Shown here: positions 1-64,000 of the stretch, one piece after another | Layout: every line of letters begins with the position of its first letter | How positions within the stretch are numbered: position 1 is the stretch's first letter | NCBI RefSeq assembly: GCF_025822765.1 | Contig: NZ_JACKUK010000012.1 | Span: forward strand, 124,001 to 188,000 | Reading direction: 5' to 3' | DNA: 64,000 bases | Origin: Mycobacterium barrassiae | GTDB taxonomy: Bacteria > Actinomycetota > Actinomycetes > Mycobacteriales > Mycobacteriaceae | Notes under the pieces: generated by a model | Database searches by the model: none | What the model was told of the DNA's origin: nothing | What the model saw: only the letters and a program-made list of their open reading frames with translations | Position numbers and translations under genes: made by a program

Positions 1-2
1 CG

Positions 3-272
3 GCCGAGGGCAGCGCGGGAGCGGCCGTCAAGGCGGCGGTGTCCGATTGGACCGCCGGACAGGCGGCGCACTTCGGGATCCGCGGCATCACCGTCAACGC
101 GGTCGCGTCCGGCCGCAGCGCCGAGCCCGGCTACGACGGCCTGTCGCGTACCCCGCCGTCGGTGGCCCAGGAGATCAGCCGGCTCGCGTTGTTCCTGACC
201 ACGCCCGCCGCGCGGCACATCACCGGGCAGACGCTGCACGTCAGCCACGGTGCGCTCGCAAACTTCGGCTGA
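3..272 (+). CDS. short-chain dehydrogenase/reductase, C-terminal fragment (Rv1856c type)
   Basis: Only the last 89 codons of this gene lie in the window, entering from the left edge. The fragment has the C-terminal half of an SDR Rossmann fold: the strand-turn GIRGITVNAVASG, the LALFLTTPAA helix and ITGQTLHVSHGAL, which match the usual N-A-V-x-P-G, LASD-A and TGQ-hVDGG elements. Around the expected catalytic YxxxK, the lysine is present (codon 30-32) but the position four residues earlier is glycine (codon 18-20), not tyrosine. The fragment therefore may not be a standard dehydrogenase. Its position next to a luciferase-like gene and ndh matches Rv1856c. The N-terminus and cofactor motif are not visible. 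Confidence 0.8.
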   Translation, partial: AEGSAGAAVKAAVSDWTAGQAAHFGIRGITVNAVASGRSAEPGYDGLSRTPPSVAQEISRLALFLTTPAARHITGQTLHVSHGALANFG

Positions 273-297
273 ATATTCCTTCGTTCGCCGAAAGCTA

Positions 298-319
298 AAG
301 CGGGGTGACCGCCCCGCTT
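298..319 (+). terminator. GC-rich hairpin after the SDR gene
   Basis: Arms AAGCGGGG (298-305) and CCCCGCTT (312-319) form a perfect 8-bp stem with a 6-base loop. It lies 26 bases after the SDR stop and 20 bases before the next start codon. There is no strong T tract, which is common for mycobacterial terminators. It could instead be a hairpin in the leader of the next gene. Confidence 0.45.
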
Positions 320-339
320 AGTTGTGGTTACGTGAAGGC

Positions 340-1269
340 GTGACCATCAAACTCGGACTTCAGATCCCCAACTTCTCGTACGGCACCGGCGTCGCCGAAA
401 TCTTCCCCACGGTCATCGCGCAGGCTCAGGAAGCCGAGGCCGCAGGCTTCGACTCCGTCTTCGTGATGGACCACTTCTACCAACTGCCGGGTCTCGGCAC
501 CCCGGACCAGCCGATGCTCGAGGCGTACACCGCCCTCGGCGCACTGGCCACCGCGACCGAGCGCGTCCAACTGGGCACGCTGGTCACCGGGAACACCTAC
601 CGCAATCCCACGCTGCTGGCCAAGGCGATCACCACCCTCGACGTGATCAGCCAGGGACGCGCGATCCTCGGCATCGGCACGGGGTGGTACGAACTCGAAC
701 ACGACTCCCTCGGCTTCGAATTCGGCACCTTCACCGATCGTTTCAACAAGCTCGGCGAGGCGCTCGACATCATCCTGCCGATGCTCAAGGGTGAGCGGCC
801 GACGGTGGACGGCAAGTACTACCGCACGAAAGAGGCCATGGCCGAACCCCGCTTCCGCGACCACATTCCGCTGATGATCGGCGGCAGCGGCGAGAAGAAG
901 ACGATCCCGTTGGCGGTCAAGCACTTCGACCACCTGAACGTCATCGCAGGGTTCGACGAACTGCCCCGCAAGCTCGACGTGGTCAAGGCTCGCTGCGAGG
1001 AGATCGGTCGGGATCCGGCCACGCTCGAGACGAGCATGCTGGTCATCGCGATCATCGACGAGAACGTCACCGAAGACCTGATCCCCGAGGACTTCAGGCA
1101 GCAGGCGGTGTTCGGCAGCGCCGAGCGCGTCGCCGAGCAGATCAAGACCAAGGTGCTCGATGCGGGCATCACCGGCGTCATCCTGAGCCCGGTGACAAGC
1201 CTCAACGGCTATCAGCCGGGCGGCGTCACGGCGGTCGCGGAGGCGCTGAAACCGCATCTGACGGGGTAA
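340..1269 (+). CDS. LLM-class (luciferase-like) F420-dependent oxidoreductase
   Basis: This 309-residue protein belongs to the bacterial luciferase-like TIM-barrel superfamily, whose mycobacterial members usually use coenzyme F420. Visible family features are the N-terminal strand KLGLQIPNF, the AEAAGFDSVFVMDHF segment (about residues 32-46), the LGTLVTGNTYRNP substrate or cofactor strand (about 78-90) and GIGTGWYELEH (about 111-121). The GTG at 340 is preferred over an in-frame TTG at 322 because family proteins begin MTIKLGLQIP. The gene lies in the Rv1855c position upstream of ndh. The substrate is unknown. F420 rather than FMN use is inferred from family membership. Confidence 0.85.
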   Translation: MTIKLGLQIPNFSYGTGVAEIFPTVIAQAQEAEAAGFDSVFVMDHFYQLPGLGTPDQPMLEAYTALGALATATERVQLGTLVTGNTYRNPTLLAKAITTLDVISQGRAILGIGTGWYELEHDSLGFEFGTFTDRFNKLGEALDIILPMLKGERPTVDGKYYRTKEAMAEPRFRDHIPLMIGGSGEKKTIPLAVKHFDHLNVIAGFDELPRKLDVVKARCEEIGRDPATLETSMLVIAIIDENVTEDLIPEDFRQQAVFGSAERVAEQIKTKVLDAGITGVILSPVTSLNGYQPGGVTAVAEALKPHLTG

Positions 1270-1329
1270 TTCCCGCCCTGACGTGGGAAACACCACAGCC
1301 CATCGATGCGGCCATCGGAGGTTCGGGCG

Positions 1330-1350
1330 ACTACCGTAATGGGTAGTAAA
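1330..1350 (+). promoter_or_regulatory. BlaI-like dyad in the ndh promoter
   Basis: ACTACC (1330-1335) and GGTAGT (1342-1347) form a perfect 6-bp inverted repeat. The right side, GGTAGTAAA (1342-1350), is identical over nine bases to a sequence in the blaI promoter at 8695-8703. It lies 32-52 bases before the ndh start. Binding by BlaI is inferred from the shared motif. Confidence 0.45.
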
Positions 1351-1381
1351 TGCACGTGACGCACCGTCGAGGAGCCCGAAC

Positions 1382-2755
1382 ATGAGCCATCCCGGAGCCA
1401 CTGCAACTGATAGGCACAAAGTCGTCATCATCGGTTCGGGGTTCGGTGGGCTGACCGCCGCCAAGGCGCTCAAGCGGGCCGACGTGGACATCAAGCTCAT
1501 CGCCAAGACCACCCACCACCTGTTCCAGCCGCTGCTGTACCAGGTCGCCACGGGCATCATCCCGTCGGGTGAGATCGCCCCGCCGACCCGGATGATCCTG
1601 CGCAAGCAGAAGAACGCGCAGGTACTGCTCGGCAACGTGACGCACATCGACCTGACCAACCAGACCGTCAAGTCGGAGCTGCTCGGGCACACGTACGTCA
1701 CCCCGTACGACACGCTGATTGTCGCGGCGGGTGCGGGTCAGTCCTACTTCGGCAACGACCATTTCGCGGAGTGGGCGCCGGGCATGAAGTCGATCGACGA
1801 CGCGCTGGAGCTGCGTGCCCGCATCCTCGGCGCCTTCGAGCAGGCCGAGCGGTCCAACGATCCCGCTCGCCGGGAGAAGCTGCTGACGTTCACCGTCGTC
1901 GGGGCCGGGCCGACGGGTGTCGAAATGGCCGGGCAGATCGCCGAACTCGCCGATCACACGCTCAAAGGCTCGTTCCGGCACATCGATACGACCACCGCGC
2001 GGGTGATCCTGCTCGACGCCGCGCCGGCCGTGCTGCCTCCGATGGGTGAGAAGCTCGGCAAGAAGGCTCAGGCGCGCCTGGAGAAGATGGGCGTCGAGAT
2101 CCAGCTCGGCGCGATGGTCACCGACGTCGACCGCAACGGCATCACCGTCAAGGATCCCAGCGGCGAATTCCGCCGTATTGAGTGCGCGACGAAGGTCTGG
2201 TCGGCGGGTGTGGCGGCGAGCCCGCTCGGTCGCGACATCGCCGAGCAGTGCGATGCCGAGATCGATCGGGCGGGCCGGGTGAAGGTACTGCCCGACCTCA
2301 CCGTTCCCGGTCATCGCAACGTGTTCGTCGTCGGCGACATGGCCGCCGTCGAAGGCGTTCCCGGCCAGGCGCAGGGCGCCATCCAGGGCGGCAGGTACGC
2401 CGCCAAGGCCATCAAGGCGGAGCTCAAGGGCGCCGACCCCGAAAAGCGCGAGCCGTTCCAGTACTTCGACAAGGGCTCGATGGCGACGGTGTCACGGTTC
2501 TCGGCGGTCGCCAAGATCGGACCACTGGAGTTCGGCGGCTTCATCGCCTGGCTGGCGTGGCTGGTGCTGCACCTGGTGTATCTGGTCGGATTCCGGCGCA
2601 AGCTCACCACGTTGGTGTCGTGGACGGTGACGTTCCTGTCGACGGCGCGCGGCAACCTGACCATCACCGAACAGCAGGCGTACGCCCGTACCAGGATCGA
2701 AGAGCTCGAGGAGATCGCGGCCCTGGTACAGGATCCCGAGAGAGCGGCTGTCTAG
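1382..2755 (+). CDS. ndh: type II NADH dehydrogenase (NDH-2)
   Basis: NDH-2 is a membrane-associated FAD enzyme that passes electrons from NADH to menaquinone without pumping protons; it is a main respiratory entry point in mycobacteria. The 457-residue product has the FAD dinucleotide motif GSGFGG (residues 18-23), the NADH motif VVGAGPTGVEMAG (about 172-184), a GDMAA flavin-contact motif near residue 321 and a hydrophobic C-terminal segment (about 382-406) that anchors such enzymes to the membrane. A GAGGAG ribosome site precedes the ATG. The stop codon overlaps the convergent ureD stop in a shared CTAG. Position and length match Rv1854c. A second, more distant NDH-2-like gene lies at the right edge of the window. 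Confidence 0.95.
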   Translation: MSHPGATATDRHKVVIIGSGFGGLTAAKALKRADVDIKLIAKTTHHLFQPLLYQVATGIIPSGEIAPPTRMILRKQKNAQVLLGNVTHIDLTNQTVKSELLGHTYVTPYDTLIVAAGAGQSYFGNDHFAEWAPGMKSIDDALELRARILGAFEQAERSNDPARREKLLTFTVVGAGPTGVEMAGQIAELADHTLKGSFRHIDTTTARVILLDAAPAVLPPMGEKLGKKAQARLEKMGVEIQLGAMVTDVDRNGITVKDPSGEFRRIECATKVWSAGVAASPLGRDIAEQCDAEIDRAGRVKVLPDLTVPGHRNVFVVGDMAAVEGVPGQAQGAIQGGRYAAKAIKAELKGADPEKREPFQYFDKGSMATVSRFSAVAKIGPLEFGGFIAWLAWLVLHLVYLVGFRRKLTTLVSWTVTFLSTARGNLTITEQQAYARTRIEELEEIAALVQDPERAAV

Positions 2756-3378
2756 AGCCGCTCGCCCTGCCAGGTCGACAGGCAGCCGCCGCCGGCCAAT
2801 GCAAGCGCCATGCCTGCGGTGTCGACTTCCGTTTCGGGATAGTGCAATTCGCTGATGCACGCCATCGGCGCGGACAACTCGTCGTCGGCCACCGAGCCGC
2901 GGCCCAGTTCGATGCGGTGCCGCAACAGCGCCGATCCGTCCACGTCGGCGTGCAGCGACCCGGACCAGAACCCTTGCCGCTCACCGCTTCTGCCGATCTG
3001 AATGCGTTCCCGCAGCCTGGCGCGGCCTGCCTCGCCGAGCGCGAGTCGTGTCGAGGTGAGGTGGCGGGAGGTGGCGGCGACGACCGTGGGTTCTGGATCG
3101 AGGTCGAGTTCACCCGCGACTTCAAGATCCCAGATCGAATGCGACTCATGGGTGATGGGTCCGGGCAGCGTCACCGTCGCCGCGGCGGTCCGTACCCGCA
3201 GGCGTGCGCCCGGTTCCACGACGATGCGCACACAGAGGGAGTCGCCGCCGAGCGGGGTGGCCGCCGTCGACACCAGGTGCACGGTCTCGGGTTCGGTTTC
3301 GCGCGCGGCGAGTCCACCCGTGGATTCGATGCGCGGCCGTCGGTCGCGGCGCGCGACGATAAGCACGTCGGAGCGCAT
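2752..3378 (-). CDS. ureD: urease accessory protein UreD
   Basis: UreD (UreH) is the scaffold that binds apo-urease and recruits UreF and UreG for nickel insertion. The 208-residue protein has the length of the M. tuberculosis UreD (Rv1853). It shows the LRVRTAAATVTLPG strand and the LHADVDGSALLRHRIELGRG region typical of the family. It is the last gene of the minus-strand urease operon. Its ATG shares one base with the ureG stop (TGATG), so translation is probably coupled. Its own stop shares CTAG with ndh. UreD is the least conserved urease accessory protein, so context contributes to the call. Confidence 0.88.
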   Translation of the reverse strand: MRSDVLIVARRDRRPRIESTGGLAARETEPETVHLVSTAATPLGGDSLCVRIVVEPGARLRVRTAAATVTLPGPITHESHSIWDLEVAGELDLDPEPTVVAATSRHLTSTRLALGEAGRARLRERIQIGRSGERQGFWSGSLHADVDGSALLRHRIELGRGSVADDELSAPMACISELHYPETEVDTAGMALALAGGGCLSTWQGERL

Positions 3379-4052
3379 CAGACGGGCACTCGCAATTGCT
3401 CACGGACCCAGGTCAATACGTCCGTTGCGGCGGGGTCTTCGGTGAGCGAGATCAGTACGGCCGGCCGGCCACCGCGCACGGCGGCCGCGTCGCGGCGCAT
3501 CACGTCCAGGTCGGCCCCGACAAGCGGAGCGAGGTCGGTCTTGTTGATGACCAGCAGATCCGAGTAGGTCACCCCCGGCCCGCCCTTGCGCGGCACCTTG
3601 TCACCGCCCGCGACGTCGATGACGAAGATCTGTACGTCGACGAGCCCGGAGGAGAAGGTGGCCGTCAGGTTATCCCCACCGGATTCCACCAGGATGAGGT
3701 CGAGCCGGTCGTTGCCTGCGATGAGGTCGTCGATCGCATCGAGATTCGCGGTGATGTCGTCCCGGATCGCGGTGTGTGGGCAGCCGCCCGTCTGCACCGC
3801 GGCGATCCGGCCGTCGGGCAGCACCGCATGACGACGCAGGAAGTCGGCGTCCTCGGTGGTGTAGATGTCGTTGGTGAGCACGGCAAGTGACAATTCGTCG
3901 CGCAGTTGCCTGCACAGCGCGGCGACGAGCGCCGTCTTGCCCGAGCCGACGGGCCCACCGACGCCGATGCGCAGCGGCTCCCCCGCAGCCCGTTGACGTT
4001 TGGGGCGATCGGCATGGCCGTGTGGTTGGCCGTCGAGGAAATGCGGTGGCAT
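3378..4052 (-). CDS. ureG: urease accessory GTPase UreG
   Basis: UreG is the SIMIBI-class GTPase that delivers nickel to urease. The 224-residue product has the P-loop GPVGSGKT (residues 33-40), the nickel-binding CPH motif (C91-P92-H93) in [11 protein letters not shown], the ESGGDNL segment and the NKTDLAPL guanine-specificity motif. The ATG at 4052 gives the same length as M. tuberculosis UreG. A longer in-frame extension upstream overlaps ureF and has no family similarity. The short N-terminus is only modestly histidine-rich, so nickel storage there is unlikely. No ureE is present in the window, as in other mycobacteria. Confidence 0.95.
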
Positions 4053-4068
4053 GAGGGGCTCTTCTCTT

Positions 4069-4704
4069 TCAGGAGGCGAACAGCGGTCGCTCGCGGTGGC
4101 TGTGTCGCTGGGCCAGCACGTCGAGCAGCGGATCGGACAGGTCGGCAAGCTCCTTGCTCGCCGAGAGCGCGGTCTGGTCGCACAGCGCGGCGAGCTCGAA
4201 CGTCAGCGCCGCCACGTCGCCGGGGTCGAGCGCCAGGAGCCGTTGCGCGGCTGTCGCTGAGTTGGTCATCGTCGTATAGACGACTGTCAGCGCGGTCTGC
4301 TCCGGCTCCAGCCCACTGGCCGCGCCGACCACACCTGCGACCACGGGCAGATGCGGGGTGGCGCCCAACGCTTCCCAGCGCTCGTCCGGCCAGACCCGTC
4401 GCGCCAGCCGCAGGAGCCCGCGTCCCTGCGCGCGGGAGGCCTGGCGGACGGCGGGCGCCGGTGTGCGGGCGTCGATCTCGGAGTCGGCCTGGGCGGCGGT
4501 CAGGCTGCCGCTGTGCACGGCGGCGGCGATCGACGCGCTCACCAACCCCGTGGTTCGGATCCGCCGGCGCAGAAACGCCCGCAACGTGGCGAGGTCGCGC
4601 ACCAGGCCCTCGGCGACGGCCTCCTCGACGCCGCCGGAATGCACGTGCCCGCCGGTGGGCAGCCGCGAGTCCGACAGCGTCAGCAGCGTCGCCAGGTTGG
4701 TCAT
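4069..4704 (-). CDS. ureF: urease accessory protein UreF
   Basis: UreF acts in the UreDFG complex and gates UreG GTP hydrolysis during nickel transfer. The 211-residue, mostly helical protein begins with the diagnostic [21 protein letters not shown] segment (about residues 7-27) and includes the helix ending in the [15 protein letters not shown] region near residue 150. It lies between ureC and ureG with gaps of 15 and 16 bases, consistent with one operon. Confidence 0.92.
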
Positions 4705-4719
4705 CGAAGGTCAGACCCC

Positions 4720-6441
<1,722 letters not shown>

Positions 6442-6457
6442 CTGTGTCCTCTGCTCG

Positions 6458-6790
6458 TCAATTGTCCAATTTGCCCGGCGGCTGCAGGCTCAGCCCGTAC
6501 ACCTCGCGCGATCCGGTCAGTGGAACCAACCGGACTTGCTGGGCGACACCGGGTTCGAACCGCACCGCGGTACCGGCGGGGATGTCGAGCCGATGCCCGT
6601 ACGCGGCGTCGCGGTCGAACTGCAACGCGGAATTGCTCTGCGGCAGGTGCACGTGACTGCCGACCTGGACGGGTCGGTCGCCGGTGTTGACGATCTCCAT
6701 CTCGAGCCGCGGCGCGCCCGGGTTGATCTCGATATCGCCGTCGCCGTAGACGATCTCGCCGGGAGCCCATGACGGGCGATCGGCGGTCAT
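6458..6790 (-). CDS. ureB: urease subunit beta
   Basis: This 110-residue beta-barrel subunit packs against UreA and UreC in the urease trimer. Typical features are [14 protein letters not shown] near the start, the [18 protein letters not shown] strand pair (about residues 36-53) and the [15 protein letters not shown] motif (about 67-81). Its ATG overlaps the ureA stop as ATGA, indicating coupled translation. UreA and UreB are separate polypeptides here, as is usual in bacteria. Confidence 0.95.
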
Positions 6791-7089
6791 GGGATCGGGT
6801 GGTGGACGGTCACGAGTTTCGTGCCGTCCGGGAACGTCGCCTCCACCTGGACGTCCTCGAGCATCTCCGGGACGCCGTCCATCACGTCGTCGCGGCTGAG
6901 AACCTCACGGCCACTGGCCATCAGCTCCGCGACCGTGCAGCCGTCGCGGGCCCCCTCGAGGAGATGGTCGGTGATCACCGCGACCGCCTCGGGGTGATTG
7001 AGCTTGAGGCCACGAGCCTGCCTGCGGCGCGCCAGTTCGGCGGCGTATGACAACAGAAGCCGGTCCTGTTCATGCGGCGTTAATCGCAT
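6787..7089 (-). CDS. ureA: urease subunit gamma
   Basis: The 100-residue gamma subunit has the family start [20 protein letters not shown], the [24 protein letters not shown] helix region (about residues 23-46) and the C-terminal [21 protein letters not shown]. It is the first structural gene of ureABCFGD. The thioesterase gene lies 54 bases upstream on the same strand and may share its promoter. No nickel transporter is adjacent. Confidence 0.95.
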
Positions 7090-7143
7090 GCCGGGGATAT
7101 TGCCACGCCCTGCACACCTCAGCAGCGCGAGGAACGGCGGCGG

Positions 7144-7548
7144 CTACTTGGCCGCCAGATTCTGCAGCCGCACCTGGCCGCGAGCGACGACCCGCTCGTT
7201 CTCGTCGGTGATCGTGATCAACCACAGCTGCTGGCTTCGGCCGCGGTGAATGGGGGTCGAGACCGCCGTCACCGTGCCCGACGAGATCGCGCGCAGGAAA
7301 TCGGTGTTGTTGTTGACCCCGACGACGTTGCCGCCACCGTGTTCGCTCAGCCACAGCTGACCCGAGACGCTGGCGAGGCTCTCGACGACCGCGCAGTAGA
7401 CGCCGCCGTGCACGATCCCCCACGGCTGAAGCAGTTTGTCGTCGATCCGCAGACGCGCTGTACCGCCGTCGGGGGTCAACTCGACGAATTCGAGGCCGAT
7501 CTCTTTGTCGAACCCGGCGCCCAAGCCGGAGGGGATGTCTGAGCTCAC
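7144..7548 (-). CDS. PaaI-type hot-dog thioesterase (Rv1847 type)
   Basis: This 134-residue protein belongs to the hot-dog fold acyl-CoA thioesterase family. The HGGVYCAVVESLAS helix (about residues 47-60) contains the conserved glycines and the acidic residue on the long hot-dog helix. It is followed by VVGVNNNTDFLRA and the C-terminal strand ERVVARGQVRLQNL. It starts at GTG with only a weak ribosome site. M. tuberculosis has the same gene directly upstream of ureA (Rv1847). The acyl substrate cannot be read from sequence, and a link to urea metabolism is not established. Confidence 0.85.
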   Translation of the reverse strand: MSSDIPSGLGAGFDKEIGLEFVELTPDGGTARLRIDDKLLQPWGIVHGGVYCAVVESLASVSGQLWLSEHGGGNVVGVNNNTDFLRAISSGTVTAVSTPIHRGRSQQLWLITITDENERVVARGQVRLQNLAAK

Positions 7549-7604
7549 GCAGATTGTCTACACGGTCGCCTCGGCGCCGCTGCGAGCGGTGACCCCCGAA
7601 ATGC

Positions 7605-7637
7605 GGACAGGCCCCGCACATGGTGCGGGGCCTGTCC
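7605..7637 (-). terminator. perfect 15-bp hairpin after the FhuF-like gene
   Basis: GGACAGGCCCCGCAC (7605-7619) and GTGCGGGGCCTGTCC (7623-7637) form a perfect 15-bp stem with a 3-base loop. It is the strongest inverted repeat I found in the window. It lies 94 bases beyond the stop of the minus-strand FhuF-like gene and 57 bases before the thioesterase start. It is therefore best read as that gene's terminator. There is no T tract on either side. Confidence 0.7.
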
Positions 7638-7715
7638 TTCGTGTGGACCGGGAGTCACTGCAGCCCTCAGGACTCCGGCGCGGTCCGGTAGTACACGTTG
7701 TTTCGCTCTTGGAGC

Positions 7716-7734
7716 ATAGGCAAGGCTGCCCTAA
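7716..7734 (-). promoter_or_regulatory. second, weaker IdeR-like box
   Basis: The 19 bases beginning ATAGGCAAGG match the IdeR iron-box consensus TTAGGTTAGGCTAACCTAA at 14 positions by my count. The site overlaps the stop codon of the FhuF-like gene and is separated from the downstream thioesterase by the strong hairpin. It may be fortuitous. Confidence 0.3.
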
Positions 7735-8507
7735 TTAAGCAAGACCTTCCCTGCCGGTGTTCTCGTCAGGCCCCGGACCGGCAGGCCGAAGCCGACCAGC
7801 GCATCGAGCACCGCCTGGCCGCGGCGCATGCTGGTCACCTCGCTCGAACCTGCGAGCAGCGGCACCTGCGTCGCGGCACCCACCACCGCGGCGCCGACGA
7901 TGTGCCACATGGACGCGATGGAGATCGCGGAATCGCTGACCTGCGCGAGCTTTGCGAACAACGGCTCGAGGGTGCGATGACTGCGGTGGGCGATCCAGGT
8001 CGTCAGCGCCGCCTCGTTGGGCAGGGCGACAATCCCGTCGCGTGCAGAATTGTGTGCCCGCACCGAACTGCCGGCGAAGAACGGATCGTCGGGCAGTGCG
8101 CGCAGCATCGGATCGACGACCCCGACCCAATCGATTGCACCTTCCGAATCCACGTGCACCCAGAGGTTCTCCAGGCCGGTGTCCCAGGCGCGCCCCTCGA
8201 GCACGAGCAGCGGAATGACCCGTCCGATGACCACGTGCGCCAGGGTCGCGGCCAGCTGCTGGGCGACCGCGGCGCGGTTCTCGGTCTCTTCGGACGCCAG
8301 CGCGAACATCGAATGCAGGCGGTCGGTGGTCAGCGCCTGCATCAGCGGCCACCAACGTCTGCGCGACAGGTCGCCGATCACGGCGACGCCGTAAACGCGC
8401 GGACACTCGGGGTACAGCTCGCGCAACCGGCGGCTCGACTCGTGCAACGGCAGCATCTGCTCGATCTCCATGCTCGCGATGAGCGGGTCGTCGACCAGAA
8501 CCGTCAT
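7731..8507 (-). CDS. FhuF-like (IucA/IucC C-terminal-type) iron protein
   Basis: This 258-residue protein resembles the FhuF/IucA-C C-terminal family (PF06276 type), linked to ferric-siderophore reduction or siderophore assembly. The recognisable part is VIGRVIPLLVLEGRAWDTGLENLWVHVDSEG (in shorter pieces, roughly residues 96-126), followed by a conserved VGVVDP turn. Unlike E. coli FhuF, it has only one cysteine (C35) and no C-terminal cysteine cluster for a 2Fe-2S centre. A reductase role is therefore doubtful. It has an AGGAGG ribosome site (8513-8518) five bases from the ATG, an IdeR-like box just upstream and a strong hairpin downstream, so it looks like a stand-alone iron-repressed gene. 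The exact function is unknown. Confidence 0.65.
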   Translation of the reverse strand: MTVLVDDPLIASMEIEQMLPLHESSRRLRELYPECPRVYGVAVIGDLSRRRWWPLMQALTTDRLHSMFALASEETENRAAVAQQLAATLAHVVIGRVIPLLVLEGRAWDTGLENLWVHVDSEGAIDWVGVVDPMLRALPDDPFFAGSSVRAHNSARDGIVALPNEAALTTWIAHRSHRTLEPLFAKLAQVSDSAISIASMWHIVGAAVVGAATQVPLLAGSSEVTSMRRGQAVLDALVGFGLPVRGLTRTPAGKVLLN

Positions 8508-8526
8508 TGAGACCTCCTGAGGTAGC

Positions 8527-8545
8527 TTAGGTTAGCCTTACTATA
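8527..8545 (-). promoter_or_regulatory. IdeR iron box with overlapping -10
   Basis: The left half TTAGGTTAG is a perfect half-site and the right half CTTACTATA matches five of nine consensus positions. A minus-strand -10 element TATAGT (8545-8540) lies inside the box. Fe-IdeR binding would therefore block transcription of the FhuF-like gene, whose ATG is 20 bases downstream. Confidence 0.65.
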
Positions 8546-8572
8546 GTCAGGCCAATCACCAAGGCCAGACCC

Positions 8573-8588
8573 TGTGACTGGACTCACA
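8573..8588. promoter_or_regulatory. perfect CRP-type dyad TGTGA-N6-TCACA
   Basis: TGTGA (8573-8577), CTGGAC and TCACA (8584-8588) match the CRP/Rv3676 consensus exactly, and flanking bases extend the dyad to nine bases per arm (8569-8592). It lies 66 bases from the FhuF-like start and 158 bases from the blaI start, in their divergent promoter region. Confidence 0.6.
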
Positions 8589-8692
8589 GGGTTCGGAACA
8601 GGGGCGGTGACCTCGGAAGGACGGCGCCGAACCGTCCCGTCGAGCGCGCACGCCAGCGTGCTCGAGCGACGTAGGCGTGCGCGATACGACGC

Positions 8693-8727
8693 ACGGTAGT
8701 AAACCCGTAGTACGCTGGATCTACCGT
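8693..8727 (+). promoter_or_regulatory. blaI promoter with probable BlaI autoregulatory sites
   Basis: Two direct GTAGTA half-sites (8696-8701 and 8707-8712) are spaced 11 bases apart, one helical turn. ACGGTAG (8693-8699) and CTACCGT (8721-8727) form an exact 7-bp inverted repeat around them. The cluster ends 18 bases before the blaI ATG. Autorepression is the usual BlaI arrangement; binding here is inferred. Confidence 0.5.
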
Positions 8728-8745
8728 CTCTAGGAGATGAACACG

Positions 8746-9162
8746 ATGGCCAAATTGACGCGTTTAGGGGAATTGGAACGCGCGGTGATGGACCACCTCT
8801 GGTCCGCGCGAGAACCCCAGACCGTGCGCCAGGTTCACGAGGCGCTGTCGGCCAGGCGCGACCTGGCGTACACCACGATCATGACCGTGCTGCAGCGGTT
8901 GGCGAAGAAGAATCTCGTCGTTCAGCACCGCGATGATCGGGCCCATCGATACGCGCCCACCCACGGCCGCGACGAACTGGTCGCCGGCTTGATGGTCGAT
9001 GCCCTGGATCAGGCCGCCGACTCCGGCGGCCGCGAGGCCGCGCTCGTGCACTTCGTCGAGCGCGTGGGTGCCGATGAAGCGGCGGCTCTGCGGCGCGCTC
9101 TTGCCGAGCTGGAAGACAAACACCGGATACCCCCACCCGCTGGTAATCCGGGCACCGGCTGA
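8746..9162 (+). CDS. blaI: BlaI/MecI-family transcriptional repressor
   Basis: BlaI is a winged-helix dimeric repressor that in M. tuberculosis (Rv1846c) controls the beta-lactamase blaC and other genes. The 138-residue product has the family start LGELERAVMDHLW, the winged-helix core TVRQVHEALSARRDLAYTTIMTVLQRLAKKNLV (read in pieces, about residues 24-56) and the HRYAPTHGRDEL wing, then a helical dimerisation tail. The ATG at 8746 has an AGGAGA site eight bases upstream and gives the Rv1846c length. An in-frame ATG nine bases earlier is less well placed. It is followed after 14 bases by the M56 peptidase gene, its probable sensor partner. No beta-lactamase gene is in the window. Confidence 0.93.
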   Translation: MAKLTRLGELERAVMDHLWSAREPQTVRQVHEALSARRDLAYTTIMTVLQRLAKKNLVVQHRDDRAHRYAPTHGRDELVAGLMVDALDQAADSGGREAALVHFVERVGADEAAALRRALAELEDKHRIPPPAGNPGTG

Positions 9163-9176
9163 GAGACACTTACAGC

Positions 9177-10112
9177 GTGTCCGCGCTGGCCTTCACCGTC
9201 ATGGCGCTGGTCCTGTCGGGACCGGTGCCTGCGATGCTGGCGCGGGCTACCTGGCCGTCGCGGGCGCCACGGGCGGCAATCGTCTTGTGGCAGGCCATCG
9301 CACTTGCCGCGGTCCTGTCGGCCTTCTCGGCGGGAATCGCCATCGCGAGCAGGCTTTTCGCGCCCGGTCCGGACGGCAGGCCGACCGCGACCTTCGCCAG
9401 CGAGATCGACGCCCTCGGTTGGCCGCTGTGGCTCACTTACCTCGCGGTGTTCGCACTCACGCTGGTGATCGGGGCGCGGCTCGCGATCGCCGTCGTGCAG
9501 GTCGCCATCGCAACCCGGCGCAGGCGTGCACATCATCGGATGGTCGTCGACCTGGTGGGCACGTCGCGGAAGCACACCCACGCCGGGCACGGTTTGCGCA
9601 TTCTCGACGTCGAGGAGCCATTGGCCTACTGCCTACCCGGCGTGCGGAGCCGGGTGGTGGTCAGCGAGGGCACGCTGACCACGTTGGAGGACAACGAGAT
9701 CGCCGCCATCCTGACGCATGAGCGCGCACATCTGCGCGCGCGGCATGACCTGGTGCTCGAGATGTTCATGGCGGTGCATGCCGCGTTCCCGCGGTTCGTG
9801 CGGAGCGCCAGCGCGCTGGACGCCGTGCGGTTGTTGATCGAGATGCTGGCCGACGATGCGGCGGTGCGCGCAGCCGGTCCGACTCCCCTGGCTCGCGCGT
9901 TGGTGGCTTGCGCGACGGGCCGCACACCTGCGGGTGCGCTGGCCGCCGGTGGGCCGACGACCGTGGCCCGGGTGCAGCGCCTCGGCGGCCGCGGCAACAG
10001 TCTGGCGTTGGCCGCCGGCGCCTACACCGCCGCTGCGGCGGTACTGGTGGTTCCCACCGTCGCGGTGGTCCTGCCATGGTTGACCGAGTTGAATCGTTTG
10101 TTCACCGCGTAG
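9177..10112 (+). CDS. M56-family membrane metallopeptidase (BlaR-like, Rv1845c type)
   Basis: This 311-residue integral membrane protein has the zinc-peptidase motif HERAH (residues 181-185) in a family M56 context, with hydrophobic segments near residues 3-20, 33-60, 84-118 and 275-300. BlaR1 proteins of this family cleave BlaI after sensing a beta-lactam. This protein lacks the extracellular penicillin-binding sensor domain, so the signal that activates it is unknown. It starts at GTG 14 bases after blaI, forming a two-gene operon as in M. tuberculosis. Confidence 0.88.
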   Translation: MSALAFTVMALVLSGPVPAMLARATWPSRAPRAAIVLWQAIALAAVLSAFSAGIAIASRLFAPGPDGRPTATFASEIDALGWPLWLTYLAVFALTLVIGARLAIAVVQVAIATRRRRAHHRMVVDLVGTSRKHTHAGHGLRILDVEEPLAYCLPGVRSRVVVSEGTLTTLEDNEIAAILTHERAHLRARHDLVLEMFMAVHAAFPRFVRSASALDAVRLLIEMLADDAAVRAAGPTPLARALVACATGRTPAGALAAGGPTTVARVQRLGGRGNSLALAAGAYTAAAAVLVVPTVAVVLPWLTELNRLFTA

Positions 10113-10166
10113 GCGTTTGTCAGCAGTAGCCCGGTTCTGCACAACAAAACACGAAAGGCTGCCCGT

Positions 10167-11627
10167 ATGAGCTCGTCTGAAAATCCCACGAACGGCACCG
10201 CTCAGATCGGGGTCACCGGCCTCGCCGTGATGGGATCCAACCTCGCGCGCAACTTCGCGCACCACGGATACACCGTGGCGCTGCACAACCGGTCTGTCGC
10301 CAAGACCGACGCGCTGTTGGCCGAACACGGCTCGGAGGGCAAGTTCATCCGCAGCGAGACCATTCCCGAATTCCTTGCCGCCCTTGAGAAGCCGCGCCGA
10401 GTGATCATCATGGTCAAGGCCGGCGAAGCGACCGACGCCGTGATCAACGAGCTCGCCGACGCGATGGAGGAAGGCGACATCATCATCGACGGCGGCAACG
10501 CGCTCTACACCGACACCATCCGTCGGGAGAAGGCGATCCGCGAGCGCGGCCTGCACTTCGTCGGCGCGGGCATCTCCGGCGGCGAGGAGGGCGCCCTGAA
10601 GGGGCCGTCGATCATGCCCGGCGGGCCTGCGGAGTCGTACAAGTCGCTCGGACCGCTGCTCGAGGAGATCTCCGCACACGTCGACGGCGTGCCCTGCTGC
10701 ACCCACATCGGCCCCGACGGCGCCGGACACTTCGTGAAGATGGTGCACAACGGCATCGAGTACTCGGACATGCAGCTGATCGGCGAGGCCTACCAGCTGC
10801 TGCGCGATGGGTTGGGACTGACGGCGCCCGAGATCGCCGATGTGTTCGCCGAATGGAACAAGGGCGACCTGGACAGCTTCCTCATCGAGATCACCGCCGA
10901 GGTGTTGCGGCAGACCGACACCAAGACAGGCAAGCCGCTCGTCGACCTCATCCTCGACGAGGCCGAGCAGAAGGGCACCGGCCGGTGGACGGTGAAATCG
11001 GCGCTCGACCTCGGGGTGCCGGTGACGGGGATCGCCGAGGCGGTGTTCGCTCGTGCGCTGTCGGGCTCTGTCGCCCAGCGCAAGGCCACGACGGGTCTGG
11101 CGTCCGGCGATCTGGGCGAGAAGCCCAGCGATGCAAAGCAATTCATCGACGACGTGAGCAAGGCGCTGTACGCGTCGAAGATCATCGCCTACGCGCAGGG
11201 CTTCAATCAGATACAGGCCGGCAGTGCCGAATACAACTGGGGTATCAACCCGGGCGATATGGCGACCATCTGGCGCGGCGGCTGCATCATCCGGGCCAAG
11301 TTCCTCAATCGCATCAAAGAGGCCTTCGACGAGAACCCCGAGCTGCCGACGCTGATCGTGGCGCCGTACTTCCGCAGCGCCATCGAGTCCGCGATCGACA
11401 GCTGGCGACGTGTCGTGGTGACCGCGACGGAGCTCGGCATCCCGATCCCTGGCTTCTCGTCGGCGTTGTCGTACTACGACGGGCTGCGCACCGAGCGGCT
11501 GCCCGCCGCGCTCACGCAGGGCCTGCGCGACTTCTTCGGCGCCCACACCTACGGCCGCATCGACGCCGACCCGAGCGCGCGGTTCCACACGCTGTGGAGC
11601 GGCGATCGCAGCGAGATCGAGGCCTAG
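10167..11627 (+). CDS. gnd: 6-phosphogluconate dehydrogenase, decarboxylating
   Basis: Gnd converts 6-phosphogluconate to ribulose-5-phosphate and CO2, producing NADPH in the pentose phosphate pathway. The 486-residue protein has the N-terminal GVTGLAVMGSNLARNFA Rossmann motif (about residues 11-27), the DGGNALYTDTIRR substrate segment (about 111-123), the GAGISGGEEGA motif, the catalytic FVKMVHNGIEYSDM segment (about 190-203) and a long helical C-terminal domain. The length matches the long, dimeric Gnd class. A GAAAGG site precedes the ATG. It occupies the Rv1844c (gnd1) position. Confidence 0.96.
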   Translation: MSSSENPTNGTAQIGVTGLAVMGSNLARNFAHHGYTVALHNRSVAKTDALLAEHGSEGKFIRSETIPEFLAALEKPRRVIIMVKAGEATDAVINELADAMEEGDIIIDGGNALYTDTIRREKAIRERGLHFVGAGISGGEEGALKGPSIMPGGPAESYKSLGPLLEEISAHVDGVPCCTHIGPDGAGHFVKMVHNGIEYSDMQLIGEAYQLLRDGLGLTAPEIADVFAEWNKGDLDSFLIEITAEVLRQTDTKTGKPLVDLILDEAEQKGTGRWTVKSALDLGVPVTGIAEAVFARALSGSVAQRKATTGLASGDLGEKPSDAKQFIDDVSKALYASKIIAYAQGFNQIQAGSAEYNWGINPGDMATIWRGGCIIRAKFLNRIKEAFDENPELPTLIVAPYFRSAIESAIDSWRRVVVTATELGIPIPGFSSALSYYDGLRTERLPAALTQGLRDFFGAHTYGRIDADPSARFHTLWSGDRSEIEA

Positions 11628-11645
11628 CCCGGATCCCCACCTCGT

Positions 11646-11702
11646 CGAGACTGCGTACAGATCGTGAGTTGGGCTGGAATCGCGATCTGTCAGCAGTCTC
11701 GG
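11646..11702. repeat. dispersed hairpin repeat, copy 1
   Basis: CGAGACTGC (11646-11654) pairs with GCAGTCTCG (11693-11701), and ACAGATCG (11657-11664) pairs with CGATCTGT (11683-11690), giving a long imperfect hairpin between gnd and guaB1. Closely related copies are at 25176-25234 and 33580-33636. It may also terminate gnd. Confidence 0.75.
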
Positions 11703-11712
11703 CGGCAACTAG

Positions 11713-13161
<1,449 letters not shown>

Positions 13162-13229
13162 GCCCCTCGGCCCGCCGCCACCGGCTACCATAGATTTCAC
13201 TTTTTCAGCGCCTACTCGAAAGGGACCCT

Positions 13230-13370
13230 GTGCCGCAGGCACCCGTTGAGGCCGCGAGCTTCCGGGCCGAGCGGCCCGGCGACGAACCGTCCGACGCCGA
13301 GCCCTCTTCTAGTCGGCCGGGCGGAAGGCCCGGCTCACTACCGGCGAGACCACGAGGACTCTCGGCATGA
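13230..13370 (+). CDS. short proline- and acid-rich leader ORF before the CNNM genes
   Basis: A GTG at 13230, four bases after a GAAAGGGA ribosome site, opens a 46-codon frame. Its TGA overlaps the ATG of the first CNNM gene as ATGA (13367-13370), so translation of the two would be coupled. The peptide begins [10 protein letters not shown], has nine prolines and six acidic residues, and has no hydrophobic segment. Its coding region contains four exchangeable GC-rich hairpin arms. A -10-like TAGATT lies at 13191-13196. The layout resembles leader peptides that control Mg2+ transporter genes in enteric bacteria. That role is inferred. The peptide could also be an incidental frame. Confidence 0.5.
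13262..13334 (+). promoter_or_regulatory. candidate attenuator: four mutually exclusive hairpin arms
   Basis: Arm A CCGGGCC (13262-13268) pairs with arm B (13273-13279) around a 4-base loop, and arm C GCCGGGC (13316-13322) pairs with arm D (13328-13334) around a 5-base loop. B and D lie in identical octamers GGCCCGGC (13273-13280 and 13327-13334). A can therefore also pair with D, and C with B. This 1:2/3:4 versus 1:4/2:3 choice is the classic layout of an attenuator. All arms lie within the leader ORF, so ribosome position would decide which pairs form. Confidence 0.5.
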
Positions 13371-14728
13371 CACTCGCCACCTCGCTGCTCTCCATCGCCG
13401 CCATCATCCTGCTGACCATCGGCACCGCGGTGTTCGTCGCCGCGGAGTTCTCGCTGACCGCACTCGAACGCAGCACCGTCGAGGCCAACGCGCGCAGCGG
13501 CGACCGTCGCGACCTGATGGTGCAGCGCGCCCACCGCACGCTGTCGTTCCAGCTCTCCGGCGCACAGGTGGGCATCTCGATCACCACGCTGGCCACCGGC
13601 TACCTGGCCGAACCCGTCGTCGGGCGGCTGATCCGGCCCGGTCTGGACGCGATCGGTGTGCCCGAACGCTTCGCCGGCGGCCTCGCGCTGTTCTTCGCCG
13701 TGGTGATCGCCACCTCGCTGTCGATGGTGTTCGGCGAGCTGGTGCCCAAGAACCTGGCGGTGGCCAGGCCGGTGCAGACGGCGCGCTGGTCGGCGGGCCC
13801 GCAACTGGTGTTCTCGACGCTGTTCACCCCGCTGATCCGGCTGACCAACGGCACCGCCAACTGGATCCTGCGCCGACTGGGCATCGAGCCTGCGGAGGAG
13901 TTGCGCTCGGCCCGCTCCCCGCAGGAACTGGTGTCACTGGTGCGCAGCTCGGCACGCAGTGGCGCGCTCGATCCCGTCACCGCGGTGCTCGTCGACCGAT
14001 CCCTGCAGTTCGGTGAACGCACCGCCGAGGAATTGATGACCCCGAGGGCGAAGATCGAAGCGCTGGAATCCGACGACACCGCCGCAGACCTGGTGGCCGC
14101 GGCCATCAAGACCGGCCACTCACGTTTCCCGATCATCCAGGGCGATCTCGACGAGACGATCGGCATCGCGCACGTCAAGCAGGTGTTCGAGGTGCCCGCG
14201 GCGCGTCGCAGCACCACCCCGTTGGCCAGCTTGGCGCTGCCCATCGCCAAGGTGCCCTCGACGCTCGACGGCGACGCGGTGATGACACAGATTCGTGCCA
14301 ACGGATTGCAGACCGCACTCGTCGTCGACGAATACGGTGGCACCGCGGGCATGGTCACCATGGAGGACCTCATCGAGGAGATCGTCGGCGATGTGCGCGA
14401 CGAGCACGACGTCGAACCCCCCGACGTGGTTCCCGCAGGCAAGGGCTGGCAGGTGTCGGGGCTGCTTCGCATCGACGAAGTCGCCGAGGCCACGGGTTTC
14501 CGTGCGCCCGAAGGCGATTACGAAACCATCGGCGGACTGGTGCTCGAGAAGCTCGGGCACATTCCCGAGCAGGCCGAGTCGGTGGAGTTGACGGCGTTCG
14601 ACCCCGACGGCGTCGCGCTGGACGACCCGATTCGCTGGCTGGCCACCGTGGTCCGCATGGACGGCAGGCGCATCGACCTGCTCGAGCTGACCGAACTCGG
14701 CCGCCGCAGCACAGGAGATGAGAGCTGA
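13367..14728 (+). CDS. CNNM/CorC-type membrane protein (DUF21, CBS pair, CorC domain)
   Basis: The 453-residue protein has the full CNNM layout: a DUF21 transmembrane domain (about residues 1-190) with the [13 protein letters not shown] motif, a CBS pair (about 215-340) starting at [10 protein letters not shown] and including [17 protein letters not shown], and a C-terminal CorC/HlyC domain (about 350-440). CNNM/CorC proteins are linked to Mg2+ or Co2+ transport or efflux; older annotations call them hemolysins. GAGGA precedes the ATG by eight bases. Its start overlaps the leader ORF and its stop overlaps the next CNNM gene (TGATG). It is the Rv1842c counterpart. Confidence 0.9.
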
Positions 14729-15792
14729 TGGGCGGCGACATCTTCGGCGTGCTGCTGACCGTGCTGTTGCTCGGCGCGAACGCGTTCTTCGTCGCGTCGG
14801 AGTTCGCGCTGATCTCGGCGCGTCGCGACCGGCTCGAAGCGCTGGCCGAGCAGGGCAAGAAGAGCGCGGTGACCGTCATCCGCGCCGGCGAGAACCTGTC
14901 GCTGATGCTCGCCGGAGCCCAGCTGGGCATCACGATCTGCTCGATCCTGCTGGGCCGGGTCGGCGAGCCCGCGGTCGCGCATCTGCTGGAGAAGCCGTTC
15001 GATCTTTTCGGCATCCCCGACTCGGTGCTGCACACGGTGTCGTTCTTCGTCGCACTTGCCGTCGTGGTGACGCTGCACGTGCTGCTCGGCGAGATGGTCC
15101 CGAAGAACATCGCGATCGCCGGGCCCGAATCGGCGGCGATGCTGCTGATCCCGGTCTACCTGGTCTACGTCCGGCTGGCCCGCCCGTTCGTGGCCTTCTA
15201 CAACTGGTGCGCCAACACCACGTTGCGCGCCATGGGGGTCGAACCGAAGGACGAACTCGACGTCACGGTGTCGACCGTCGAGCTGTCCGAGATGATCGCC
15301 GAGTCGGTGTCTGAGGGGCTGCTCGACCAGGAGGAGCACAGCCGGCTGACCCGCGCTTTGCAGATCCGCAACCGCGTCGCCAGCGACGTTGCCATGCCGC
15401 TCAGCGAGATCAGGACCGTCCCGGTGGCGCGCGAGGGCTGCGGGCCCACCCTGGCGGCGATCGAGGAGGCGCTCGCCGAAACCGGCTACTCGCGCTTCCC
15501 GGTCAGCGGCCTGTCCGGCGAGTTCGTGGGGTACCTGCACATCAAGGACGTCCTGCCGCTGGTCGACGACCCCAACACGGACAACGCCGTGCTGGACGCC
15601 TCGATGGTGCGGCCGCTGCCGCGGGTGCCGGCGTCGATGTCGCTGCCCGACGCGCTCTCAAGGCTGCGACGGGAGAACGCTCACCTGGCACTGCTGACCG
15701 CGCCCGACGGCAGCATCTCGGCGATGGTCGCGCTGGAAGACCTGGTCGAGGACCTCGTCGGCACCGTGCGCGACGGGACCCACCGTGTCTGA
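14728..15792 (+). CDS. CNNM-type membrane protein lacking the CorC domain
   Basis: This 354-residue paralogue of the preceding gene has the DUF21 membrane domain with LLGEMVPKNIAIAG (about residues 118-131) and a CBS pair ending in AMVALEDLVEDLVG. The protein stops right after the CBS domains, so the C-terminal CorC/HlyC domain is missing. M. tuberculosis has the same long/short pair (Rv1842c/Rv1841c). The one-base overlap with the upstream gene implies a fixed ratio of the two proteins and suggests a heteromeric transporter, which is inference. Metal transport is a family-level assignment. Confidence 0.88.
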   Translation: MGGDIFGVLLTVLLLGANAFFVASEFALISARRDRLEALAEQGKKSAVTVIRAGENLSLMLAGAQLGITICSILLGRVGEPAVAHLLEKPFDLFGIPDSVLHTVSFFVALAVVVTLHVLLGEMVPKNIAIAGPESAAMLLIPVYLVYVRLARPFVAFYNWCANTTLRAMGVEPKDELDVTVSTVELSEMIAESVSEGLLDQEEHSRLTRALQIRNRVASDVAMPLSEIRTVPVAREGCGPTLAAIEEALAETGYSRFPVSGLSGEFVGYLHIKDVLPLVDDPNTDNAVLDASMVRPLPRVPASMSLPDALSRLRRENAHLALLTAPDGSISAMVALEDLVEDLVGTVRDGTHRV

Positions 15793-16708
15793 TGCGCTCG
15801 TGCTCGACGAGCGCGATTGGACCGCCCGAGCACAACACCACCGCGACCGCGTCGACGACTTCCTACGGGTCTACCGCTCGCCGGCCGGGCAGCCCCACCC
15901 CGTCTGGGACTTCCTGTTCACCTACTACAGGTTGCGGCCCCGGCAGCTGCGGTGGTGGCATCCCGGGTTCGGTGTCGTGCTCGCGGGCGACTCGGCGGCT
16001 CGCTATCTGGGCCGCACCGGCTACGGCCGCGCACCGCACGGGGTGACCGTGACCCGCGACTACCTCCAGAGCCGGGCCGAGACCGTGCGGTTCATCACCA
16101 GGCTGTTGCGGGCGACCGCGTCGCGGCCGGCGCGACTGAACTGCTTCGGGCTGCACGAATGGGCGATGGTCTACCGGGCGCGGTCCGTGCGCCACGACCG
16201 TGTGCCGCTGCGGCTGGGCGCCGAAGGCACGGATGCGGTGGTCGAATCGATGCCGTTGCGGTGCAGCCATTTCGACGCCTTCCGGTTCTTCACCGACCCT
16301 GCGACCGAGCTCAACAGCGAGCAATTGTCCCGCGACGGCCAGATCCACTCGGAGCAACCGGGCTGCCTGCACGCCGCGATGGATTGCTACAAGTACGCCT
16401 ACAAGCTGGGGCCGCTGGTCGATTCGATGCTGGTGATGGACTGTCTCGACCTCGCAGCGCAGGCCCGTGAACTCGACATGCGGGCCAGCCCCTACGATCT
16501 TCGCGACTACGGATTCGAGCCGATCGCCATCGAGACGCCGGCGGGACGGGCCGAATACGTGCGGATCCAGCAGCAGATTGCCGACCGGGCAGCGCCGCTG
16601 CGGGAGCGGCTGGCGCAGCGGTGCGAGGCGCTGCTCGCCACCGCGGTGAACCGCGCGACAACGGAAGCGGTCGAGCGCGAAAAAGCCGCAGCGGGAGCGC
16701 AGGAATAG
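15785..16708 (+). CDS. conserved actinobacterial protein, often labelled 3-methyladenine DNA glycosylase
   Basis: The 307-residue product begins with LDERDWTARAQHH and has HPVWDFLFTYYRLRPRQLRWWHPG (in pieces, about residues 37-60), CFGLHEWAMVYR (about 120-131) and CLHAAMDCYKYAYK (about 195-208). I recall proteins of this family carrying a 3-methyladenine DNA glycosylase label. I do not see the HhH-GPD, AlkD or Tag motifs that would support it. The many conserved histidines, tryptophans and the H-E-W/C-Y pattern suggest an enzyme. The GTG start overlaps the CNNM stop by eight bases, so it is co-transcribed with the CNNM pair. Function is treated as unknown. Confidence 0.75.
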   Translation: MSDALVLDERDWTARAQHHRDRVDDFLRVYRSPAGQPHPVWDFLFTYYRLRPRQLRWWHPGFGVVLAGDSAARYLGRTGYGRAPHGVTVTRDYLQSRAETVRFITRLLRATASRPARLNCFGLHEWAMVYRARSVRHDRVPLRLGAEGTDAVVESMPLRCSHFDAFRFFTDPATELNSEQLSRDGQIHSEQPGCLHAAMDCYKYAYKLGPLVDSMLVMDCLDLAAQARELDMRASPYDLRDYGFEPIAIETPAGRAEYVRIQQQIADRAAPLRERLAQRCEALLATAVNRATTEAVEREKAAAGAQE

Positions 16709-16714
16709 CTGCCA

Positions 16715-16728
16715 TTACCCGCGGGTAA
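16715..16728. promoter_or_regulatory. 14-bp perfect palindrome upstream of glcB
   Basis: TTACCCGCGGGTAA is a perfect palindrome located 53-66 bases before the glcB ATG. Its core TACCCGCGGGTA occurs again at 46814-46825, between the carboxylesterase and MpaB-family genes. It is probably an operator for a dimeric regulator that I cannot name. Confidence 0.55.
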
Positions 16729-16780
16729 GCTGGATCGACGGCACTGCGTCCAACGCGCCTTTGCAGGCGAGGGAGGAAAT

Positions 16781-18988
16781 ATGACCGATCGCGTGAAGGT
16801 GGGCAACCTGCGTGTTGCCCAGGTGCTGTACGACTTCATCAACAACGAGGCGCTGCCGGGTACCGACCTCGACCCCGACACCTTCTGGTCCGGTGTGGAC
16901 AAGGTCGTCGCCGATCTGACGCCCAAGAACCAGGAGCTGCTCGCCAAGCGCGACGAGCTGCAGGCCCGCATCGACAAGTGGCACCGCCAGCGGGTCATCG
17001 AGCCGATCGACGCCGAGGCCTACCGGCAGTTCCTCACCGAGATCGGGTACCTGCTGCCCGAGCCCGAGGACTTCACCATCACCACCGCGGGCGTGGATGA
17101 CGAGATCACCACCACCGCAGGCCCGCAGCTCGTCGTCCCGATCCTCAACGCCCGCTTCGCGCTGAACGCCGCGAACGCCCGGTGGGGCTCGCTGTACGAC
17201 GCGCTGTACGGCACCGACGTCATCCCCGAGGACGACGGCGCCGAAAAGGGCACCAGCTACAACAAGATTCGCGGCGACAAGGTCATCGCGTATGCCCGCC
17301 GCTTTCTCGACGGTGCCGCGCCGCTTGCCACCGGCGCGTGGAACGACGCCACCGGTATCAAGATCGACGAGGGCCAGCTGGTCATCACGCTGGGTGACGG
17401 GCTGTCCACCGGCCTAGCGACGCCCGAGCAGTTCGTCGGTTACACCGGTGAACTCGGTTCGCCGTCCTGGTCGGTGCTGCTGCGCAACCACGGTCTGCAC
17501 GTCGAGATCCTGATCGACCCCGACTCCCCCGTCGGCGCCACCGATCCGGCAGGCATCAAGGACGTCGTCCTGGAGTCCGCGATCACCACGATCATGGACT
17601 TCGAGGACTCGGTGGCCGCCGTCGACGCCGATGACAAGGTGCTCGGTTACCGCAACTGGCTGGGCCTGAACCGCGGCGACCTCGCCGAAGAGGTCAGCAA
17701 GGACGGCAAGACCTTCACCCGGGTGCTCAACGAGGACCGCGTCTACACCACCCCGGACGGCGAGGGCCAGCTGACGCTGCCCGGCCGCAGCCTGCTGTTC
17801 GTGCGCAACGTCGGGCACCTGATGACCAACGACGCGATCGTGACAGGCGCCGATGGCGAAGAAGGCACAGAGGTGCCGGAAGGCATCCAGGACGCGTTGT
17901 TCACCAGCCTGATCGCGATCCACGGGCTGAAGTCCGGCGATGGGAACGGCCCGAAGGTCAACAGCCGCACCGGCTCGATCTACATCGTCAAGCCCAAGAT
18001 GCACGGTCCCGAAGAGGTCGCGTTCACCGTCGAGCTGTTCGGCCGCGTCGAGGACGTCCTCGGACTGCCGCCGAACACGATCAAGGTCGGCATCATGGAC
18101 GAGGAACGCCGCACCACCGTCAACCTCAAGGCCTGCATCAAGGCGGCCGCCGACCGCGTGGTGTTCATCAACACCGGCTTCCTGGACCGCACCGGCGACG
18201 AGATCCACACGTCGATGGAAGCGGGCCCGATGATCCGCAAGGGTTCCATGAAGACTCAGCCGTGGATCCTGGCTTACGAGGACCAGAACGTCGACATCGG
18301 GCTGGCCACCGGATTCTCCGGGCGCGCACAGATCGGCAAGGGCATGTGGGCGATGACCGACCTGATGGCCGACATGGTCGAGCAGAAGATCGGTCAGCCC
18401 AAGGCCGGCGCCACCACCGCGTGGGTGCCGTCGCCGACCGCGGCCACGCTGCACGCCATGCACTATCACGAGGTCGACGTGTACGCGGTGCAGAAGGAGC
18501 TCGCAGGTAAGACGCGGACCACGATCGACGACCTGCTCACCATTCCGCTGGCGAAGGAGCTCGCCTGGGCTCCCGAGGAGATCCGCGAAGAGGTCGACAA
18601 CAACTGCCAGTCCATCCTCGGCTACGTGGTGCGCTGGATCGACGCCGGCGTCGGCTGCTCGAAGGTGCCTGATATCCACAACGTCGCGTTGATGGAAGAC
18701 CGTGCGACCCTTCGCATCTCGAGCCAGCTGCTGGCCAACTGGCTGCGCCACGGGGTGATCACCGAGGACGACGTGAAGGCCAGCCTGCGACGCATGGCCG
18801 CGGTGGTCGACAAGCAGAACGAGAAGGATCCGGAGTTCCGGCCGATGGCACCGGACCCCGAGGGCAGCGTGGCGTTCCAGGCCGCCCAGGAACTGATCCT
18901 CTCCGGCGCGGCACAACCGAACGGTTACACCGAACCGATCCTGCATCGCAGGCGCCGCGAGTTTAAGGCAGCCAATAGCGGTGCTTGA
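16781..18988 (+). CDS. glcB: malate synthase G
   Basis: GlcB condenses glyoxylate with acetyl-CoA to malate, the second step of the glyoxylate shunt, needed for growth on fatty acids and C2 compounds. The 735-residue length identifies the monomeric G isoform. Characteristic segments include [18 protein letters not shown] (about residues 268-285), [46 protein letters not shown] (in pieces, about 465-485) and [20 protein letters not shown] site precedes the ATG. A 14-bp palindrome upstream probably regulates it. It is the Rv1837c counterpart. The M. tuberculosis genes between glcB and the CNNM pair (PE_PGRS and toxin-antitoxin genes) are absent here. Confidence 0.97.
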
Positions 18989-19026
18989 TCCGATGACCCG
19001 TCGACGTAGCGAGCACAAGGGCTTCT

Positions 19027-21108
19027 GTGGGCAGGCATAGCATTCCCGACCCCGAGGATTCGGCCGGCGAAGAGCAGCACGACGAAACCGAGACCACGCG
19101 GTTCGGCCAGGCCGAGGATTCCGGGCCCGGTTACGGATCCGGCTACGGCTCCCGAGCGGCCAGGTCGGACGACGACGTATTCAGCGACGACGTTTACCGC
19201 GACGACGTTTCGAGCGATGACGTTTACCGCGACGACGTTTCGAGCGATGACATTTACCGCGATGACGAACCGGAATCCTCGGGTTTCGACCTGCGTCGTG
19301 TCGGGTCGTCTACTCCGCCGCCCAATCGTCCGCGCTCCGGTCGCCAACACGGCGGGGACTGGGACGGCGGTGAATGGACGGGCAGCCACCGCGCGGTGAC
19401 GCCGGGCAGGCGCGGCGTCAGCATCGGCGTGATCATCGCCCTTGTCACCGTCGTCGTGGTGGTCGGCGCGATCATCTTGTGGCGCTTCTTCGGCGACGCA
19501 CTCTCCGATCGCAGTGATGTCGCAGCGGCCCGGTGCGTCAACGGTGAGGTCGGCGTCGCCGTCGTCGCCGACCCCTCCATCGCCGACCAGATCAAGACCC
19601 TGGCCGACCGCTACAACCAGAACGCCGCGCCGGTCGGCGACCGCTGCGTGAAGGTCGGCGTGACGCCGGCCGACTCCGATCAGGTGGTCAACGGATTCAA
19701 CGAGAAATGGCCGTCCGACCTTGGTGAGCAGCCCGCGCTGTGGATCCCGGCCAGCTCGATCTCGGCCGCGCGCCTCGAGGCCAGCGCCGGGGAGCAGACC
19801 ATCAGCGATGCCCGATCGCTGGTCACCTCGCCCGTCGTGCTGGCGATCAGACCAGAGCTCAAAGACGCGCTGAAACAACAGAACTGGGCCACGTTGCCGG
19901 CGCTGCAGACCAACCCCACCGCACTGGACGGGCTGGGTCGGCCGGGCTGGGGCGCGTTGCGGTTGGCGCTGCCGATGTCCGGCGACAGCGATGCCTCCTA
20001 CCTCGCGGCCGAAGCGGTCGCGGCGGCGGCCGCACCCGCGGGCGCACCGCCGAGCGCCGGCATCGGGGCGGTGAGCCAGCTGGTCGCAGGTCAGCCGAAG
20101 CTGGCGGACACGAAGGCCGCGACGGCGATGGACGCGCTGCTGAAGGCGACCGATCCCGCGGACGCGCCGGTGCATGCCGTCGTCGTCACCGAGCAACAGC
20201 TCTTCCAACGCGGCACCACACTGACCGACGCCAAGAACACGGTGACGTCGTGGCTGCCGCCCGGGCCCACGCCGGTAGCGGACTACCCGACGGCGCTGCT
20301 GGCCGGCGAGTGGCTGTCGCAGGAGCAGGTGGCAGCCGCTAGCGAGTTCGCGCGCTTCATGCGCAAGCCGGATCAACTGGCCGAACTCGCCAAGGCCGGC
20401 TTCCGCACCGACGGCGACACCCCGCCCGCGAGCGACGTCACCGACTTCGCTCCCCTTTCGGCGCCATTGTCGGTGGGCGACAACGCGATGCGCGTCACGC
20501 TTGCCAACGCGCTGACCGCACCGGCGCAGAGCCCGGCGGTGACCATCATGCTCGACCAGTCGATGCCGGCCGTCGAGGGCACGGGATCGCGGCTGGCGAA
20601 CGTGACCGCGGCGCTCGACGCGCGACTGCAGGCGCTGGCGCCGAACTCCGCGGTCGGATTGTGGACATTCGACGGTGTCCAGGGTCAGTCTCAGGTGCCA
20701 TTCGGCCCGCTGTCCGACCAGCTCGACGGCAGGCCGCGGTCGGCCGTGCTGAACGCTGAGCTCAGTGGCCAGACGCCCTTGAGCGGCGGTGCGGTCTCGT
20801 TCACCACGCTGCGGCTGGTCTATGAGCAGGCCAAGACGAATTTCCGTGAGGGCCAGCCGAATTCGGTCCTCGTCATCACCACCGGCCCGCACACGGACCA
20901 GACGCTGAACGGCCAGGGACTACAGGATTACATCCGCGGCGCGTTCGACCCCGCCCGCCCGGTCGCGGTGAACGTGATCGATTTCGGTGGCGACGCCGAC
21001 CGCGCGACGTGGGAGGCGGTGGCGCAGACCACCCGCGGCAAGTATCAGAACCTGGACAGCTCGGCGGGCCCGGAGCTGACGTCGGCGATCACGGCCGCCA
21101 CGTCCTAG
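19027..21108 (+). CDS. membrane-anchored VWA-domain protein (Rv1836c type)
   Basis: The 693-residue protein has an acidic cytoplasmic N-terminus (residues 1-130), one transmembrane helix (about 131-156, SIGVIIALVTVVVVVGAI) and a large extracytoplasmic part. That part begins with a substrate-binding-protein-like region and ends in a von Willebrand A domain whose first strand is VTIMLDQSM. The MIDAS motif is degenerate: D-x-S-M rather than D-x-S-x-S. Residues 49-78 are three tandem decapeptides of the form DDVxSDDxYR. The long insert contains an alanine/proline-rich linker. Ligand and role are unknown. It follows glcB closely, and its stop shares CTAG with the convergent hydrolase. Confidence 0.8.
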   Translation: MGRHSIPDPEDSAGEEQHDETETTRFGQAEDSGPGYGSGYGSRAARSDDDVFSDDVYRDDVSSDDVYRDDVSSDDIYRDDEPESSGFDLRRVGSSTPPPNRPRSGRQHGGDWDGGEWTGSHRAVTPGRRGVSIGVIIALVTVVVVVGAIILWRFFGDALSDRSDVAAARCVNGEVGVAVVADPSIADQIKTLADRYNQNAAPVGDRCVKVGVTPADSDQVVNGFNEKWPSDLGEQPALWIPASSISAARLEASAGEQTISDARSLVTSPVVLAIRPELKDALKQQNWATLPALQTNPTALDGLGRPGWGALRLALPMSGDSDASYLAAEAVAAAAAPAGAPPSAGIGAVSQLVAGQPKLADTKAATAMDALLKATDPADAPVHAVVVTEQQLFQRGTTLTDAKNTVTSWLPPGPTPVADYPTALLAGEWLSQEQVAAASEFARFMRKPDQLAELAKAGFRTDGDTPPASDVTDFAPLSAPLSVGDNAMRVTLANALTAPAQSPAVTIMLDQSMPAVEGTGSRLANVTAALDARLQALAPNSAVGLWTFDGVQGQSQVPFGPLSDQLDGRPRSAVLNAELSGQTPLSGGAVSFTTLRLVYEQAKTNFREGQPNSVLVITTGPHTDQTLNGQGLQDYIRGAFDPARPVAVNVIDFGGDADRATWEAVAQTTRGKYQNLDSSAGPELTSAITAATS
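19171..19260 (+). repeat. three tandem 30-bp coding repeats
   Basis: Units at 19171-19200, 19201-19230 and 19231-19260 encode DDVFSDDVYR, DDVSSDDVYR and DDVSSDDIYR. The last two DNA units differ at a single base. The first is more diverged, which indicates recent duplication. Copy number could vary between strains. Confidence 0.9.
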
Positions 21109-21980
21109 CGCGACGCTGTTGACAGCAGGGCCATCGCCGCGCGGGTGAACTCCTCCGGCACCTCGACCTGCGGGTAGTGCCCGACCCCGGGCAGTTCGAC
21201 AACGGCTGCCGCGGGCCGCAGTTCGCGGAGCCCGTCGAGCACGTTCGTGGTCGCGACGGGATCCTCGAGCGCCCACAGGAAGCTCAGCGGCTTGGTCCAG
21301 TCCCGCACCGCGCCGTGCCACCGCGTGGCATAGCGGACGCGTTCGTCGAGGTAGGCGATGAGCCGGTGCGGGATGCGGTGGCCGTCGTTGTACGACCAGA
21401 GCGCCCACTGCGCTTCCGCCTCCTCTTTGGTCAACGGATGGTCGGCACTGAACAGCTTTGCGAACTCGCGCTGGTACGACGACGCATTGGACAGCAGCGC
21501 GAGGATCGGCCCGAGCGGGCCGCGAAGCAGCTTCTGGGCGGGCCGCAGGCTGGCCCGGTGCAGGATCACGCTGCCATTGCCGATCACCGCGCGCGACAGC
21601 TCGAACGGCAACTGCCCCTGCAGATCTCGCGCCAGCAGTTCGGTGGCCACCGACGTGCCCATGTCGTGCGCGATCAGTTCCACCGGACCCGAGGTCGTCT
21701 CGGCCACCACGGCTTGGACGATGTCGGCCTGTTCGAGCAGGCTGTAGTTGTGCGGCCGCGGTTTGTCCGACAGCCCGAAGCCCAGAAAGTCCAGGGTCAC
21801 CCACGCCCGGCCGCCGAGGTGCGGAACGACCTCGCGGTAGTCGTACGAACTGGACGGGTAGCCGTGCAGCAGCAGGATCGTCGGGCCCTCGCCCGGCGCC
21901 GAACGGACGAACACTCGGCCAGCGGCAACGCTCAACCAGGAGCCACCGTCGCTCCACTGCTCCACACTTCGGGGTAACAC
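21105..21980 (-). CDS. alpha/beta hydrolase with Asp nucleophile (epoxide hydrolase/dehalogenase-like)
   Basis: The 291-residue protein has the alpha/beta-hydrolase oxyanion motif LLLHGYPSSSYDY (about residues 36-48), the nucleophile elbow IAHDMG with D106, and a C-terminal GVGHYPQVEVPEEF containing the catalytic histidine. An aspartate at the elbow and the HGYP motif are typical of epoxide hydrolases and haloalkane dehalogenases, not serine esterases. In M. tuberculosis this position holds Rv1834 (lipZ) and Rv1833c. Which of these it corresponds to is unclear. Two GTG starts are possible (21980 and 21965). The substrate is unknown. Confidence 0.8.
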   Translation of the reverse strand: MLPRSVEQWSDGGSWLSVAAGRVFVRSAPGEGPTILLLHGYPSSSYDYREVVPHLGGRAWVTLDFLGFGLSDKPRPHNYSLLEQADIVQAVVAETTSGPVELIAHDMGTSVATELLARDLQGQLPFELSRAVIGNGSVILHRASLRPAQKLLRGPLGPILALLSNASSYQREFAKLFSADHPLTKEEAEAQWALWSYNDGHRIPHRLIAYLDERVRYATRWHGAVRDWTKPLSFLWALEDPVATTNVLDGLRELRPAAAVVELPGVGHYPQVEVPEEFTRAAMALLSTASR

Positions 21981-22037
21981 GCCACGAACCCTAGCCGCCG
22001 AACGTGGGTCACCCGCACAATTCGACGCGCCGGCAGG

Positions 22038-24884
<2,847 letters not shown>

Positions 24885-24926
24885 CGGCGATTGCTCCAGA
24901 CGCGTGAAGGGTCAGAACCGTTGGGC

Positions 24927-25125
24927 TCCTCTCCCTCTGTCGTCGGTGCCTGAGAGATTCGGCGACCCGCGCAGCGCGACGAAGCCTTTCCCCATGGGCG
25001 GGTGGACCTGGGCCCACCACTTTCCAGAGGCATCGGGGCCCTGTGCGGTCCGGGTGCCTGAGAGGTTGACGGAGAGGTGTTGCTCCTTCGGCGTCCGCGG
25101 CTGGCGACCACGGAACTCTCCCGCA
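24927..25125 (-). promoter_or_regulatory. tandem glycine riboswitch (gcvT RNA) controlling gcvB
   Basis: The minus-strand leader contains two aptamers. Each has the conserved CTCTCAGGCA ligand-pocket motif, seen on the plus strand as TGCCTGAGAG at 25055-25064 (aptamer 1) and 24947-24956 (aptamer 2). The 5' arm begins CGGGAGAG at 25123 and the 3' arm ends in the GAGGGAGAGGAG purine run near 24927, 42 bases before the gcvB GTG. Glycine binding would be expected to switch gcvB on. No T-rich intrinsic terminator is visible, so control may be translational or Rho-dependent. This RNA explains most of the 358-base gap between gcvB and resR. Confidence 0.93.
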
Positions 25126-25175
25126 CAAGGGCGATGCGGTGACGAGTTTACCGGTGGGCGCCGCAATAGCCGCGC

Positions 25176-25234
25176 CGAGAGTGCGCACAGATCGCGGGTT
25201 CGGCGATTTTCGCGATCTCCCCGCAGTTTCGCGG
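25176..25234. repeat. dispersed hairpin repeat, copy 2
   Basis: The left arm CGAGAGTGCGCACAGATCGC (from 25176) and the right arm CGCGATCTCCCCGCAGTTTC (from 25211) repeat the 11646 element in diverged form. It sits between the gcvB riboswitch and the 3' end of resR, where it could also terminate the resR operon. Confidence 0.65.
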
Positions 25235-25242
25235 GGCGGGAA

Positions 25243-25866
25243 CTAGCCGATCTTGCGGTCGCGGTGCTTGCGCCGAGACGCCAGTTCGTCCTCGGGCGCG
25301 GCGATGGATTCGCCGCCGTCGGCGCGCTCACCTGGGAAGTCGGCGATCGCGCCGGTCAGCTCGCGCATGGCGCCCGACACCGCGATACCGAACACGCCCT
25401 GGCCGCCCTGCAAAAGGTCGACCACCTCCTCGGCCGAGGTGCATTCATAGACCGTGGTGCCGTCGGAGAACAGCGTGATGTTGGCGAGGTCGCGGACGCC
25501 GCGCTGACGCAGGTGATCGACGGCGACGCGGATGTTGTGCAGCGAGATGCCGGTGTCCAGCAGGCGCTTGACGATCTTGAGGACGAGGATGTCCTTGAAC
25601 GAGTAGAGCCGCTGGCTGCCCGAACCGGCGGCGCTGCGGATGGACGGCACGACCAGCGAGGTGCGTGCCCAGTAGTCGAGCTGCCGGTAGGTGATTCCGG
25701 CGATCTGGCATGCACTGGGGCCGCGGTAGCCGACGAGCTCGTCGGGTACGGAGTCGTCAGGGAACAGACCTGCCTGCACTGGTGCTTCCGATACGGTGAC
25801 CCCCGATTCGGCGGGACCGCTGGCAGAGGACAGGTCGAATTCCTCTTGACGTGGCGTGTCTCCCAC
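25243..25866 (-). CDS. resR: MerR-type transcriptional regulator ResR (Rv1830 type)
   Basis: The 207-residue product has an N-terminal MerR-type winged helix: [23 protein letters not shown] (in pieces), followed by [24 protein letters not shown]-terminal effector-like region ends in [12 protein letters not shown]. The M. tuberculosis orthologue Rv1830 is, as I recall, named resR because its mutations alter recovery after antibiotic exposure. The GTG at 25866 has GAGAGG eight bases upstream. Longer starts (ATG 25905, or 25971) are in frame but lack a ribosome site. A -10-like TATGCT (25943-25938) fits a promoter of its own in the 228-base gap upstream. Confidence 0.88.
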
Positions 25867-26094
25867 TTTCGAATCCTCTCGCCGGTCTCGCTTTGTGACC
25901 TGCATGGCAGCACGTTTGCCCAAGCCCGAATGTGTCGAGCATACGCTTTCGCCGGGCCCGAGACTGGCCATCAGCAGGTCCGACCATCAGAGTATGGCTG
26001 CCCGCTTCCCCGTTCGGAGAAACCCGCCCCGCGTGTCGAGGCCGACGAGACGCATCCGTGACAAAACCGCACGAAAAGGCGACCCGAAGTGCGG

Positions 26095-26589
26095 CTAGGT
26101 CGCCTTGAAATCGTCGGGCGACACGCTGTCGAGGAATTCCTTGAACTTCTCGACCTCGTCCTCGCGCACCGCACCGGTGGCTTCCTCGTCGTTCTCATCC
26201 GGAATCAGCAGCCCGGCCTCGGCGAGCACCGCCTCTTCGACATAGATCGGCACGCCGACCCGCAGCGCGATCGCCACCGAATCCGAAGGACGCGCCGACA
26301 CCTTGATGTCGCGATCGAAGATCAGGTCGGCGTAGAACGTACCCTCCTGCAGGTCGACGATGCGCACCTCTTTGAGCGAATGACCAAGCGCGCCAATGAC
26401 ATCCCGGATGAGGTCGTGTGTGAGCGGCCGTGCCGGCTCCACACCCTGCTGTTCGAGTGCGATCGCCGCCGCCTCCGACTGACCTATCCAGATCGGTAGG
26501 TAGCGGTCGCCGTTGGACTCGCGGAGCAGCAGAACCGGCTGGTTCTGGGGCTGCTCCACGCGAATGCCGACTACACGAACCTCGCCCAT
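26095..26589 (-). CDS. bifunctional nuclease family protein (DUF151, Rv1829 type)
   Basis: The 164-residue protein has the whole BFN/DUF151 domain: VVGIRVEQPQNQPVLLLRE at the start, RYLPIWIGQSEAAAIAL (about residues 29-45), VDLQEGTFYADLIF and the strongly conserved ARPSDSVAIALRVGVPIYV (about 99-117). Plant and bacterial homologues are reported to have RNase and DNase activity. The acidic tail is specific to the mycobacterial form. It lies between the two MerR-type regulators, as in M. tuberculosis. Confidence 0.88.
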   Translation of the reverse strand: MGEVRVVGIRVEQPQNQPVLLLRESNGDRYLPIWIGQSEAAAIALEQQGVEPARPLTHDLIRDVIGALGHSLKEVRIVDLQEGTFYADLIFDRDIKVSARPSDSVAIALRVGVPIYVEEAVLAEAGLLIPDENDEEATGAVREDEVEKFKEFLDSVSPDDFKAT

Positions 26590-26637
26590 CTGTGTCCGCC
26601 CTTCGCGCTGAGATGCCTGCAGATTCGAGTCTAATCC

Positions 26638-27387
26638 TCAGCGGTCGAGAACGTCGCGCACCGCCGACTTGATCAGCGACGTGTGCAGAGTGATGGCCAG
26701 CGCCGCCACCTCACGCGCCAGATCGTCGGCACGATCCCTCGCGCCCGCCTTGTCCGCCTTCACCACCGGTCCTGCGATCTGCGCGATCAGATCGGACTGA
26801 CGGTCGGCTGCCGAGCGGAACGCCCGCAGATGCCGCGGCTCGACGCCGTACTCCGCCAGCGCGCGAGCGCACTGGGCGATCAGCACGGAGTGCTCATCGA
26901 AGAAGCCGCCAGGCCCGGTCTTGATCACCCCCGCCTTGACCAGCGCGGTGATGAGTTCGTCGTCGACGCCGGAACGGGTGCGTAAATCCTCGCGCGACAA
27001 CCGCACCTGGGTGGGTGCCACGCCGCCCTGGCCGCCCGCAGCGTCTGCGGCGTCCGTCAAGGCACCGGTCACCGGCACCAAACGCGGTATGCCGTAAGCG
27101 GATCCGCTCTGCGGTAATTCCCCGTCAGGCTGGGCGTCCAGCTGGGCCTTGATGACCTTCAGTGGCAGGTACTGGTCGCGTTGAGCGGTCAGAATGAAGC
27201 GCAGGCGAGCGCAGTCGTACGCGGTGAACCGACGGTAGCCCGACGCCGTGCGCTCCGGGGTGACCAGTCCTTCGGCCTCCAAGAATCGAATCTTGGAAAT
27301 GGTCACATCCGGGAAGTCCGGTCGCAGCAGATCCAGAACCGCGCCGATCGACATCCCAGTCAGAGCGGGGGTGTCGGGCTGGCTCAT
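26638..27387 (-). CDS. MerR-type transcriptional regulator (Rv1828 type)
   Basis: This 249-residue protein begins with a MerR winged helix, [31 protein letters not shown] (read in pieces, about residues 12-42), then [22 protein letters not shown] second domain (about 125-249) may bind an effector. It lies 29 bases after garA and belongs to the same minus-strand block. The orthologue Rv1828 is a DNA-binding MerR-like protein whose structure has been studied. Target genes in this organism are unknown. It starts at ATG 27387. Confidence 0.87.
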
Positions 27388-27416
27388 TTACTCGTCGGGA
27401 GTGCGCTCATCGACCA

Positions 27417-27893
27417 CTAGCTGCCGCCGTTGTCGTCGCTCTTGGGCCCGGTGAGGAACACCAGGCGGAACTTGCCGATCTGCACCTCGTCGCCGTTGGA
27501 GAGCACCGCGGAGTCCACGGGCTCACGGTTGACGTAGGTGCCGTTGAGACTGCCGACATCAACGACCTGGAACTCGTTGCCTTCGAGTCGGAACTCCGCG
27601 TGACGGCGGCTCACGGTCACATCATCGAGGAAGATGTCGCTGTCGGGATGCCGACCCGCCGATGTGGTGGGCTGGTCGAGCAGGAACCGCGAACCGGCGT
27701 TGGGCCCCCGCTTGACGACCAGCAGTGCGGAGCCCACGGGTAGGCCCTCGACCCCCGTGACCGCACCTTCGGTGCCCGCCGCCGCCGGAGCGTCCAGTTC
27801 GTTGAGGAAGTCCGCGCGAAAGACAGATGTCGTTTCCACGGTGAGATCATCAGACGTCTGGTCCGCCCCAGAATTCTGGTCCTTGTCCGTCAC
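27417..27893 (-). CDS. garA: FHA-domain metabolic regulator GarA
   Basis: GarA is a phospho-switch protein. Unphosphorylated, it binds and inhibits 2-oxoglutarate-using enzymes (2-oxoglutarate decarboxylase, glutamate dehydrogenase) and stimulates glutamate synthase; phosphorylation by PknG or PknB makes its FHA domain bind its own tail. The phospho-acceptor motif VETTSVF is near residues 19-25. The FHA domain (about 60-145) has AGRHPDSDIFLDD, VSRRHAEF and SLNGTYVN. The GTG at 27893 has GAGGAG seven bases upstream and gives 158 residues. A longer frame upstream is not needed. It follows gcvH by 166 bases. Confidence 0.95.
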   Translation of the reverse strand: MTDKDQNSGADQTSDDLTVETTSVFRADFLNELDAPAAAGTEGAVTGVEGLPVGSALLVVKRGPNAGSRFLLDQPTTSAGRHPDSDIFLDDVTVSRRHAEFRLEGNEFQVVDVGSLNGTYVNREPVDSAVLSNGDEVQIGKFRLVFLTGPKSDDNGGS

Positions 27894-28059
27894 CCGCTGC
27901 TCCTCACTAGCCGCTGTGGCGTATTCAGGCATATCAGGCCAAACCCGCAGCCGAAGTTCGTCTGGTGTCGACCGTACCGTGAGGTGGACGCGATTGTGTC
28001 CACCACCGCCGGATCCGCCTCTGGTTGGTATCCCCAGTCGGGAAAACCCTAACAACCCG

Positions 28060-28455
28060 TCATTCGGCCACGGTGGCGCGGTAGCCGTCGGCATCGAGAA
28101 GCTTGCCCAGCCCGTCGTTCAACGCGTCGGCGTCGAGTTGCAGGTCGATCAGCCAACCTCCGCCGTAGGGCTCCGAGTTGACGAGCTGCGGGTTAGCCTC
28201 CAGATCACCATTCACCGCAACGACTTTCGCGCTGACCGGCGCGTACAGATCCGACACCGACTTCGTCGATTCCACCTCGCCGAACGACTCGCCCGCGGTG
28301 ACCTCGGCGCCGACGTCGGGCAACTGGACGAACACCACATCCCCGAGCGCGGACTGCGCGTAATCGGTGATGCCGACGCGGACGGTGTCATCACCGGTAC
28401 GCTGCACCCACTCGTGCTCCTCGGTGTAGTACAGGTCGGCTGGGATTTCGCTCAC
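28060..28455 (-). CDS. gcvH: glycine cleavage system H protein
   Basis: GcvH is the lipoyl carrier that shuttles the aminomethyl group between the P, T and L proteins. The 131-residue product begins MSEIPADLYYTEEHEW. It carries the lipoylation lysine in VESTKSVSDLYAP (about residue 63) and the GDVVFVQLPDVG hinge strand. It starts at GTG 28455. The ribosome site is poorly spaced: AGGAG ends one base before the GTG, so a site further upstream may be used. It is cotranscribed with the DUF881/sbp genes rather than with gcvB. Confidence 0.95.
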   Translation of the reverse strand: MSEIPADLYYTEEHEWVQRTGDDTVRVGITDYAQSALGDVVFVQLPDVGAEVTAGESFGEVESTKSVSDLYAPVSAKVVAVNGDLEANPQLVNSEPYGGGWLIDLQLDADALNDGLGKLLDADGYRATVAE

Positions 28456-28489
28456 GGCGCTCCTAGGTCTCTCTTCCGCGTTTTCACCG

Positions 28490-29308
28490 TCATTTGACTG
28501 GCTGAGCGTATTGGCGAGGTTTCGGTTGCCGCAAGGCGGTGACGTCCACACGCTCCGCCTGCTGCACGCTCATCGTGCCGCCGACGCGTTCGACACTGTC
28601 CATCGCGCCGCCGGGAATGTTCAGGGCCGCGGCCAGCGTCGGCGGATCACCAATCGCGGTAACCGAATACGGCGGGTTGAGCGTCACGCTGTCGACGACG
28701 AGCGCGCCGGGGACTCCGACGACCCAGGTGTCCAGGCCCACCCGGACCTCCGAACCTCCCCCGCGAATCTCCATCGCCTCGGCCCCGGCATTGCGCAGCT
28801 CGTTGATCACGTCGAGCATGGTCTCGGCCGGTACGCCGGGGGTGGTGTCGGTGATGGTCAGCGTCACGCCGGGACCGGTGGCGGGCACCGTGCCGATCAG
28901 GATCGACAATGCCGCCAGCCGGGCCTGGGCGTTTTCGATCGCGGCCTGATCGCTGGATCCGGAGGCCTGGAGTTGCGCCAGCGTGCGCTGCAGGTCGGCC
29001 ACTTCGGTGTTCAGCGCCGCCTCGCGTTGCTGCAGCGAGTCCAGCAGTACCAGCAGGTCGGCGGGCCGGGCGTTCTCCAGCGCATCGCCCGAGTCGGTCT
29101 GCCGCACCTGGGTGATGATCGCGACACCCAGCAGCAGACAGAGCAGCACGCCCAGTGCGCCGAAGATGATCTGCGTCCGGCCGCGCTGCACGACCCCGGC
29201 GACGCCACCGGCGTGCAGTTTGCCGATCTCGGGCGCCGGCGCGTCGGGCGGCAGCTCGTGGCGGCCGTGCTGGTCGGCATCGGAACGGTGTGGCGACTCG
29301 TCACTCAT
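28490..29308 (-). CDS. DUF881 membrane protein (Rv1825 type)
   Basis: The 272-residue protein has a hydrophilic N-terminus, one transmembrane helix (about residues 47-67, IIFGALGVLLCLLLGVAIITQ), a coiled-coil segment (about 83-120) and a DUF881 domain with VPATGPGVTLTITDT and EAMEIRGGGSEVRVGLDTWV. DUF881 proteins often flank sbp and are thought to act in envelope or division processes; their role is not settled. It is paired with a second DUF881 gene (29660-30556) on the other side of sbp. Confidence 0.85.
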   Translation of the reverse strand: MSDESPHRSDADQHGRHELPPDAPAPEIGKLHAGGVAGVVQRGRTQIIFGALGVLLCLLLGVAIITQVRQTDSGDALENARPADLLVLLDSLQQREAALNTEVADLQRTLAQLQASGSSDQAAIENAQARLAALSILIGTVPATGPGVTLTITDTTPGVPAETMLDVINELRNAGAEAMEIRGGGSEVRVGLDTWVVGVPGALVVDSVTLNPPYSVTAIGDPPTLAAALNIPGGAMDSVERVGGTMSVQQAERVDVTALRQPKPRQYAQPVK

Positions 29309-29316
29309 CGCTTATG

Positions 29317-29649
29317 TCACGCGCCGAATAGTCTGCGCCGCAAGGCGGCTGCGTTTCCGAAGATCCGGATGCCGAGGACGACGACGATCGCGGTGGACAG
29401 CTGCGTCCCGACGCCGAGCTGATCTCCCAGGTAGACGATCAGCGCGGCGACCAACACGTTGAACACGAAGGACACCACGAACACTTTCGAGTCGAAGATG
29501 CGCTCCAGATAGGCCCGCAGACCACCGAACACGGCGTCCAACGCGGCGACGACGGCGATCGGGAGGTACGGCTGTACGAACTCGGGCACCTCGGGGTGGA
29601 ACACCAACCCCAGCGCGATGCCGATGACGAGTGCGACGATTCCGATCAT
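29317..29649 (-). CDS. sbp: small basic membrane protein Sbp (DUF1290, Rv1824 type)
   Basis: The 110-residue protein has three hydrophobic helices: MIGIVALVIGIALGLVF, YLPIAVVAALDAVFGGL and VFVVSFVFNVLVAALIVYLG. It ends in a basic tail with RRRLFGA. This matches the Sbp/DUF1290 family that sits between DUF881 genes in Gram-positive bacteria. The ATG at 29649 is chosen over a longer frame starting at 29688 because the family begins at the first membrane helix. It is 10 bases after the upstream DUF881 gene and 8 before the next. Confidence 0.85.
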   Translation of the reverse strand: MIGIVALVIGIALGLVFHPEVPEFVQPYLPIAVVAALDAVFGGLRAYLERIFDSKVFVVSFVFNVLVAALIVYLGDQLGVGTQLSTAIVVVLGIRIFGNAAALRRRLFGA

Positions 29650-29659
29650 TTGTCTGGAC

Positions 29660-30556
29660 TCATCCAATCTCCTTGGCGAAGTTGACATCCCGGACCGGGC
29701 TGGCCGGCAGGGTGAGCGCCTCCGAGGTGCTCACCGTGACTCCCACTCCATACGAGGTCTCCAGCAGGCGCAGGCGCTGCAGACCGGGACTGCGCTCGAA
29801 GCCATCCCGCACCGCATTCGGCGGTCCGACCGCGAGGATGACGTAGGGGCTGCTGATCGGTTGATTGTCGACCAGGATGCCGCCGCCCGCCTGCCGGATC
29901 GTCACGTTCGGCCCCATCCGCACGCCGCCCACCGAAACCGCCTCCGCACCGCTGGCCCACAGCGAATTGACCACCAGCTGCAGATCGCGGTCCAGGATCA
30001 CCTGCTGGCTACCGGGCACGCGCTCCTTGGACACGTCGGTGAGGTCTCTCGACATCCCGGGATCCGTGACGGTGATCTCCAGGCCCGGCCCGATGACGGG
30101 GGTCGCGGCCGCGTCTAAGTTCGATTCGTCGAGTTGGCCGAGCAGTTGCTGGCCGCGCGCGTCACCCTCGAGGCGTTGACGCCGCACGGTGTCCACTTCC
30201 GCCGCCAGGTCGTCGCGTCGAGCGGAGGCGCCCGCGACGTCTGTTTCGGCGACACGCACGCTGCCGGAGAGGACCTGTTGCGTCTCACGTACGCCTGGTG
30301 CGGTCGACCGGGCCTGGGCGACCGCGGCCACGAAAACCAGCGCGATCAACAGCGCCCCTGCAATCTGCCACGCCCACGACTGCCACCGCTTGCGCCGTTT
30401 GCCCTGTTTCTTCGCGTCGGCCGCCGCCTGGTAGCCCGGATCGAGGTGGTCCGACAGCAGGGAGCGCAGCAGCGACGGCACCGGGATCAGGGCCGGCTTG
30501 TCCGCGTCGTGGGCGCTGCGACCGGCGTTCGGGTCGTAGCCGCCGAGATGCGTCAT
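29660..30556 (-). CDS. DUF881 membrane protein (Rv1823 type)
   Basis: The 298-residue protein has a cytoplasmic basic stretch [15 protein letters not shown], one transmembrane helix (about residues 64-84), a coiled-coil region (about 90-135) and a DUF881 domain including [15 protein letters not shown] and [14 protein letters not shown]. The ATG at 30556 overlaps the pgsA2 stop as ATGA, so translation is coupled to phospholipid synthase production. Together with sbp and the other DUF881 protein it probably forms an envelope module. The function is unknown. Confidence 0.85.
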
Positions 30557-31176
30557 CGTCCTACCTTCGGCATGCGGCGCATCACCATCGACACCTGGAT
30601 CAGATAGAGCACGCCCGACCAGAGGTACATCGCCAGGCCCCAGATCAGGAACGCCCAGCCGCACGCGAGGATCACCCGGCTCCACAGCGCATCCCACTGG
30701 CCGAGCAGGATCAGCGGGAACCCGGACATCAGCGCGAAGGTCGCGGCCTTGCCGATGTAGGTGACCGGCAGCGCGGTCAGTCCCCTGCTGCGCAGCAGCG
30801 GCAGCGTCGCGGCGAGCACGACGTCGCGTCCGAGCAGGGTCAGCACGATCCACCACGGCACCGACCCGTGGATCGCCAGGGCGATCGGGACGGCGACCAT
30901 GTAGATGCGGTCGACGGCCGGATCCAACAGCTCGCCGAGCCTCGACGACTGGTTGTCGACCAGTCGCGCGATCTTGCCGTCAGCCCAGTCCGAGAACCCG
31001 CTGAACATGAGGACCGCCACCGCCCAGGCGTTCTCGTTCGCCACGAGCAGCAACCACAGGAACACCGGCACCAGCACCAGGCGGAGCGCACTGAGCGCAT
31101 TGGGCACCGTCAGCACCCGGGATTGCGACGTCTGCGCGGCCCCCGTCTGAGATCGCCGGCCCGGCGGCTCCTCCAT
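30553..31176 (-). CDS. pgsA2: CDP-alcohol phosphatidyltransferase PgsA2
   Basis: The 207-residue multi-pass membrane enzyme has the family signature [10 protein letters not shown]...[12 protein letters not shown] (about residues 62-90), matching D-x2-D-G-x2-A-R-x8-G-x3-D-x3-D. It also has [10 protein letters not shown], typical of phosphatidylglycerophosphate synthases. Such enzymes join CDP-diacylglycerol to an alcohol head group. Rv1822 was annotated as a glycerol-3-phosphate type; the true acceptor, such as glycerol-3-phosphate or another polyol phosphate, cannot be read from sequence. It sits 9 bases after secA2. Confidence 0.88.
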
Positions 31177-31185
31177 AGGTAGAAA

Positions 31186-33510
31186 CTAGCGGAATACTCC
31201 GGGCAGGCTCAGTGCCGACAGCGTGTCATCGGCGAGCGGGTTGTCGTGCACCATGTACGTCCACGTCGAGGTCGGGCGCGCGAGCTTGGACAGGTCGATT
31301 CCGGGCTCGTCCTCGATGGATTGGGCGGTGTCGAAGGTCTGTTGGGCGGCCTCGATCGCGTCGGCCGCCAGCGAGGCGAACGCATCGACGGCCATCCGGT
31401 GGAACTCGTCCAGCGGGTTCTGCCTGCCGAGGGCGCGCAGATGGATGCTCTCCCGGATGTCGGCCAGAAACGCGAGGTGGTCTGCCCAGCCGCGGTCCAA
31501 GTGGTACAGCATGATCAGGCGGCTGATCTTCTCGAGCTTCTCCTCGCCGATCTCCTCGGCCAGCTCTTCGTAGCGGTCCGGCGACAGCTCGCGCAGTTCG
31601 TCGCGTGCGGTCGGGGTGCGCAGCAGGGTGTTGCGGCGCTCGACGAGGATGGCGCGCTGCTGCGCGATCAGCTGGTTGTAGCGCCAGGTGTTGGCGTGCA
31701 CGTCGAGCATACGGCCCTCGGCGACCCGCTGAGCGTGGTCGAGCAGGGTCGCTGCCCTCGGGTTGGTGATGCGGCCGTCCTCGTCGGTCTGCATCGGCAG
31801 CTTGCTCGCTTCGAGGTGCGCGGCGACCACGTCGTCCTCCCAGCTGGAGAAGAACACCGACGAGCCGGGATCGCCCTGGCGGCCGGCGCGTCCGCGCAGC
31901 TGGTTGTCCAGCCGCTCGGTGTTGTGCCGGCCGGTGCCGATGACGTGCAGCCCGCCGAGTTCGGCGACCTCGTCATGGTCGGTTTCGTCGGACCCGCCGA
32001 GCCGGATGTCGGTGCCGCGGCCCGCCATCTGGGTGGACACGGTCACCGCGCCGAGCTTGCCCGCCTCGGCGATGACGGCGGCCTCCTCGGCGTCGTTCTT
32101 GGCGTTGAGCACGACGGCGGGGACACCGGCCTTGACCAGCCGCTCGTGCAGGTCCTCGGACTCGGCGACGTCGCGGGTACCCACCAGGATCGGTTGTCGG
32201 GTCTTGTGCACCTCGATGATGTGCTCGACGATCGCGTCGTTCTTGGCGGCCGCCGTGACGTACACGCGGTCCGGCTCGTCCTCGCGAATGTTCGGGGTGT
32301 TCGGCGGGATCGGGGACACACCGAGCTTGTAGAACTGGCGCAGCTGCTCGCCCGCAGCCAGCGCGGTGCCTGTCATCCCGCACACCGTGGGGTATCGGTC
32401 GATCAGCGCCTGCACCGTGATCGTGTCGAGCACCTCACCGGTCTCGGTGGTCTCGATGCCCTCCTTGGCCTCCACCGCGGCCTGAAGCCCGTCGGGCCAG
32501 CGCTGCAACTGCGCGATCCGGCCGCGGGAGGAGTTGATGAGGTGCACCGCGTCGTCGCGGACGATGTAGTGCACATCGCGCTGCAGCAGGACGTGCGCGT
32601 GCAGCGCGACGTTGATCTCGGTCAGGGTCGAGCCGACGTGTTCCTCGGAGTACAGGTCGATGCCGCCGAGCTTGGCCTCGAGCTTCTGCGCACCTTTCTC
32701 GGTGAGGTGGACGTTGCGGCTGTCCGAGTCGGTCTCGAAGTCCTCGCCCTCGGTCAGCTCGCCGACCATTCGGATGATCTCGACCTTCGGCGTCTCGCGG
32801 TGCGTGGTGCCTGCGAGCACCAGCGGGACCAGCGCCTCGTCGACGAGCACCGAGTCGGCCTCGTCGACCAACGCCACATCGGGGTTGGGTGACACCAAGT
32901 CCTCGACGTCGGTGACCAACTGGTCGCGCAGGACGTCGAAGCCGATCTCGTTGACCGAGCCGTAGGTGACGTCGCATTTGTAGGCCTTGCGCCGCTCCTC
33001 GGGCGTCGAGTCGGCGGTGACCCAGCCGACCGTCAGGCCCAGGGCCCCGATCAGCGGGCCCATCCATTCGGCGTCGCGGCGGGCCAGGTAGTCGTTGATG
33101 GTGATGACGTGTACGCGGCGGCCGCCGATCGCATAGCCGGCCGCGGCGATCGCGCCAGCCAGGGTCTTGCCCTCACCGGTGGCCATCTCGACGACGTCGC
33201 CGGCCAGCATCCGCAGGGCGGCCTGCAACTGGACGTCGAACGGTCGCAACGTGGTGGTCCGCTTGGATGCCTCACGCGCGATCGCCAGGAACTGCGGGAT
33301 GTCCGCGGAATCGGCCAGGTCGTCCAGGTTCAGCAGCTTCGCGGCCTTCAGCAGTTCCTCGTCGTCGAGGTCGGCGGCCTTCTCGTCGAACTCCGCCGAT
33401 TCGCGGACCTGCGCCATCGACGACGCCTGATCCCGTTCGGTGCTCGCCCCGAGCATCCGCCAAAAGCGACTGCTGACACGTCCTGAGGTGCGGGTCTTCG
33501 TCTTCGCCAC
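31186..33510 (-). CDS. secA2: accessory Sec translocase ATPase SecA2
   Basis: SecA2 is the second mycobacterial SecA, which exports a subset of proteins without classical signals. The 774-residue product has Walker [13 protein letters not shown] (about residues 108-119), the DEAD-like [12 protein letters not shown], the helicase motif [18 protein letters not shown], and the C-terminal [18 protein letters not shown]. It lacks the C-terminal zinc-binding linker of SecA1 and is shorter, as expected for SecA2. The GTG at 33510 starts the conserved [17 protein letters not shown] segment. The longer frame upstream crosses a dispersed repeat and is unlikely. It heads the pgsA2-DUF881-sbp block. Confidence 0.96.
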
Positions 33511-33579
33511 AGCTTTACGGTACGCGGCGCCTCCACTTACTCCGCGACAGTGCGTGTCTGACGCGCACACTCCGGACGT

Positions 33580-33636
33580 CGAGACTGCGCCCAGATCGCG
33601 AAAATCCGTGATCTCGCGATCTGTGCGCAGTCTCGG
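33580..33636. repeat. dispersed hairpin repeat, copy 3
   Basis: CGAGACTGCGCCCAGATCGC (from 33580) and CGCGATCTGTGCGCAGTCTC (from 33615) form the cleanest copy of the repeat also seen at 11646 and 25176, with arms that pair over about 20 positions. It lies between the ilvG stop and the secA2 start, on the same strand. Confidence 0.8.
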
Positions 33637-33642
33637 CAAGCG

Positions 33643-35286
33643 TCAGGCGAGGTTGGACCGACGCGGGTAGGCCACCGTCGGATCGGTCAGCGCGTTGACG
33701 ACCGCGGGCAGTCCGGCGGAGAACGCCCGCTCGAGCGCGGGACGCAACTCGGCGGGTGCGGCCACCAGCTCGCCGTGTCCGCCCAGCGCAGTGACCACCT
33801 CGTCGTAGCGAGTGCCCGGCCTCAGTTCGGCCACCACCGAGTAGCCGTACAGCATCTCCATGGGGTGCTTCTCCAGCGCCCAGATGCCGTTGTTGCCGAT
33901 CACCGAAACCACGTGAATTCCGTGGCGCACCAACGTATCCCACTCCATACCTGAGAATCCGAACGCCCCGTCCCCCTGCAGCAGGACGACCTGCCGATCG
34001 GGTCGGGCCAGCTTGGCGGCCAGCGCGTAACCCGGTCCGGAGCCCAGGCAGCCGAACGGTCCGCTGTCCAACCATGCGCCCGGCACGTAGCTGTCGATGA
34101 CCCGGCCTGCGTACGAGCCGAAGTCACCTGCGTCGATCACGACGATCGCGTCCCGGTCCAGCAGCGCGCTCACCTCGGCGTAGACCCGCATCGGGTGCAG
34201 CGGCGTGCGGTCGTCGGCCAACTCGGCGGCCTCACCAGCCCGCGCGGCGGTCTCCGTGGTGCGCAGAGCGGCAATCCAGTCCTCATGCTCGGTCGGCGAC
34301 GCCGCCGACAGTGCCGACAGGATCGTCGTCAGGTCGCCGTACAGTTCGGCGGCGACAGCGCGCGGATGCGGTCGCTCGGGTGCGACGCGGTCGGCCACGA
34401 TCAACGTGGTCTCGGCCCCGAACACACCGCCGAAGCCGAGCCGGAAGTCCATCGGCACGCCGATGACCACCGCAACATCGGCCTCCCCCAACGCTTTTGA
34501 CCGGGCACGCGAGAACGCGAGCTGGTGATCGGCCGGTACGGTGCCGCGCGCCATGCCGTTCATCAGCACGGGGATCCGCAGCGCTTCGGCCAGGCGCAGC
34601 AGGGCGGTCTCGGCGTGGCCCCACCAGACGTTGGTGCCCGCCATGATGACCGGTCGCCGCGCGTCGATGAGCAGCCGCACCGCCGCGTCGACGGCGTTGC
34701 CATCGGGCTGGACAACCGCGGCGGGACCCGCCAGCGCGCCGGGTGCACCGTTGTCATGGGCTTCGCCGAACACGTAATCCATCGGAAAGTCGACGAACGA
34801 CACCCCCGTCGGCTGCCCGTCCGACCCGGCCGCGGCCCGCAACGCATCGTCGACCAGAGGGCCAACCGCATCCGGTGACTCCGCGGTCGCCGCGAACCGG
34901 GTCAGCGGCGCGACGAACGGCACGTGGTCGATCTCCTGCAGCGACCCCTGGCCCCACCGCAGCGCAGGAGCCCGGCCGCCGAGCACCACCAGCGGCGACT
35001 GGTTCTGCGCGGCGGCGGCCATCGCGCTCATACCGTTGGTGACACCGGGCCCGGCGGTCAGGGCCGCGACGCCCGGCACCCGGGTCACCTTCGACCAGCC
35101 CTCGGCCGCGAACGCCGCCGTCTGCTCATGCCGGGTGTCGATCAGGCGCACGTACTCGGCCTGGCAGCCGTCGTAGATCGAGAACAGGTGGCCGCCGGAC
35201 AGCGTGAAGATGGTGTCGATGCCGCTGGCCCGCAGCCGCCGCGCGATCACGTGTCCGGCGTTGACCGTCGGAGCGTCGTTGCCCAT
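33643..35286 (-). CDS. ilvG: acetolactate synthase-like ThDP enzyme IlvG
   Basis: The 547-residue protein is a thiamine-diphosphate enzyme of the acetohydroxyacid synthase family. It has the catalytic glutamate E54 in [14 protein letters not shown], the [11 protein letters not shown] motif, and the ThDP-binding [19 protein letters not shown]...VIGNN (about residues 430-460). The family forms acetolactate from pyruvate in branched-chain amino acid synthesis, but IlvG-type paralogues (Rv1820) are not the main AHAS, and no regulatory ilvN gene is adjacent. It could act on other 2-oxo acids or acyl-CoA substrates. It starts at ATG and is followed by a dispersed hairpin before secA2. Confidence 0.88.
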
Positions 35287-35303
35287 GAGGGCAGCATAAT
35301 CAG

Positions 35304-35725
35304 CGCGGGACCACGGACGTCCTCATCGGCGGAGCCGGTCCCGTCGGTCTCACGGCGGCCATCGAGCTGGTCCGGCGCGGCATCGACTATCGCGTCGTCG
35401 ACCCGCTTGCCGAACCACCGCAGTACACGAAAGCCGTTGGCGTCCAACCCCGTACGCTCAAAGTCTTCGAATCGGAGGGCATACAGGACGCGGCCATCCA
35501 GATGCACGGACAGATCCTCTACGTCAACGGCGAGAACGTCGGGCAGGCGACATGGGCGTCTACCTGATCGCCGCACCGGGAGCCGACGTCGCCGCCACCG
35601 TTCTGCCTGTCATTCGCGACGGCTATCTCGGCTTCGCCGGCACACACTCGGACCTCGACGGCCTGGCCCTACACCTTCGATACACCTTCGGACCACGTTC
35701 GGCTGAGACGGCCGCCCACAGTTGA
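35304..35725 (+). pseudogene. remnant of a PHBH-type FAD aromatic monooxygenase
   Basis: The first part (frame of 35310) encodes [20 protein letters not shown], an FAD-binding start typical of phenol or tetracycline-type hydroxylases, and continues to QPRTLKVFESEGIQDAA before a TGA at 35565-35567. The second part (frame of 35552, stop at 35723-35725) encodes the family's C-terminal end, GVYLIAAPGADVAA and IRDGYLGFAGT, followed by a short tail. About 300 central codons are missing, the frame shifts between the parts, and there is no start codon after the upstream in-frame stop at 35286-35288. This is a deletion-derived pseudogene. It explains most of the 484-base gap between ilvG and the transporter gene. 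Confidence 0.85.
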
Positions 35726-35758
35726 GGCCACTGCCACGCCGGTCGGTAGCCGGCGAGG

Positions 35759-35771
35759 TACCTTGCCACAG
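35759..35771 (+). promoter_or_regulatory. -10 element of a leaderless transcript
   Basis: TACCTT (35759-35764) lies six bases before the GTG at 35771. This spacing would place the transcription start on the start codon. It supports GTG 35771 over the in-frame ATG at 35783 for the ABC transporter gene. No good -35 is visible. Confidence 0.4.
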
Positions 35772-37699
35772 TGGATGAGGGAATGTTCGCCCCGACGCTG
35801 GACTGGAGCCAGGAACTCCTGGTTTCGCTGAAGTGGATCGGCCAGGCATGGTTGATCGCCGCGGTCGCAACACTGGTCATCTGTGTCCTGCTCGCCAGGT
35901 ACACGGTGTGGGGCCGGCAGTTCTGGCGTATCACCGGCGATTACTTCAAGGGCCCGGAAAGCGTCAAGGTGTGGCTGTGGCTGGCGCTGATCCTGCTGTC
36001 GGTGATCTTCGGCGTCCGACTGTCGGTGCTGTTCACCTTCCAGGGCAGCGACATGATGACCAGTTTCCAGGTGGTGGCGTCGGGCGTGGCCGCGGGCGAT
36101 GACGCGATCAAGAACTCCGGGCGCGACGGCTTCTACCTGTCGATGTTCGTGTTCTCGGCGCTGGCTGTCCTGCACGTCGCCCGGATCATGTTCGATCTGT
36201 TCATCACGCAGCGGTTCATGCTGGCCTGGCGTGCGTGGCTCACCGACCGGATGACGGGCGACTGGCTCGACGGCAAGGCCTACTACCGCGGACGCTTCAT
36301 CGACGACACGATCGACAACCCCGATCAGCGTATTCAGTACGACATCGACATCTTCACCGCAGGTGTCGGCGGACTTCCGAACACTCCGGCCAACACCTCT
36401 ACGTCGACGCTGTTGTTCGGGTCGGTCAACGCCATCGCCTCGATGATTTCGTTCACCGCGATTCTGTGGAGCCTGTCCGGGACGCTGACGATCCCGATCG
36501 TGAACTATGAGCTGCCCAAGGCCATGTTCTGGATCCTGCTGACGTACGTGCTGTTCGCGTCAGTCATCGCGTTCTGGGTGGGCCGGCCGATCATCTGGTT
36601 GTCGTTCCGCAACGAGAAGTTCAACGCGGCCTTCCGCTACGCACTGGTGCGGCTGCGCGACGCGTCCGAGGCCGTCGCGTTCTACCGGGGCGAGCTCGCC
36701 GAACGCACCGGGTTGCGCAAGCTGTTCGCGCCGATCGTCACCAACTACAAGCGGTGGATCAACCGGATGATGGGCTTCTACGGCTGGAACCTGTCGATGA
36801 GTCAGATCATCGTGGTGCCACCGTATTTGTTCCAGTTCCCGCGGTTCTTCAGCGGCGAGATCACCCTCGGCGCGATGAGCCAGTCGGCGTCGGCGTTCGG
36901 CAACATCGAGCAGGGACTGTCCTTCTTCCGTAACGCGTACGACGCGTTCGCCGGATATCGCGCGTCGATCATCCGACTCGACGGCCTGATGACCGCGAAC
37001 GAAGAGGGCAGGGCACTGCCCGAGATCACGACCACGGCGTGCAAAGACGGCACGGTGGAACTCAAGGACATCGAGGTGCGCACCCCCGACGGAAAGCAAC
37101 TCGTCAACCCACTCGCCTTGCGCCTCGAGGTCGGTGACACGTTGGCAGTCAAGGGCGAATCCGGCTCCGGCAAGACCACGCTGCTGCGCAGCCTCGCCGA
37201 GTTATGGCCTTACACCACAGGAACATTGACGAGGCCGTGTGGGCCGAACGAGACCATGTTCCTGTCGCAGATGCCCTATGTGCCGCTCGGCAGTCTGCGC
37301 GCCGTGGTCAGCTATCCGAACGAGGACGGCGAGATCGACGACGCGACGCTGAAACGCACGCTGGCGAAGGTGGCACTTCCGCACCTGGTCGATCGGCTGG
37401 ACGAAGTCGAGGACTGGGCGAAGATCCTCTCCCCCGGTGAGCAGCAGCGCATCGCGTTCGCCCGCATCCTGCTGACCCAACCGAAGGCCGTGTTCCTCGA
37501 CGAGTCCACCTCGGCGCTCGACGAAGGTCTGGAGTACCTGTTGTACACCCTCATTCGCACCGAGTTGCCCGACACGATCCTGGTCAGCGTCAGTCACCGA
37601 AAGGCTCTCGAGCAGCACCACACCCACGAGCTCGAACTGCTCGGCGGCGGCGAATGGCGGTTCGGCCGGGTGGGCGGTGAGGAACCGGCGAAGGTCTAG
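35771..37699 (+). CDS. BacA-type multi-solute ABC transporter (Rv1819c type)
   Basis: The 642-residue protein fuses an SbmA/BacA-like membrane domain (about residues 1-400, six or more helices) with a C-terminal ATPase. The ATPase has Walker [10 protein letters not shown] (about 462-470), the signature LSPGEQQR (about 553-560) and Walker B AVFLDES with STSALDE. Rv1819c is reported to import cobalamin, bleomycin and antimicrobial peptides through a large hydrophilic cavity. One gene encodes the half-transporter, which would work as a homodimer. Its stop shares CTAG with the convergent flavoprotein gene. In M. tuberculosis a PE_PGRS gene separates the two. Confidence 0.93.
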
Positions 37700-39150
37700 G
37701 CGCGCGCGGCGTGCGCGCCGGCGCGCCTGCCGAAGAACGAGCCCTCGCCCAGCTGCGTGCCGCTGGAATAGCCCTTGCCGTCCGGCACGAGTTTGGACGC
37801 AGTCGCTCCGGCGGCATACAAACCGGGCACGACGCTGCCGTCCTCGCGCAGCACCTGGCCGTCGACGGACGTCGCGAGCCCACCGAGCGTGAACGCGGAG
37901 TACATCGCCTTGCCGAGTGACAGGTCGAATGCTCCCCACGGTCCTTTATCTTGGGGCGCAATGTATTCGGGCTGCTTGTGGAAGTCGGGGTCTTCGCCGT
38001 TGGCCGCGTTCGCGTTGTACCGGTTCAGTGTGGCGACGAGCTTGCCCTCCGGAATCCCGAGGGCTTTCTCCATCTCCTCGACGGCCTCCCACCCGTCGAT
38101 CAGCGGCACCAGCGGCACCTCGGGGTTCTGCAGGTGCGCCTCGTCGACGATGAGGAACGCCGCGCTGTCGGGCTGGTCCATCACGAAAGCCGAAGTGCGC
38201 GAATGGTAGGAGTCCTCCGTGACGAACCGCTCCCCGAGTTTGTTGACGATGATGCCGGTCAACAGGATCTCCGGCGGATAGACCGGCGCCGTCATGAACG
38301 CCTCGTCCATGTGCTTGGTGAAACCGCCTGCGGAGATACCCATCCGGATCCCGAGACCGTCGTCATAGGTGCTGCCGAGCACGAACGGTTTCTCCGAGAT
38401 CCGCGGCGTGTACTTGGCCACCATGTCGGGGTTCATCACGAACCCGCCCGCGGCGATCACCACCGCCTTCGCCTTGATCGCGCCGGTGTCGTTGAAGTGC
38501 TTCCAGCGCACGCCGATCACCGTGCCGTCGCCGTCGACGACGAGGTTGGTGGCCCCGGTCTCGTAGCGGACCTCCACCCCGAGTTCGTCGGCCCGCTTCA
38601 CCAGCAGGTCGATGACCATCGCCGCACCGCCGAGTTCGCCGGGCACCGGCACCGAGTGTCCGCGCGGAGCCGGCTTGGCCTTCTCGCAGAACGGCCACAC
38701 CTTCTCGTTGCCGGTGTATGACAGTCCCTCGGTGCCGGGCGGAACAACCACCTTGCCCGGGTAGAAGCTGCGCTCAAACTGAAAACCCAAGTCCTCCAAC
38801 CAGTTGAAGTGTTCGACGCTGCCCTCGCAGTACGCCCGAATCTTCTCCGGCTCGGGGTCGCACGACACCGCCATCAGGTACTTGAACATCTCCTCGGCGC
38901 TGTCGTCGTGACCGGTCGCCAGCTGCACCGCGGTGCCGCCACCGAGGTAGAAGTGGCCGCCCGCCTGCGAGGTGGTGCCGCCCGCGGCCGCGGCGCGCTC
39001 CAGCAGCAGCACCCGTGCCCCTGCCGATGCGGCGCTGACGGCTGCCGAACCACCGGCGATACCGAAGCCGATCACCAGCACGTCGACCTCATCGGACCAT
39101 GACGTCACATCGGCCGCGTTGACGGTGTCCGGGATGTCGAGACCGCTCAC
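37696..39150 (-). CDS. FAD-dependent dehydrogenase, 3-ketosteroid dehydrogenase-like (Rv1817 type)
   Basis: The 484-residue flavoprotein belongs to the FAD_binding_2/fumarate reductase family that includes 3-ketosteroid delta1-dehydrogenases. It has [14 protein letters not shown] (about residues 24-37), the [18 protein letters not shown] segment, [14 protein letters not shown] and the C-terminal [23 protein letters not shown] with the second FAD contact. The gene starts at GTG, which overlaps the stop of the VOC gene as GTGA, so the two are translated together. A perfect KstR-type operator upstream of the VOC gene ties the operon to steroid or lipid catabolism. The precise substrate is unknown. 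Confidence 0.85.
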
Positions 39151-39641
39151 TGTTGCTCCTGTTTCACGTAGTCGAAGAACGCCTTGATTTCGCCGGGGAT
39201 ATCGGCGATCTCGATGTAGGGCACGCCCGCATCGGCGGCCGACAGGTAGGCGAACCGCATGCCTCCGGGCATGACTCCCTGTTGCACGACGGGTGTTCCG
39301 TTGCGCTCTGCGTCGCGCAGTGCGCTATCGAATGCGGGTGGGTCCAGCGCCTCCACGCAGATGTGGTGGAGTCCGGGCCCACCGGTGTCGAGAAACTCCG
39401 AGTACACGCTGTCGCCGCTCTGCGGTGCGATCAGCTCGAGCTGGGTGTCGCCGGCGTAGCTGAAGGAGATGTGGGCGGTGAAATCGGCGGGGCGACCGCG
39501 ATACGTACACGTGTCGGGGGTGAAGTGGACGTCGGGCACCCGCACCCACTTCTTGGCGCCCAACAGCGTGGTCAGCGCCTTCTCGGTGGCATCGAGGTCC
39601 CGCGTCACCCACGCAATCTGGACAGGTGTCTGGGCAAGCAT
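39147..39641 (-). CDS. VOC-family (glyoxalase/dioxygenase fold) protein
   Basis: The 164-residue protein has two VOC half-domains: VQIAWVTRDLDATEKALTTLLG (about residues 7-28) and a second starting near GPGLHHICVEALD (about 88-100), ending with GVPYIEIADIP. Metal ligands expected in VOC enzymes are plausible at H40, H91/H92 and E144, which I infer by eye. It is the first gene of a two-gene operon with the KstD-like flavoprotein. Roles in steroid ring degradation or epimerisation are possible but unproven. It starts at ATG 35 bases from the KstR-type operator. Confidence 0.8.
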   Translation of the reverse strand: MLAQTPVQIAWVTRDLDATEKALTTLLGAKKWVRVPDVHFTPDTCTYRGRPADFTAHISFSYAGDTQLELIAPQSGDSVYSEFLDTGGPGLHHICVEALDPPAFDSALRDAERNGTPVVQQGVMPGGMRFAYLSAADAGVPYIEIADIPGEIKAFFDYVKQEQQ

Positions 39642-39674
39642 CGCGTCGAGGATATCCCCCGCCGCACGGGATGG

Positions 39675-39690
39675 CTAGAACGTGTTCTAG
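39675..39690. promoter_or_regulatory. KstR-type operator
   Basis: TAGAACGTGTTCTA (39676-39689) matches the KstR consensus TnnAACnnGTTnnA at every fixed position, and the arms extend to CTAGAAC/GTTCTAG. It lies 35 bases upstream of the VOC gene ATG on the minus strand. KstR represses cholesterol and lipid degradation genes until a steroid CoA ester releases it. Confidence 0.75.
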
Positions 39691-39704
39691 TTCTGGCTCC
39701 CCGG

Positions 39705-40340
39705 CTACTCCTCGCCGAGGTAGGCCTTCAGGCACCGCTCGGCCATCGCGCCGGCCGCCGCCGGGTCGGTCCCGAACTCCACGTTCGCGTCACGCCACTT
39801 CTCGCCGGACAGCGCGAGAAAACGCTTGCCCTCGTCGGTGACGATCCACTGCTGGCCGAACGACGGGTCGATGGCCTCGCCGGTGGACAAATGGATCGCC
39901 AGCCCGAGCACCATCGAATCCCAGCCCATCCCGACCGCACCAGGCCCGAACTGCTCCCAGTGGTCGTCGACGTGGGCGATGTGCTCGATGACCAGACGCG
40001 CGCGGTCCGACCCTTCGGGACTGACAGTGACGTCGATCCAGCTGACGCCACCGCCGAATTCCCAAGTCGCCGTGAAGTTCTTCGGTGGATCGCAGGTAAG
40101 GATGGTGCCGCCGGCCTGCCCCTCCAACTGGTATTTGCCGCCGACGGTGAGGTCGCCGGTGATCGGCATCAACCATCTGGGTATGCGTTCGATGTTGGTG
40201 ACGGCGTCCCACAGGTCGTCCTGGTCGGTGTCGTAGGACTGACTGATGGTGACGACGTGCGCCTCTTTGGCGTCGATGATGCGGGTGCCCAACTTGCGCT
40301 CGACCGCCTTGATCTGATGGTCGACGTCTACCTCAGTCAT
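39705..40340 (-). CDS. SRPBCC (AHSA1-like) protein
   Basis: The 211-residue START/Bet v1-fold protein has ISQSYDTDQDDLWDAVTNIERIPRWL (in pieces, about residues 32-57), the FTATWEFGGGVSWIDVTVSPEG strand pair and a C-terminal helix. Such proteins bind hydrophobic ligands or act as Hsp90 co-chaperone-like factors. The ATG at 40340 is preceded by AAGGAGGG and overlaps the arsR-type gene by eight bases. This ArsR plus AHSA1 pairing is common in actinobacteria. The ligand is unknown. Confidence 0.82.
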   Translation of the reverse strand: MTEVDVDHQIKAVERKLGTRIIDAKEAHVVTISQSYDTDQDDLWDAVTNIERIPRWLMPITGDLTVGGKYQLEGQAGGTILTCDPPKNFTATWEFGGGVSWIDVTVSPEGSDRARLVIEHIAHVDDHWEQFGPGAVGMGWDSMVLGLAIHLSTGEAIDPSFGQQWIVTDEGKRFLALSGEKWRDANVEFGTDPAAAGAMAERCLKAYLGEE

Positions 40341-40680
40341 GTTGCCCTCCTTGGTTTCTGCGTTGTCGCTTACCGCGCGCGATCTCGGTCGCCAGGGCGT
40401 CGAGGTGTGGCGTCCAGAAGCGGCGGAAGCCTTCCAGCCACTCATCGACGTCGCGCAACGCCGCGCCGTTGACCGCGTAGAGCCTGCGCTGTCCATCCGG
40501 ACGCACCGAGGTGAACCCGTTCTCCCGCAACACTTTCAGATGCTGCGACACCGCAGGCTGGCTGATCGCGAACTCACCCTGGATCTGCGCACCGATGGCC
40601 CCCGCCGACAGCTCACCCTCCGCGAGCAGTTCGAGAATGCGCCGGCGCACCGGGTCTCCCAGTACGTCGAACGCGTGCAC
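40333..40680 (-). CDS. ArsR-family transcriptional regulator
   Basis: This 115-residue winged-helix protein has VLGDPVRRRILELLAEGELSAGAI, then ISQPAVSQHLKVLRENGFTSVRPDGQRRLY (in pieces, about residues 38-68) as the recognition helix and wing. No metal-binding CxC pair is present, so it is not a classical metal sensor. It starts at GTG exactly where a good promoter would start transcription, so its mRNA is probably leaderless. It is translationally coupled to the SRPBCC gene and probably represses both through the palindromic site in its promoter. Confidence 0.85.
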   Translation of the reverse strand: MHAFDVLGDPVRRRILELLAEGELSAGAIGAQIQGEFAISQPAVSQHLKVLRENGFTSVRPDGQRRLYAVNGAALRDVDEWLEGFRRFWTPHLDALATEIARGKRQRRNQGGQHD

Positions 40681-40686
40681 CTCCCT

Positions 40687-40724
40687 AAATTAAAGCCACC
40701 ACTTATATAAGTCAAGCTTTAATT
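40687..40724 (-). promoter_or_regulatory. ArsR promoter and operator
   Basis: On the minus strand TTGACT (40715-40710), a 17-base spacer and TAATTT (40692-40687) form a near-consensus promoter whose start falls on the GTG at 40680. The spacer region contains the perfect palindrome ACTTATATAAGT (40701-40712), nested inside a 9-bp inverted repeat AATTAAAGC/GCTTTAATT (40688-40696 and 40716-40724). The site is markedly AT-rich for this genome. Confidence 0.65.
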
Positions 40725-41400
40725 ACTTGATCAGCATCTCGATCAGCAGCTTCACCTGGACGTCGAAGGCTTCGGCGGGATCGGTGAGCGTGTCCTCCCC
40801 GTACTGCCCGAAGACCTCGAGGCTGATCGCCCCGATCAGTCCCGCCCACAGCAGGAAGCACTTGGCGACCGCGGAGTCGTCGCCGGAGAAGTCGAACTCC
40901 TCGCGGACTCCGTCGTAATCCGACGACAAGGGCTGTGGCACAACGACTTCGGTCTTAGAGATCTCGCCGGCGTCGATCCCGGCACCGACGGCGTCGAACA
41001 AGGCACCCACCACCCGGGTACCCGGGCCGACGGTTCGCTCCGCCGGTGCGCGGTAACCCGGCACCGGACTCCCGTAGAGCAGCGCCCACCGCGCGGGGTG
41101 TGCGACCGCCCACTCGCGGGCGGCATGCGCCATCGCATGCAGTCGATCGCGCCACGTCGCGTGGGTCGCGCCCGCCGCATCCACCGCATCGGCCAGCTCT
41201 GTGTAGGCGTCGACCAGCAGCAGGGTGAGGAGTTCGTCGCGACTGGCCACGTACCGGTACACCGCCGAGGACACCATGCCGAGGTCACGCGCGATCGCAC
41301 GCAGCGAGAGCCCGGCCGCCCCCTCGGTGACCAGATGGCGACGGCCCAGCTCGATGATCTGAGCCTCGATCCGTTCGCGAGTGTCCTGCCGCTTACCCAT
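40723..41400 (-). CDS. TetR-family transcriptional regulator (Rv1816 type)
   Basis: The 225-residue protein has an N-terminal TetR helix-turn-helix: GLSLRAIARDLGMVSSAVYRYVASRDEL (in pieces, about residues 30-57). A ligand-binding helical domain follows, with KCFLLWAGLIGAISLEVFG near the end. The ATG at 41400 is preferred; an upstream extension crosses the operators. Two copies of AGAGCACTGCTCT lie between this gene and the divergent DDN-like gene. It probably represses itself and that neighbour. Its stop codon lies at the edge of the ArsR operator. Confidence 0.87.
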   Translation of the reverse strand: MGKRQDTRERIEAQIIELGRRHLVTEGAAGLSLRAIARDLGMVSSAVYRYVASRDELLTLLLVDAYTELADAVDAAGATHATWRDRLHAMAHAAREWAVAHPARWALLYGSPVPGYRAPAERTVGPGTRVVGALFDAVGAGIDAGEISKTEVVVPQPLSSDYDGVREEFDFSGDDSAVAKCFLLWAGLIGAISLEVFGQYGEDTLTDPAEAFDVQVKLLIEMLIK

Positions 41401-41421
41401 GGCGCCAGTGTCGCACGAACG

Positions 41422-41434
41422 AGAGCACTGCTCT
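41422..41434. promoter_or_regulatory. TetR operator, copy 1
   Basis: AGAGCACTGCTCT is symmetric about its central base. It lies 22 bases upstream of the TetR start codon. An identical core occurs 47 bases away at 41469-41481. Confidence 0.65.
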
Positions 41435-41467
41435 TGAATTTCTGCCCATCGCGTGGCACAGTCGAAA

Positions 41468-41482
41468 GAGAGCACTGCTCTC
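41468..41482. promoter_or_regulatory. TetR operator, copy 2
   Basis: GAGAGCACTGCTCTC contains the same 13-base core as copy 1, with one more matched base on each side. It lies 19 bases upstream of the DDN-like gene start and just before its ribosome site, a position suited to repression. Confidence 0.65.
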
Positions 41483-41500
41483 GAAACTGAGGAGAACACC

Positions 41501-41941
41501 ATGGCAACCCGCTACGACCAGCCCACACCGGCGGCCCGCGCCTTCAACGAACTGTTCCGGCTGCTGGCCGAAATCGGCATCAGCGTCGCCGGCACGGTGG
41601 CGATTCGGGTGCGGGGCCGCAAGACCGGAAAGCGGCGCGGGGTGGTGGTCAACCTGTTGACCGTCGACGGCCGCGACTACCTGGTCTCGCCCCGCGGCGA
41701 CACCCAGTGGGTTCGCAACGCGCGGGCGGCAGGCAGCATCGAGATGGGTCCGCGGTGGCGCAGCCGCGAGGTCGGCATCGCCGAGGTCGCCGACGATGCC
41801 AAGCCTGCATTGCTGAAGCGCTATCTCGACCGGTGGTTCTGGGAGGTCAAGGGGCACGTCGGTGGGCTGACGCCGGAATCGTCGGCCGCCGAGCTGAGCG
41901 CGACGGCGCCGTCGATCCCGGTGTTCGAATTACAGCGTTAA
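41501..41941 (+). CDS. DDN-like deazaflavin-dependent nitroreductase family protein (DUF385)
   Basis: The 146-residue split-barrel protein has the family motif VRGRKTGKRRGVVVNLLTVDGRDYLVSPRGDTQWVRNARA (in pieces, about residues 36-75). Members such as Ddn use F420 to reduce quinones or nitro compounds. The ATG has GAGGAG six bases upstream. The gene diverges from the TetR regulator with duplicated operators between them. Induction by a hydrophobic ligand of the TetR protein is likely. Its TAA shares TTAA with the convergent protease gene. Confidence 0.85.
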   Translation: MATRYDQPTPAARAFNELFRLLAEIGISVAGTVAIRVRGRKTGKRRGVVVNLLTVDGRDYLVSPRGDTQWVRNARAAGSIEMGPRWRSREVGIAEVADDAKPALLKRYLDRWFWEVKGHVGGLTPESSAAELSATAPSIPVFELQR

Positions 41942-42618
41942 GGGGCAGGAGCGTTCATCGCGGAGATGACGTCCTGCTGCGCCTGCTGGCTGGTGATGTG
42001 CCACGACACCGCGGCGGGGAACTGCCCCCAGGTGCTGTTGAACATCCCCACGATGGCCGCCCTACCGTCCGGGGTGATCGAGTAGACCGGCCCGCCGGAG
42101 TCGCCCTTCTGACTCACCACACCGTTGGCCATCGTGAACCAGCCGTTGTACACGGCCTGGATGTTCCCGCAGCTCTCCCCCGTGACCACACCGAAGTGGC
42201 ACACCGGCAGACCGGGCGTCGGGACGATCGCGGGGTCGGAGACCAGCACCAGGCCTCGGGGCAGCACATTGTTGACTGTGACGTCGGAGGCCAGGTTGAT
42301 GGCCTCCCAATCGGTGATCTGGTGATTGGTGTCGATGGTCGCGCCGTTGGGTGTGTTGTCGCGGAACGCCCCCTGGTGCCCGACGAACCTGCGGCCCCGG
42401 TCGAGCACGTTGCCGTCGCCGCGGCAATGGCCCGCGGTGTAGGCGACGCGCGCCTGCGTATCGACGAATCCCACGGTGCAGGCGTTTGTGCCCTGGATGA
42501 CCTCCATACCCGGGAACACGACGACTCCCGGGTCGGCGCCCACCGGCATGACGGGGAGGACCAGCGCGGCGACCGGGGCCGTTACCGCAGCGAATACACG
42601 TAACCACCGTCGGCGCAT
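41938..42618 (-). CDS. secreted trypsin-like serine protease (Rv1815 type)
   Basis: The 226-residue precursor has a signal peptide (about residues 1-28, RRRWLRVFAAVTAPVAALVLP) and a chymotrypsin-fold domain. The serine motif KGDSGGPV (S174) and the histidine motif TAGHC (H64) are clear; D103 in TDWEAINLA is the probable third residue. Four cysteines (C47, C65, C140, C150) fit two disulphides. It is probably exported and active outside the membrane. The ATG at 42618 starts the signal peptide directly; a longer start at 42639 is possible. The 187-base gap upstream holds no recognisable gene. Confidence 0.82.
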   Translation of the reverse strand: MRRRWLRVFAAVTAPVAALVLPVMPVGADPGVVVFPGMEVIQGTNACTVGFVDTQARVAYTAGHCRGDGNVLDRGRRFVGHQGAFRDNTPNGATIDTNHQITDWEAINLASDVTVNNVLPRGLVLVSDPAIVPTPGLPVCHFGVVTGESCGNIQAVYNGWFTMANGVVSQKGDSGGPVYSITPDGRAAIVGMFNSTWGQFPAAVSWHITSQQAQQDVISAMNAPAP

Positions 42619-42805
42619 GTCGCCCCCCTTGGGTCTCAAGTGTGTAAAGGGTACCGACGTACAGCGATGCCCACAGGCCGAGTGAGATAACCCGATAACC
42701 TCGCCCGACCAGGAGCAACTGCACGCCAGCTGTCCCTGAGCTGTCCCTACTTCACCCCATCGGCGAGGATCACGAAGACGTTACAGAGTGGCAACGACGG
42801 GGTCG

Positions 42806-44212
42806 TCAGGAGTCGAAGCCGAGGCCCAATGCGTCGAGCGTGCGCAGGAAGAGGTTGCGGCGCCCCGCCGAATGATCGGCACGATCGAGCGACCACCGCG
42901 TCGCCTGGATGCCGATGCTCGCGAAGGGTTCAGGCGGGAACGGCAGCGGGCGTTTCCGCACCATCTCCAGTTCGGTCCGCGGAGTGGACGCGCCGTCGAG
43001 AAGGTCCAGGCAGACGTCGGCGGCGAACCTGGCCGCGCCCACCCCGAGGCCGGTGAACCCGTTGACGTAAGCCACCCGGCCGTCGTGGGCGGTCCCCCAG
43101 TGCGCACAGAACCGCGTGTTGGTGTCGATGGCGCCCGCCCAGCGGTGGGAGAACCGGACGTCGTCGAGCTGCGGGAAGGTGATGAAGAAATGCGCGGCGA
43201 GGCGGCGGTAGGTCGCTGGCCGGTCCTCGTAGGCCGGATCGACCTTGCGCCCGAAGTGGTAGACGGCGTCGTAGCCGCCCCACACGATGCGGTTGTCCAC
43301 GGTCAGCCGGTAGTAGTGAAACTGGTTGGCGCAGTCCCCGATTCCCTGTCGACCCTGCCACCCGATGCGGGCCAGCTGCTCGTCGGTGAGCGGTTCGGTG
43401 GCCAGCACGTAGTCGTACACCGGCACGATGCGTAGCCGATTTCGTCGCAGCAGGCTCGGAAACACGTTCGTCGCCAGCACCACCTGATGCGCGGTGATGG
43501 TCGACGCTGCGGTGGCGACGCGCAGTGCGTCACCGTCGGATTCGAGTCCGGTGGCGTTGGTGCCCTCGTAGATCTGCACGCCCGCTTCGGAACACGCGCG
43601 GGCGAGTTCGACTGCCAGCTTGGCGGGATGGACGATCGCGCAGGTGTCCGCGCTGAACAGGCCCGCCAGGTAGGTCGGCGAGTCGGCCTCCGCGCGGACC
43701 TGCTGCGTATCGAGGAAGCGGCCTTCACCGGCCTCGGCGGCCTCGCGCAGCCAGTCGACCTGATGTGGTTCGGTGGCCACCGACAGCATCCCGGTGCGTT
43801 GCCACTGCGTGTCCAGACCGAGGCGCTCGATGTCGGACTGCATACCGTCGAGATTGGCCATGCCGAGCTTCTCGAGCGTGTCGAACTCGTTGGGCCAACG
43901 CGACTTTCCGTTCTCGGCGCCGTGGGTCAGGCTGGCGTCGACGAAACCGCCGTTGCGCCCCGAGGCCGCCCATCCGATCCGGTTCGCCTCGATGAGGACG
44001 ATGCGGCGGCCGGGATTGCGCTCGGCGGCGTGCAGGGCCGCCCACAGCCCGGTGTAGCCGCCACCCACCACCAGGAGGTCGCACGTGACCGAGGTGGATA
44101 GCGGAGGGTAGACCGGCCTGGGAATGTCCAGCCACATCGAGCCGAAGGTGCTTGCGGCAAGCGAACGTTCGACCAGCGCGGGGTCGACAGGGGCATCGAA
44201 CACCGTTTCCAC
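42806..44212 (-). CDS. DAO-family FAD-dependent amine or amino-acid oxidoreductase
   Basis: The 468-residue protein has the FAD motif LLVVGGGYTGLWAALHAAE (about residues 46-64), RIVLIEANRIGWAASGRNGGFVD (in pieces, about 70-92) and the C-terminal NGFTGLGVGAARFAAD second FAD contact. The S-G-R-N-G-G motif is typical of PuuB-like and glycine or sarcosine-type oxidases. The substrate is unknown. It starts at GTG 44212, 43 bases after the sterol desaturase stop. The two genes and the carboxylesterase probably form an operon. Confidence 0.83.
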   Translation of the reverse strand: METVFDAPVDPALVERSLAASTFGSMWLDIPRPVYPPLSTSVTCDLLVVGGGYTGLWAALHAAERNPGRRIVLIEANRIGWAASGRNGGFVDASLTHGAENGKSRWPNEFDTLEKLGMANLDGMQSDIERLGLDTQWQRTGMLSVATEPHQVDWLREAAEAGEGRFLDTQQVRAEADSPTYLAGLFSADTCAIVHPAKLAVELARACSEAGVQIYEGTNATGLESDGDALRVATAASTITAHQVVLATNVFPSLLRRNRLRIVPVYDYVLATEPLTDEQLARIGWQGRQGIGDCANQFHYYRLTVDNRIVWGGYDAVYHFGRKVDPAYEDRPATYRRLAAHFFITFPQLDDVRFSHRWAGAIDTNTRFCAHWGTAHDGRVAYVNGFTGLGVGAARFAADVCLDLLDGASTPRTELEMVRKRPLPFPPEPFASIGIQATRWSLDRADHSAGRRNLFLRTLDALGLGFDS

Positions 44213-44255
44213 ATGGCGGAGACTACGGGGCCGACGGCGGCGGCGTCGAAAAACC

Positions 44256-45179
44256 CTAGACGCGGACCTCGGCGGCCCCCGCCTCCACGGGACGACCCGC
44301 GGGCTCCCAGCCCGGCGGACCGAACGCGTAGCCCAGCTTGTCGCGCCAGCGGGTCGCGCGCCGGACGTCGCGGAAGATCGCCACATATTCGTGGGTCTGC
44401 AGCGTCCAGATGTTGTAGGTGTCCACCTGTTTCGTCAGGCCGTAGTTCGGCCTGTCGGTCTCGGCCTTGAAGCTGCCGAACATGCGGTCCCAGAGGATGA
44501 AGATGCCGCCGTAGTTCTTGTCGAGATACTGCTGGTCCATCCCGTGGTGGACGCGGTGATGCGACGGCGTGTTGAAGACGAACTCGATTGGGCGCCAAAG
44601 CTTTCCGATGCGCTCGGTGTGGATCCAGAACTGGTAGATCAGGTTGATCGAGAAGCTGGCGAACACCATCCACGGCGGCACTCCGAACAGCGGAAGCAGC
44701 GCGCGCAGGAAGACGTCGCCGCTGATGTTCCACTTCTGGCGCAGCGCTGTCGCGAAGTTGAAGTACTGGCTGGAGTGATGCGCCTGATGCGTCGCCCAGA
44801 TCAGGCGCACCCGGTGCGCGATCCGGTGATAGAGGTAGTACAGGATGTCGACGCCGACGATGGCGATCACCCAGGTGTACCAAGCGTTCGCGGGTAGCTG
44901 CCAGGGCGCGACGTAGACGTAGAGCGCGGCGTAGCCGACCAGTGCGACGGCGTTCAGCACGCCGCTGGTGAGGATCGACACCAGCCCCATGCTGATGCTC
45001 GCCCACGCATCCGGTTTGAGGTACGCCCCGGCGGGCGGGCGCTGGGCCTCGTCATGGGCGAGCTTGCCCGCGGCGACCCACTCGATGACCAGCATGATCA
45101 GGAAGAACGGGATCGCGAAGGTCACCGGGTCATGCATCAGCGGCGGCAATACGTGCGACAGCACACCGGTCGAGTCCAC
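44256..45179 (-). CDS. sterol desaturase/fatty acid hydroxylase family protein (erg3-like, Rv1814 type)
   Basis: The 307-residue membrane di-iron enzyme has the three histidine boxes of the fatty acid hydroxylase superfamily: HRIAH (118-122), HQAHH (131-135) and HHRVHH (207-212). Hydrophobic helices lie near residues 19-35, 60-90 and 100-117. Family members hydroxylate or desaturate sterols and lipids. Bacteria of this group do not make ergosterol, so the erg3 name is only by similarity. It starts at GTG with a perfect AGGAGGTG site and follows the carboxylesterase by 31 bases. Confidence 0.88.
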   Translation of the reverse strand: MDSTGVLSHVLPPLMHDPVTFAIPFFLIMLVIEWVAAGKLAHDEAQRPPAGAYLKPDAWASISMGLVSILTSGVLNAVALVGYAALYVYVAPWQLPANAWYTWVIAIVGVDILYYLYHRIAHRVRLIWATHQAHHSSQYFNFATALRQKWNISGDVFLRALLPLFGVPPWMVFASFSINLIYQFWIHTERIGKLWRPIEFVFNTPSHHRVHHGMDQQYLDKNYGGIFILWDRMFGSFKAETDRPNYGLTKQVDTYNIWTLQTHEYVAIFRDVRRATRWRDKLGYAFGPPGWEPAGRPVEAGAAEVRV

Positions 45180-45210
45180 GGTGACACCTCCTGGGCAAAA
45201 AGCTTACGAC

Positions 45211-46773
45211 CTAGCGGAAGTGGAGGACCTCATCGCCCCAGGCCAGGCGCACATCGCGGTCCAGATCCTCGACCACCCGCTCGGCCGCGTCGATGACCAG
45301 CGTCGCGCGGTCCTCCTTGCGGTAGGACCGCCACTGCGGATCGCCTGCGGACGCGGTCGGCTCGCCGCTCTTCGCGAAGCTGAGCCAGCGGCTGCGCAGC
45401 CGCGCCGAAACGGTCTTGCCCGCCTTCAGCCCGCCGAGTTTGAACGTCGGATCCTTCGGCCCGGCCACGAGATTGCCCCATACGTAGGGCAACTCGGTGG
45501 CGTGGGCCGCCCCGAGACGAAGCAGACGCAGCATCGGGGTCGCGAAGTCGAAGCGGTACAGGTACACGGGCGCCACCTCGCGGTGGCCCTCGGCGAACCA
45601 GATCGACGGCATCCGGAAGCCGATGTCGCGGGCCACCCCCATGCCGATGGTCTTGGGCCGGCCGCGGTACGTGCTGCGGATCTGGTCCTCGGTGGGCAGC
45701 TGCAGTGCCGGCTGCTCGGCGGCGATCTCGTTGAACATCGCCCGCAGTGCGGGCGGAGTGATCGGCATCAACGGCGATTTCATCCAGCGGAACAGCGATG
45801 CCTCGTGCTTGTTGGTGCCGATGATCAGCGGAACCGGGTGGGTACGCCCCTCCCGTGCCAGCCTGACGGGATGCGCCGGGACGATGTCCCCGTCGATGAT
45901 CGGGGCGAACGCCAGCGTGCCCGGTGTGCGCACCGGCACCTCGTCGAAGACCTTCTTGGACGCCGCGAGGATCGCGGCGATCGGCAACTCCGGTAACCGC
46001 TGGACCTCATCTCGTCCGACACCGAGCACGTCGAGGAAGTGGTCGGCGACACGGCGGCCGCGCTCGCGGTCGTAGATCGAGGTGGCAGGCGAACTCTGGG
46101 CGATCGCCGCGGAGAACAGCCCGGCCGCAGCCGGACTGGCGAGCAACGTGGTCACCATGCCCGCGCCCGCCGACTCGCCGAACAGCGTCGCCCGGTCCGG
46201 GTCTCCCCCGAATGCCGCGATGTTGTCGCGAACCCATTGCAGCGCGAACAACGCGTCGCGCAGCCCGAGATTGGTCTCGAAGCCCTCACCGAACGCGGAC
46301 AGATCCAGAAATCCCAGCGCGCCCAGCCGGTAGTTGACGGTGACGATCACCGCGTCGCCACTGCTCGCCAGCGCCGCGCCGTGATACAGCGATTGCGCCG
46401 ACGAACCCAGGATGTAGGCGCCGCCGTGCAACCAGACCATGACCGGCTTGCCGTCACCCGCCTCGGTGTCCGAGGACGCCCACACGTTCAGCGTCAGGCA
46501 GTCGTCGCCCTGTGGCGCGCCGAGGTCGATCGGGATCCTCGGATCGGTGGGTTGCGGGCAGACCGGGCCCACCTTGGCCGCGTCGGCCGGTTCCGACCAC
46601 CGCTCGGGAGCCACCGGCGCCCGCCACCGCAGGTCTGACACAGGCGGCGCCGCGTAGCGAATCCCCTTCCACGCCTTGACGGTTCCGTTGTCGACACCGC
46701 GGACAGGACCGTGGGTGGTGTCGACGACGGGCCGGTCGTCTGCGACGCGTCGCGTGTTGGCCTCAGCCGTCAC
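45211..46773 (-). CDS. type B carboxylesterase/lipase
   Basis: The 520-residue alpha/beta hydrolase has the type B signature LFGESAGAGMVT with S201 as nucleophile, the oxyanion MVWLHGGAYILGS segment (about residues 113-125), DDCLTLNVWA and a KAWKGIRYAAPP start motif. It probably hydrolyses esters of lipids or xenobiotics. The GTG at 46773 has AGGAGG six bases upstream and is a better start than an in-frame GTG at 46806. A TACCCGCGGGTA palindrome lies 41 bases upstream. It is the first gene of the sterol desaturase and oxidase operon. Confidence 0.9.
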   Translation of the reverse strand: MTAEANTRRVADDRPVVDTTHGPVRGVDNGTVKAWKGIRYAAPPVSDLRWRAPVAPERWSEPADAAKVGPVCPQPTDPRIPIDLGAPQGDDCLTLNVWASSDTEAGDGKPVMVWLHGGAYILGSSAQSLYHGAALASSGDAVIVTVNYRLGALGFLDLSAFGEGFETNLGLRDALFALQWVRDNIAAFGGDPDRATLFGESAGAGMVTTLLASPAAAGLFSAAIAQSSPATSIYDRERGRRVADHFLDVLGVGRDEVQRLPELPIAAILAASKKVFDEVPVRTPGTLAFAPIIDGDIVPAHPVRLAREGRTHPVPLIIGTNKHEASLFRWMKSPLMPITPPALRAMFNEIAAEQPALQLPTEDQIRSTYRGRPKTIGMGVARDIGFRMPSIWFAEGHREVAPVYLYRFDFATPMLRLLRLGAAHATELPYVWGNLVAGPKDPTFKLGGLKAGKTVSARLRSRWLSFAKSGEPTASAGDPQWRSYRKEDRATLVIDAAERVVEDLDRDVRLAWGDEVLHFR

Positions 46774-46812
46774 CGGTGACCTCCTCAACCCGATGGACAC
46801 AACCACTCCAGG

Positions 46813-46825
46813 TTACCCGCGGGTA
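46813..46825. promoter_or_regulatory. second copy of the TACCCGCGGGTA palindrome
   Basis: TTACCCGCGGGTA repeats thirteen of the fourteen bases of the glcB-upstream palindrome. It lies in the 102-base divergent region between the carboxylesterase (minus) and the MpaB-family gene (plus) and could control both. Confidence 0.5.
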
Positions 46826-46875
46826 GGTCGACGGTTTGACGTGCTGCTTCACCTAACAGTGGTATAGATGATGGG

Positions 46876-47808
46876 ATGAGTGTCACATTTATACCGCAGC
46901 GGACGGCCGAACGGCTCCGCCGCCGCATCGTCGAGGACTTCGAGAAGGGCGCAGGTCGGCACGACGAGCCGGAGGTCTACGGCGGACCGTCCGGGGATCC
47001 GGGGCTGATCGGGCCGGACAGCATCTCGTGGGAGATCAACGCGGACCTGGCCTCGGTGTCCCAGGCCGGGCTACCCGCGATCGTGCTGGAGATCCTGCAT
47101 CCGTCCGTCGTCGCGGGCGTTCAGGATCTGTCGAACTACCGCGAGGACCCGTTCCAGCGCGCCCGCGCCACCCTGGGTTATGTGTTGACCACGACGTTCG
47201 GCAACACCGAGGCCGCCACCCGCGTCATCGAACGCGTCAAACACGTGCACTCGTTCGTCAACGGCACCCGCCCCGACGGGGTGCCGTACCGGGCGCTGGA
47301 TCCAGAGTTGATCGCGTGGGTCCACACCTGCATCCCGTGGATGATCCTGCGGACGTACGAACACACCGTGCGTCCGCTGTCGCGGGAGGAACAGGACCGC
47401 TATCTGTCCGAGCAGGCTGTCATCGGCCGGATGGGCGGTGCCGACCGGGTGCCCACAACGGTCGCCGAACTCGACGACTACGTCGAGTCGATGCGGTCGA
47501 AGCTGAGTGTGAACGCGCAGACGCGGGAGTTCATCGACTTCCTGATGACCTCACCGTTCTTCCCCGATCTGCCCGGCCCGGTGGATCGCCAGTTGCACCG
47601 ATTCGCCATCTACGCCGGCATGAGTCGCGCCCCGTCATGGGCGCGCGAGCTCATCGGATACGACCGGCCGTCCGCGCTGACCCGCCGGCTCATCGAGCCT
47701 GCGCTGCGTTTCGATGCGGCCCAATTGCGTTGGGCGGTCGGCACTCCGACATACGTCCGGCTGGCGCGCGAGCGGGCCGCCGGGGTCCGACCGAAGGTCG
47801 CCTCGTGA
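46876..47808 (+). CDS. oxygenase MpaB-family protein (DUF2236)
   Basis: The 310-residue protein has the DUF2236 pattern: ISWEINADLASVSQAGLPAIVLEILHPSVVAGV (in pieces, about residues 50-82), GYVLTTTFGNTEAA (about 100-113), a VHSFVNG motif and ELIAWVHTCIPWMILRTYE. The histidines in HPSV, VHSF and VHTC are the likely haem or metal ligands, as in MpaB and latex-clearing relatives. The substrate is unknown. It is translationally coupled (GTGA) to the downstream TetR gene. Confidence 0.85.
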   Translation: MSVTFIPQRTAERLRRRIVEDFEKGAGRHDEPEVYGGPSGDPGLIGPDSISWEINADLASVSQAGLPAIVLEILHPSVVAGVQDLSNYREDPFQRARATLGYVLTTTFGNTEAATRVIERVKHVHSFVNGTRPDGVPYRALDPELIAWVHTCIPWMILRTYEHTVRPLSREEQDRYLSEQAVIGRMGGADRVPTTVAELDDYVESMRSKLSVNAQTREFIDFLMTSPFFPDLPGPVDRQLHRFAIYAGMSRAPSWARELIGYDRPSALTRRLIEPALRFDAAQLRWAVGTPTYVRLARERAAGVRPKVAS

Positions 47809-48425
47809 TCGACGCCCAGCTGATCGAGGTGGTCGGGGGCGCGGTGTCTTCAGGCGCAGGCCGCGTGGACGAAGCCGCCGACCGGACCAGCCAGCGCATC
47901 CTGGACGCCGCGCTGCTCGAGGCGGCGGCCGTTGGGCTGCAACGCATTACGGTTGAGGACGTGGTCCGGCGGGCAGGCGTCTCCCGGATGACGGCCTACC
48001 GCCGCTATCCCCGTCGCGACGACCTGGTCGAAGCGCTGGTCCGGCGGGAGACACAGCGGTTCCTCGGTGCCGTCGCCGACGCCATCGAGGCGGTCGATGA
48101 CCCCGACGAGGGGGTGGCCGAGGCGTTCATCGCCGCGGTGAGATTCGCCCGCGAAAACCCCATGCTGCGACGCGCAGGACACGAGTCGACCCCGATCGAC
48201 TCGGCCGAACTTCTGAAGATGGGCTCGGCGTTCATCGCCAACTACATCCACGGCGAGAAACCGGGGCAACCCTCACAGCAGGTCCGGTGGGTCGCCGACG
48301 TGTTCGCCCGGCTGTTCTTCACCTACATCTCGCTGCCGCCGTCGGATCCGGACTTCGGCGACGACGCCGAACTGCGGCGGTTCGCACACGAGGTACTGAC
48401 CCCCATGGTCGAACGCGTCGTCTGA
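47805..48425 (+). CDS. TetR-family transcriptional regulator
   Basis: The 206-residue protein has the TetR DNA-binding segment RITVEDVVRRAGVSRMTAYRRYPRRDDLVEALV (in pieces, about residues 45-78), followed by a ligand-binding helical domain. The GTG overlaps the stop of the MpaB-family gene by four bases (GTGA), so it probably regulates that gene and itself. The ACCCGCGGGT palindrome upstream of the pair is a candidate operator. Confidence 0.85.
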   Translation: MIDAQLIEVVGGAVSSGAGRVDEAADRTSQRILDAALLEAAAVGLQRITVEDVVRRAGVSRMTAYRRYPRRDDLVEALVRRETQRFLGAVADAIEAVDDPDEGVAEAFIAAVRFARENPMLRRAGHESTPIDSAELLKMGSAFIANYIHGEKPGQPSQQVRWVADVFARLFFTYISLPPSDPDFGDDAELRRFAHEVLTPMVERVV

Positions 48426-48436
48426 AACAGATGGCA

Positions 48437-48449
48437 TAACTTGTTGGCG
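48437..48449 (+). promoter_or_regulatory. -10 element of a leaderless SMR transcript
   Basis: TAACTT (48437-48442) lies six bases before the GTG at 48449, so transcription should start at or next to the start codon. It sits 11 bases after the TetR stop. Confidence 0.4.
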
Positions 48450-48787
48450 TGCGAAAATGGGCGCTCCTGGCCGGAGCCATCTCCACCGAGGTCACGGCGA
48501 CGCTGTCCCTGCGCGCGTCGCAAGACCATTCGGCGTGGATCGTGGTGGTCGTCACCGGATATGTCGCGTCGTTCTTCCTGCTGACGCTGGTGCTGCGGGC
48601 GGGCGTGCCGGTCGGCGTGGCCTACGGAATCTGGGGCGCGCTTGGCACGGCGGCCACGGCGGTGTTCGCCGCCGTCCTCTTCGGTGACCCGTTCACGTGG
48701 CCGATCGTCGCGGGCATCGGCCTCATCATCGCCGGGGTCCTGCTCGTCGAGTTCGGATCGCATCGAGCGCAGGCGGCCGAGTCATGA
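48449..48787 (+). CDS. SMR-family multidrug efflux subunit (first of a pair)
   Basis: The 112-residue protein has four transmembrane helices and the SMR-conserved glutamate E14 in AISTEVTATLSLRAS, plus YGIWGALGTAATAV in helix 3. SMR proteins expel cationic drugs in exchange for protons. It is the upstream half of a two-gene pair. Paired SMR proteins usually form heterodimers with opposite membrane orientation. The next gene starts inside its stop codon (ATGA). Confidence 0.88.
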   Translation: MRKWALLAGAISTEVTATLSLRASQDHSAWIVVVVTGYVASFFLLTLVLRAGVPVGVAYGIWGALGTAATAVFAAVLFGDPFTWPIVAGIGLIIAGVLLVEFGSHRAQAAES

Positions 48788-49110
48788 TGTGGCTCGCGCT
48801 GGCGGGCGCGATTCTTGTCGAGGTCGTCGCGACCCTGTCGTTGCGGGCGTCGGACGGCTTTCGCAAGAAGGCGTGGATCGCACCGATCGTCGCCGGATAC
48901 CTGCTGTCGTTCTACCTGCTGTGGGTGTCGCTGGGGCTGGGCATGCCGGTCGGCATCGCCTACGGCGTGTGGTCGGCGTGTGGCGTCGCGCTGGTCGCCG
49001 TCATCGCGCGGTTCCTGTTTTGTGAACCTCTGACCTGGATGATGGGGGCCGGCATCGCACTCATCGTCGGCGGCGTGCTCATGATCGAGATGGTTGGGGT
49101 CGCGCACTGA
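48784..49110 (+). CDS. SMR-family multidrug efflux subunit (second of a pair)
   Basis: The 108-residue partner has four helices with the catalytic glutamate E13 in AILVEVVATLSLRAS and YGVWSACGVALVAV in helix 3. It overlaps its partner gene by four bases, which fixes the ratio of the two. Its last 32 bases overlap the convergent MFS gene. An alternative ATG at 48787 would remove one residue. Confidence 0.88.
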   Translation: MMWLALAGAILVEVVATLSLRASDGFRKKAWIAPIVAGYLLSFYLLWVSLGLGMPVGIAYGVWSACGVALVAVIARFLFCEPLTWMMGAGIALIVGGVLMIEMVGVAH

Positions 49111-50278
49111 GCGCTCCCGCGAGGGCGACCACCACCAGTCCCGCGATCGGAACCGCGAGCAAGCCGACTCGAAGACTCGTCGCGTCGGCCACCACCCCCA
49201 CGAGCAGCGGCGCGCCGAAGAAGCCGATCCGCATCAGCCACGTCAGCACCGTCAGTCCGCTGCCTGGACGCAGACCCGGCAGCTGATCGGCGCGGTGCAT
49301 CGCCGCCGGGATCAACGTCGCGACCCCGAACCCCGCCGCGGCGAAACCCGCGATCGTGCCAGGGACCGACGGAAATGCCAGCGCGGCACCCATTCCCACG
49401 GCCGCCAGCACGCCACCGGCGCGGACCACTGTGCGTTCACCGAACCTGTCGACCAGGCGGTCCCCGATGAGCCGACCCACGAACATGAACCCGACCACCG
49501 CGATGTAGGCGAAGACCGCGATCGGGCCGGGGGCGCCGAGGCTGTCGCGCATGTACAGCGTCGCCCAGGAACTTCCCGCGTCCTCGACGGTTGCCCCAGC
49601 GACGGCGATGACGACGAGCGCGAGCAGCGTCGCGTAGACGGCCAGACCGGCGGACTTCCCGCCACCGGTGCGCGCCGACGGGTGATTGTCGTGATCGGGT
49701 CCCTTCAACAGATAGGGATAGGCGATCAGCACGAGGCCACCGCAGAAAATCGCCGAGATGGCCAAATGTGTTGCCCGCGATATGTCCAGCGCGATCGCGG
49801 CGGCGCCCATCAAACCGCCGAGGATGGCACCCGCCGCCCAGACGGCGTGGAACGAGTTGATGATCGACCGGCCGTAGTTGCGTTGCAGTCGCAGCCCATG
49901 TGCGTTCTGCGCGACGTCGGTGATCGCATCCGACGCTCCCGCGACGAACAGCGCCGCCGCCAGCATCAGCGCGTTGCCTGCGAGGCCCGCGACGAGAACG
50001 AAGCCTGCGATGCCGAGGGTGCCGACGACCGCCACGCGCGACGACCGGTACCGCCGGATCAGCGTCGCCGCCGCGAGACCCGCCACCAGGGCGCCCGCCG
50101 AGAATGACGCGACCGCAGCGCCGTACACCGCATTGGACAGGTGCAGGTCCGTCTTGATCTCGGGATAGCGCGGCAGCAGGTTGGCGAAGACGGCTCCGTT
50201 GCTCAGGAACAGCGCCGCGACGGCGACGCGGGCTCGTCGGTTCTGCGCCACGGCCCCGTCCGCAGGTTCGGGCGCCAT
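49079..50278 (-). CDS. major facilitator superfamily transporter
   Basis: The 399-residue protein has about twelve hydrophobic helices, an MFS-like loop (LIRRYRSSRVAVVG, about residues 73-86) and the GRLIGDRLVDRFGERTVVRAG loop between the two halves. The substrate is unknown; homologues include putative efflux or fosmidomycin-type carriers. It ends inside the convergent SMR gene and diverges from the DUF202 genes across a 41-base gap. Confidence 0.82.
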   Translation of the reverse strand: MAPEPADGAVAQNRRARVAVAALFLSNGAVFANLLPRYPEIKTDLHLSNAVYGAAVASFSAGALVAGLAAATLIRRYRSSRVAVVGTLGIAGFVLVAGLAGNALMLAAALFVAGASDAITDVAQNAHGLRLQRNYGRSIINSFHAVWAAGAILGGLMGAAAIALDISRATHLAISAIFCGGLVLIAYPYLLKGPDHDNHPSARTGGGKSAGLAVYATLLALVVIAVAGATVEDAGSSWATLYMRDSLGAPGPIAVFAYIAVVGFMFVGRLIGDRLVDRFGERTVVRAGGVLAAVGMGAALAFPSVPGTIAGFAAAGFGVATLIPAAMHRADQLPGLRPGSGLTVLTWLMRIGFFGAPLLVGVVADATSLRVGLLAVPIAGLVVVALAGALSARPQPSRS

Positions 50279-50319
50279 GTCCCGGACACTACAGACCTTG
50301 GAATCTAAGCTGATTGGTC

Positions 50320-50667
50320 GTGGGCGGTGTCGGCGATGATCAGGATCTGGACTATCGCTTCACCCTCGCCAACGAGCGGACGTTCCTCGCCTGGATCCGC
50401 ACGGCGCTCGCACTCATCGCCGGCGGTGTTGCCGTCGTCCAGCTGGTGCCAGCACTCTCCATCCCCGGAATACGCCACGGTCTCGGGACGGCGCTGACGG
50501 TGGCCGGTGGCGTGCTGGCGGTGTTGGCGGTTCGGCGCTGGCGCAGCGTGCAGGCCGCGATGCAGAAGGGTGCCGAACTGCCCCGATCTCAGATGCCCGT
50601 ACTGCTCGGCGGTGCGATCGTCGTGCTGACCATCGCCTTGATCGTCGTCATCGCGGTACAGCCCTAG
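50320..50667 (+). CDS. DUF202 (YidH-like) small membrane protein
   Basis: The 115-residue protein has the DUF202 signature LANERTFLAWIRTALALIAGGVAV (in pieces, about residues 17-40) and three transmembrane helices. The function of the family is unknown. GTG 50320 is chosen because TAAGCT (50306-50311) is placed for a leaderless or nearly leaderless transcript. A TTG at 50314 is also in frame. It is followed after two bases by a second DUF202 gene, a pairing also seen in E. coli YidH/YidG. Confidence 0.8.
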   Translation: MGGVGDDQDLDYRFTLANERTFLAWIRTALALIAGGVAVVQLVPALSIPGIRHGLGTALTVAGGVLAVLAVRRWRSVQAAMQKGAELPRSQMPVLLGGAIVVLTIALIVVIAVQP

Positions 50668-50669
50668 CC

Positions 50670-50963
50670 ATGTCACCTCGAGCGGAGAAACCGGGACTGC
50701 AGGCCGAGCGTACCCAACTTGCCTGGGAGCGAAGCGGATTGAGCTTTCTGGTGGCTGGAGCGCTACCGCTGCTTGGCGGCGGTCCGCTCGACGACGGCCG
50801 GGCGGTGCTGCCGATCATCGGGGCGGCCCTCGCGATGCTGACGGTGTGGTTGGGGCATCGACGGGCGCGCCGTGTCGGGGTCGAACCGAGAACAGAGGTT
50901 CTGTTACTGGGCTCGGCGACTGCGGCTTTCGCGGCGCTGATCCTGGTTTTCAGCGGCCTCTAG
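50670..50963 (+). CDS. DUF202 (YidG-like) small membrane protein
   Basis: This 97-residue protein has the shortened DUF202 start LQAERTQLAWERSGLSFLVAGALPLL (in pieces, about residues 10-34) and two more helices near 47-62 and 79-96. Its function is unknown. It pairs with the preceding DUF202 gene and overlaps the convergent SDR gene by 14 bases. Confidence 0.8.
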   Translation: MSPRAEKPGLQAERTQLAWERSGLSFLVAGALPLLGGGPLDDGRAVLPIIGAALAMLTVWLGHRRARRVGVEPRTEVLLLGSATAAFAALILVFSGL

Positions 50964-51861
50964 ACGCCTGCATGATCAACTGCTCACTGGTGTCCCAAAG
51001 GTCGAGCGCCTTCTCCGTGTCGTACGAGTCGGCGGATGACCGGATCTGGCGCCGTCCCTCGAAGTACCCGCCCGTGACGGCGTCGAGCGCGGGATCCCAC
51101 ACGAGCCGTGCCAGCCGCGCCCCGGACTTCCGGGTGCTGTTGACGTTCGGCAGCACACGCAGCACGGGAAACACGTACCCCCATGCCCAGCGGCCGGCCG
51201 ACGAGTAGTCGCGCGCGAGACCTGTCCCTGGCATGAGTCCGGGATCGAAGGTGTTCACGGTGATGCCGTCGGCCCCGCCGCCGAGTCGGCGGTCGAGTTC
51301 GTAGGCGAACAGCACGTTGCACAGTTTCGATGTAGTGTAGCGGCGGCGACCGTCCGCCGGTTCCGAGTCGGCTGGATGGGCGAGGTGCTCTGCCGTGGTG
51401 TACATCGGCGACGGCATGCCGGTGACCTTGGCCGGATCGTGGGTGCCGCTGCTGACGACGACGATCCGGGCCGGGCGTGCCAGGTCGTCGAGCAACGTCT
51501 GCACCAGTGCGAAGTGCCCCAGATGGTTTACGCCGAACGTCATCTCGACCCCGTCCACGGTGTACTCGGTGCCCGAGACCACCTGCACGCCGGCGTTGCA
51601 CACGATCGCGTGCAGCGGTGGCAGCGCTGCGGCGCGAAGGGTCTCGGCAAAGGCGCGCACCGACTGCAGCGAGTTGAGGTCGAGCTCGAGCACCGTGCAC
51701 CGGTCCGGCTCCCGGAGCTCGGCGACGGCGTCGGCACCGCGGGCCACATCGCGCACCGCGAGCACCAGATGCCAGGACGGATCGTCGGCGAGCAGTGCGC
51801 GGGCGCACTGGAGTCCCAGGCCGGCATTGGCTCCGGTGATGATCGCGGTTCGTGTGTTCAT
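50950..51861 (-). CDS. short-chain dehydrogenase (retinol dehydrogenase/protochlorophyllide reductase-like)
   Basis: The 303-residue SDR has the cofactor motif TGANAGLGLQCA (about residues 9-20), the CNAG motif (about 87-90), catalytic serine in VVVSSGTHD and the YTTSK catalytic pair. RDVARG after the second strand suggests NADP(H). The C-terminal extension is like that of human RDH or plant POR homologues. The substrate is unknown. Its ATG overlaps the TetR stop as ATGA, so it is the second gene of a TetR-SDR operon. Confidence 0.88.
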   Translation of the reverse strand: MNTRTAIITGANAGLGLQCARALLADDPSWHLVLAVRDVARGADAVAELREPDRCTVLELDLNSLQSVRAFAETLRAAALPPLHAIVCNAGVQVVSGTEYTVDGVEMTFGVNHLGHFALVQTLLDDLARPARIVVVSSGTHDPAKVTGMPSPMYTTAEHLAHPADSEPADGRRRYTTSKLCNVLFAYELDRRLGGGADGITVNTFDPGLMPGTGLARDYSSAGRWAWGYVFPVLRVLPNVNSTRKSGARLARLVWDPALDAVTGGYFEGRRQIRSSADSYDTEKALDLWDTSEQLIMQASRGR

Positions 51862-52475
51862 TTCTCCTCCAACAGGATCGGGATCAGTGCCACCACCGTT
51901 TGGTGGAGCCGTCTGTACATGCGCGCGATGTCCGTCGTGTCGGGCTCGAGATGACCGGCCAAGAAGATGCCGTCGGACAGCGCGGTGGCGACCGCGGCGA
52001 GTTCGGCCGATACGCGTTCGGCTTTCGCAGCGGGAACACCGGCGGGCAGCAGATGCGTCACCGCCTCGCGAAAGCGCACGATCGCGCGGTCACGGACCCG
52101 GCGGATCACCGCGGCGACAGCGGGGTCGTCCTGACGTTCGAGCGACAGCAGCAGAAACAGCCGCAGGAACGCCGGATGCTGCTCCTGCTGCGCGATGACC
52201 GCGGCGAGTTGCTGTTCGATGTCGGCCTCGACGGGGATCGCGTCGAAGTAGCGTTCGGCGCCGCGTTCCATCACCGCCGCCAGCACGCCGTCCTTCGAGC
52301 CGAAGTGCCAGTAGATCGAACTGGCAGGCAGCCCACAGGCCTTGCGGATGTCGCTGATGGACGTGGCCGCGTATCCCCGAGTGCCCATCAGCTTCTCGGT
52401 GGCGTCGAGGATCTGCTCGCGGGACTGCTCGCCCTGCTGTTGTTTCTTCGTCGGGGTGCGCTCTGTAAGGATCAT
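51858..52475 (-). CDS. TetR-family transcriptional regulator
   Basis: The 205-residue protein has the TetR helix-turn-helix YAATSISDIRKACGLPASSIYWHFGSKDGVLAAVM (in pieces, about residues 35-69) and a C-terminal ligand domain. It is translated together with the downstream SDR gene. A 20-bp palindrome covers its start codon, so autorepression is likely. The divergent LysA-like gene may be controlled by the same site. Confidence 0.87.
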   Translation of the reverse strand: MILTERTPTKKQQQGEQSREQILDATEKLMGTRGYAATSISDIRKACGLPASSIYWHFGSKDGVLAAVMERGAERYFDAIPVEADIEQQLAAVIAQQEQHPAFLRLFLLLSLERQDDPAVAAVIRRVRDRAIVRFREAVTHLLPAGVPAAKAERVSAELAAVATALSDGIFLAGHLEPDTTDIARMYRRLHQTVVALIPILLEEK

Positions 52476-52481
52476 TACAGA
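52462..52481. promoter_or_regulatory. TetR operator overlapping the TetR start codon
   Basis: TCTGTAAGGATCATTACAGA has perfect 7-base outer arms (TCTGTAA/TTACAGA) and a central GATC that is nearly symmetric. The TetR start codon (52475-52473) lies inside it. It is 98 bases from the start of the divergent LysA-like gene. Confidence 0.65.
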
Positions 52482-52578
52482 CAGACGCTACCCCTGGATG
52501 GCCGGAGGCGCAATGGCGAGATGTGGCGAACTTCGTCAAGCGAGTTCAGGCCCGTCCGCACGGTGGCAGGCTGAGGCG

Positions 52579-53850
52579 ATGACGATCGCCGAGCAGGCGG
52601 ACGACTTGATCGGTCTCTTCCCGCCAGGGACCCGGTGCGACCGCGACGGCACGCTGATGGTCGGCGGTTGCCGCCTCGACGACGTGGCCGAAGAGTTCGG
52701 CACCCCGGCGATCGTCGTCTCCGAAGATGCGTTGCGGCAGCGGGCGCGTGACTATCTGACCGCCTTCCGCACCCGCTGGCCGCGCAGCGACGTGGCGTTC
52801 GCGTCCAAGTCGTTCCCGTGCACCGCAGTTCAGCGGGTCATGGTGGAAGAGGGACTTCACCTCGACGTGGCAGGCGGCGGCGAGATCCTGACGGCGATCA
52901 AGGCGGGCGCCGATCCGGCGCGGATCGTATTGCACGGCAACGCCAAGTCCGATGAGGAGCTCGAACTCGCCGTAGAGCACGGCGTCGGTCTGGTCGTGGT
53001 GGACAACTTCGATGACATCGACCGGCTCGAGCGCATCGTGCCCGCGGGTCGCCGACAACCGTGCCTGGTCCGCGTCATCCCCGGCGTGGAGGCGGCCACC
53101 CATGCGTCCCAGGCGACCGGCCACGCCGGGTCGAAGTTCGGTCTGCTGCCCGACGATGCGCGTGAGGCGATCGCGCGGATCGACCGCAGCGCCAAGTTGC
53201 GCCTCGACGGCGTGCACACCCACGTGGGCTCACAGCTGCTCAACGTCGAGCAACTCGCCCAGGCCGTCGAACCCATCGCGAAGCTCGGCACGTTCGAGGT
53301 CTACGACCTCGGCGGCGGCCTAGGGGTGCGCTACACCTACGACGAGCATCCGCCGATGCTCGACGAGTACGCCGACGCGATGATGACGCAGGCGAAGGCG
53401 CTGCTGCCCGAGGGCAGCCGCATCATCGTCGAGCCGGGTCGCAGCATGGTGGCCACCAGCGCGTGCACGCTGTACCGCATCACGACGGTCAAGCGCGGGG
53501 TCGTCACCCACGTCGCGGTGGACGGCGGCATGGGCGACAACCTCGAGGTGTCGCTGACCGGCCAGCGGTTCGAGGCGACGATCGTCAATCGGGTGGGCGG
53601 CGGCGAGACCGTCAGCGTGGTCGGCCGGCACTGCGAATCGGGCGACCAGCTCGTCGATGGCGTCGCGCTGCGCGAACCGTCGGTCGGCGATCTGCTGGCG
53701 GTGCCGGTGACCGGCGCCTACTGCTACACGATGTCCAACCAGTACAACGGTGCACGCCGCGTTCCTGTGGTGTTCACGCGCGACGGCGACGCGCGTCTGG
53801 TGGTGCGCCGGGATACGTGGGACGACCTCCTGATGCGCGACGTCGACTGA
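52579..53850 (+). CDS. diaminopimelate decarboxylase-like PLP enzyme
   Basis: The 423-residue protein belongs to the alanine-racemase-fold decarboxylases of the LysA/ornithine type. It has the PLP lysine K77 in FASKSFPCTAV, the glycine-rich GSKFGLLPDDAREAI-like segment, HTHVGSQL and the active-site CESGD with C352. M. tuberculosis lysA (Rv1293) lies elsewhere and next to thrA. This gene next to malQ is therefore either a second LysA or a decarboxylase for a different amino acid; I cannot tell which. The ATG at 52579 is preferred over a longer frame starting at 52342, which overlaps the divergent TetR gene. Confidence 0.82.
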   Translation: MTIAEQADDLIGLFPPGTRCDRDGTLMVGGCRLDDVAEEFGTPAIVVSEDALRQRARDYLTAFRTRWPRSDVAFASKSFPCTAVQRVMVEEGLHLDVAGGGEILTAIKAGADPARIVLHGNAKSDEELELAVEHGVGLVVVDNFDDIDRLERIVPAGRRQPCLVRVIPGVEAATHASQATGHAGSKFGLLPDDAREAIARIDRSAKLRLDGVHTHVGSQLLNVEQLAQAVEPIAKLGTFEVYDLGGGLGVRYTYDEHPPMLDEYADAMMTQAKALLPEGSRIIVEPGRSMVATSACTLYRITTVKRGVVTHVAVDGGMGDNLEVSLTGQRFEATIVNRVGGGETVSVVGRHCESGDQLVDGVALREPSVGDLLAVPVTGAYCYTMSNQYNGARRVPVVFTRDGDARLVVRRDTWDDLLMRDVD

Positions 53851-53869
53851 CGACGGGCAAGATGGCCCC

Positions 53870-56002
53870 ATGGCCGACCTTCCCGAGTCACTCGTCGAGT
53901 TGTCGCGACGCTACGGCGTCGCAACCGAATACGAGGACTGGACCGGCAGGTGCATCACGGTGCCCGAGGCCACGCTCGTCGGCGTGCTCGACGCGCTGGG
54001 TGTGCCCGCAGCCACTGAAGAGCTACGCGCGGCGGCGTTGACGGACCACGACCGGAAGTACTGGGCCCGCGCGCTGCCTCCGGTGGTCGTCGGCCGTTCC
54101 GGGGTCACGTCGTCGTTCTGGGTGCACGTCACGCACGGCGATCCGGTGCGGTTGTGGATCCGACTCGAGGACGGCTCGGTCCGCACCGGCCTGCGTCAGC
54201 TCGAAAACAACAGGGCGCCTTATGATCTCGACGGTCAACTGATCGGTGAGGCCAGCTTCGAACTGCCCGCCGACCTGCCCATCGGTTATCACGAGCTTCA
54301 CCTTCAGCTGGGGCCGTCCGAAATCAGCTCGCCCATCCTCGTCTCCCCCGCGTCATTGACACCGCCGCCGGGGCGGACCTGGGGCCTGGCCACGCAGCTG
54401 TACAGCATCCGCTCCCAAAACTCTTGGGGCATAGGTGATTTGACGGATCTCACCGACCTCGCCGTGTGGTCGGCCGCCAAGCACGGCGCCGGCTTCGTGC
54501 TAGTCAACCCGTTGCACGCCGCCGCACCGACCGCGCCGATGGAGCCGTCGCCCTACCTGCCGACCTCGCGGCGCTTCGTCAACCCGATCTACCTGCGCGT
54601 GGAGGCGATCCCCGAGTTCGCCTATGTCCGCCACCGTGGGCGCATCCGCAAGGCGCGCGTGCACGCGCAGTCCCGCGCACAGAAGTCGCGCCTCGTCGAC
54701 CGTGACGCCGCATGGAAGACCAAGCGCGCTGCGTTGGAGGCGGTGTACCGCGTGAAGCGGTCGGCGGGCCGGGAACTGGCGTATGACGCGTATCGCGAGC
54801 GCCAGGGCCGCAGCCTCGACGAGTTCGCCACCTGGTGCGCGCTGACCGAGAAGTACGGCGCCGATTGGCACGAGTGGCCGCAGGAGCTGCGCCATCCCGC
54901 GAGCCCCGCGGTCGCCGAGTTCGCCGCGAAACACGCTGAGGCCGTGGACTTTCACCGTTGGCTGCAATGGCAACTCGACGATCAGCTCACCGCGGCGCAG
55001 GCGACGTCGGTCGCCGCGGGCATGGGCCTGGGGATCATGCATGACCTCGCCGTCGGGGTCGACCCGAACGGGGCCGATGCATGGGCGCTGCAGGATGTGC
55101 TCGCGCTCGGAGTCACCGCAGGAGCACCGCCGGACGAGTTCAATCAGCTGGGCCAGGACTGGTCGCAGCCGCCGTGGCGGCCCGACGAACTCGCGAACCG
55201 GGCGTACGCGCCGTTCCGGGCACTCGTCAACTCGCTGCTGCGGCATGCGGGCGGTGTGCGCATCGACCACATCATCGGACTGTTCCGGCTGTGGTGGATT
55301 CCCAAGGGCGCGCCGCCGACGGAAGGCACCTACGTGCGCTACGACCATGAGGCGATGATCGGCATCGTCGCGCTGGAGGCACACCGCGCCGGCGCGGTCG
55401 TCGTCGGCGAGGACCTCGGCACCGTCGAACCATGGGTGCGCGACTACCTGAGCGAACGCGGACTGTTCGGCACGTCGATCCTGTGGTTCGAGTTCGACCG
55501 CGACGGTGACGGCGGTCCGTTGCGCGCCGAGCGCTGGCGCGAGTACTGCCTGTCCTCGGTGACCACCCACGACCTACCCCCGACACCCGGCTACCTGGCG
55601 GGTGAACATGTCCGTCTGCGCGACGAACTCGGGCTGCTGACGCGACCCGCCGAGGAGGAGCTGGCCGCCGATCGCCGCCAGCAGGAGGCCTGGCTCGACG
55701 AACTGCGTCGCGTCGGGTTGTTGAGCGGCGATCTCGACGACGCCGGGGTCGACCAAGTGGTGAGAGCGCTCTATCAGTACCTCGGCCGGACGCCGTCGCG
55801 CCTGCTCGCGCTGTCCCTTGCCGACGCGGTCGGCGACCTGCGTACCCAGAACCAGCCGGGTACCACGGACGAATATCCGAACTGGCGTGTGCCGCTGGCC
55901 GGTCCGAACGGCAAGAAGATGCTGCTCGAGGCCGTTTTCACCGACCCCCGCACGGCGTCGTTGGCCGAGGTCATGCGGGTTGCCGTGAACCCGCCGGTGT
56001 AA
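53870..56002 (+). CDS. malQ: 4-alpha-glucanotransferase (amylomaltase)
   Basis: MalQ (GH77) transfers glucan segments between maltodextrins during glycogen and maltose turnover. The 710-residue protein has the actinobacterial N-terminal beta-sandwich extension (about residues 1-165) and the catalytic TIM barrel. The nucleophile is D466 in GVRIDHIIGLFRLWW, the acid/base E514 in VVGEDLGTVEPW and the third carboxylate D568 in TTHDLPPTPGYLAG. The gene is intact, and length and motifs match Rv1781c. It starts 19 bases after the LysA-like gene. Confidence 0.95.
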   Translation: MADLPESLVELSRRYGVATEYEDWTGRCITVPEATLVGVLDALGVPAATEELRAAALTDHDRKYWARALPPVVVGRSGVTSSFWVHVTHGDPVRLWIRLEDGSVRTGLRQLENNRAPYDLDGQLIGEASFELPADLPIGYHELHLQLGPSEISSPILVSPASLTPPPGRTWGLATQLYSIRSQNSWGIGDLTDLTDLAVWSAAKHGAGFVLVNPLHAAAPTAPMEPSPYLPTSRRFVNPIYLRVEAIPEFAYVRHRGRIRKARVHAQSRAQKSRLVDRDAAWKTKRAALEAVYRVKRSAGRELAYDAYRERQGRSLDEFATWCALTEKYGADWHEWPQELRHPASPAVAEFAAKHAEAVDFHRWLQWQLDDQLTAAQATSVAAGMGLGIMHDLAVGVDPNGADAWALQDVLALGVTAGAPPDEFNQLGQDWSQPPWRPDELANRAYAPFRALVNSLLRHAGGVRIDHIIGLFRLWWIPKGAPPTEGTYVRYDHEAMIGIVALEAHRAGAVVVGEDLGTVEPWVRDYLSERGLFGTSILWFEFDRDGDGGPLRAERWREYCLSSVTTHDLPPTPGYLAGEHVRLRDELGLLTRPAEEELAADRRQQEAWLDELRRVGLLSGDLDDAGVDQVVRALYQYLGRTPSRLLALSLADAVGDLRTQNQPGTTDEYPNWRVPLAGPNGKKMLLEAVFTDPRTASLAEVMRVAVNPPV

Positions 56003-56079
56003 CGCCGGGCGGCTCGTCTCCGGTTTCACATTCGGCACACCTGCGATATGTTCGCACCGCACCGACCTAGGGAGATCAC

Positions 56080-56517
56080 GTGAAGAAGCTCGTTGTGCTG
56101 AGCGGAGGGGTCGTGGCCATCGGCTCCGCGGCGCTCGTCGGCGCCGGGATCGCCATGTCCCAGCCGGGCGGCGGTGGCGCGATGAACGTGGTCGACGAGC
56201 CGTACGGTCGAGCCATCCAAATACTTCAGAGCCAGGGCATCAAGCCGATCTTCGGCGGGAAGACAGGCAGCGTTCTGCAGCAGTCGCAGTGTTTGGTCAG
56301 CAGCCAGAAGCTGATCAAGTCCTCGAATCAGGGAAATGCGGCCATGAAAGTTCAGTTGTTCCTGGATTGCAGTCAGCAAGCCGCCGACAAGCTCGAGGAG
56401 CTGGGCGCGACGGGTGGGCCGCGAGTCGGCAGCAACGGCGTCACCACGGTCACCCCGACACCGATCGTGCCCATCCAGGGCGCTCCCGGGGCCGGCACGC
56501 CGCCGCCCCTCGGCTGA
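56080..56517 (+). CDS. small exported protein with proline-rich tail
   Basis: The 145-residue product has an N-terminal hydrophobic signal (residues 1-27, KLVVLSGGVVAIGSAALVGAG), a central domain with two cysteines (about C71 and C97, QSQCLVSS and FLDCSQQAA) and a proline/threonine-rich C-terminus ending GTPPPLG. The cysteines could form a disulphide outside the membrane. The segment VVDEPYGRAIQILQSQGIKPIFGG loosely resembles a PASTA repeat. It starts at GTG with AGGGAG upstream. I do not recognise a function. Confidence 0.7.
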   Translation: MKKLVVLSGGVVAIGSAALVGAGIAMSQPGGGGAMNVVDEPYGRAIQILQSQGIKPIFGGKTGSVLQQSQCLVSSQKLIKSSNQGNAAMKVQLFLDCSQQAADKLEELGATGGPRVGSNGVTTVTPTPIVPIQGAPGAGTPPPLG

Positions 56518-56522
56518 TCCGG

Positions 56523-56957
56523 CTAGCCCTCGACCATTCGGCGCAGGTTCTTCAGCGTCTCCCCCATGTTCCTGCCGACCTGACCGGCCGCCACGCGGTC
56601 GGCGATCAGCCCGAGCAGGTTGCCCGCTGATTCGTACGCCAGCCGGAACGTCACCTTCGTTCGCCCGTCGGACGTCTCGCGCAGCCGGAAGCGACCGCGC
56701 TGCGAAACACCCGTCAGGCCCACCCAGGACAACTCGCGCGGCGGGTCGAACTCGACGATCTCGATGTCGCCGCCGATCGGCACCGACCCCACCTTCCAGT
56801 GCACGGTGTAGCGGGCGCCGAGGCCGGCGCGTTCGTCGTCCGCGGTCTCCCAACGCTCGAGGCTCGCCATGAACTCGGGGTAGCAGTCGGGACTGCTGAC
56901 GACCTTCCACACAGTCTCGCGGTCCGCGTCGACGATGCACTGCCGCTGAACCCTCAT
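56523..56957 (-). CDS. SRPBCC/polyketide cyclase-like protein
   Basis: The 144-residue START-fold protein has VDADRETVWKVVSSPDCYPEFM (in pieces, about residues 9-31), the LSWVGLTGVSQRGRFRLRET strand pair and a C-terminal helix GRNMGETLKNLRRMVEG. It is typical of mycobacterial ligand-binding SRPBCC proteins. It lies 55 bases after the acyltransferase gene, suggesting a role near lipid or lysophospholipid metabolism, but its ligand is unknown. Confidence 0.8.
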   Translation of the reverse strand: MRVQRQCIVDADRETVWKVVSSPDCYPEFMASLERWETADDERAGLGARYTVHWKVGSVPIGGDIEIVEFDPPRELSWVGLTGVSQRGRFRLRETSDGRTKVTFRLAYESAGNLLGLIADRVAAGQVGRNMGETLKNLRRMVEG

Positions 56958-57012
56958 CAGGACCGTCTCTTCTTCGGGCGAGCTTCCCCGGCCCTGCGGG
57001 CGTGGGCCCTCA

Positions 57013-57858
57013 TCAGCCCAACACCGGGAATCGTCGTTCCGCCGCCAACCGGTCCACCCCGGCCTGCAAAGCGGCTTCCACCTTTTCGTGTACGACGTCG
57101 TCGTCGCTCACCGCGATGTCGTCGGCGTCGATGGGGTCCTGCACCTCGATCGCGATCTTCGTGGGCAGAGGCAGCCGCGGCACCATGTCGCTGATCGTCA
57201 GCCCCCATGGCGGCGCCAACAGAATCGGCACGCTCTTCAGCCGCGCGATCTTGTCGACCATCAGCAACCTGGCCAGCCACTGCCCGCGATCGAGAAACAG
57301 CGCCGCCTCCTGCCCGCCGACACTGGCGACCGGCACGATCGGCACACTTGCCTCGCGAGCAAGCTTGACGTATCCTTTGCGGCCGCCGAAGTCGACCTCG
57401 TGACGCTGCCACGTCGGCCGAAACACCTCGTAGTCGCCACCCGGATACACCAGCAGCGCCGCCCCCGATTCCAATGCGAGCCTGGCGTTTTCGTGGTTGG
57501 CCGCCACCGTGCCGAACTTGCGCAACGACCCGAGGCCCGGCATCGACACGACGAGGTTGTGCGCGAGTTGATAGAACGGGCGCTCGACGCCGAAGTACGA
57601 ACAGAACGCCAGCGTGAACACGAACGTGTCCGGCGGGAGGTTGCCGCCGCTGTGATTGCCGACGAGCAGCACGGGCCCGTCTTTCGGGATCCGGTCGAGG
57701 CCACGGACATCGGCACGGAAGTACAGCGACGCCAGCAGCCACAAACCGGGCAGCTGCTCACGGATGTAGTCGGGATCGCGCTGGTCGAGGTCAGCCTTCG
57801 GAACACGGGAGGCCACCTGACTCCGTGTCCAATTCAGAACATCCCCGAACCCCGCCAT
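57013..57858 (-). CDS. lysophospholipid acyltransferase-family protein (PlsC-like)
   Basis: The 281-residue protein belongs to the 1-acyl-glycerol-3-phosphate acyltransferase superfamily. It has LLVGNHSGGNLPPD (about residues 64-77), the LVYPGGDYEVFRPTW segment (about 135-149) and PIVPVASVGG. In place of the canonical HX4D, the histidine is followed by SGGN and the first aspartate is eight residues on, so the active site is a variant found in some mycobacterial LPLAT branches. It diverges from the di-iron protein gene. The acyl acceptor is unknown. Confidence 0.82.
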   Translation of the reverse strand: MAGFGDVLNWTRSQVASRVPKADLDQRDPDYIREQLPGLWLLASLYFRADVRGLDRIPKDGPVLLVGNHSGGNLPPDTFVFTLAFCSYFGVERPFYQLAHNLVVSMPGLGSLRKFGTVAANHENARLALESGAALLVYPGGDYEVFRPTWQRHEVDFGGRKGYVKLAREASVPIVPVASVGGQEAALFLDRGQWLARLLMVDKIARLKSVPILLAPPWGLTISDMVPRLPLPTKIAIEVQDPIDADDIAVSDDDVVHEKVEAALQAGVDRLAAERRFPVLG

Positions 57859-57973
57859 ACGGGTCTTATTGACATCGAGCCTTCACCTGAAACGCGACGC
57901 ACAAGAATCCAGTACCCGCGTTCCCACTAACTTCCAGTAAGCTCCGATGCACACCGCTTCGTCAGGAGTCGCC

Positions 57974-58900
57974 ATGGCAGCTTCACCGGCTCGGCAGGGT
58001 GCGTTGCGTCCCCACCGTTTCGACTCGGAGATCGACCCGGGCCCTGTGCAGATCCAGGCCCGCAAGGTGCACTTCGATCTCGCGGATATCCCGCTGGAGT
58101 GGATCCCGGGGCATCCCGTCGCGTCCACGATGATCAACCTCTTCAACATCGTGTTGCCCACCGCCGAACACTGGTTCGTCCAGACGTTCAACGAGGCATT
58201 GCCGTTGGTGAAGGACGCGCGGCTCGCCGAGGACATGCGCGGCTTCATCGGCCAGGAGGCCACGCATGCCGCGGCGCATGACGAAGTGATCCGCGACTTC
58301 CTGATCGGCAACGGCGTCGACCCGAGACCGATACTGGATATCGTCGAATACATCTTCGGAAAGGTCTTGGCGCCAACGACTTCGAGCAATCCGCGGCGGC
58401 GGCTGAACAACCTGTGCAACCGGCTGTGGCTGATCGCGGCGATCGAGCACTACACCGCAGTGCTCGGCGACCACGCGCTCAATGCCACGTGGGACGAGCA
58501 CGGCGCCCACCCCACGATGGTCGACCTGTTCCGGTGGCACGGCAGCGAAGAGGTCGAACACCGCAGCGTCGCCCACGATGTCGCGGTCTACTTCCACGAC
58601 AGCTATGCCGACCGCATCCGGGCGATGATGCTGGCCGCGGCGGCGATCTGGGTGTTCTTCCAACGCGGTACGCGGTACCTGTTCAGGTCCGACCCCACCA
58701 GCGACATGACGTTCTGGAAGATGCAGCGGCTGCGGATGCGCGACTCGAAGCTGGGGCTGCTGCCCAAGTTCCGCGTGTTGTTCGGCGCGCAGACCCTGAC
58801 GTATTTCCGGCCGTCCTACACACCGGAGCAGATGGGCTCCACCGCGCAGGCGGTCGCGTATCTGGCCACCTCGCCCGCGGCCCGCGCGGCGCACCTTTGA
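57974..58900 (+). CDS. PF10118-type metal-dependent hydrolase (ferritin-like di-iron protein)
   Basis: The 308-residue helical protein has the metal-ligand pattern GFIGQEATHAAAHD (about residues 90-103), IEHYTAVLGDH and HGSEEVEHRSVAHDVAVYF (in pieces, about 187-205), which resembles a ferritin-like di-iron site. The family (PF10118) is called metal-dependent hydrolase, but direct evidence is limited. The ATG at 57974 has AGGAG a few bases upstream; an in-frame ATG at 57947 would add nine residues. It is followed after 13 bases by a PDR-type reductase, a plausible electron donor. Confidence 0.85.
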   Translation: MAASPARQGALRPHRFDSEIDPGPVQIQARKVHFDLADIPLEWIPGHPVASTMINLFNIVLPTAEHWFVQTFNEALPLVKDARLAEDMRGFIGQEATHAAAHDEVIRDFLIGNGVDPRPILDIVEYIFGKVLAPTTSSNPRRRLNNLCNRLWLIAAIEHYTAVLGDHALNATWDEHGAHPTMVDLFRWHGSEEVEHRSVAHDVAVYFHDSYADRIRAMMLAAAAIWVFFQRGTRYLFRSDPTSDMTFWKMQRLRMRDSKLGLLPKFRVLFGAQTLTYFRPSYTPEQMGSTAQAVAYLATSPAARAAHL

Positions 58901-58913
58901 TGGGGCGGCTTTG

Positions 58914-60020
58914 ATGGGGTTGCGCGACCGCTACCGGCAGCTGCCGCGCAACCCGTTCCGGCCGCACCGACCCGACGTGGTGATCGGCGTCGCCGGTGCG
59001 GTGATCTCCGGGGTGGACGCGCTGGCGGATGCCATCAGGCGGGCCAGACCGCCCGCGGCGACCGACCGCACCCTGCTGCTGCGCGTCATCGACCGGCAGA
59101 CCGTGGCCCACGACGACAACGTGGTGGCGCTGAGGTTCGCCGCCGCCGACGGTGGGCCGCTGCCGCGCTGGCATCCCGGCGCCCACATCGATGTTCAGCT
59201 GCCGAGCGGGCGGCTGCGCCAGTACTCCCTGTGCGGTGACCCGCAACGATCCGACGAATACCGCATCGCGGTGCGCAGGATTCCCGACGGCGGCGGCGGT
59301 TCAATCGAGGTGCACGAGGCGCTGCATCCCGGCACGACGGCCACGACGCTGGGGCCGCGCAACGCGTTCCCGCTGACCGTCCCCGGCTACGGCTCACCGA
59401 CGACGCGGTTCCGGTTCGTCGCAGGCGGTATCGGAATCACCCCGATCTTGCCGATGCTGGCGCTGGCCCAGCGCCTCGGCGTCGACTGGTCGATGGTGTA
59501 CGCCGGCCGCACCCGCGACAGCCTGCCGTTCCTCGACGAACTCGCGCGGTACGGCGAGCGGGTGCGGGTGCGCACCGATGACGTCAACGGGCTGCCGACA
59601 GCACCCGAGCTGCTCGGCGACTGTCCGGACGACACCGCGGTCTACGCGTGCGGGCCGGCCCCCATGCTCACCGCCATCCGGTCCCAACTCGCCGGCCGTG
59701 ACAAGGTCGAACTGCACTTCGAGCGGTTCGCCGCGCCACCCGTCGTGGACGGCGAGGAGTTCGACGTCACGGTCGCGTCCACCGGACAGCAGATCCGCGT
59801 CGGCGCCGACGAGACCCTGCTCGCAGCGCTGTACCGGGCCGGCGTGGACGCCCCGTACTCGTGTCGGCAGGGCTTCTGCGGAACCTGCCGGACACGGGTG
59901 CTCGAGGGGGACGTCGACCACCGGGACGCGCTGCTCACCGAACCCGAGCACGCCAGCCGGATGATGCTGATCTGCATATCCCGCGCCGCTCAGGGTGCCG
60001 GTCTGACGCTCGACCTGTAG
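58914..60020 (+). CDS. phthalate dioxygenase reductase-type flavin/2Fe-2S oxidoreductase
   Basis: The 368-residue protein has, in order, a flavin-binding barrel with [18 protein letters not shown] (about residues 89-106), an NAD-binding domain with [16 protein letters not shown] (about 165-180), and a C-terminal plant-type ferredoxin domain whose cysteines are in [15 protein letters not shown] with the fourth in LICIS. It would pass electrons from NADH to a partner oxygenase. The adjacent di-iron protein is the obvious candidate. Start ATG 58914 is used; a TTG at 58911 precedes it. Confidence 0.9.
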
Positions 60021-60030
60021 CCGCATCTCG

Positions 60031-60043
60031 TACTATTCGCCCA
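60031..60043 (+). promoter_or_regulatory. -10 element of a leaderless kinase transcript
   Basis: TACTAT (60031-60036) is placed six bases before the ATG at 60043, so transcription would begin on the start codon. No ribosome site is visible, which agrees with a leaderless message. Confidence 0.45.
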
Positions 60044-61518
60044 TGCCGTTGGCTGATGGTGCGACGTTCGCGGGGTACACCATCGTGCGTTTGCTCGGCG
60101 CCGGCGGCATGGGTGAGGTCTACCTCGCGCAGCACCCTCGGCTGCCGCGCCGCGACGCGCTGAAGGTACTGCCCGCATCGGTGTCCGCCGACCACGAGTA
60201 CCGCGAGCGTTTCGATCGCGAGGCCGACATCGCCGCGACGCTGTGGCATCCGCACATCGTCGGCGTCCACGACCGCGGCGAGTTCGACGGCCAGCTCTGG
60301 ATCTCGATGGACTACGTCGATGGCACCGACGCGGCACACCTGCTCCGCGAGCGCTATCCCGACGGCATGGCCAAGCACGAGGTCGCCGAGATCGTCAGCG
60401 CGGTGGCCGACGCCCTGGACTACGCGCACCAGCGCAACCTGTTGCACCGCGACGTCAAGCCGGCCAACATACTGCTCGCCCATCCCGAGTCCGGCGATCA
60501 ACGGATTCTGCTCGCAGACTTCGGAATCGCCCGCTGGGTCAACGACATCAGCGGTCTGACGGCGACCAACATGACGGTCGGCACGGTGTCCTACGCCGCA
60601 CCCGAGCAATTGATGGGCGAGCGCCTCGACGGCCGCGCCGATCAATATGCCTTGGCGGCCACCGCGTTTCACCTGTTGACCGGCAGACCGCCGTTCCAGC
60701 ATTCGAACCCCGCGGTCGTCATCAGCCAGCACCTGTCCGCCGCACCGCCCGCCATCGCCGACCAGCGACCGGAGCTGGCCGGACTCGATCCGGTGCTCGC
60801 CAAGGCGTTGGCGAAGAACCCGGCGGACCGGTTCGAGCGGTGCGCCGATTTCGCGCGGGCGCTGTCCCACCAGCTCGGATCGCTTCCACCCGGCGACGAC
60901 GGCACCCGCCTCGCCGCCGCGGCGGTGCCGCCGGAACCCGCTCGGCGATCCCTTTTGCGCGCGGGGGTCCTCATACCCGCGATCCTGGCGGCCCTGCTGG
61001 TGGCGGCGGTGGCGGTCGCGATCTTCGAGACGCGGCGCGCCGACGACCGCCCCGTTGCGGCACCGACGGCAACGGCCACGACGACGGCCACGGCCACCAG
61101 GCCGACGTTCACGCCGCTTCCTCCACCGCCGGAACCGCCTCCGTCGCCGACGACCACGACACCGTCACCGACACCGACACCGACAGACACTGACACGGAG
61201 ACACCCACCGACACCACGACGACGTCGGCGGCGCCCGCCACCGCGGTGATCGGTGCCAATTGCTCCCCCGTCGGGAGCACCTCCACGACGGCCGACGGCT
61301 CCACGGCCTACTGCTCCACGCTGCAGCCGACCGGCGCTTCCGTGTGGTCGCTGACGCAGGGTGAGGTGACTCCCACCGTGACCCCCGAGCCGACGGACGC
61401 ACCGCTGCCGTTCGTCGAGGAGAACCCGGTGCGGTTGTGCATGCAGCAGACCGGGCAGACTCGCCACGAATGCCGAAACGACATCCGGGAGAGCAACGGC
61501 TTGCCCCCGCTGCCATGA
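60043..61518 (+). CDS. membrane serine/threonine protein kinase (PknF-like)
   Basis: The 491-residue protein is a Hanks-type kinase: glycine loop [11 protein letters not shown] (about residues 18-28), ATP lysine K41, catalytic D137 in [11 protein letters not shown]159 in DFGIA and activation-loop threonines in [15 protein letters not shown]. One transmembrane helix follows (about 306-328, [20 protein letters not shown]). The extracytoplasmic part has a proline/threonine-rich stalk (about 345-400) and a cysteine-containing C-terminal domain. It resembles PknF (Rv1746), which has been linked to ABC transporter and glucose-transport control. Its stop overlaps the next gene as ATGA. Confidence 0.9.
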
Positions 61519-62075
61519 GTCTGCGGACGTCGGACCGGCTGGCGGTCGCCGACCTGGTGCATCTCTATGCGTCGGCCGTCGACGACCGACGGTTCGACGA
61601 TGTGGTCGAGTTGTTCACTGCCACAGCAGAACTGCGATTGCCGGATCCGCCCCGGTCGTTGGAGCCGGTGCGCAGACATCACGGCCATGACGGTGTCCGC
61701 ACTGCGATGGCGGCGCTGGCATCGGTGACCCGTACCGAACATGCGATCGTCGGGGAGATGTACGCCCCGGGTGACAGCCTCGGCTACGCGCTGGGCCGGA
61801 TCACCTGCATCGCACATCATTGGACGATCGCCGACGATCAGATCACCGATCTGGTCTGGCATCTGCGGTATGACGACGAATACCTGCGGACACCGGCCGG
61901 TTGGCGGATCCACGGTCGCGCGCTGACCATCAACGCTATCGAGACGCGGCCGGTGCGTCGTCTCCGAGCGCCGAAATCAGACGGTCGAGCAGCGGACGCT
62001 GGCCTTTCAGCAGCTTCGACCGAGCCTCAGCCACGGAAAACCAACCCGCGCGGTCGATCTCGGGAAACTCCCTGA
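61515..62075 (+). CDS. SnoaL-like (NTF2-fold) protein
   Basis: The 186-residue protein has an SnoaL/NTF2-like domain over about residues 1-140: [27 protein letters not shown] at the start, [22 protein letters not shown] and a [11 protein letters not shown] final strand. Its ATG overlaps the kinase stop (ATGA), so it is cotranscribed with the kinase. The last ~46 residues are basic and low in complexity and lie antisense to the NUDIX gene, so they may be a run-on tail gained by loss of a stop. The function is unknown. Confidence 0.7.
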
Positions 62076-62421
62076 TCCGTCCCGAACCCTTCGGCCACTC
62101 CAGCTCGAACGTGTTGGAGCACGTGCCTTCGAGGTCGAGGTCGCCGCGCACGGCGAACGCGGTGATCACCTTACCGCTGGGCTGTTTGAGCGGCTCGAAC
62201 TCGATGCGGGGACCATCAGGTGCCGGCTTGCCGAGCTCCTCCTCGAACTCGCGCTTCGCGGCCTCCCACGGATCCTCACCCTCGGTGTACTCCCCTTTGG
62301 GTATCGACCAGGCACCCTCGTCCTTGCGGGCCCAGAACGGTCCGCCCGGGTGGCCGATCAGCACTTCGAGTTCACCGTCGACGATGCGGTACAGCAGCAG
62401 ACCCGCACTCAGTTTGGGCAC
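61936..62421 (-). CDS. NUDIX hydrolase
   Basis: The 161-residue protein has a complete Nudix box GEYTEGEDPWEAAKREFEEELG (in pieces, about residues 43-64), matching GX5EX7REUXEEXGU. Other family segments include SAGLLLYRIVDGELEVLIGHPGGPFW and VITAFAVRGDLDLE. Such proteins hydrolyse nucleotide diphosphate derivatives. Substrates such as oxidised nucleotides or diadenosine polyphosphates cannot be distinguished. It overlaps the convergent SnoaL gene by 140 bases. Confidence 0.9.
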   Translation of the reverse strand: MPKLSAGLLLYRIVDGELEVLIGHPGGPFWARKDEGAWSIPKGEYTEGEDPWEAAKREFEEELGKPAPDGPRIEFEPLKQPSGKVITAFAVRGDLDLEGTCSNTFELEWPKGSGRIREFPEIDRAGWFSVAEARSKLLKGQRPLLDRLISALGDDAPAASR

Positions 62422-62452
62422 CGCGTCACCTTAGACCGCCGCGGTCGCGCGA

Positions 62453-62644
62453 CTAGTACTTGCGGTCACCCTCGCTGCTGTCGAAGAAGGCCCAATCGCC
62501 GTCATCGGACTTGACCTCCATGCGCCATCCGAGTTCAGGATCGGCCTTCTGGTCGACGAACCAGGCGTGTGCATCGTCCGCGCTCTCGATGTCCTTGGTG
62601 TCGACGACGTCACCCTTGGGATTCAGTACGCGATATGTAGCCAT
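62453..62644 (-). CDS. small conserved acidic protein, function unknown
   Basis: The 63-residue product begins MATYRVLNPKGDVVDTKDIES and has the pattern DDAHAWFVDQKADPELGWRMEV followed by DDGDWAFFDSSEG (all read in pieces). It is soluble and acidic and resembles short mycobacterial proteins of unknown function. The ATG at 62644 is preferred over a longer start at 62677, which would nearly touch the NDH-2-like gene. It is 33 bases after that gene and probably cotranscribed with it. Confidence 0.7.
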   Translation of the reverse strand: MATYRVLNPKGDVVDTKDIESADDAHAWFVDQKADPELGWRMEVKSDDGDWAFFDSSEGDRKY

Positions 62645-62677
62645 ACCGCCTAGCGTTCCCGTTGCCCGCGAATCCAA

Positions 62678-64000
62678 TCAGTCCGGTTTGGGCATCGGGA
62701 TGCCCTCGCTGGCGGAGAACCGCGCATCCTCCTGCGTCGAGAGCCCGAACGAGACGACCGACCGGTCGAAGAACAGGTCAGTCAGATACGCCAGCGACAC
62801 CGCCCACCTGTTGACGAACCGTGGGATCGCGTAGATGTGGTACATCCGGGTGACCGCCTTGGCGGGTAGGCCGGACAACTGCACGTTGAGGGGGTTGGCG
62901 ACGGCGTAGCGCGGCCCCAGATCGACGACCAGTCCCATGTTGCGGTGTTTGTAGGCCTTGGCCTTGCCGTAGCCCAGGCTCGCGGCGACGTTGCGCGCCA
63001 ACACTTTTCCCTGCCGCGTGGCGTGCTGCGCGGTGGGCGGGGTGATCTTGCCCGGCTGCGTCACGTCCGGCACCGCCGCCGCATCCCCCGCCGCGAACAC
63101 CCCGGAATGTCCAGGTACCTGTAGTTCGGTGGTGACCTTCAGCCGGCCCCGCTCGGTGGGCAAGCCGAGTTTTTCGATCAGCGGTGCGCCCGTGACGCCG
63201 GTGACCCATGCGACGGTATGCGTGCGAATCAGCGAGTCATCGCTGAGCACAACGTGTTCGGGGTGCACTTCGGCCAGCGTCACGCCGAGCCGGACGTCGA
63301 TGCCACGCGATTTGAGCACCCGCTGCGCTGCGGCGCCGAGCTTCTCGCCGACTTCGGGCATCACCTGCTCCGCCAGGTCCAACAGGACGAACTTCACCTT
63401 CGAGGGGTCGAAGCCCATCTGTTTGGCTGCGGAATCGGCAAGCGCTCGCAGCTGTACGGCCAGCTCCGTACCGGAGTACGACGCGCCGACCACCACGACC
63501 GTGCGTCGCGCCTCCGCCCGGCCAGGATCGTCGTCGACGTCGGCGAGTTCGAGTTGTTCGAGCACGTGATCACGCAGGTACAGTGCCTCGGCGGTCGACT
63601 TGAGGCCCCGGGCGTGCTCGGCGAGGCCGGGAATGTCGAACAGCCGGGTGACCGAACCCGGCGTCAGCACCAGCCGGTCCCACGCCATGCTGCGGACGCG
63701 TTCTTCGGGGTCGGTGAACGTCACCGTGCGGCCCTCGAAGTCGACTTCGTCGACTCGTCCCCGGATGGCCTGCACGCCGCGTAGGGCGTTGGCCAGCGGA
63801 ATCGCGACGAATCGCGCGTCCACCAGGCCACCGGCCACGTCGGGCAGCAGCGGTGTGTAGAGCATGTAGTCGACGGGCGAGATGATCGAGATATCGACCG
63901 AATCTCCGCCTGCTTTCGTGTATCTGCGCATCTTTCGCGCCAGCTGACGGGCACATTCGAAGCCGGTGAACCCGCTGCCGACGACCACCACGGAAGTCAT
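62678..64000 (-). CDS. NDH-2-like pyridine nucleotide-disulphide oxidoreductase (Rv1812c type)
   Basis: The 440-residue flavoprotein has the FAD motif VVVGSGFTGFECARQL (about residues 5-20), a second VVVVGASYSGTELAVQLR (about 168-185) and GVFAAGDAAAVPD. It is shorter than Ndh, lacks the obvious amphipathic C-terminal anchor of Ndh and differs in sequence. It is closer to the Rv1812c type and may oxidise NADH or another donor. Its ATG occupies the last three bases of the window, so a start further upstream cannot be excluded. Confidence 0.85.
   Translation of the reverse strand: MTSVVVVGSGFTGFECARQLARKMRRYTKAGGDSVDISIISPVDYMLYTPLLPDVAGGLVDARFVAIPLANALRGVQAIRGRVDEVDFEGRTVTFTDPEERVRSMAWDRLVLTPGSVTRLFDIPGLAEHARGLKSTAEALYLRDHVLEQLELADVDDDPGRAEARRTVVVVGASYSGTELAVQLRALADSAAKQMGFDPSKVKFVLLDLAEQVMPEVGEKLGAAAQRVLKSRGIDVRLGVTLAEVHPEHVVLSDDSLIRTHTVAWVTGVTGAPLIEKLGLPTERGRLKVTTELQVPGHSGVFAAGDAAAVPDVTQPGKITPPTAQHATRQGKVLARNVAASLGYGKAKAYKHRNMGLVVDLGPRYAVANPLNVQLSGLPAKAVTRMYHIYAIPRFVNRWAVSLAYLTDLFFDRSVVSFGLSTQEDARFSASEGIPMPKPD

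Follow-up and report, generated by a model that had tools for sequence, protein, structure and literature searches.

Low Mg2+ causes ribosomes to abort on acidic-proline chains such as the EPDP of MgtL, according to the portion of PMC11282234 drawn on here. In the consulted sections of PMC12421838, the corC and mgpA genes of Salmonella are induced as Mg2+ increases, CorC itself contains an IRD sequence, and the YoaL leader overlaps the upstream region of mgpA (YoaE) and promotes mgpA translation. For mycobacteria, excerpts of PMC4633059 describe RTGA-coupled small ORFs that resemble the leader presented below, in that the stop of a short ORF lies over the next start and coupled ribosome delivery is proposed; attenuation at ilvB1 is treated in PMC13236596, in the accessible part of which CNNM, Rv184 and magnesium do not appear. 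A literature search mostly confined to journals outside subscription returned no description of the leader presented below; it gave no paper containing Rv1842c, and by title none of those containing Rv1841c concerns this leader.

Here, we describe such a leader within a 64,000-nt stretch of the Mycobacterium barrassiae genome (hereafter the window; all coordinates refer to it). A preliminary description made from the letters had proposed that a short leader ORF controls a CNNM gene pair, an inference with which the conserved frame, the overlap and the internal RNA structure reported below agree. The gene order on the + strand runs from an ORF at 10167–11627, which we take to be 6-phosphogluconate dehydrogenase-like, through an IMPDH-domain, guaB1-like gene (11725–13161) lying 5′ of the leader ORF, to the leader ORF itself, CNNM1 (13367–14728; CNNM, CBS and CorC_HlyC domains in Pfam), CNNM2, the second of the pair (14728–15792; CNNM and CBS in Pfam), and an ORF at 15785–16708, whose 307 codons overlap the end of CNNM2 and have no match in Pfam or NCBIfam. 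The nearest named relative found was M. tusciae (L001), with 91% identity in CNNM1. Compared with solved structures, CNNM1 best matched the CorC chain 4hg0 (E 9.1e-33), over residues 184–424 only (the soluble part), and its matches to 7m1t and 7m1u, presumably archaeal CorB, also span the membrane part. Matches of the polyamine exporter PaeA to CNNM1 exist below the cut-off, and for that reason a metal cation is here a candidate substrate of CNNM. Two loci (L106, L165) carry one TGA within the CNNM1 alignment. Among the loci listed, the gap between the guaB1-like gene and CNNM1 is ~955–1106 nt in L060, L065, L066, L105 and L108, and ~200 nt in most others.

The leader ORF, its overlap with CNNM1 and its peptide

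CNNM1 orthologues were gathered by protein, yielding 100 unique Mycobacterium loci, and uORFs were sought with a finder that accepted only frames having at least a weak Shine-Dalgarno (SD) sequence together with the start motif [ATG]TGCC...GGC. Re-reading of the sequence bore out the 46-codon frame (13230–13370, +), its ribosome site and its ATGA overlap as first described: the frame opens with GTG at 13230, begins MPQAPVEA and has an orthologous uORF, starting MPQA or MPLA, in 86/100 of these CNNM-selected loci. In 80 of the 86, the stop codon shares bases with the start codon of CNNM (ATGA 54, GTGA 16, TGATG 10; in the window ATGA, 13367–13370, +), and the distance from GTG to the downstream hairpin (hairpin 2, below) takes 15 distinct values that are all equal modulo 3 (73/73, one of the 73 being Rhodococcus L080), so that the conservation across mycobacteria on which the first proposal depended is seen for both overlap and frame. 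The RTGA class is marked by a stop/start overlap and by a frame kept despite length change, both of which the leader ORF displays. In an enlarged set, the extra loci of which were picked by start motif, a uORF was found in 102/117 loci and an overlap in 95/102.

Because the finder required both start motif and SD, a uORF lacking either was scored absent; L104, for example, which has a hairpin-like block by eye and for which the upstream gene was not found, is counted among the 14 loci without a uORF. Only 7–136 nt separate the upstream gene from CNNM1 in 12 of these 14, several of them named Mycolicibacter or Mycolicibacillus, and L046 has 225 nt between the two.

The SD of the leader ORF (GAAAGGGA) lies at 13218–13225 (+). 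An SD-like string, already required in weak form by the finder and of a slightly wider pattern than the 4-mer scored at CNNM, precedes 102/102 uORFs, compared with an SD 4-mer at 38/95 CNNM starts (0.40; background 0.11), an excess over background from which it follows that some CNNM starts could work alone. The string GTGCCGCAGGCACC has a single copy in the genome of the window and is found somewhere in 209/297 genus genomes. Judged by sequence, TACCAT at 13186–13191 (+) is the probable −10 promoter element of a leader–CNNM transcript, and TA[ACG]NAT precedes the uORF by no more than 130 nt at 100/102 loci, against a shuffling expectation of 6.5. The stop/start overlap, the modest CNNM SD and the conserved frame together suggest that leader and CNNM are translationally coupled, a prediction that comparison supports well.

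The leader also bears a coding signal. Aspartate and glutamate account for 12.3% of residues in frame; the two alternative frames have 2.1% and 3.6%, shuffled sequences 5.6% and the first 300 CNNM residues 9.2%. The net charge of the chain before hairpin 2 is negative in 73/73 (mean −3.5, range −7 to −1), values that are not independent because the loci share ancestry, and the chain after hairpin 2 is positive in 62/73. The leader had been called proline-rich and acidic; its in-frame acidic bias in Mycobacterium stands, but its proline richness alone is not evidence, because proline is nearly as frequent in frame 1 (20.3%) as in the correct frame (20.7%). An acidic-Pro codon pair (GAG CCC, 13299–13304, +) lies 12–17 nt before hairpin 2, and among 72 distinct sequences a D/E codon stands at −17 in all 72 and a Pro codon at −14 in 71, the sole exception being Rhodococcus L080; since all four third bases are seen at the D/E and Pro codons, the constraint appears to act on the amino acids. 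Substitutions in the leader middle (49 neighbour pairs, peptide-based alignment with the first 8 codons excluded) number 288/253/344 at codon positions 1/2/3, a mild third-position bias.

A functional small protein would account for the MPQAPVEA start and the D/E-P that are conserved in Mycobacterium, but the middle of the leader varies freely in both length and sequence, the RNA of the start block folds into a hairpin as well, and outgroup peptides differ; we consider this reading very improbable. The 27 outgroup chains checked before hairpin 2 comprise 16 negative, 5 neutral and 6 positive ones; with 11/27 neutral or positive, acidity is no constant of the element. In two genomes of one genus (L175, L176), an arginine-rich short ORF (..RRPG[KR]RRRRR.., translated by eye) replaces the acidic one before CNNM.

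Two hairpins and a near-invariant UA

Hairpin 2 (13316–13334, +) consists of a 7-bp stem, GCCGGGC and GCCCGGC, closed by the 5-nt loop GGAAG, and was characterized by pair counts and by a covariance model, R1. Its block is present in 65/86 Mycobacterium uORFs and absent from 21/86, the named species among the latter being angelicum, colombiense, interjectum, numidiamassiliense and tilburgii, which we take to be slow growers. In 87 distinct hairpin blocks, preselected for at least 6 pairs, pairs 1–5 were always intact, pair 6 was broken in 1 and pair 7 in 5; pair 6 occurs as GC, GU or AU (one GA) and pair 7 as CG, UA, UG, AU or GC. For 54 of these 87 distinct sequences, 99.2% of cells were paired and 20 had changed on both sides, compared with a shuffle mean of 5.5, and the covariation score was 0.179 against 0.078; a sliding partner control gave at most 53.4% paired and at most 10 cells changed on both sides. 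The both-side changes are confined to two of the seven pairs, a number reached by 88/500 shuffles, and the other five pairs are nearly fixed. In L005 and L041 the peptide has changed from PG..PG to PD..SG with stem pairing kept, and on this account the RNA appears to be selected. The total folding energy of the region is not unusual (z −1.03), and energy alone would therefore not have revealed hairpin 2. In L085 (genome G002), a disrupted hairpin 2 together with an early leader end constitutes a natural broken version.

Searched against its own genome, R1 returned hairpin 2 itself as its best match (E 2.1e-7); at E<=1 its matches there number 8, the top two being hairpin 2 on either strand and the remainder weak. 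An Rfam covariance search of 12900–13700 gave nothing above threshold and no Mbox (ykoK), SorX being sub-threshold at E 1.4. A DNA operator at hairpin 2 is disfavoured because the half-sites lie 5 nt apart in some cases and 3 nt in others, and because the stem includes G-U pairs.

The preliminary description had placed four GC-rich arms, A to D, in the leader, and had proposed a switch between the pairings A:B with C:D and A:D with C:B. The identical octamers GGCCCGGC at 13273–13280 and 13327–13334 are there, and the pair 13316–13322/13328–13334 is conserved; arms A and B are not, and the two-state switch is not supported by comparison, both partner 6-mers being present in only 7/73 uORFs. A potential 6-mer partner of arm D lies upstream in 25/73 uORFs (16.7 expected by shuffling, a slight excess), and one of arm C in 18/73 (21.0 expected). 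The middle leader segment is missing altogether in L039 and L091, and the terminator sought at the leader was not found, with 0/99 blocks having at least 5 T among the 8 nt that follow the stem and 5/99 having 4. A trp-type attenuator is marked by a U-tract terminator and conserved mutually exclusive arms, neither of which the leader has. A trp-style attenuator sensing proline or Mg2+ can thus draw on the arms of this window and on the slight excess of arm D partners, but the rarity of complete partner sets, the dispensable segment and the missing terminator-like site leave it with a very small probability.

A near-invariant UA (13310–13311, +) spans a codon boundary (NNU|ANN) six bases upstream of hairpin 2. 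Searching by stem arms alone, we found the UA in 64/64 Mycobacterium matches (in 64/100 loci) and in 27/29 outgroup matches (exceptions L217 and L225); it was also present in 87/87 blocks of a set whose finder favoured TA. The residues encoded there vary (S/P/T, then S/R/T/I). We considered that hairpin 2 and its 5′ UA might be bound by a factor acting in trans, be it a protein, an RNA or a ligand, that holds back or releases ribosomes on the leader. Such a site would fit a UA kept in Mycobacterium and outgroup alike while the encoded residues are free, an arm sequence that is nearly fixed, and a loop that is mostly 5 nt and 3 nt before a second CNNM subfamily; on the other hand, no binder is known, the loop varies in sequence and length, and the element has no Rfam family, so that we think this account unlikely, if worth keeping in mind.

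The distance from stem to CNNM start has its mode at 20 nt (43/72), about the reach of one ribosome, and ranges from 8 to 56 nt. That mode is in line with an unregulated coupled leader, in which the uORF would merely load ribosomes on CNNM and hairpin 2 would be a backstop holding post-termination ribosomes near the start. The over-representation of RTGA-coupled small ORFs in mycobacteria (PMC4633059, in the text consulted) and the proposal that reinitiation at leaders raises output (PMC4833913, likewise consulted in part) point the same way. However, the 8–56 nt spread in these 72 sequences, the conservation of UA and arm sequence beyond what a backstop needs, and the clustering of strong R1 matches before CNNM genes all tell against it, and we hold this simpler account to be improbable, though the most serious of the alternatives. 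The same interval bears on a programmed −1 frameshift at hairpin 2 that would fuse leader to CNNM. No stop interrupts the CNNM frame between the end of the stem and the start codon in 68/72 sequences, but 63.1/72 would be expected open by chance, stops occur in 4, and a UAG lies in the CNNM frame upstream of the stem in 70/72 distinct sequences; this is the least probable reading that we weighed.

A second stem, hairpin 1 (GUGCC-GCA-GGCAC, 13230–13242, +), encloses the leader start codon. Evidence for it within Mycobacterium is circular because the finder used the start motif, and it is outgroup stems that support it: the start codon lies within a stem of at least 4 bp in 14/19 distinct outgroup starts (3.8 expected), with arms that differ yet pair (UGCGC/GCGCA, UGCUC/GAGCA). 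Three Nocardia-like starts tested formed no start-codon hairpin. Run without a supplied structure on 14 outgroup leaders, RNAalifold returned hairpin 2 and a four-pair start-codon stem that includes a U-G pair and is broken in some sequences. By eye, in L207, L211, L216, L218 and similar loci, an SD-proximal GUGAC could pair with a GUCAC that directly follows the start-codon hairpin and partly hide the ribosome site, a pairing absent from the RNAalifold output.

Occurrence across the order

Related leaders occur in Rhodococcus oryzae (L080), Nocardia shimofusensis (L079), more genomes of the same family and the family designated f14, and hairpin 2 pairing is kept in Mycobacterium, Rhodococcus/Nocardia and other genomes of the order. 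R1 was also run on 120 genomes across the order. Among the 50 loci inspected, which exclude two matches of similar score (G414, G387) and all weaker ones, 43 have a CNNM gene no more than 350 nt downstream, whereas the other 7 do not precede one. The hairpin pattern was seen at 45 outgroup loci, some of them near-identical; 35 show an exact stop/start overlap, 9 have a start codon within −8 to +11 nt and 1 is spurious (L200).

The element precedes two CNNM subfamilies, the second ~38–42% identical to CNNM1. Before this second subfamily, in family f15, hairpin 2, here with a three-base loop, sits inside a short uORF (MIDS[SP][AV][QP]EGSSS[RQ]PG), which looks leaderless because its ATG sits six or seven bases after TAnnAT. 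One genome (G049) has the hairpin before both of its CNNM genes (L231, L275). A class-level search of 197 genomes produced 0/19 fetched matches outside the order that precede a CNNM gene, and these matches therefore look like chance. The element is also absent from several genomes, for example ones that we guess to be corynebacterium-like and Gordonia-like. In L194 and L202, leaders beginning MSDDPPST.. keep AGTACC and an RTGA overlap with CNNM and have no hairpin 2, as judged by eye.

A candidate ribosome on-ramp and its known relatives

The comparisons lend support to a conserved frame, an overlap, hairpins, a promoter-like site and linkage to CNNM, and from the overlap of the leader end with the transporter start the leader is probably a controlled entrance ramp for ribosomes. 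Our favoured reading, which on balance we judge somewhat likely to be right, is that of a translation-coupled leader that acts in cis and delivers ribosomes to CNNM, with hairpin 2, and in mycobacteria also the acidic chain, as an elongation checkpoint; translation, reinitiation, the checkpoint and the direction of control are what we infer beyond the conserved features. Briefly, RNA polymerase would start at the promoter near 13186–13191, and leader translation would begin at GTG 13230, with initiation tuned by the weak hairpin around the start codon. Ribosomes would then cross hairpin 2, terminate at the TGA overlapping the CNNM1 start and reinitiate there, and since CNNM1 is often without an SD, its output would depend on how many ribosomes reach the end of the leader. 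Hairpin 2 may slow the ribosome while the short acidic-proline chain occupies the tunnel; in mycobacteria, the D/E-P at the stem approach would be the kind of chain that destabilises ribosomes at low Mg2+. Low Mg2+ or another ribosome stress would thus lead to drop-off and less CNNM, and ample Mg2+ would let ribosomes pass and yield more of the probable cation exporter. The UA is not accounted for by this mechanism.

Mg2+ as the signal is plausible but speculative, proposed by analogy and rather unlikely in our estimation, and it is weakened by the basic (6/27) and neutral (5/27) outgroup chains. The complete version, in which an RNA-plus-peptide leader of several actinobacterial families in one order, serving two CNNM subfamilies, would be a Mg2+-gated ribosome on-ramp and a mirror image of MgtL, is accordingly offered as tentative and somewhat doubtful; were it true, ribosomes would reach the transporter start only by surviving an acidic chain where they meet a fixed hairpin. 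Being conserved, specific to its gene and equipped with a defined hairpin, the leader would provide a direct handle on the control of Mg2+ or other cation export in actinobacteria, and it adds an RNA element without an Rfam match that could help to locate CNNM operons and annotate them.

As far as the consulted parts of each source go, the leader shares single traits with several described systems. MgtL of mgtA (PMC11282234) is likewise acidic-proline and precedes a Mg2+-transport-type gene; there, an importer is switched on when translation aborts, which averts Rho-dependent termination, whereas at the CNNM leader a probable exporter would be switched on through coupling when translation runs to completion. 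In the excerpts of PMC8092293, mgtQ of Salmonella, which controls Mg2+ transporter translation, is, as here, an acidic short ORF overlapping stem-loops, but it differs from the CNNM leader in having 8 codons, mutually exclusive stems near the RBS and no described stop/start overlap. YoaL–MgpA (PMC12421838) offers a leader that overlaps the start region of a CorC-domain gene, raises its translation and belongs with high-Mg2+-induced genes, a likeness of description, not of sequence, and no hairpin like that of the CNNM leader is described in the sections consulted. The pe20 uORF of M. tuberculosis (PMC12810186, seen in part) is mycobacterial and Mg2+-related like the candidate here, but depends on an Mbox riboswitch, to which this locus has no match. 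Finally, the small ORFs in the excerpts of PMC4633059 are mainly leaderless and some are conserved in placement only, whereas the CNNM leader has a conserved hairpin, a conserved start block and gene specificity across the order. The coupled uORF, the hairpin and the acidic leader are thus each of a known kind; what appears to be new is that they are combined, that the combination is dedicated to CNNM genes and that it is spread across families of a single order.
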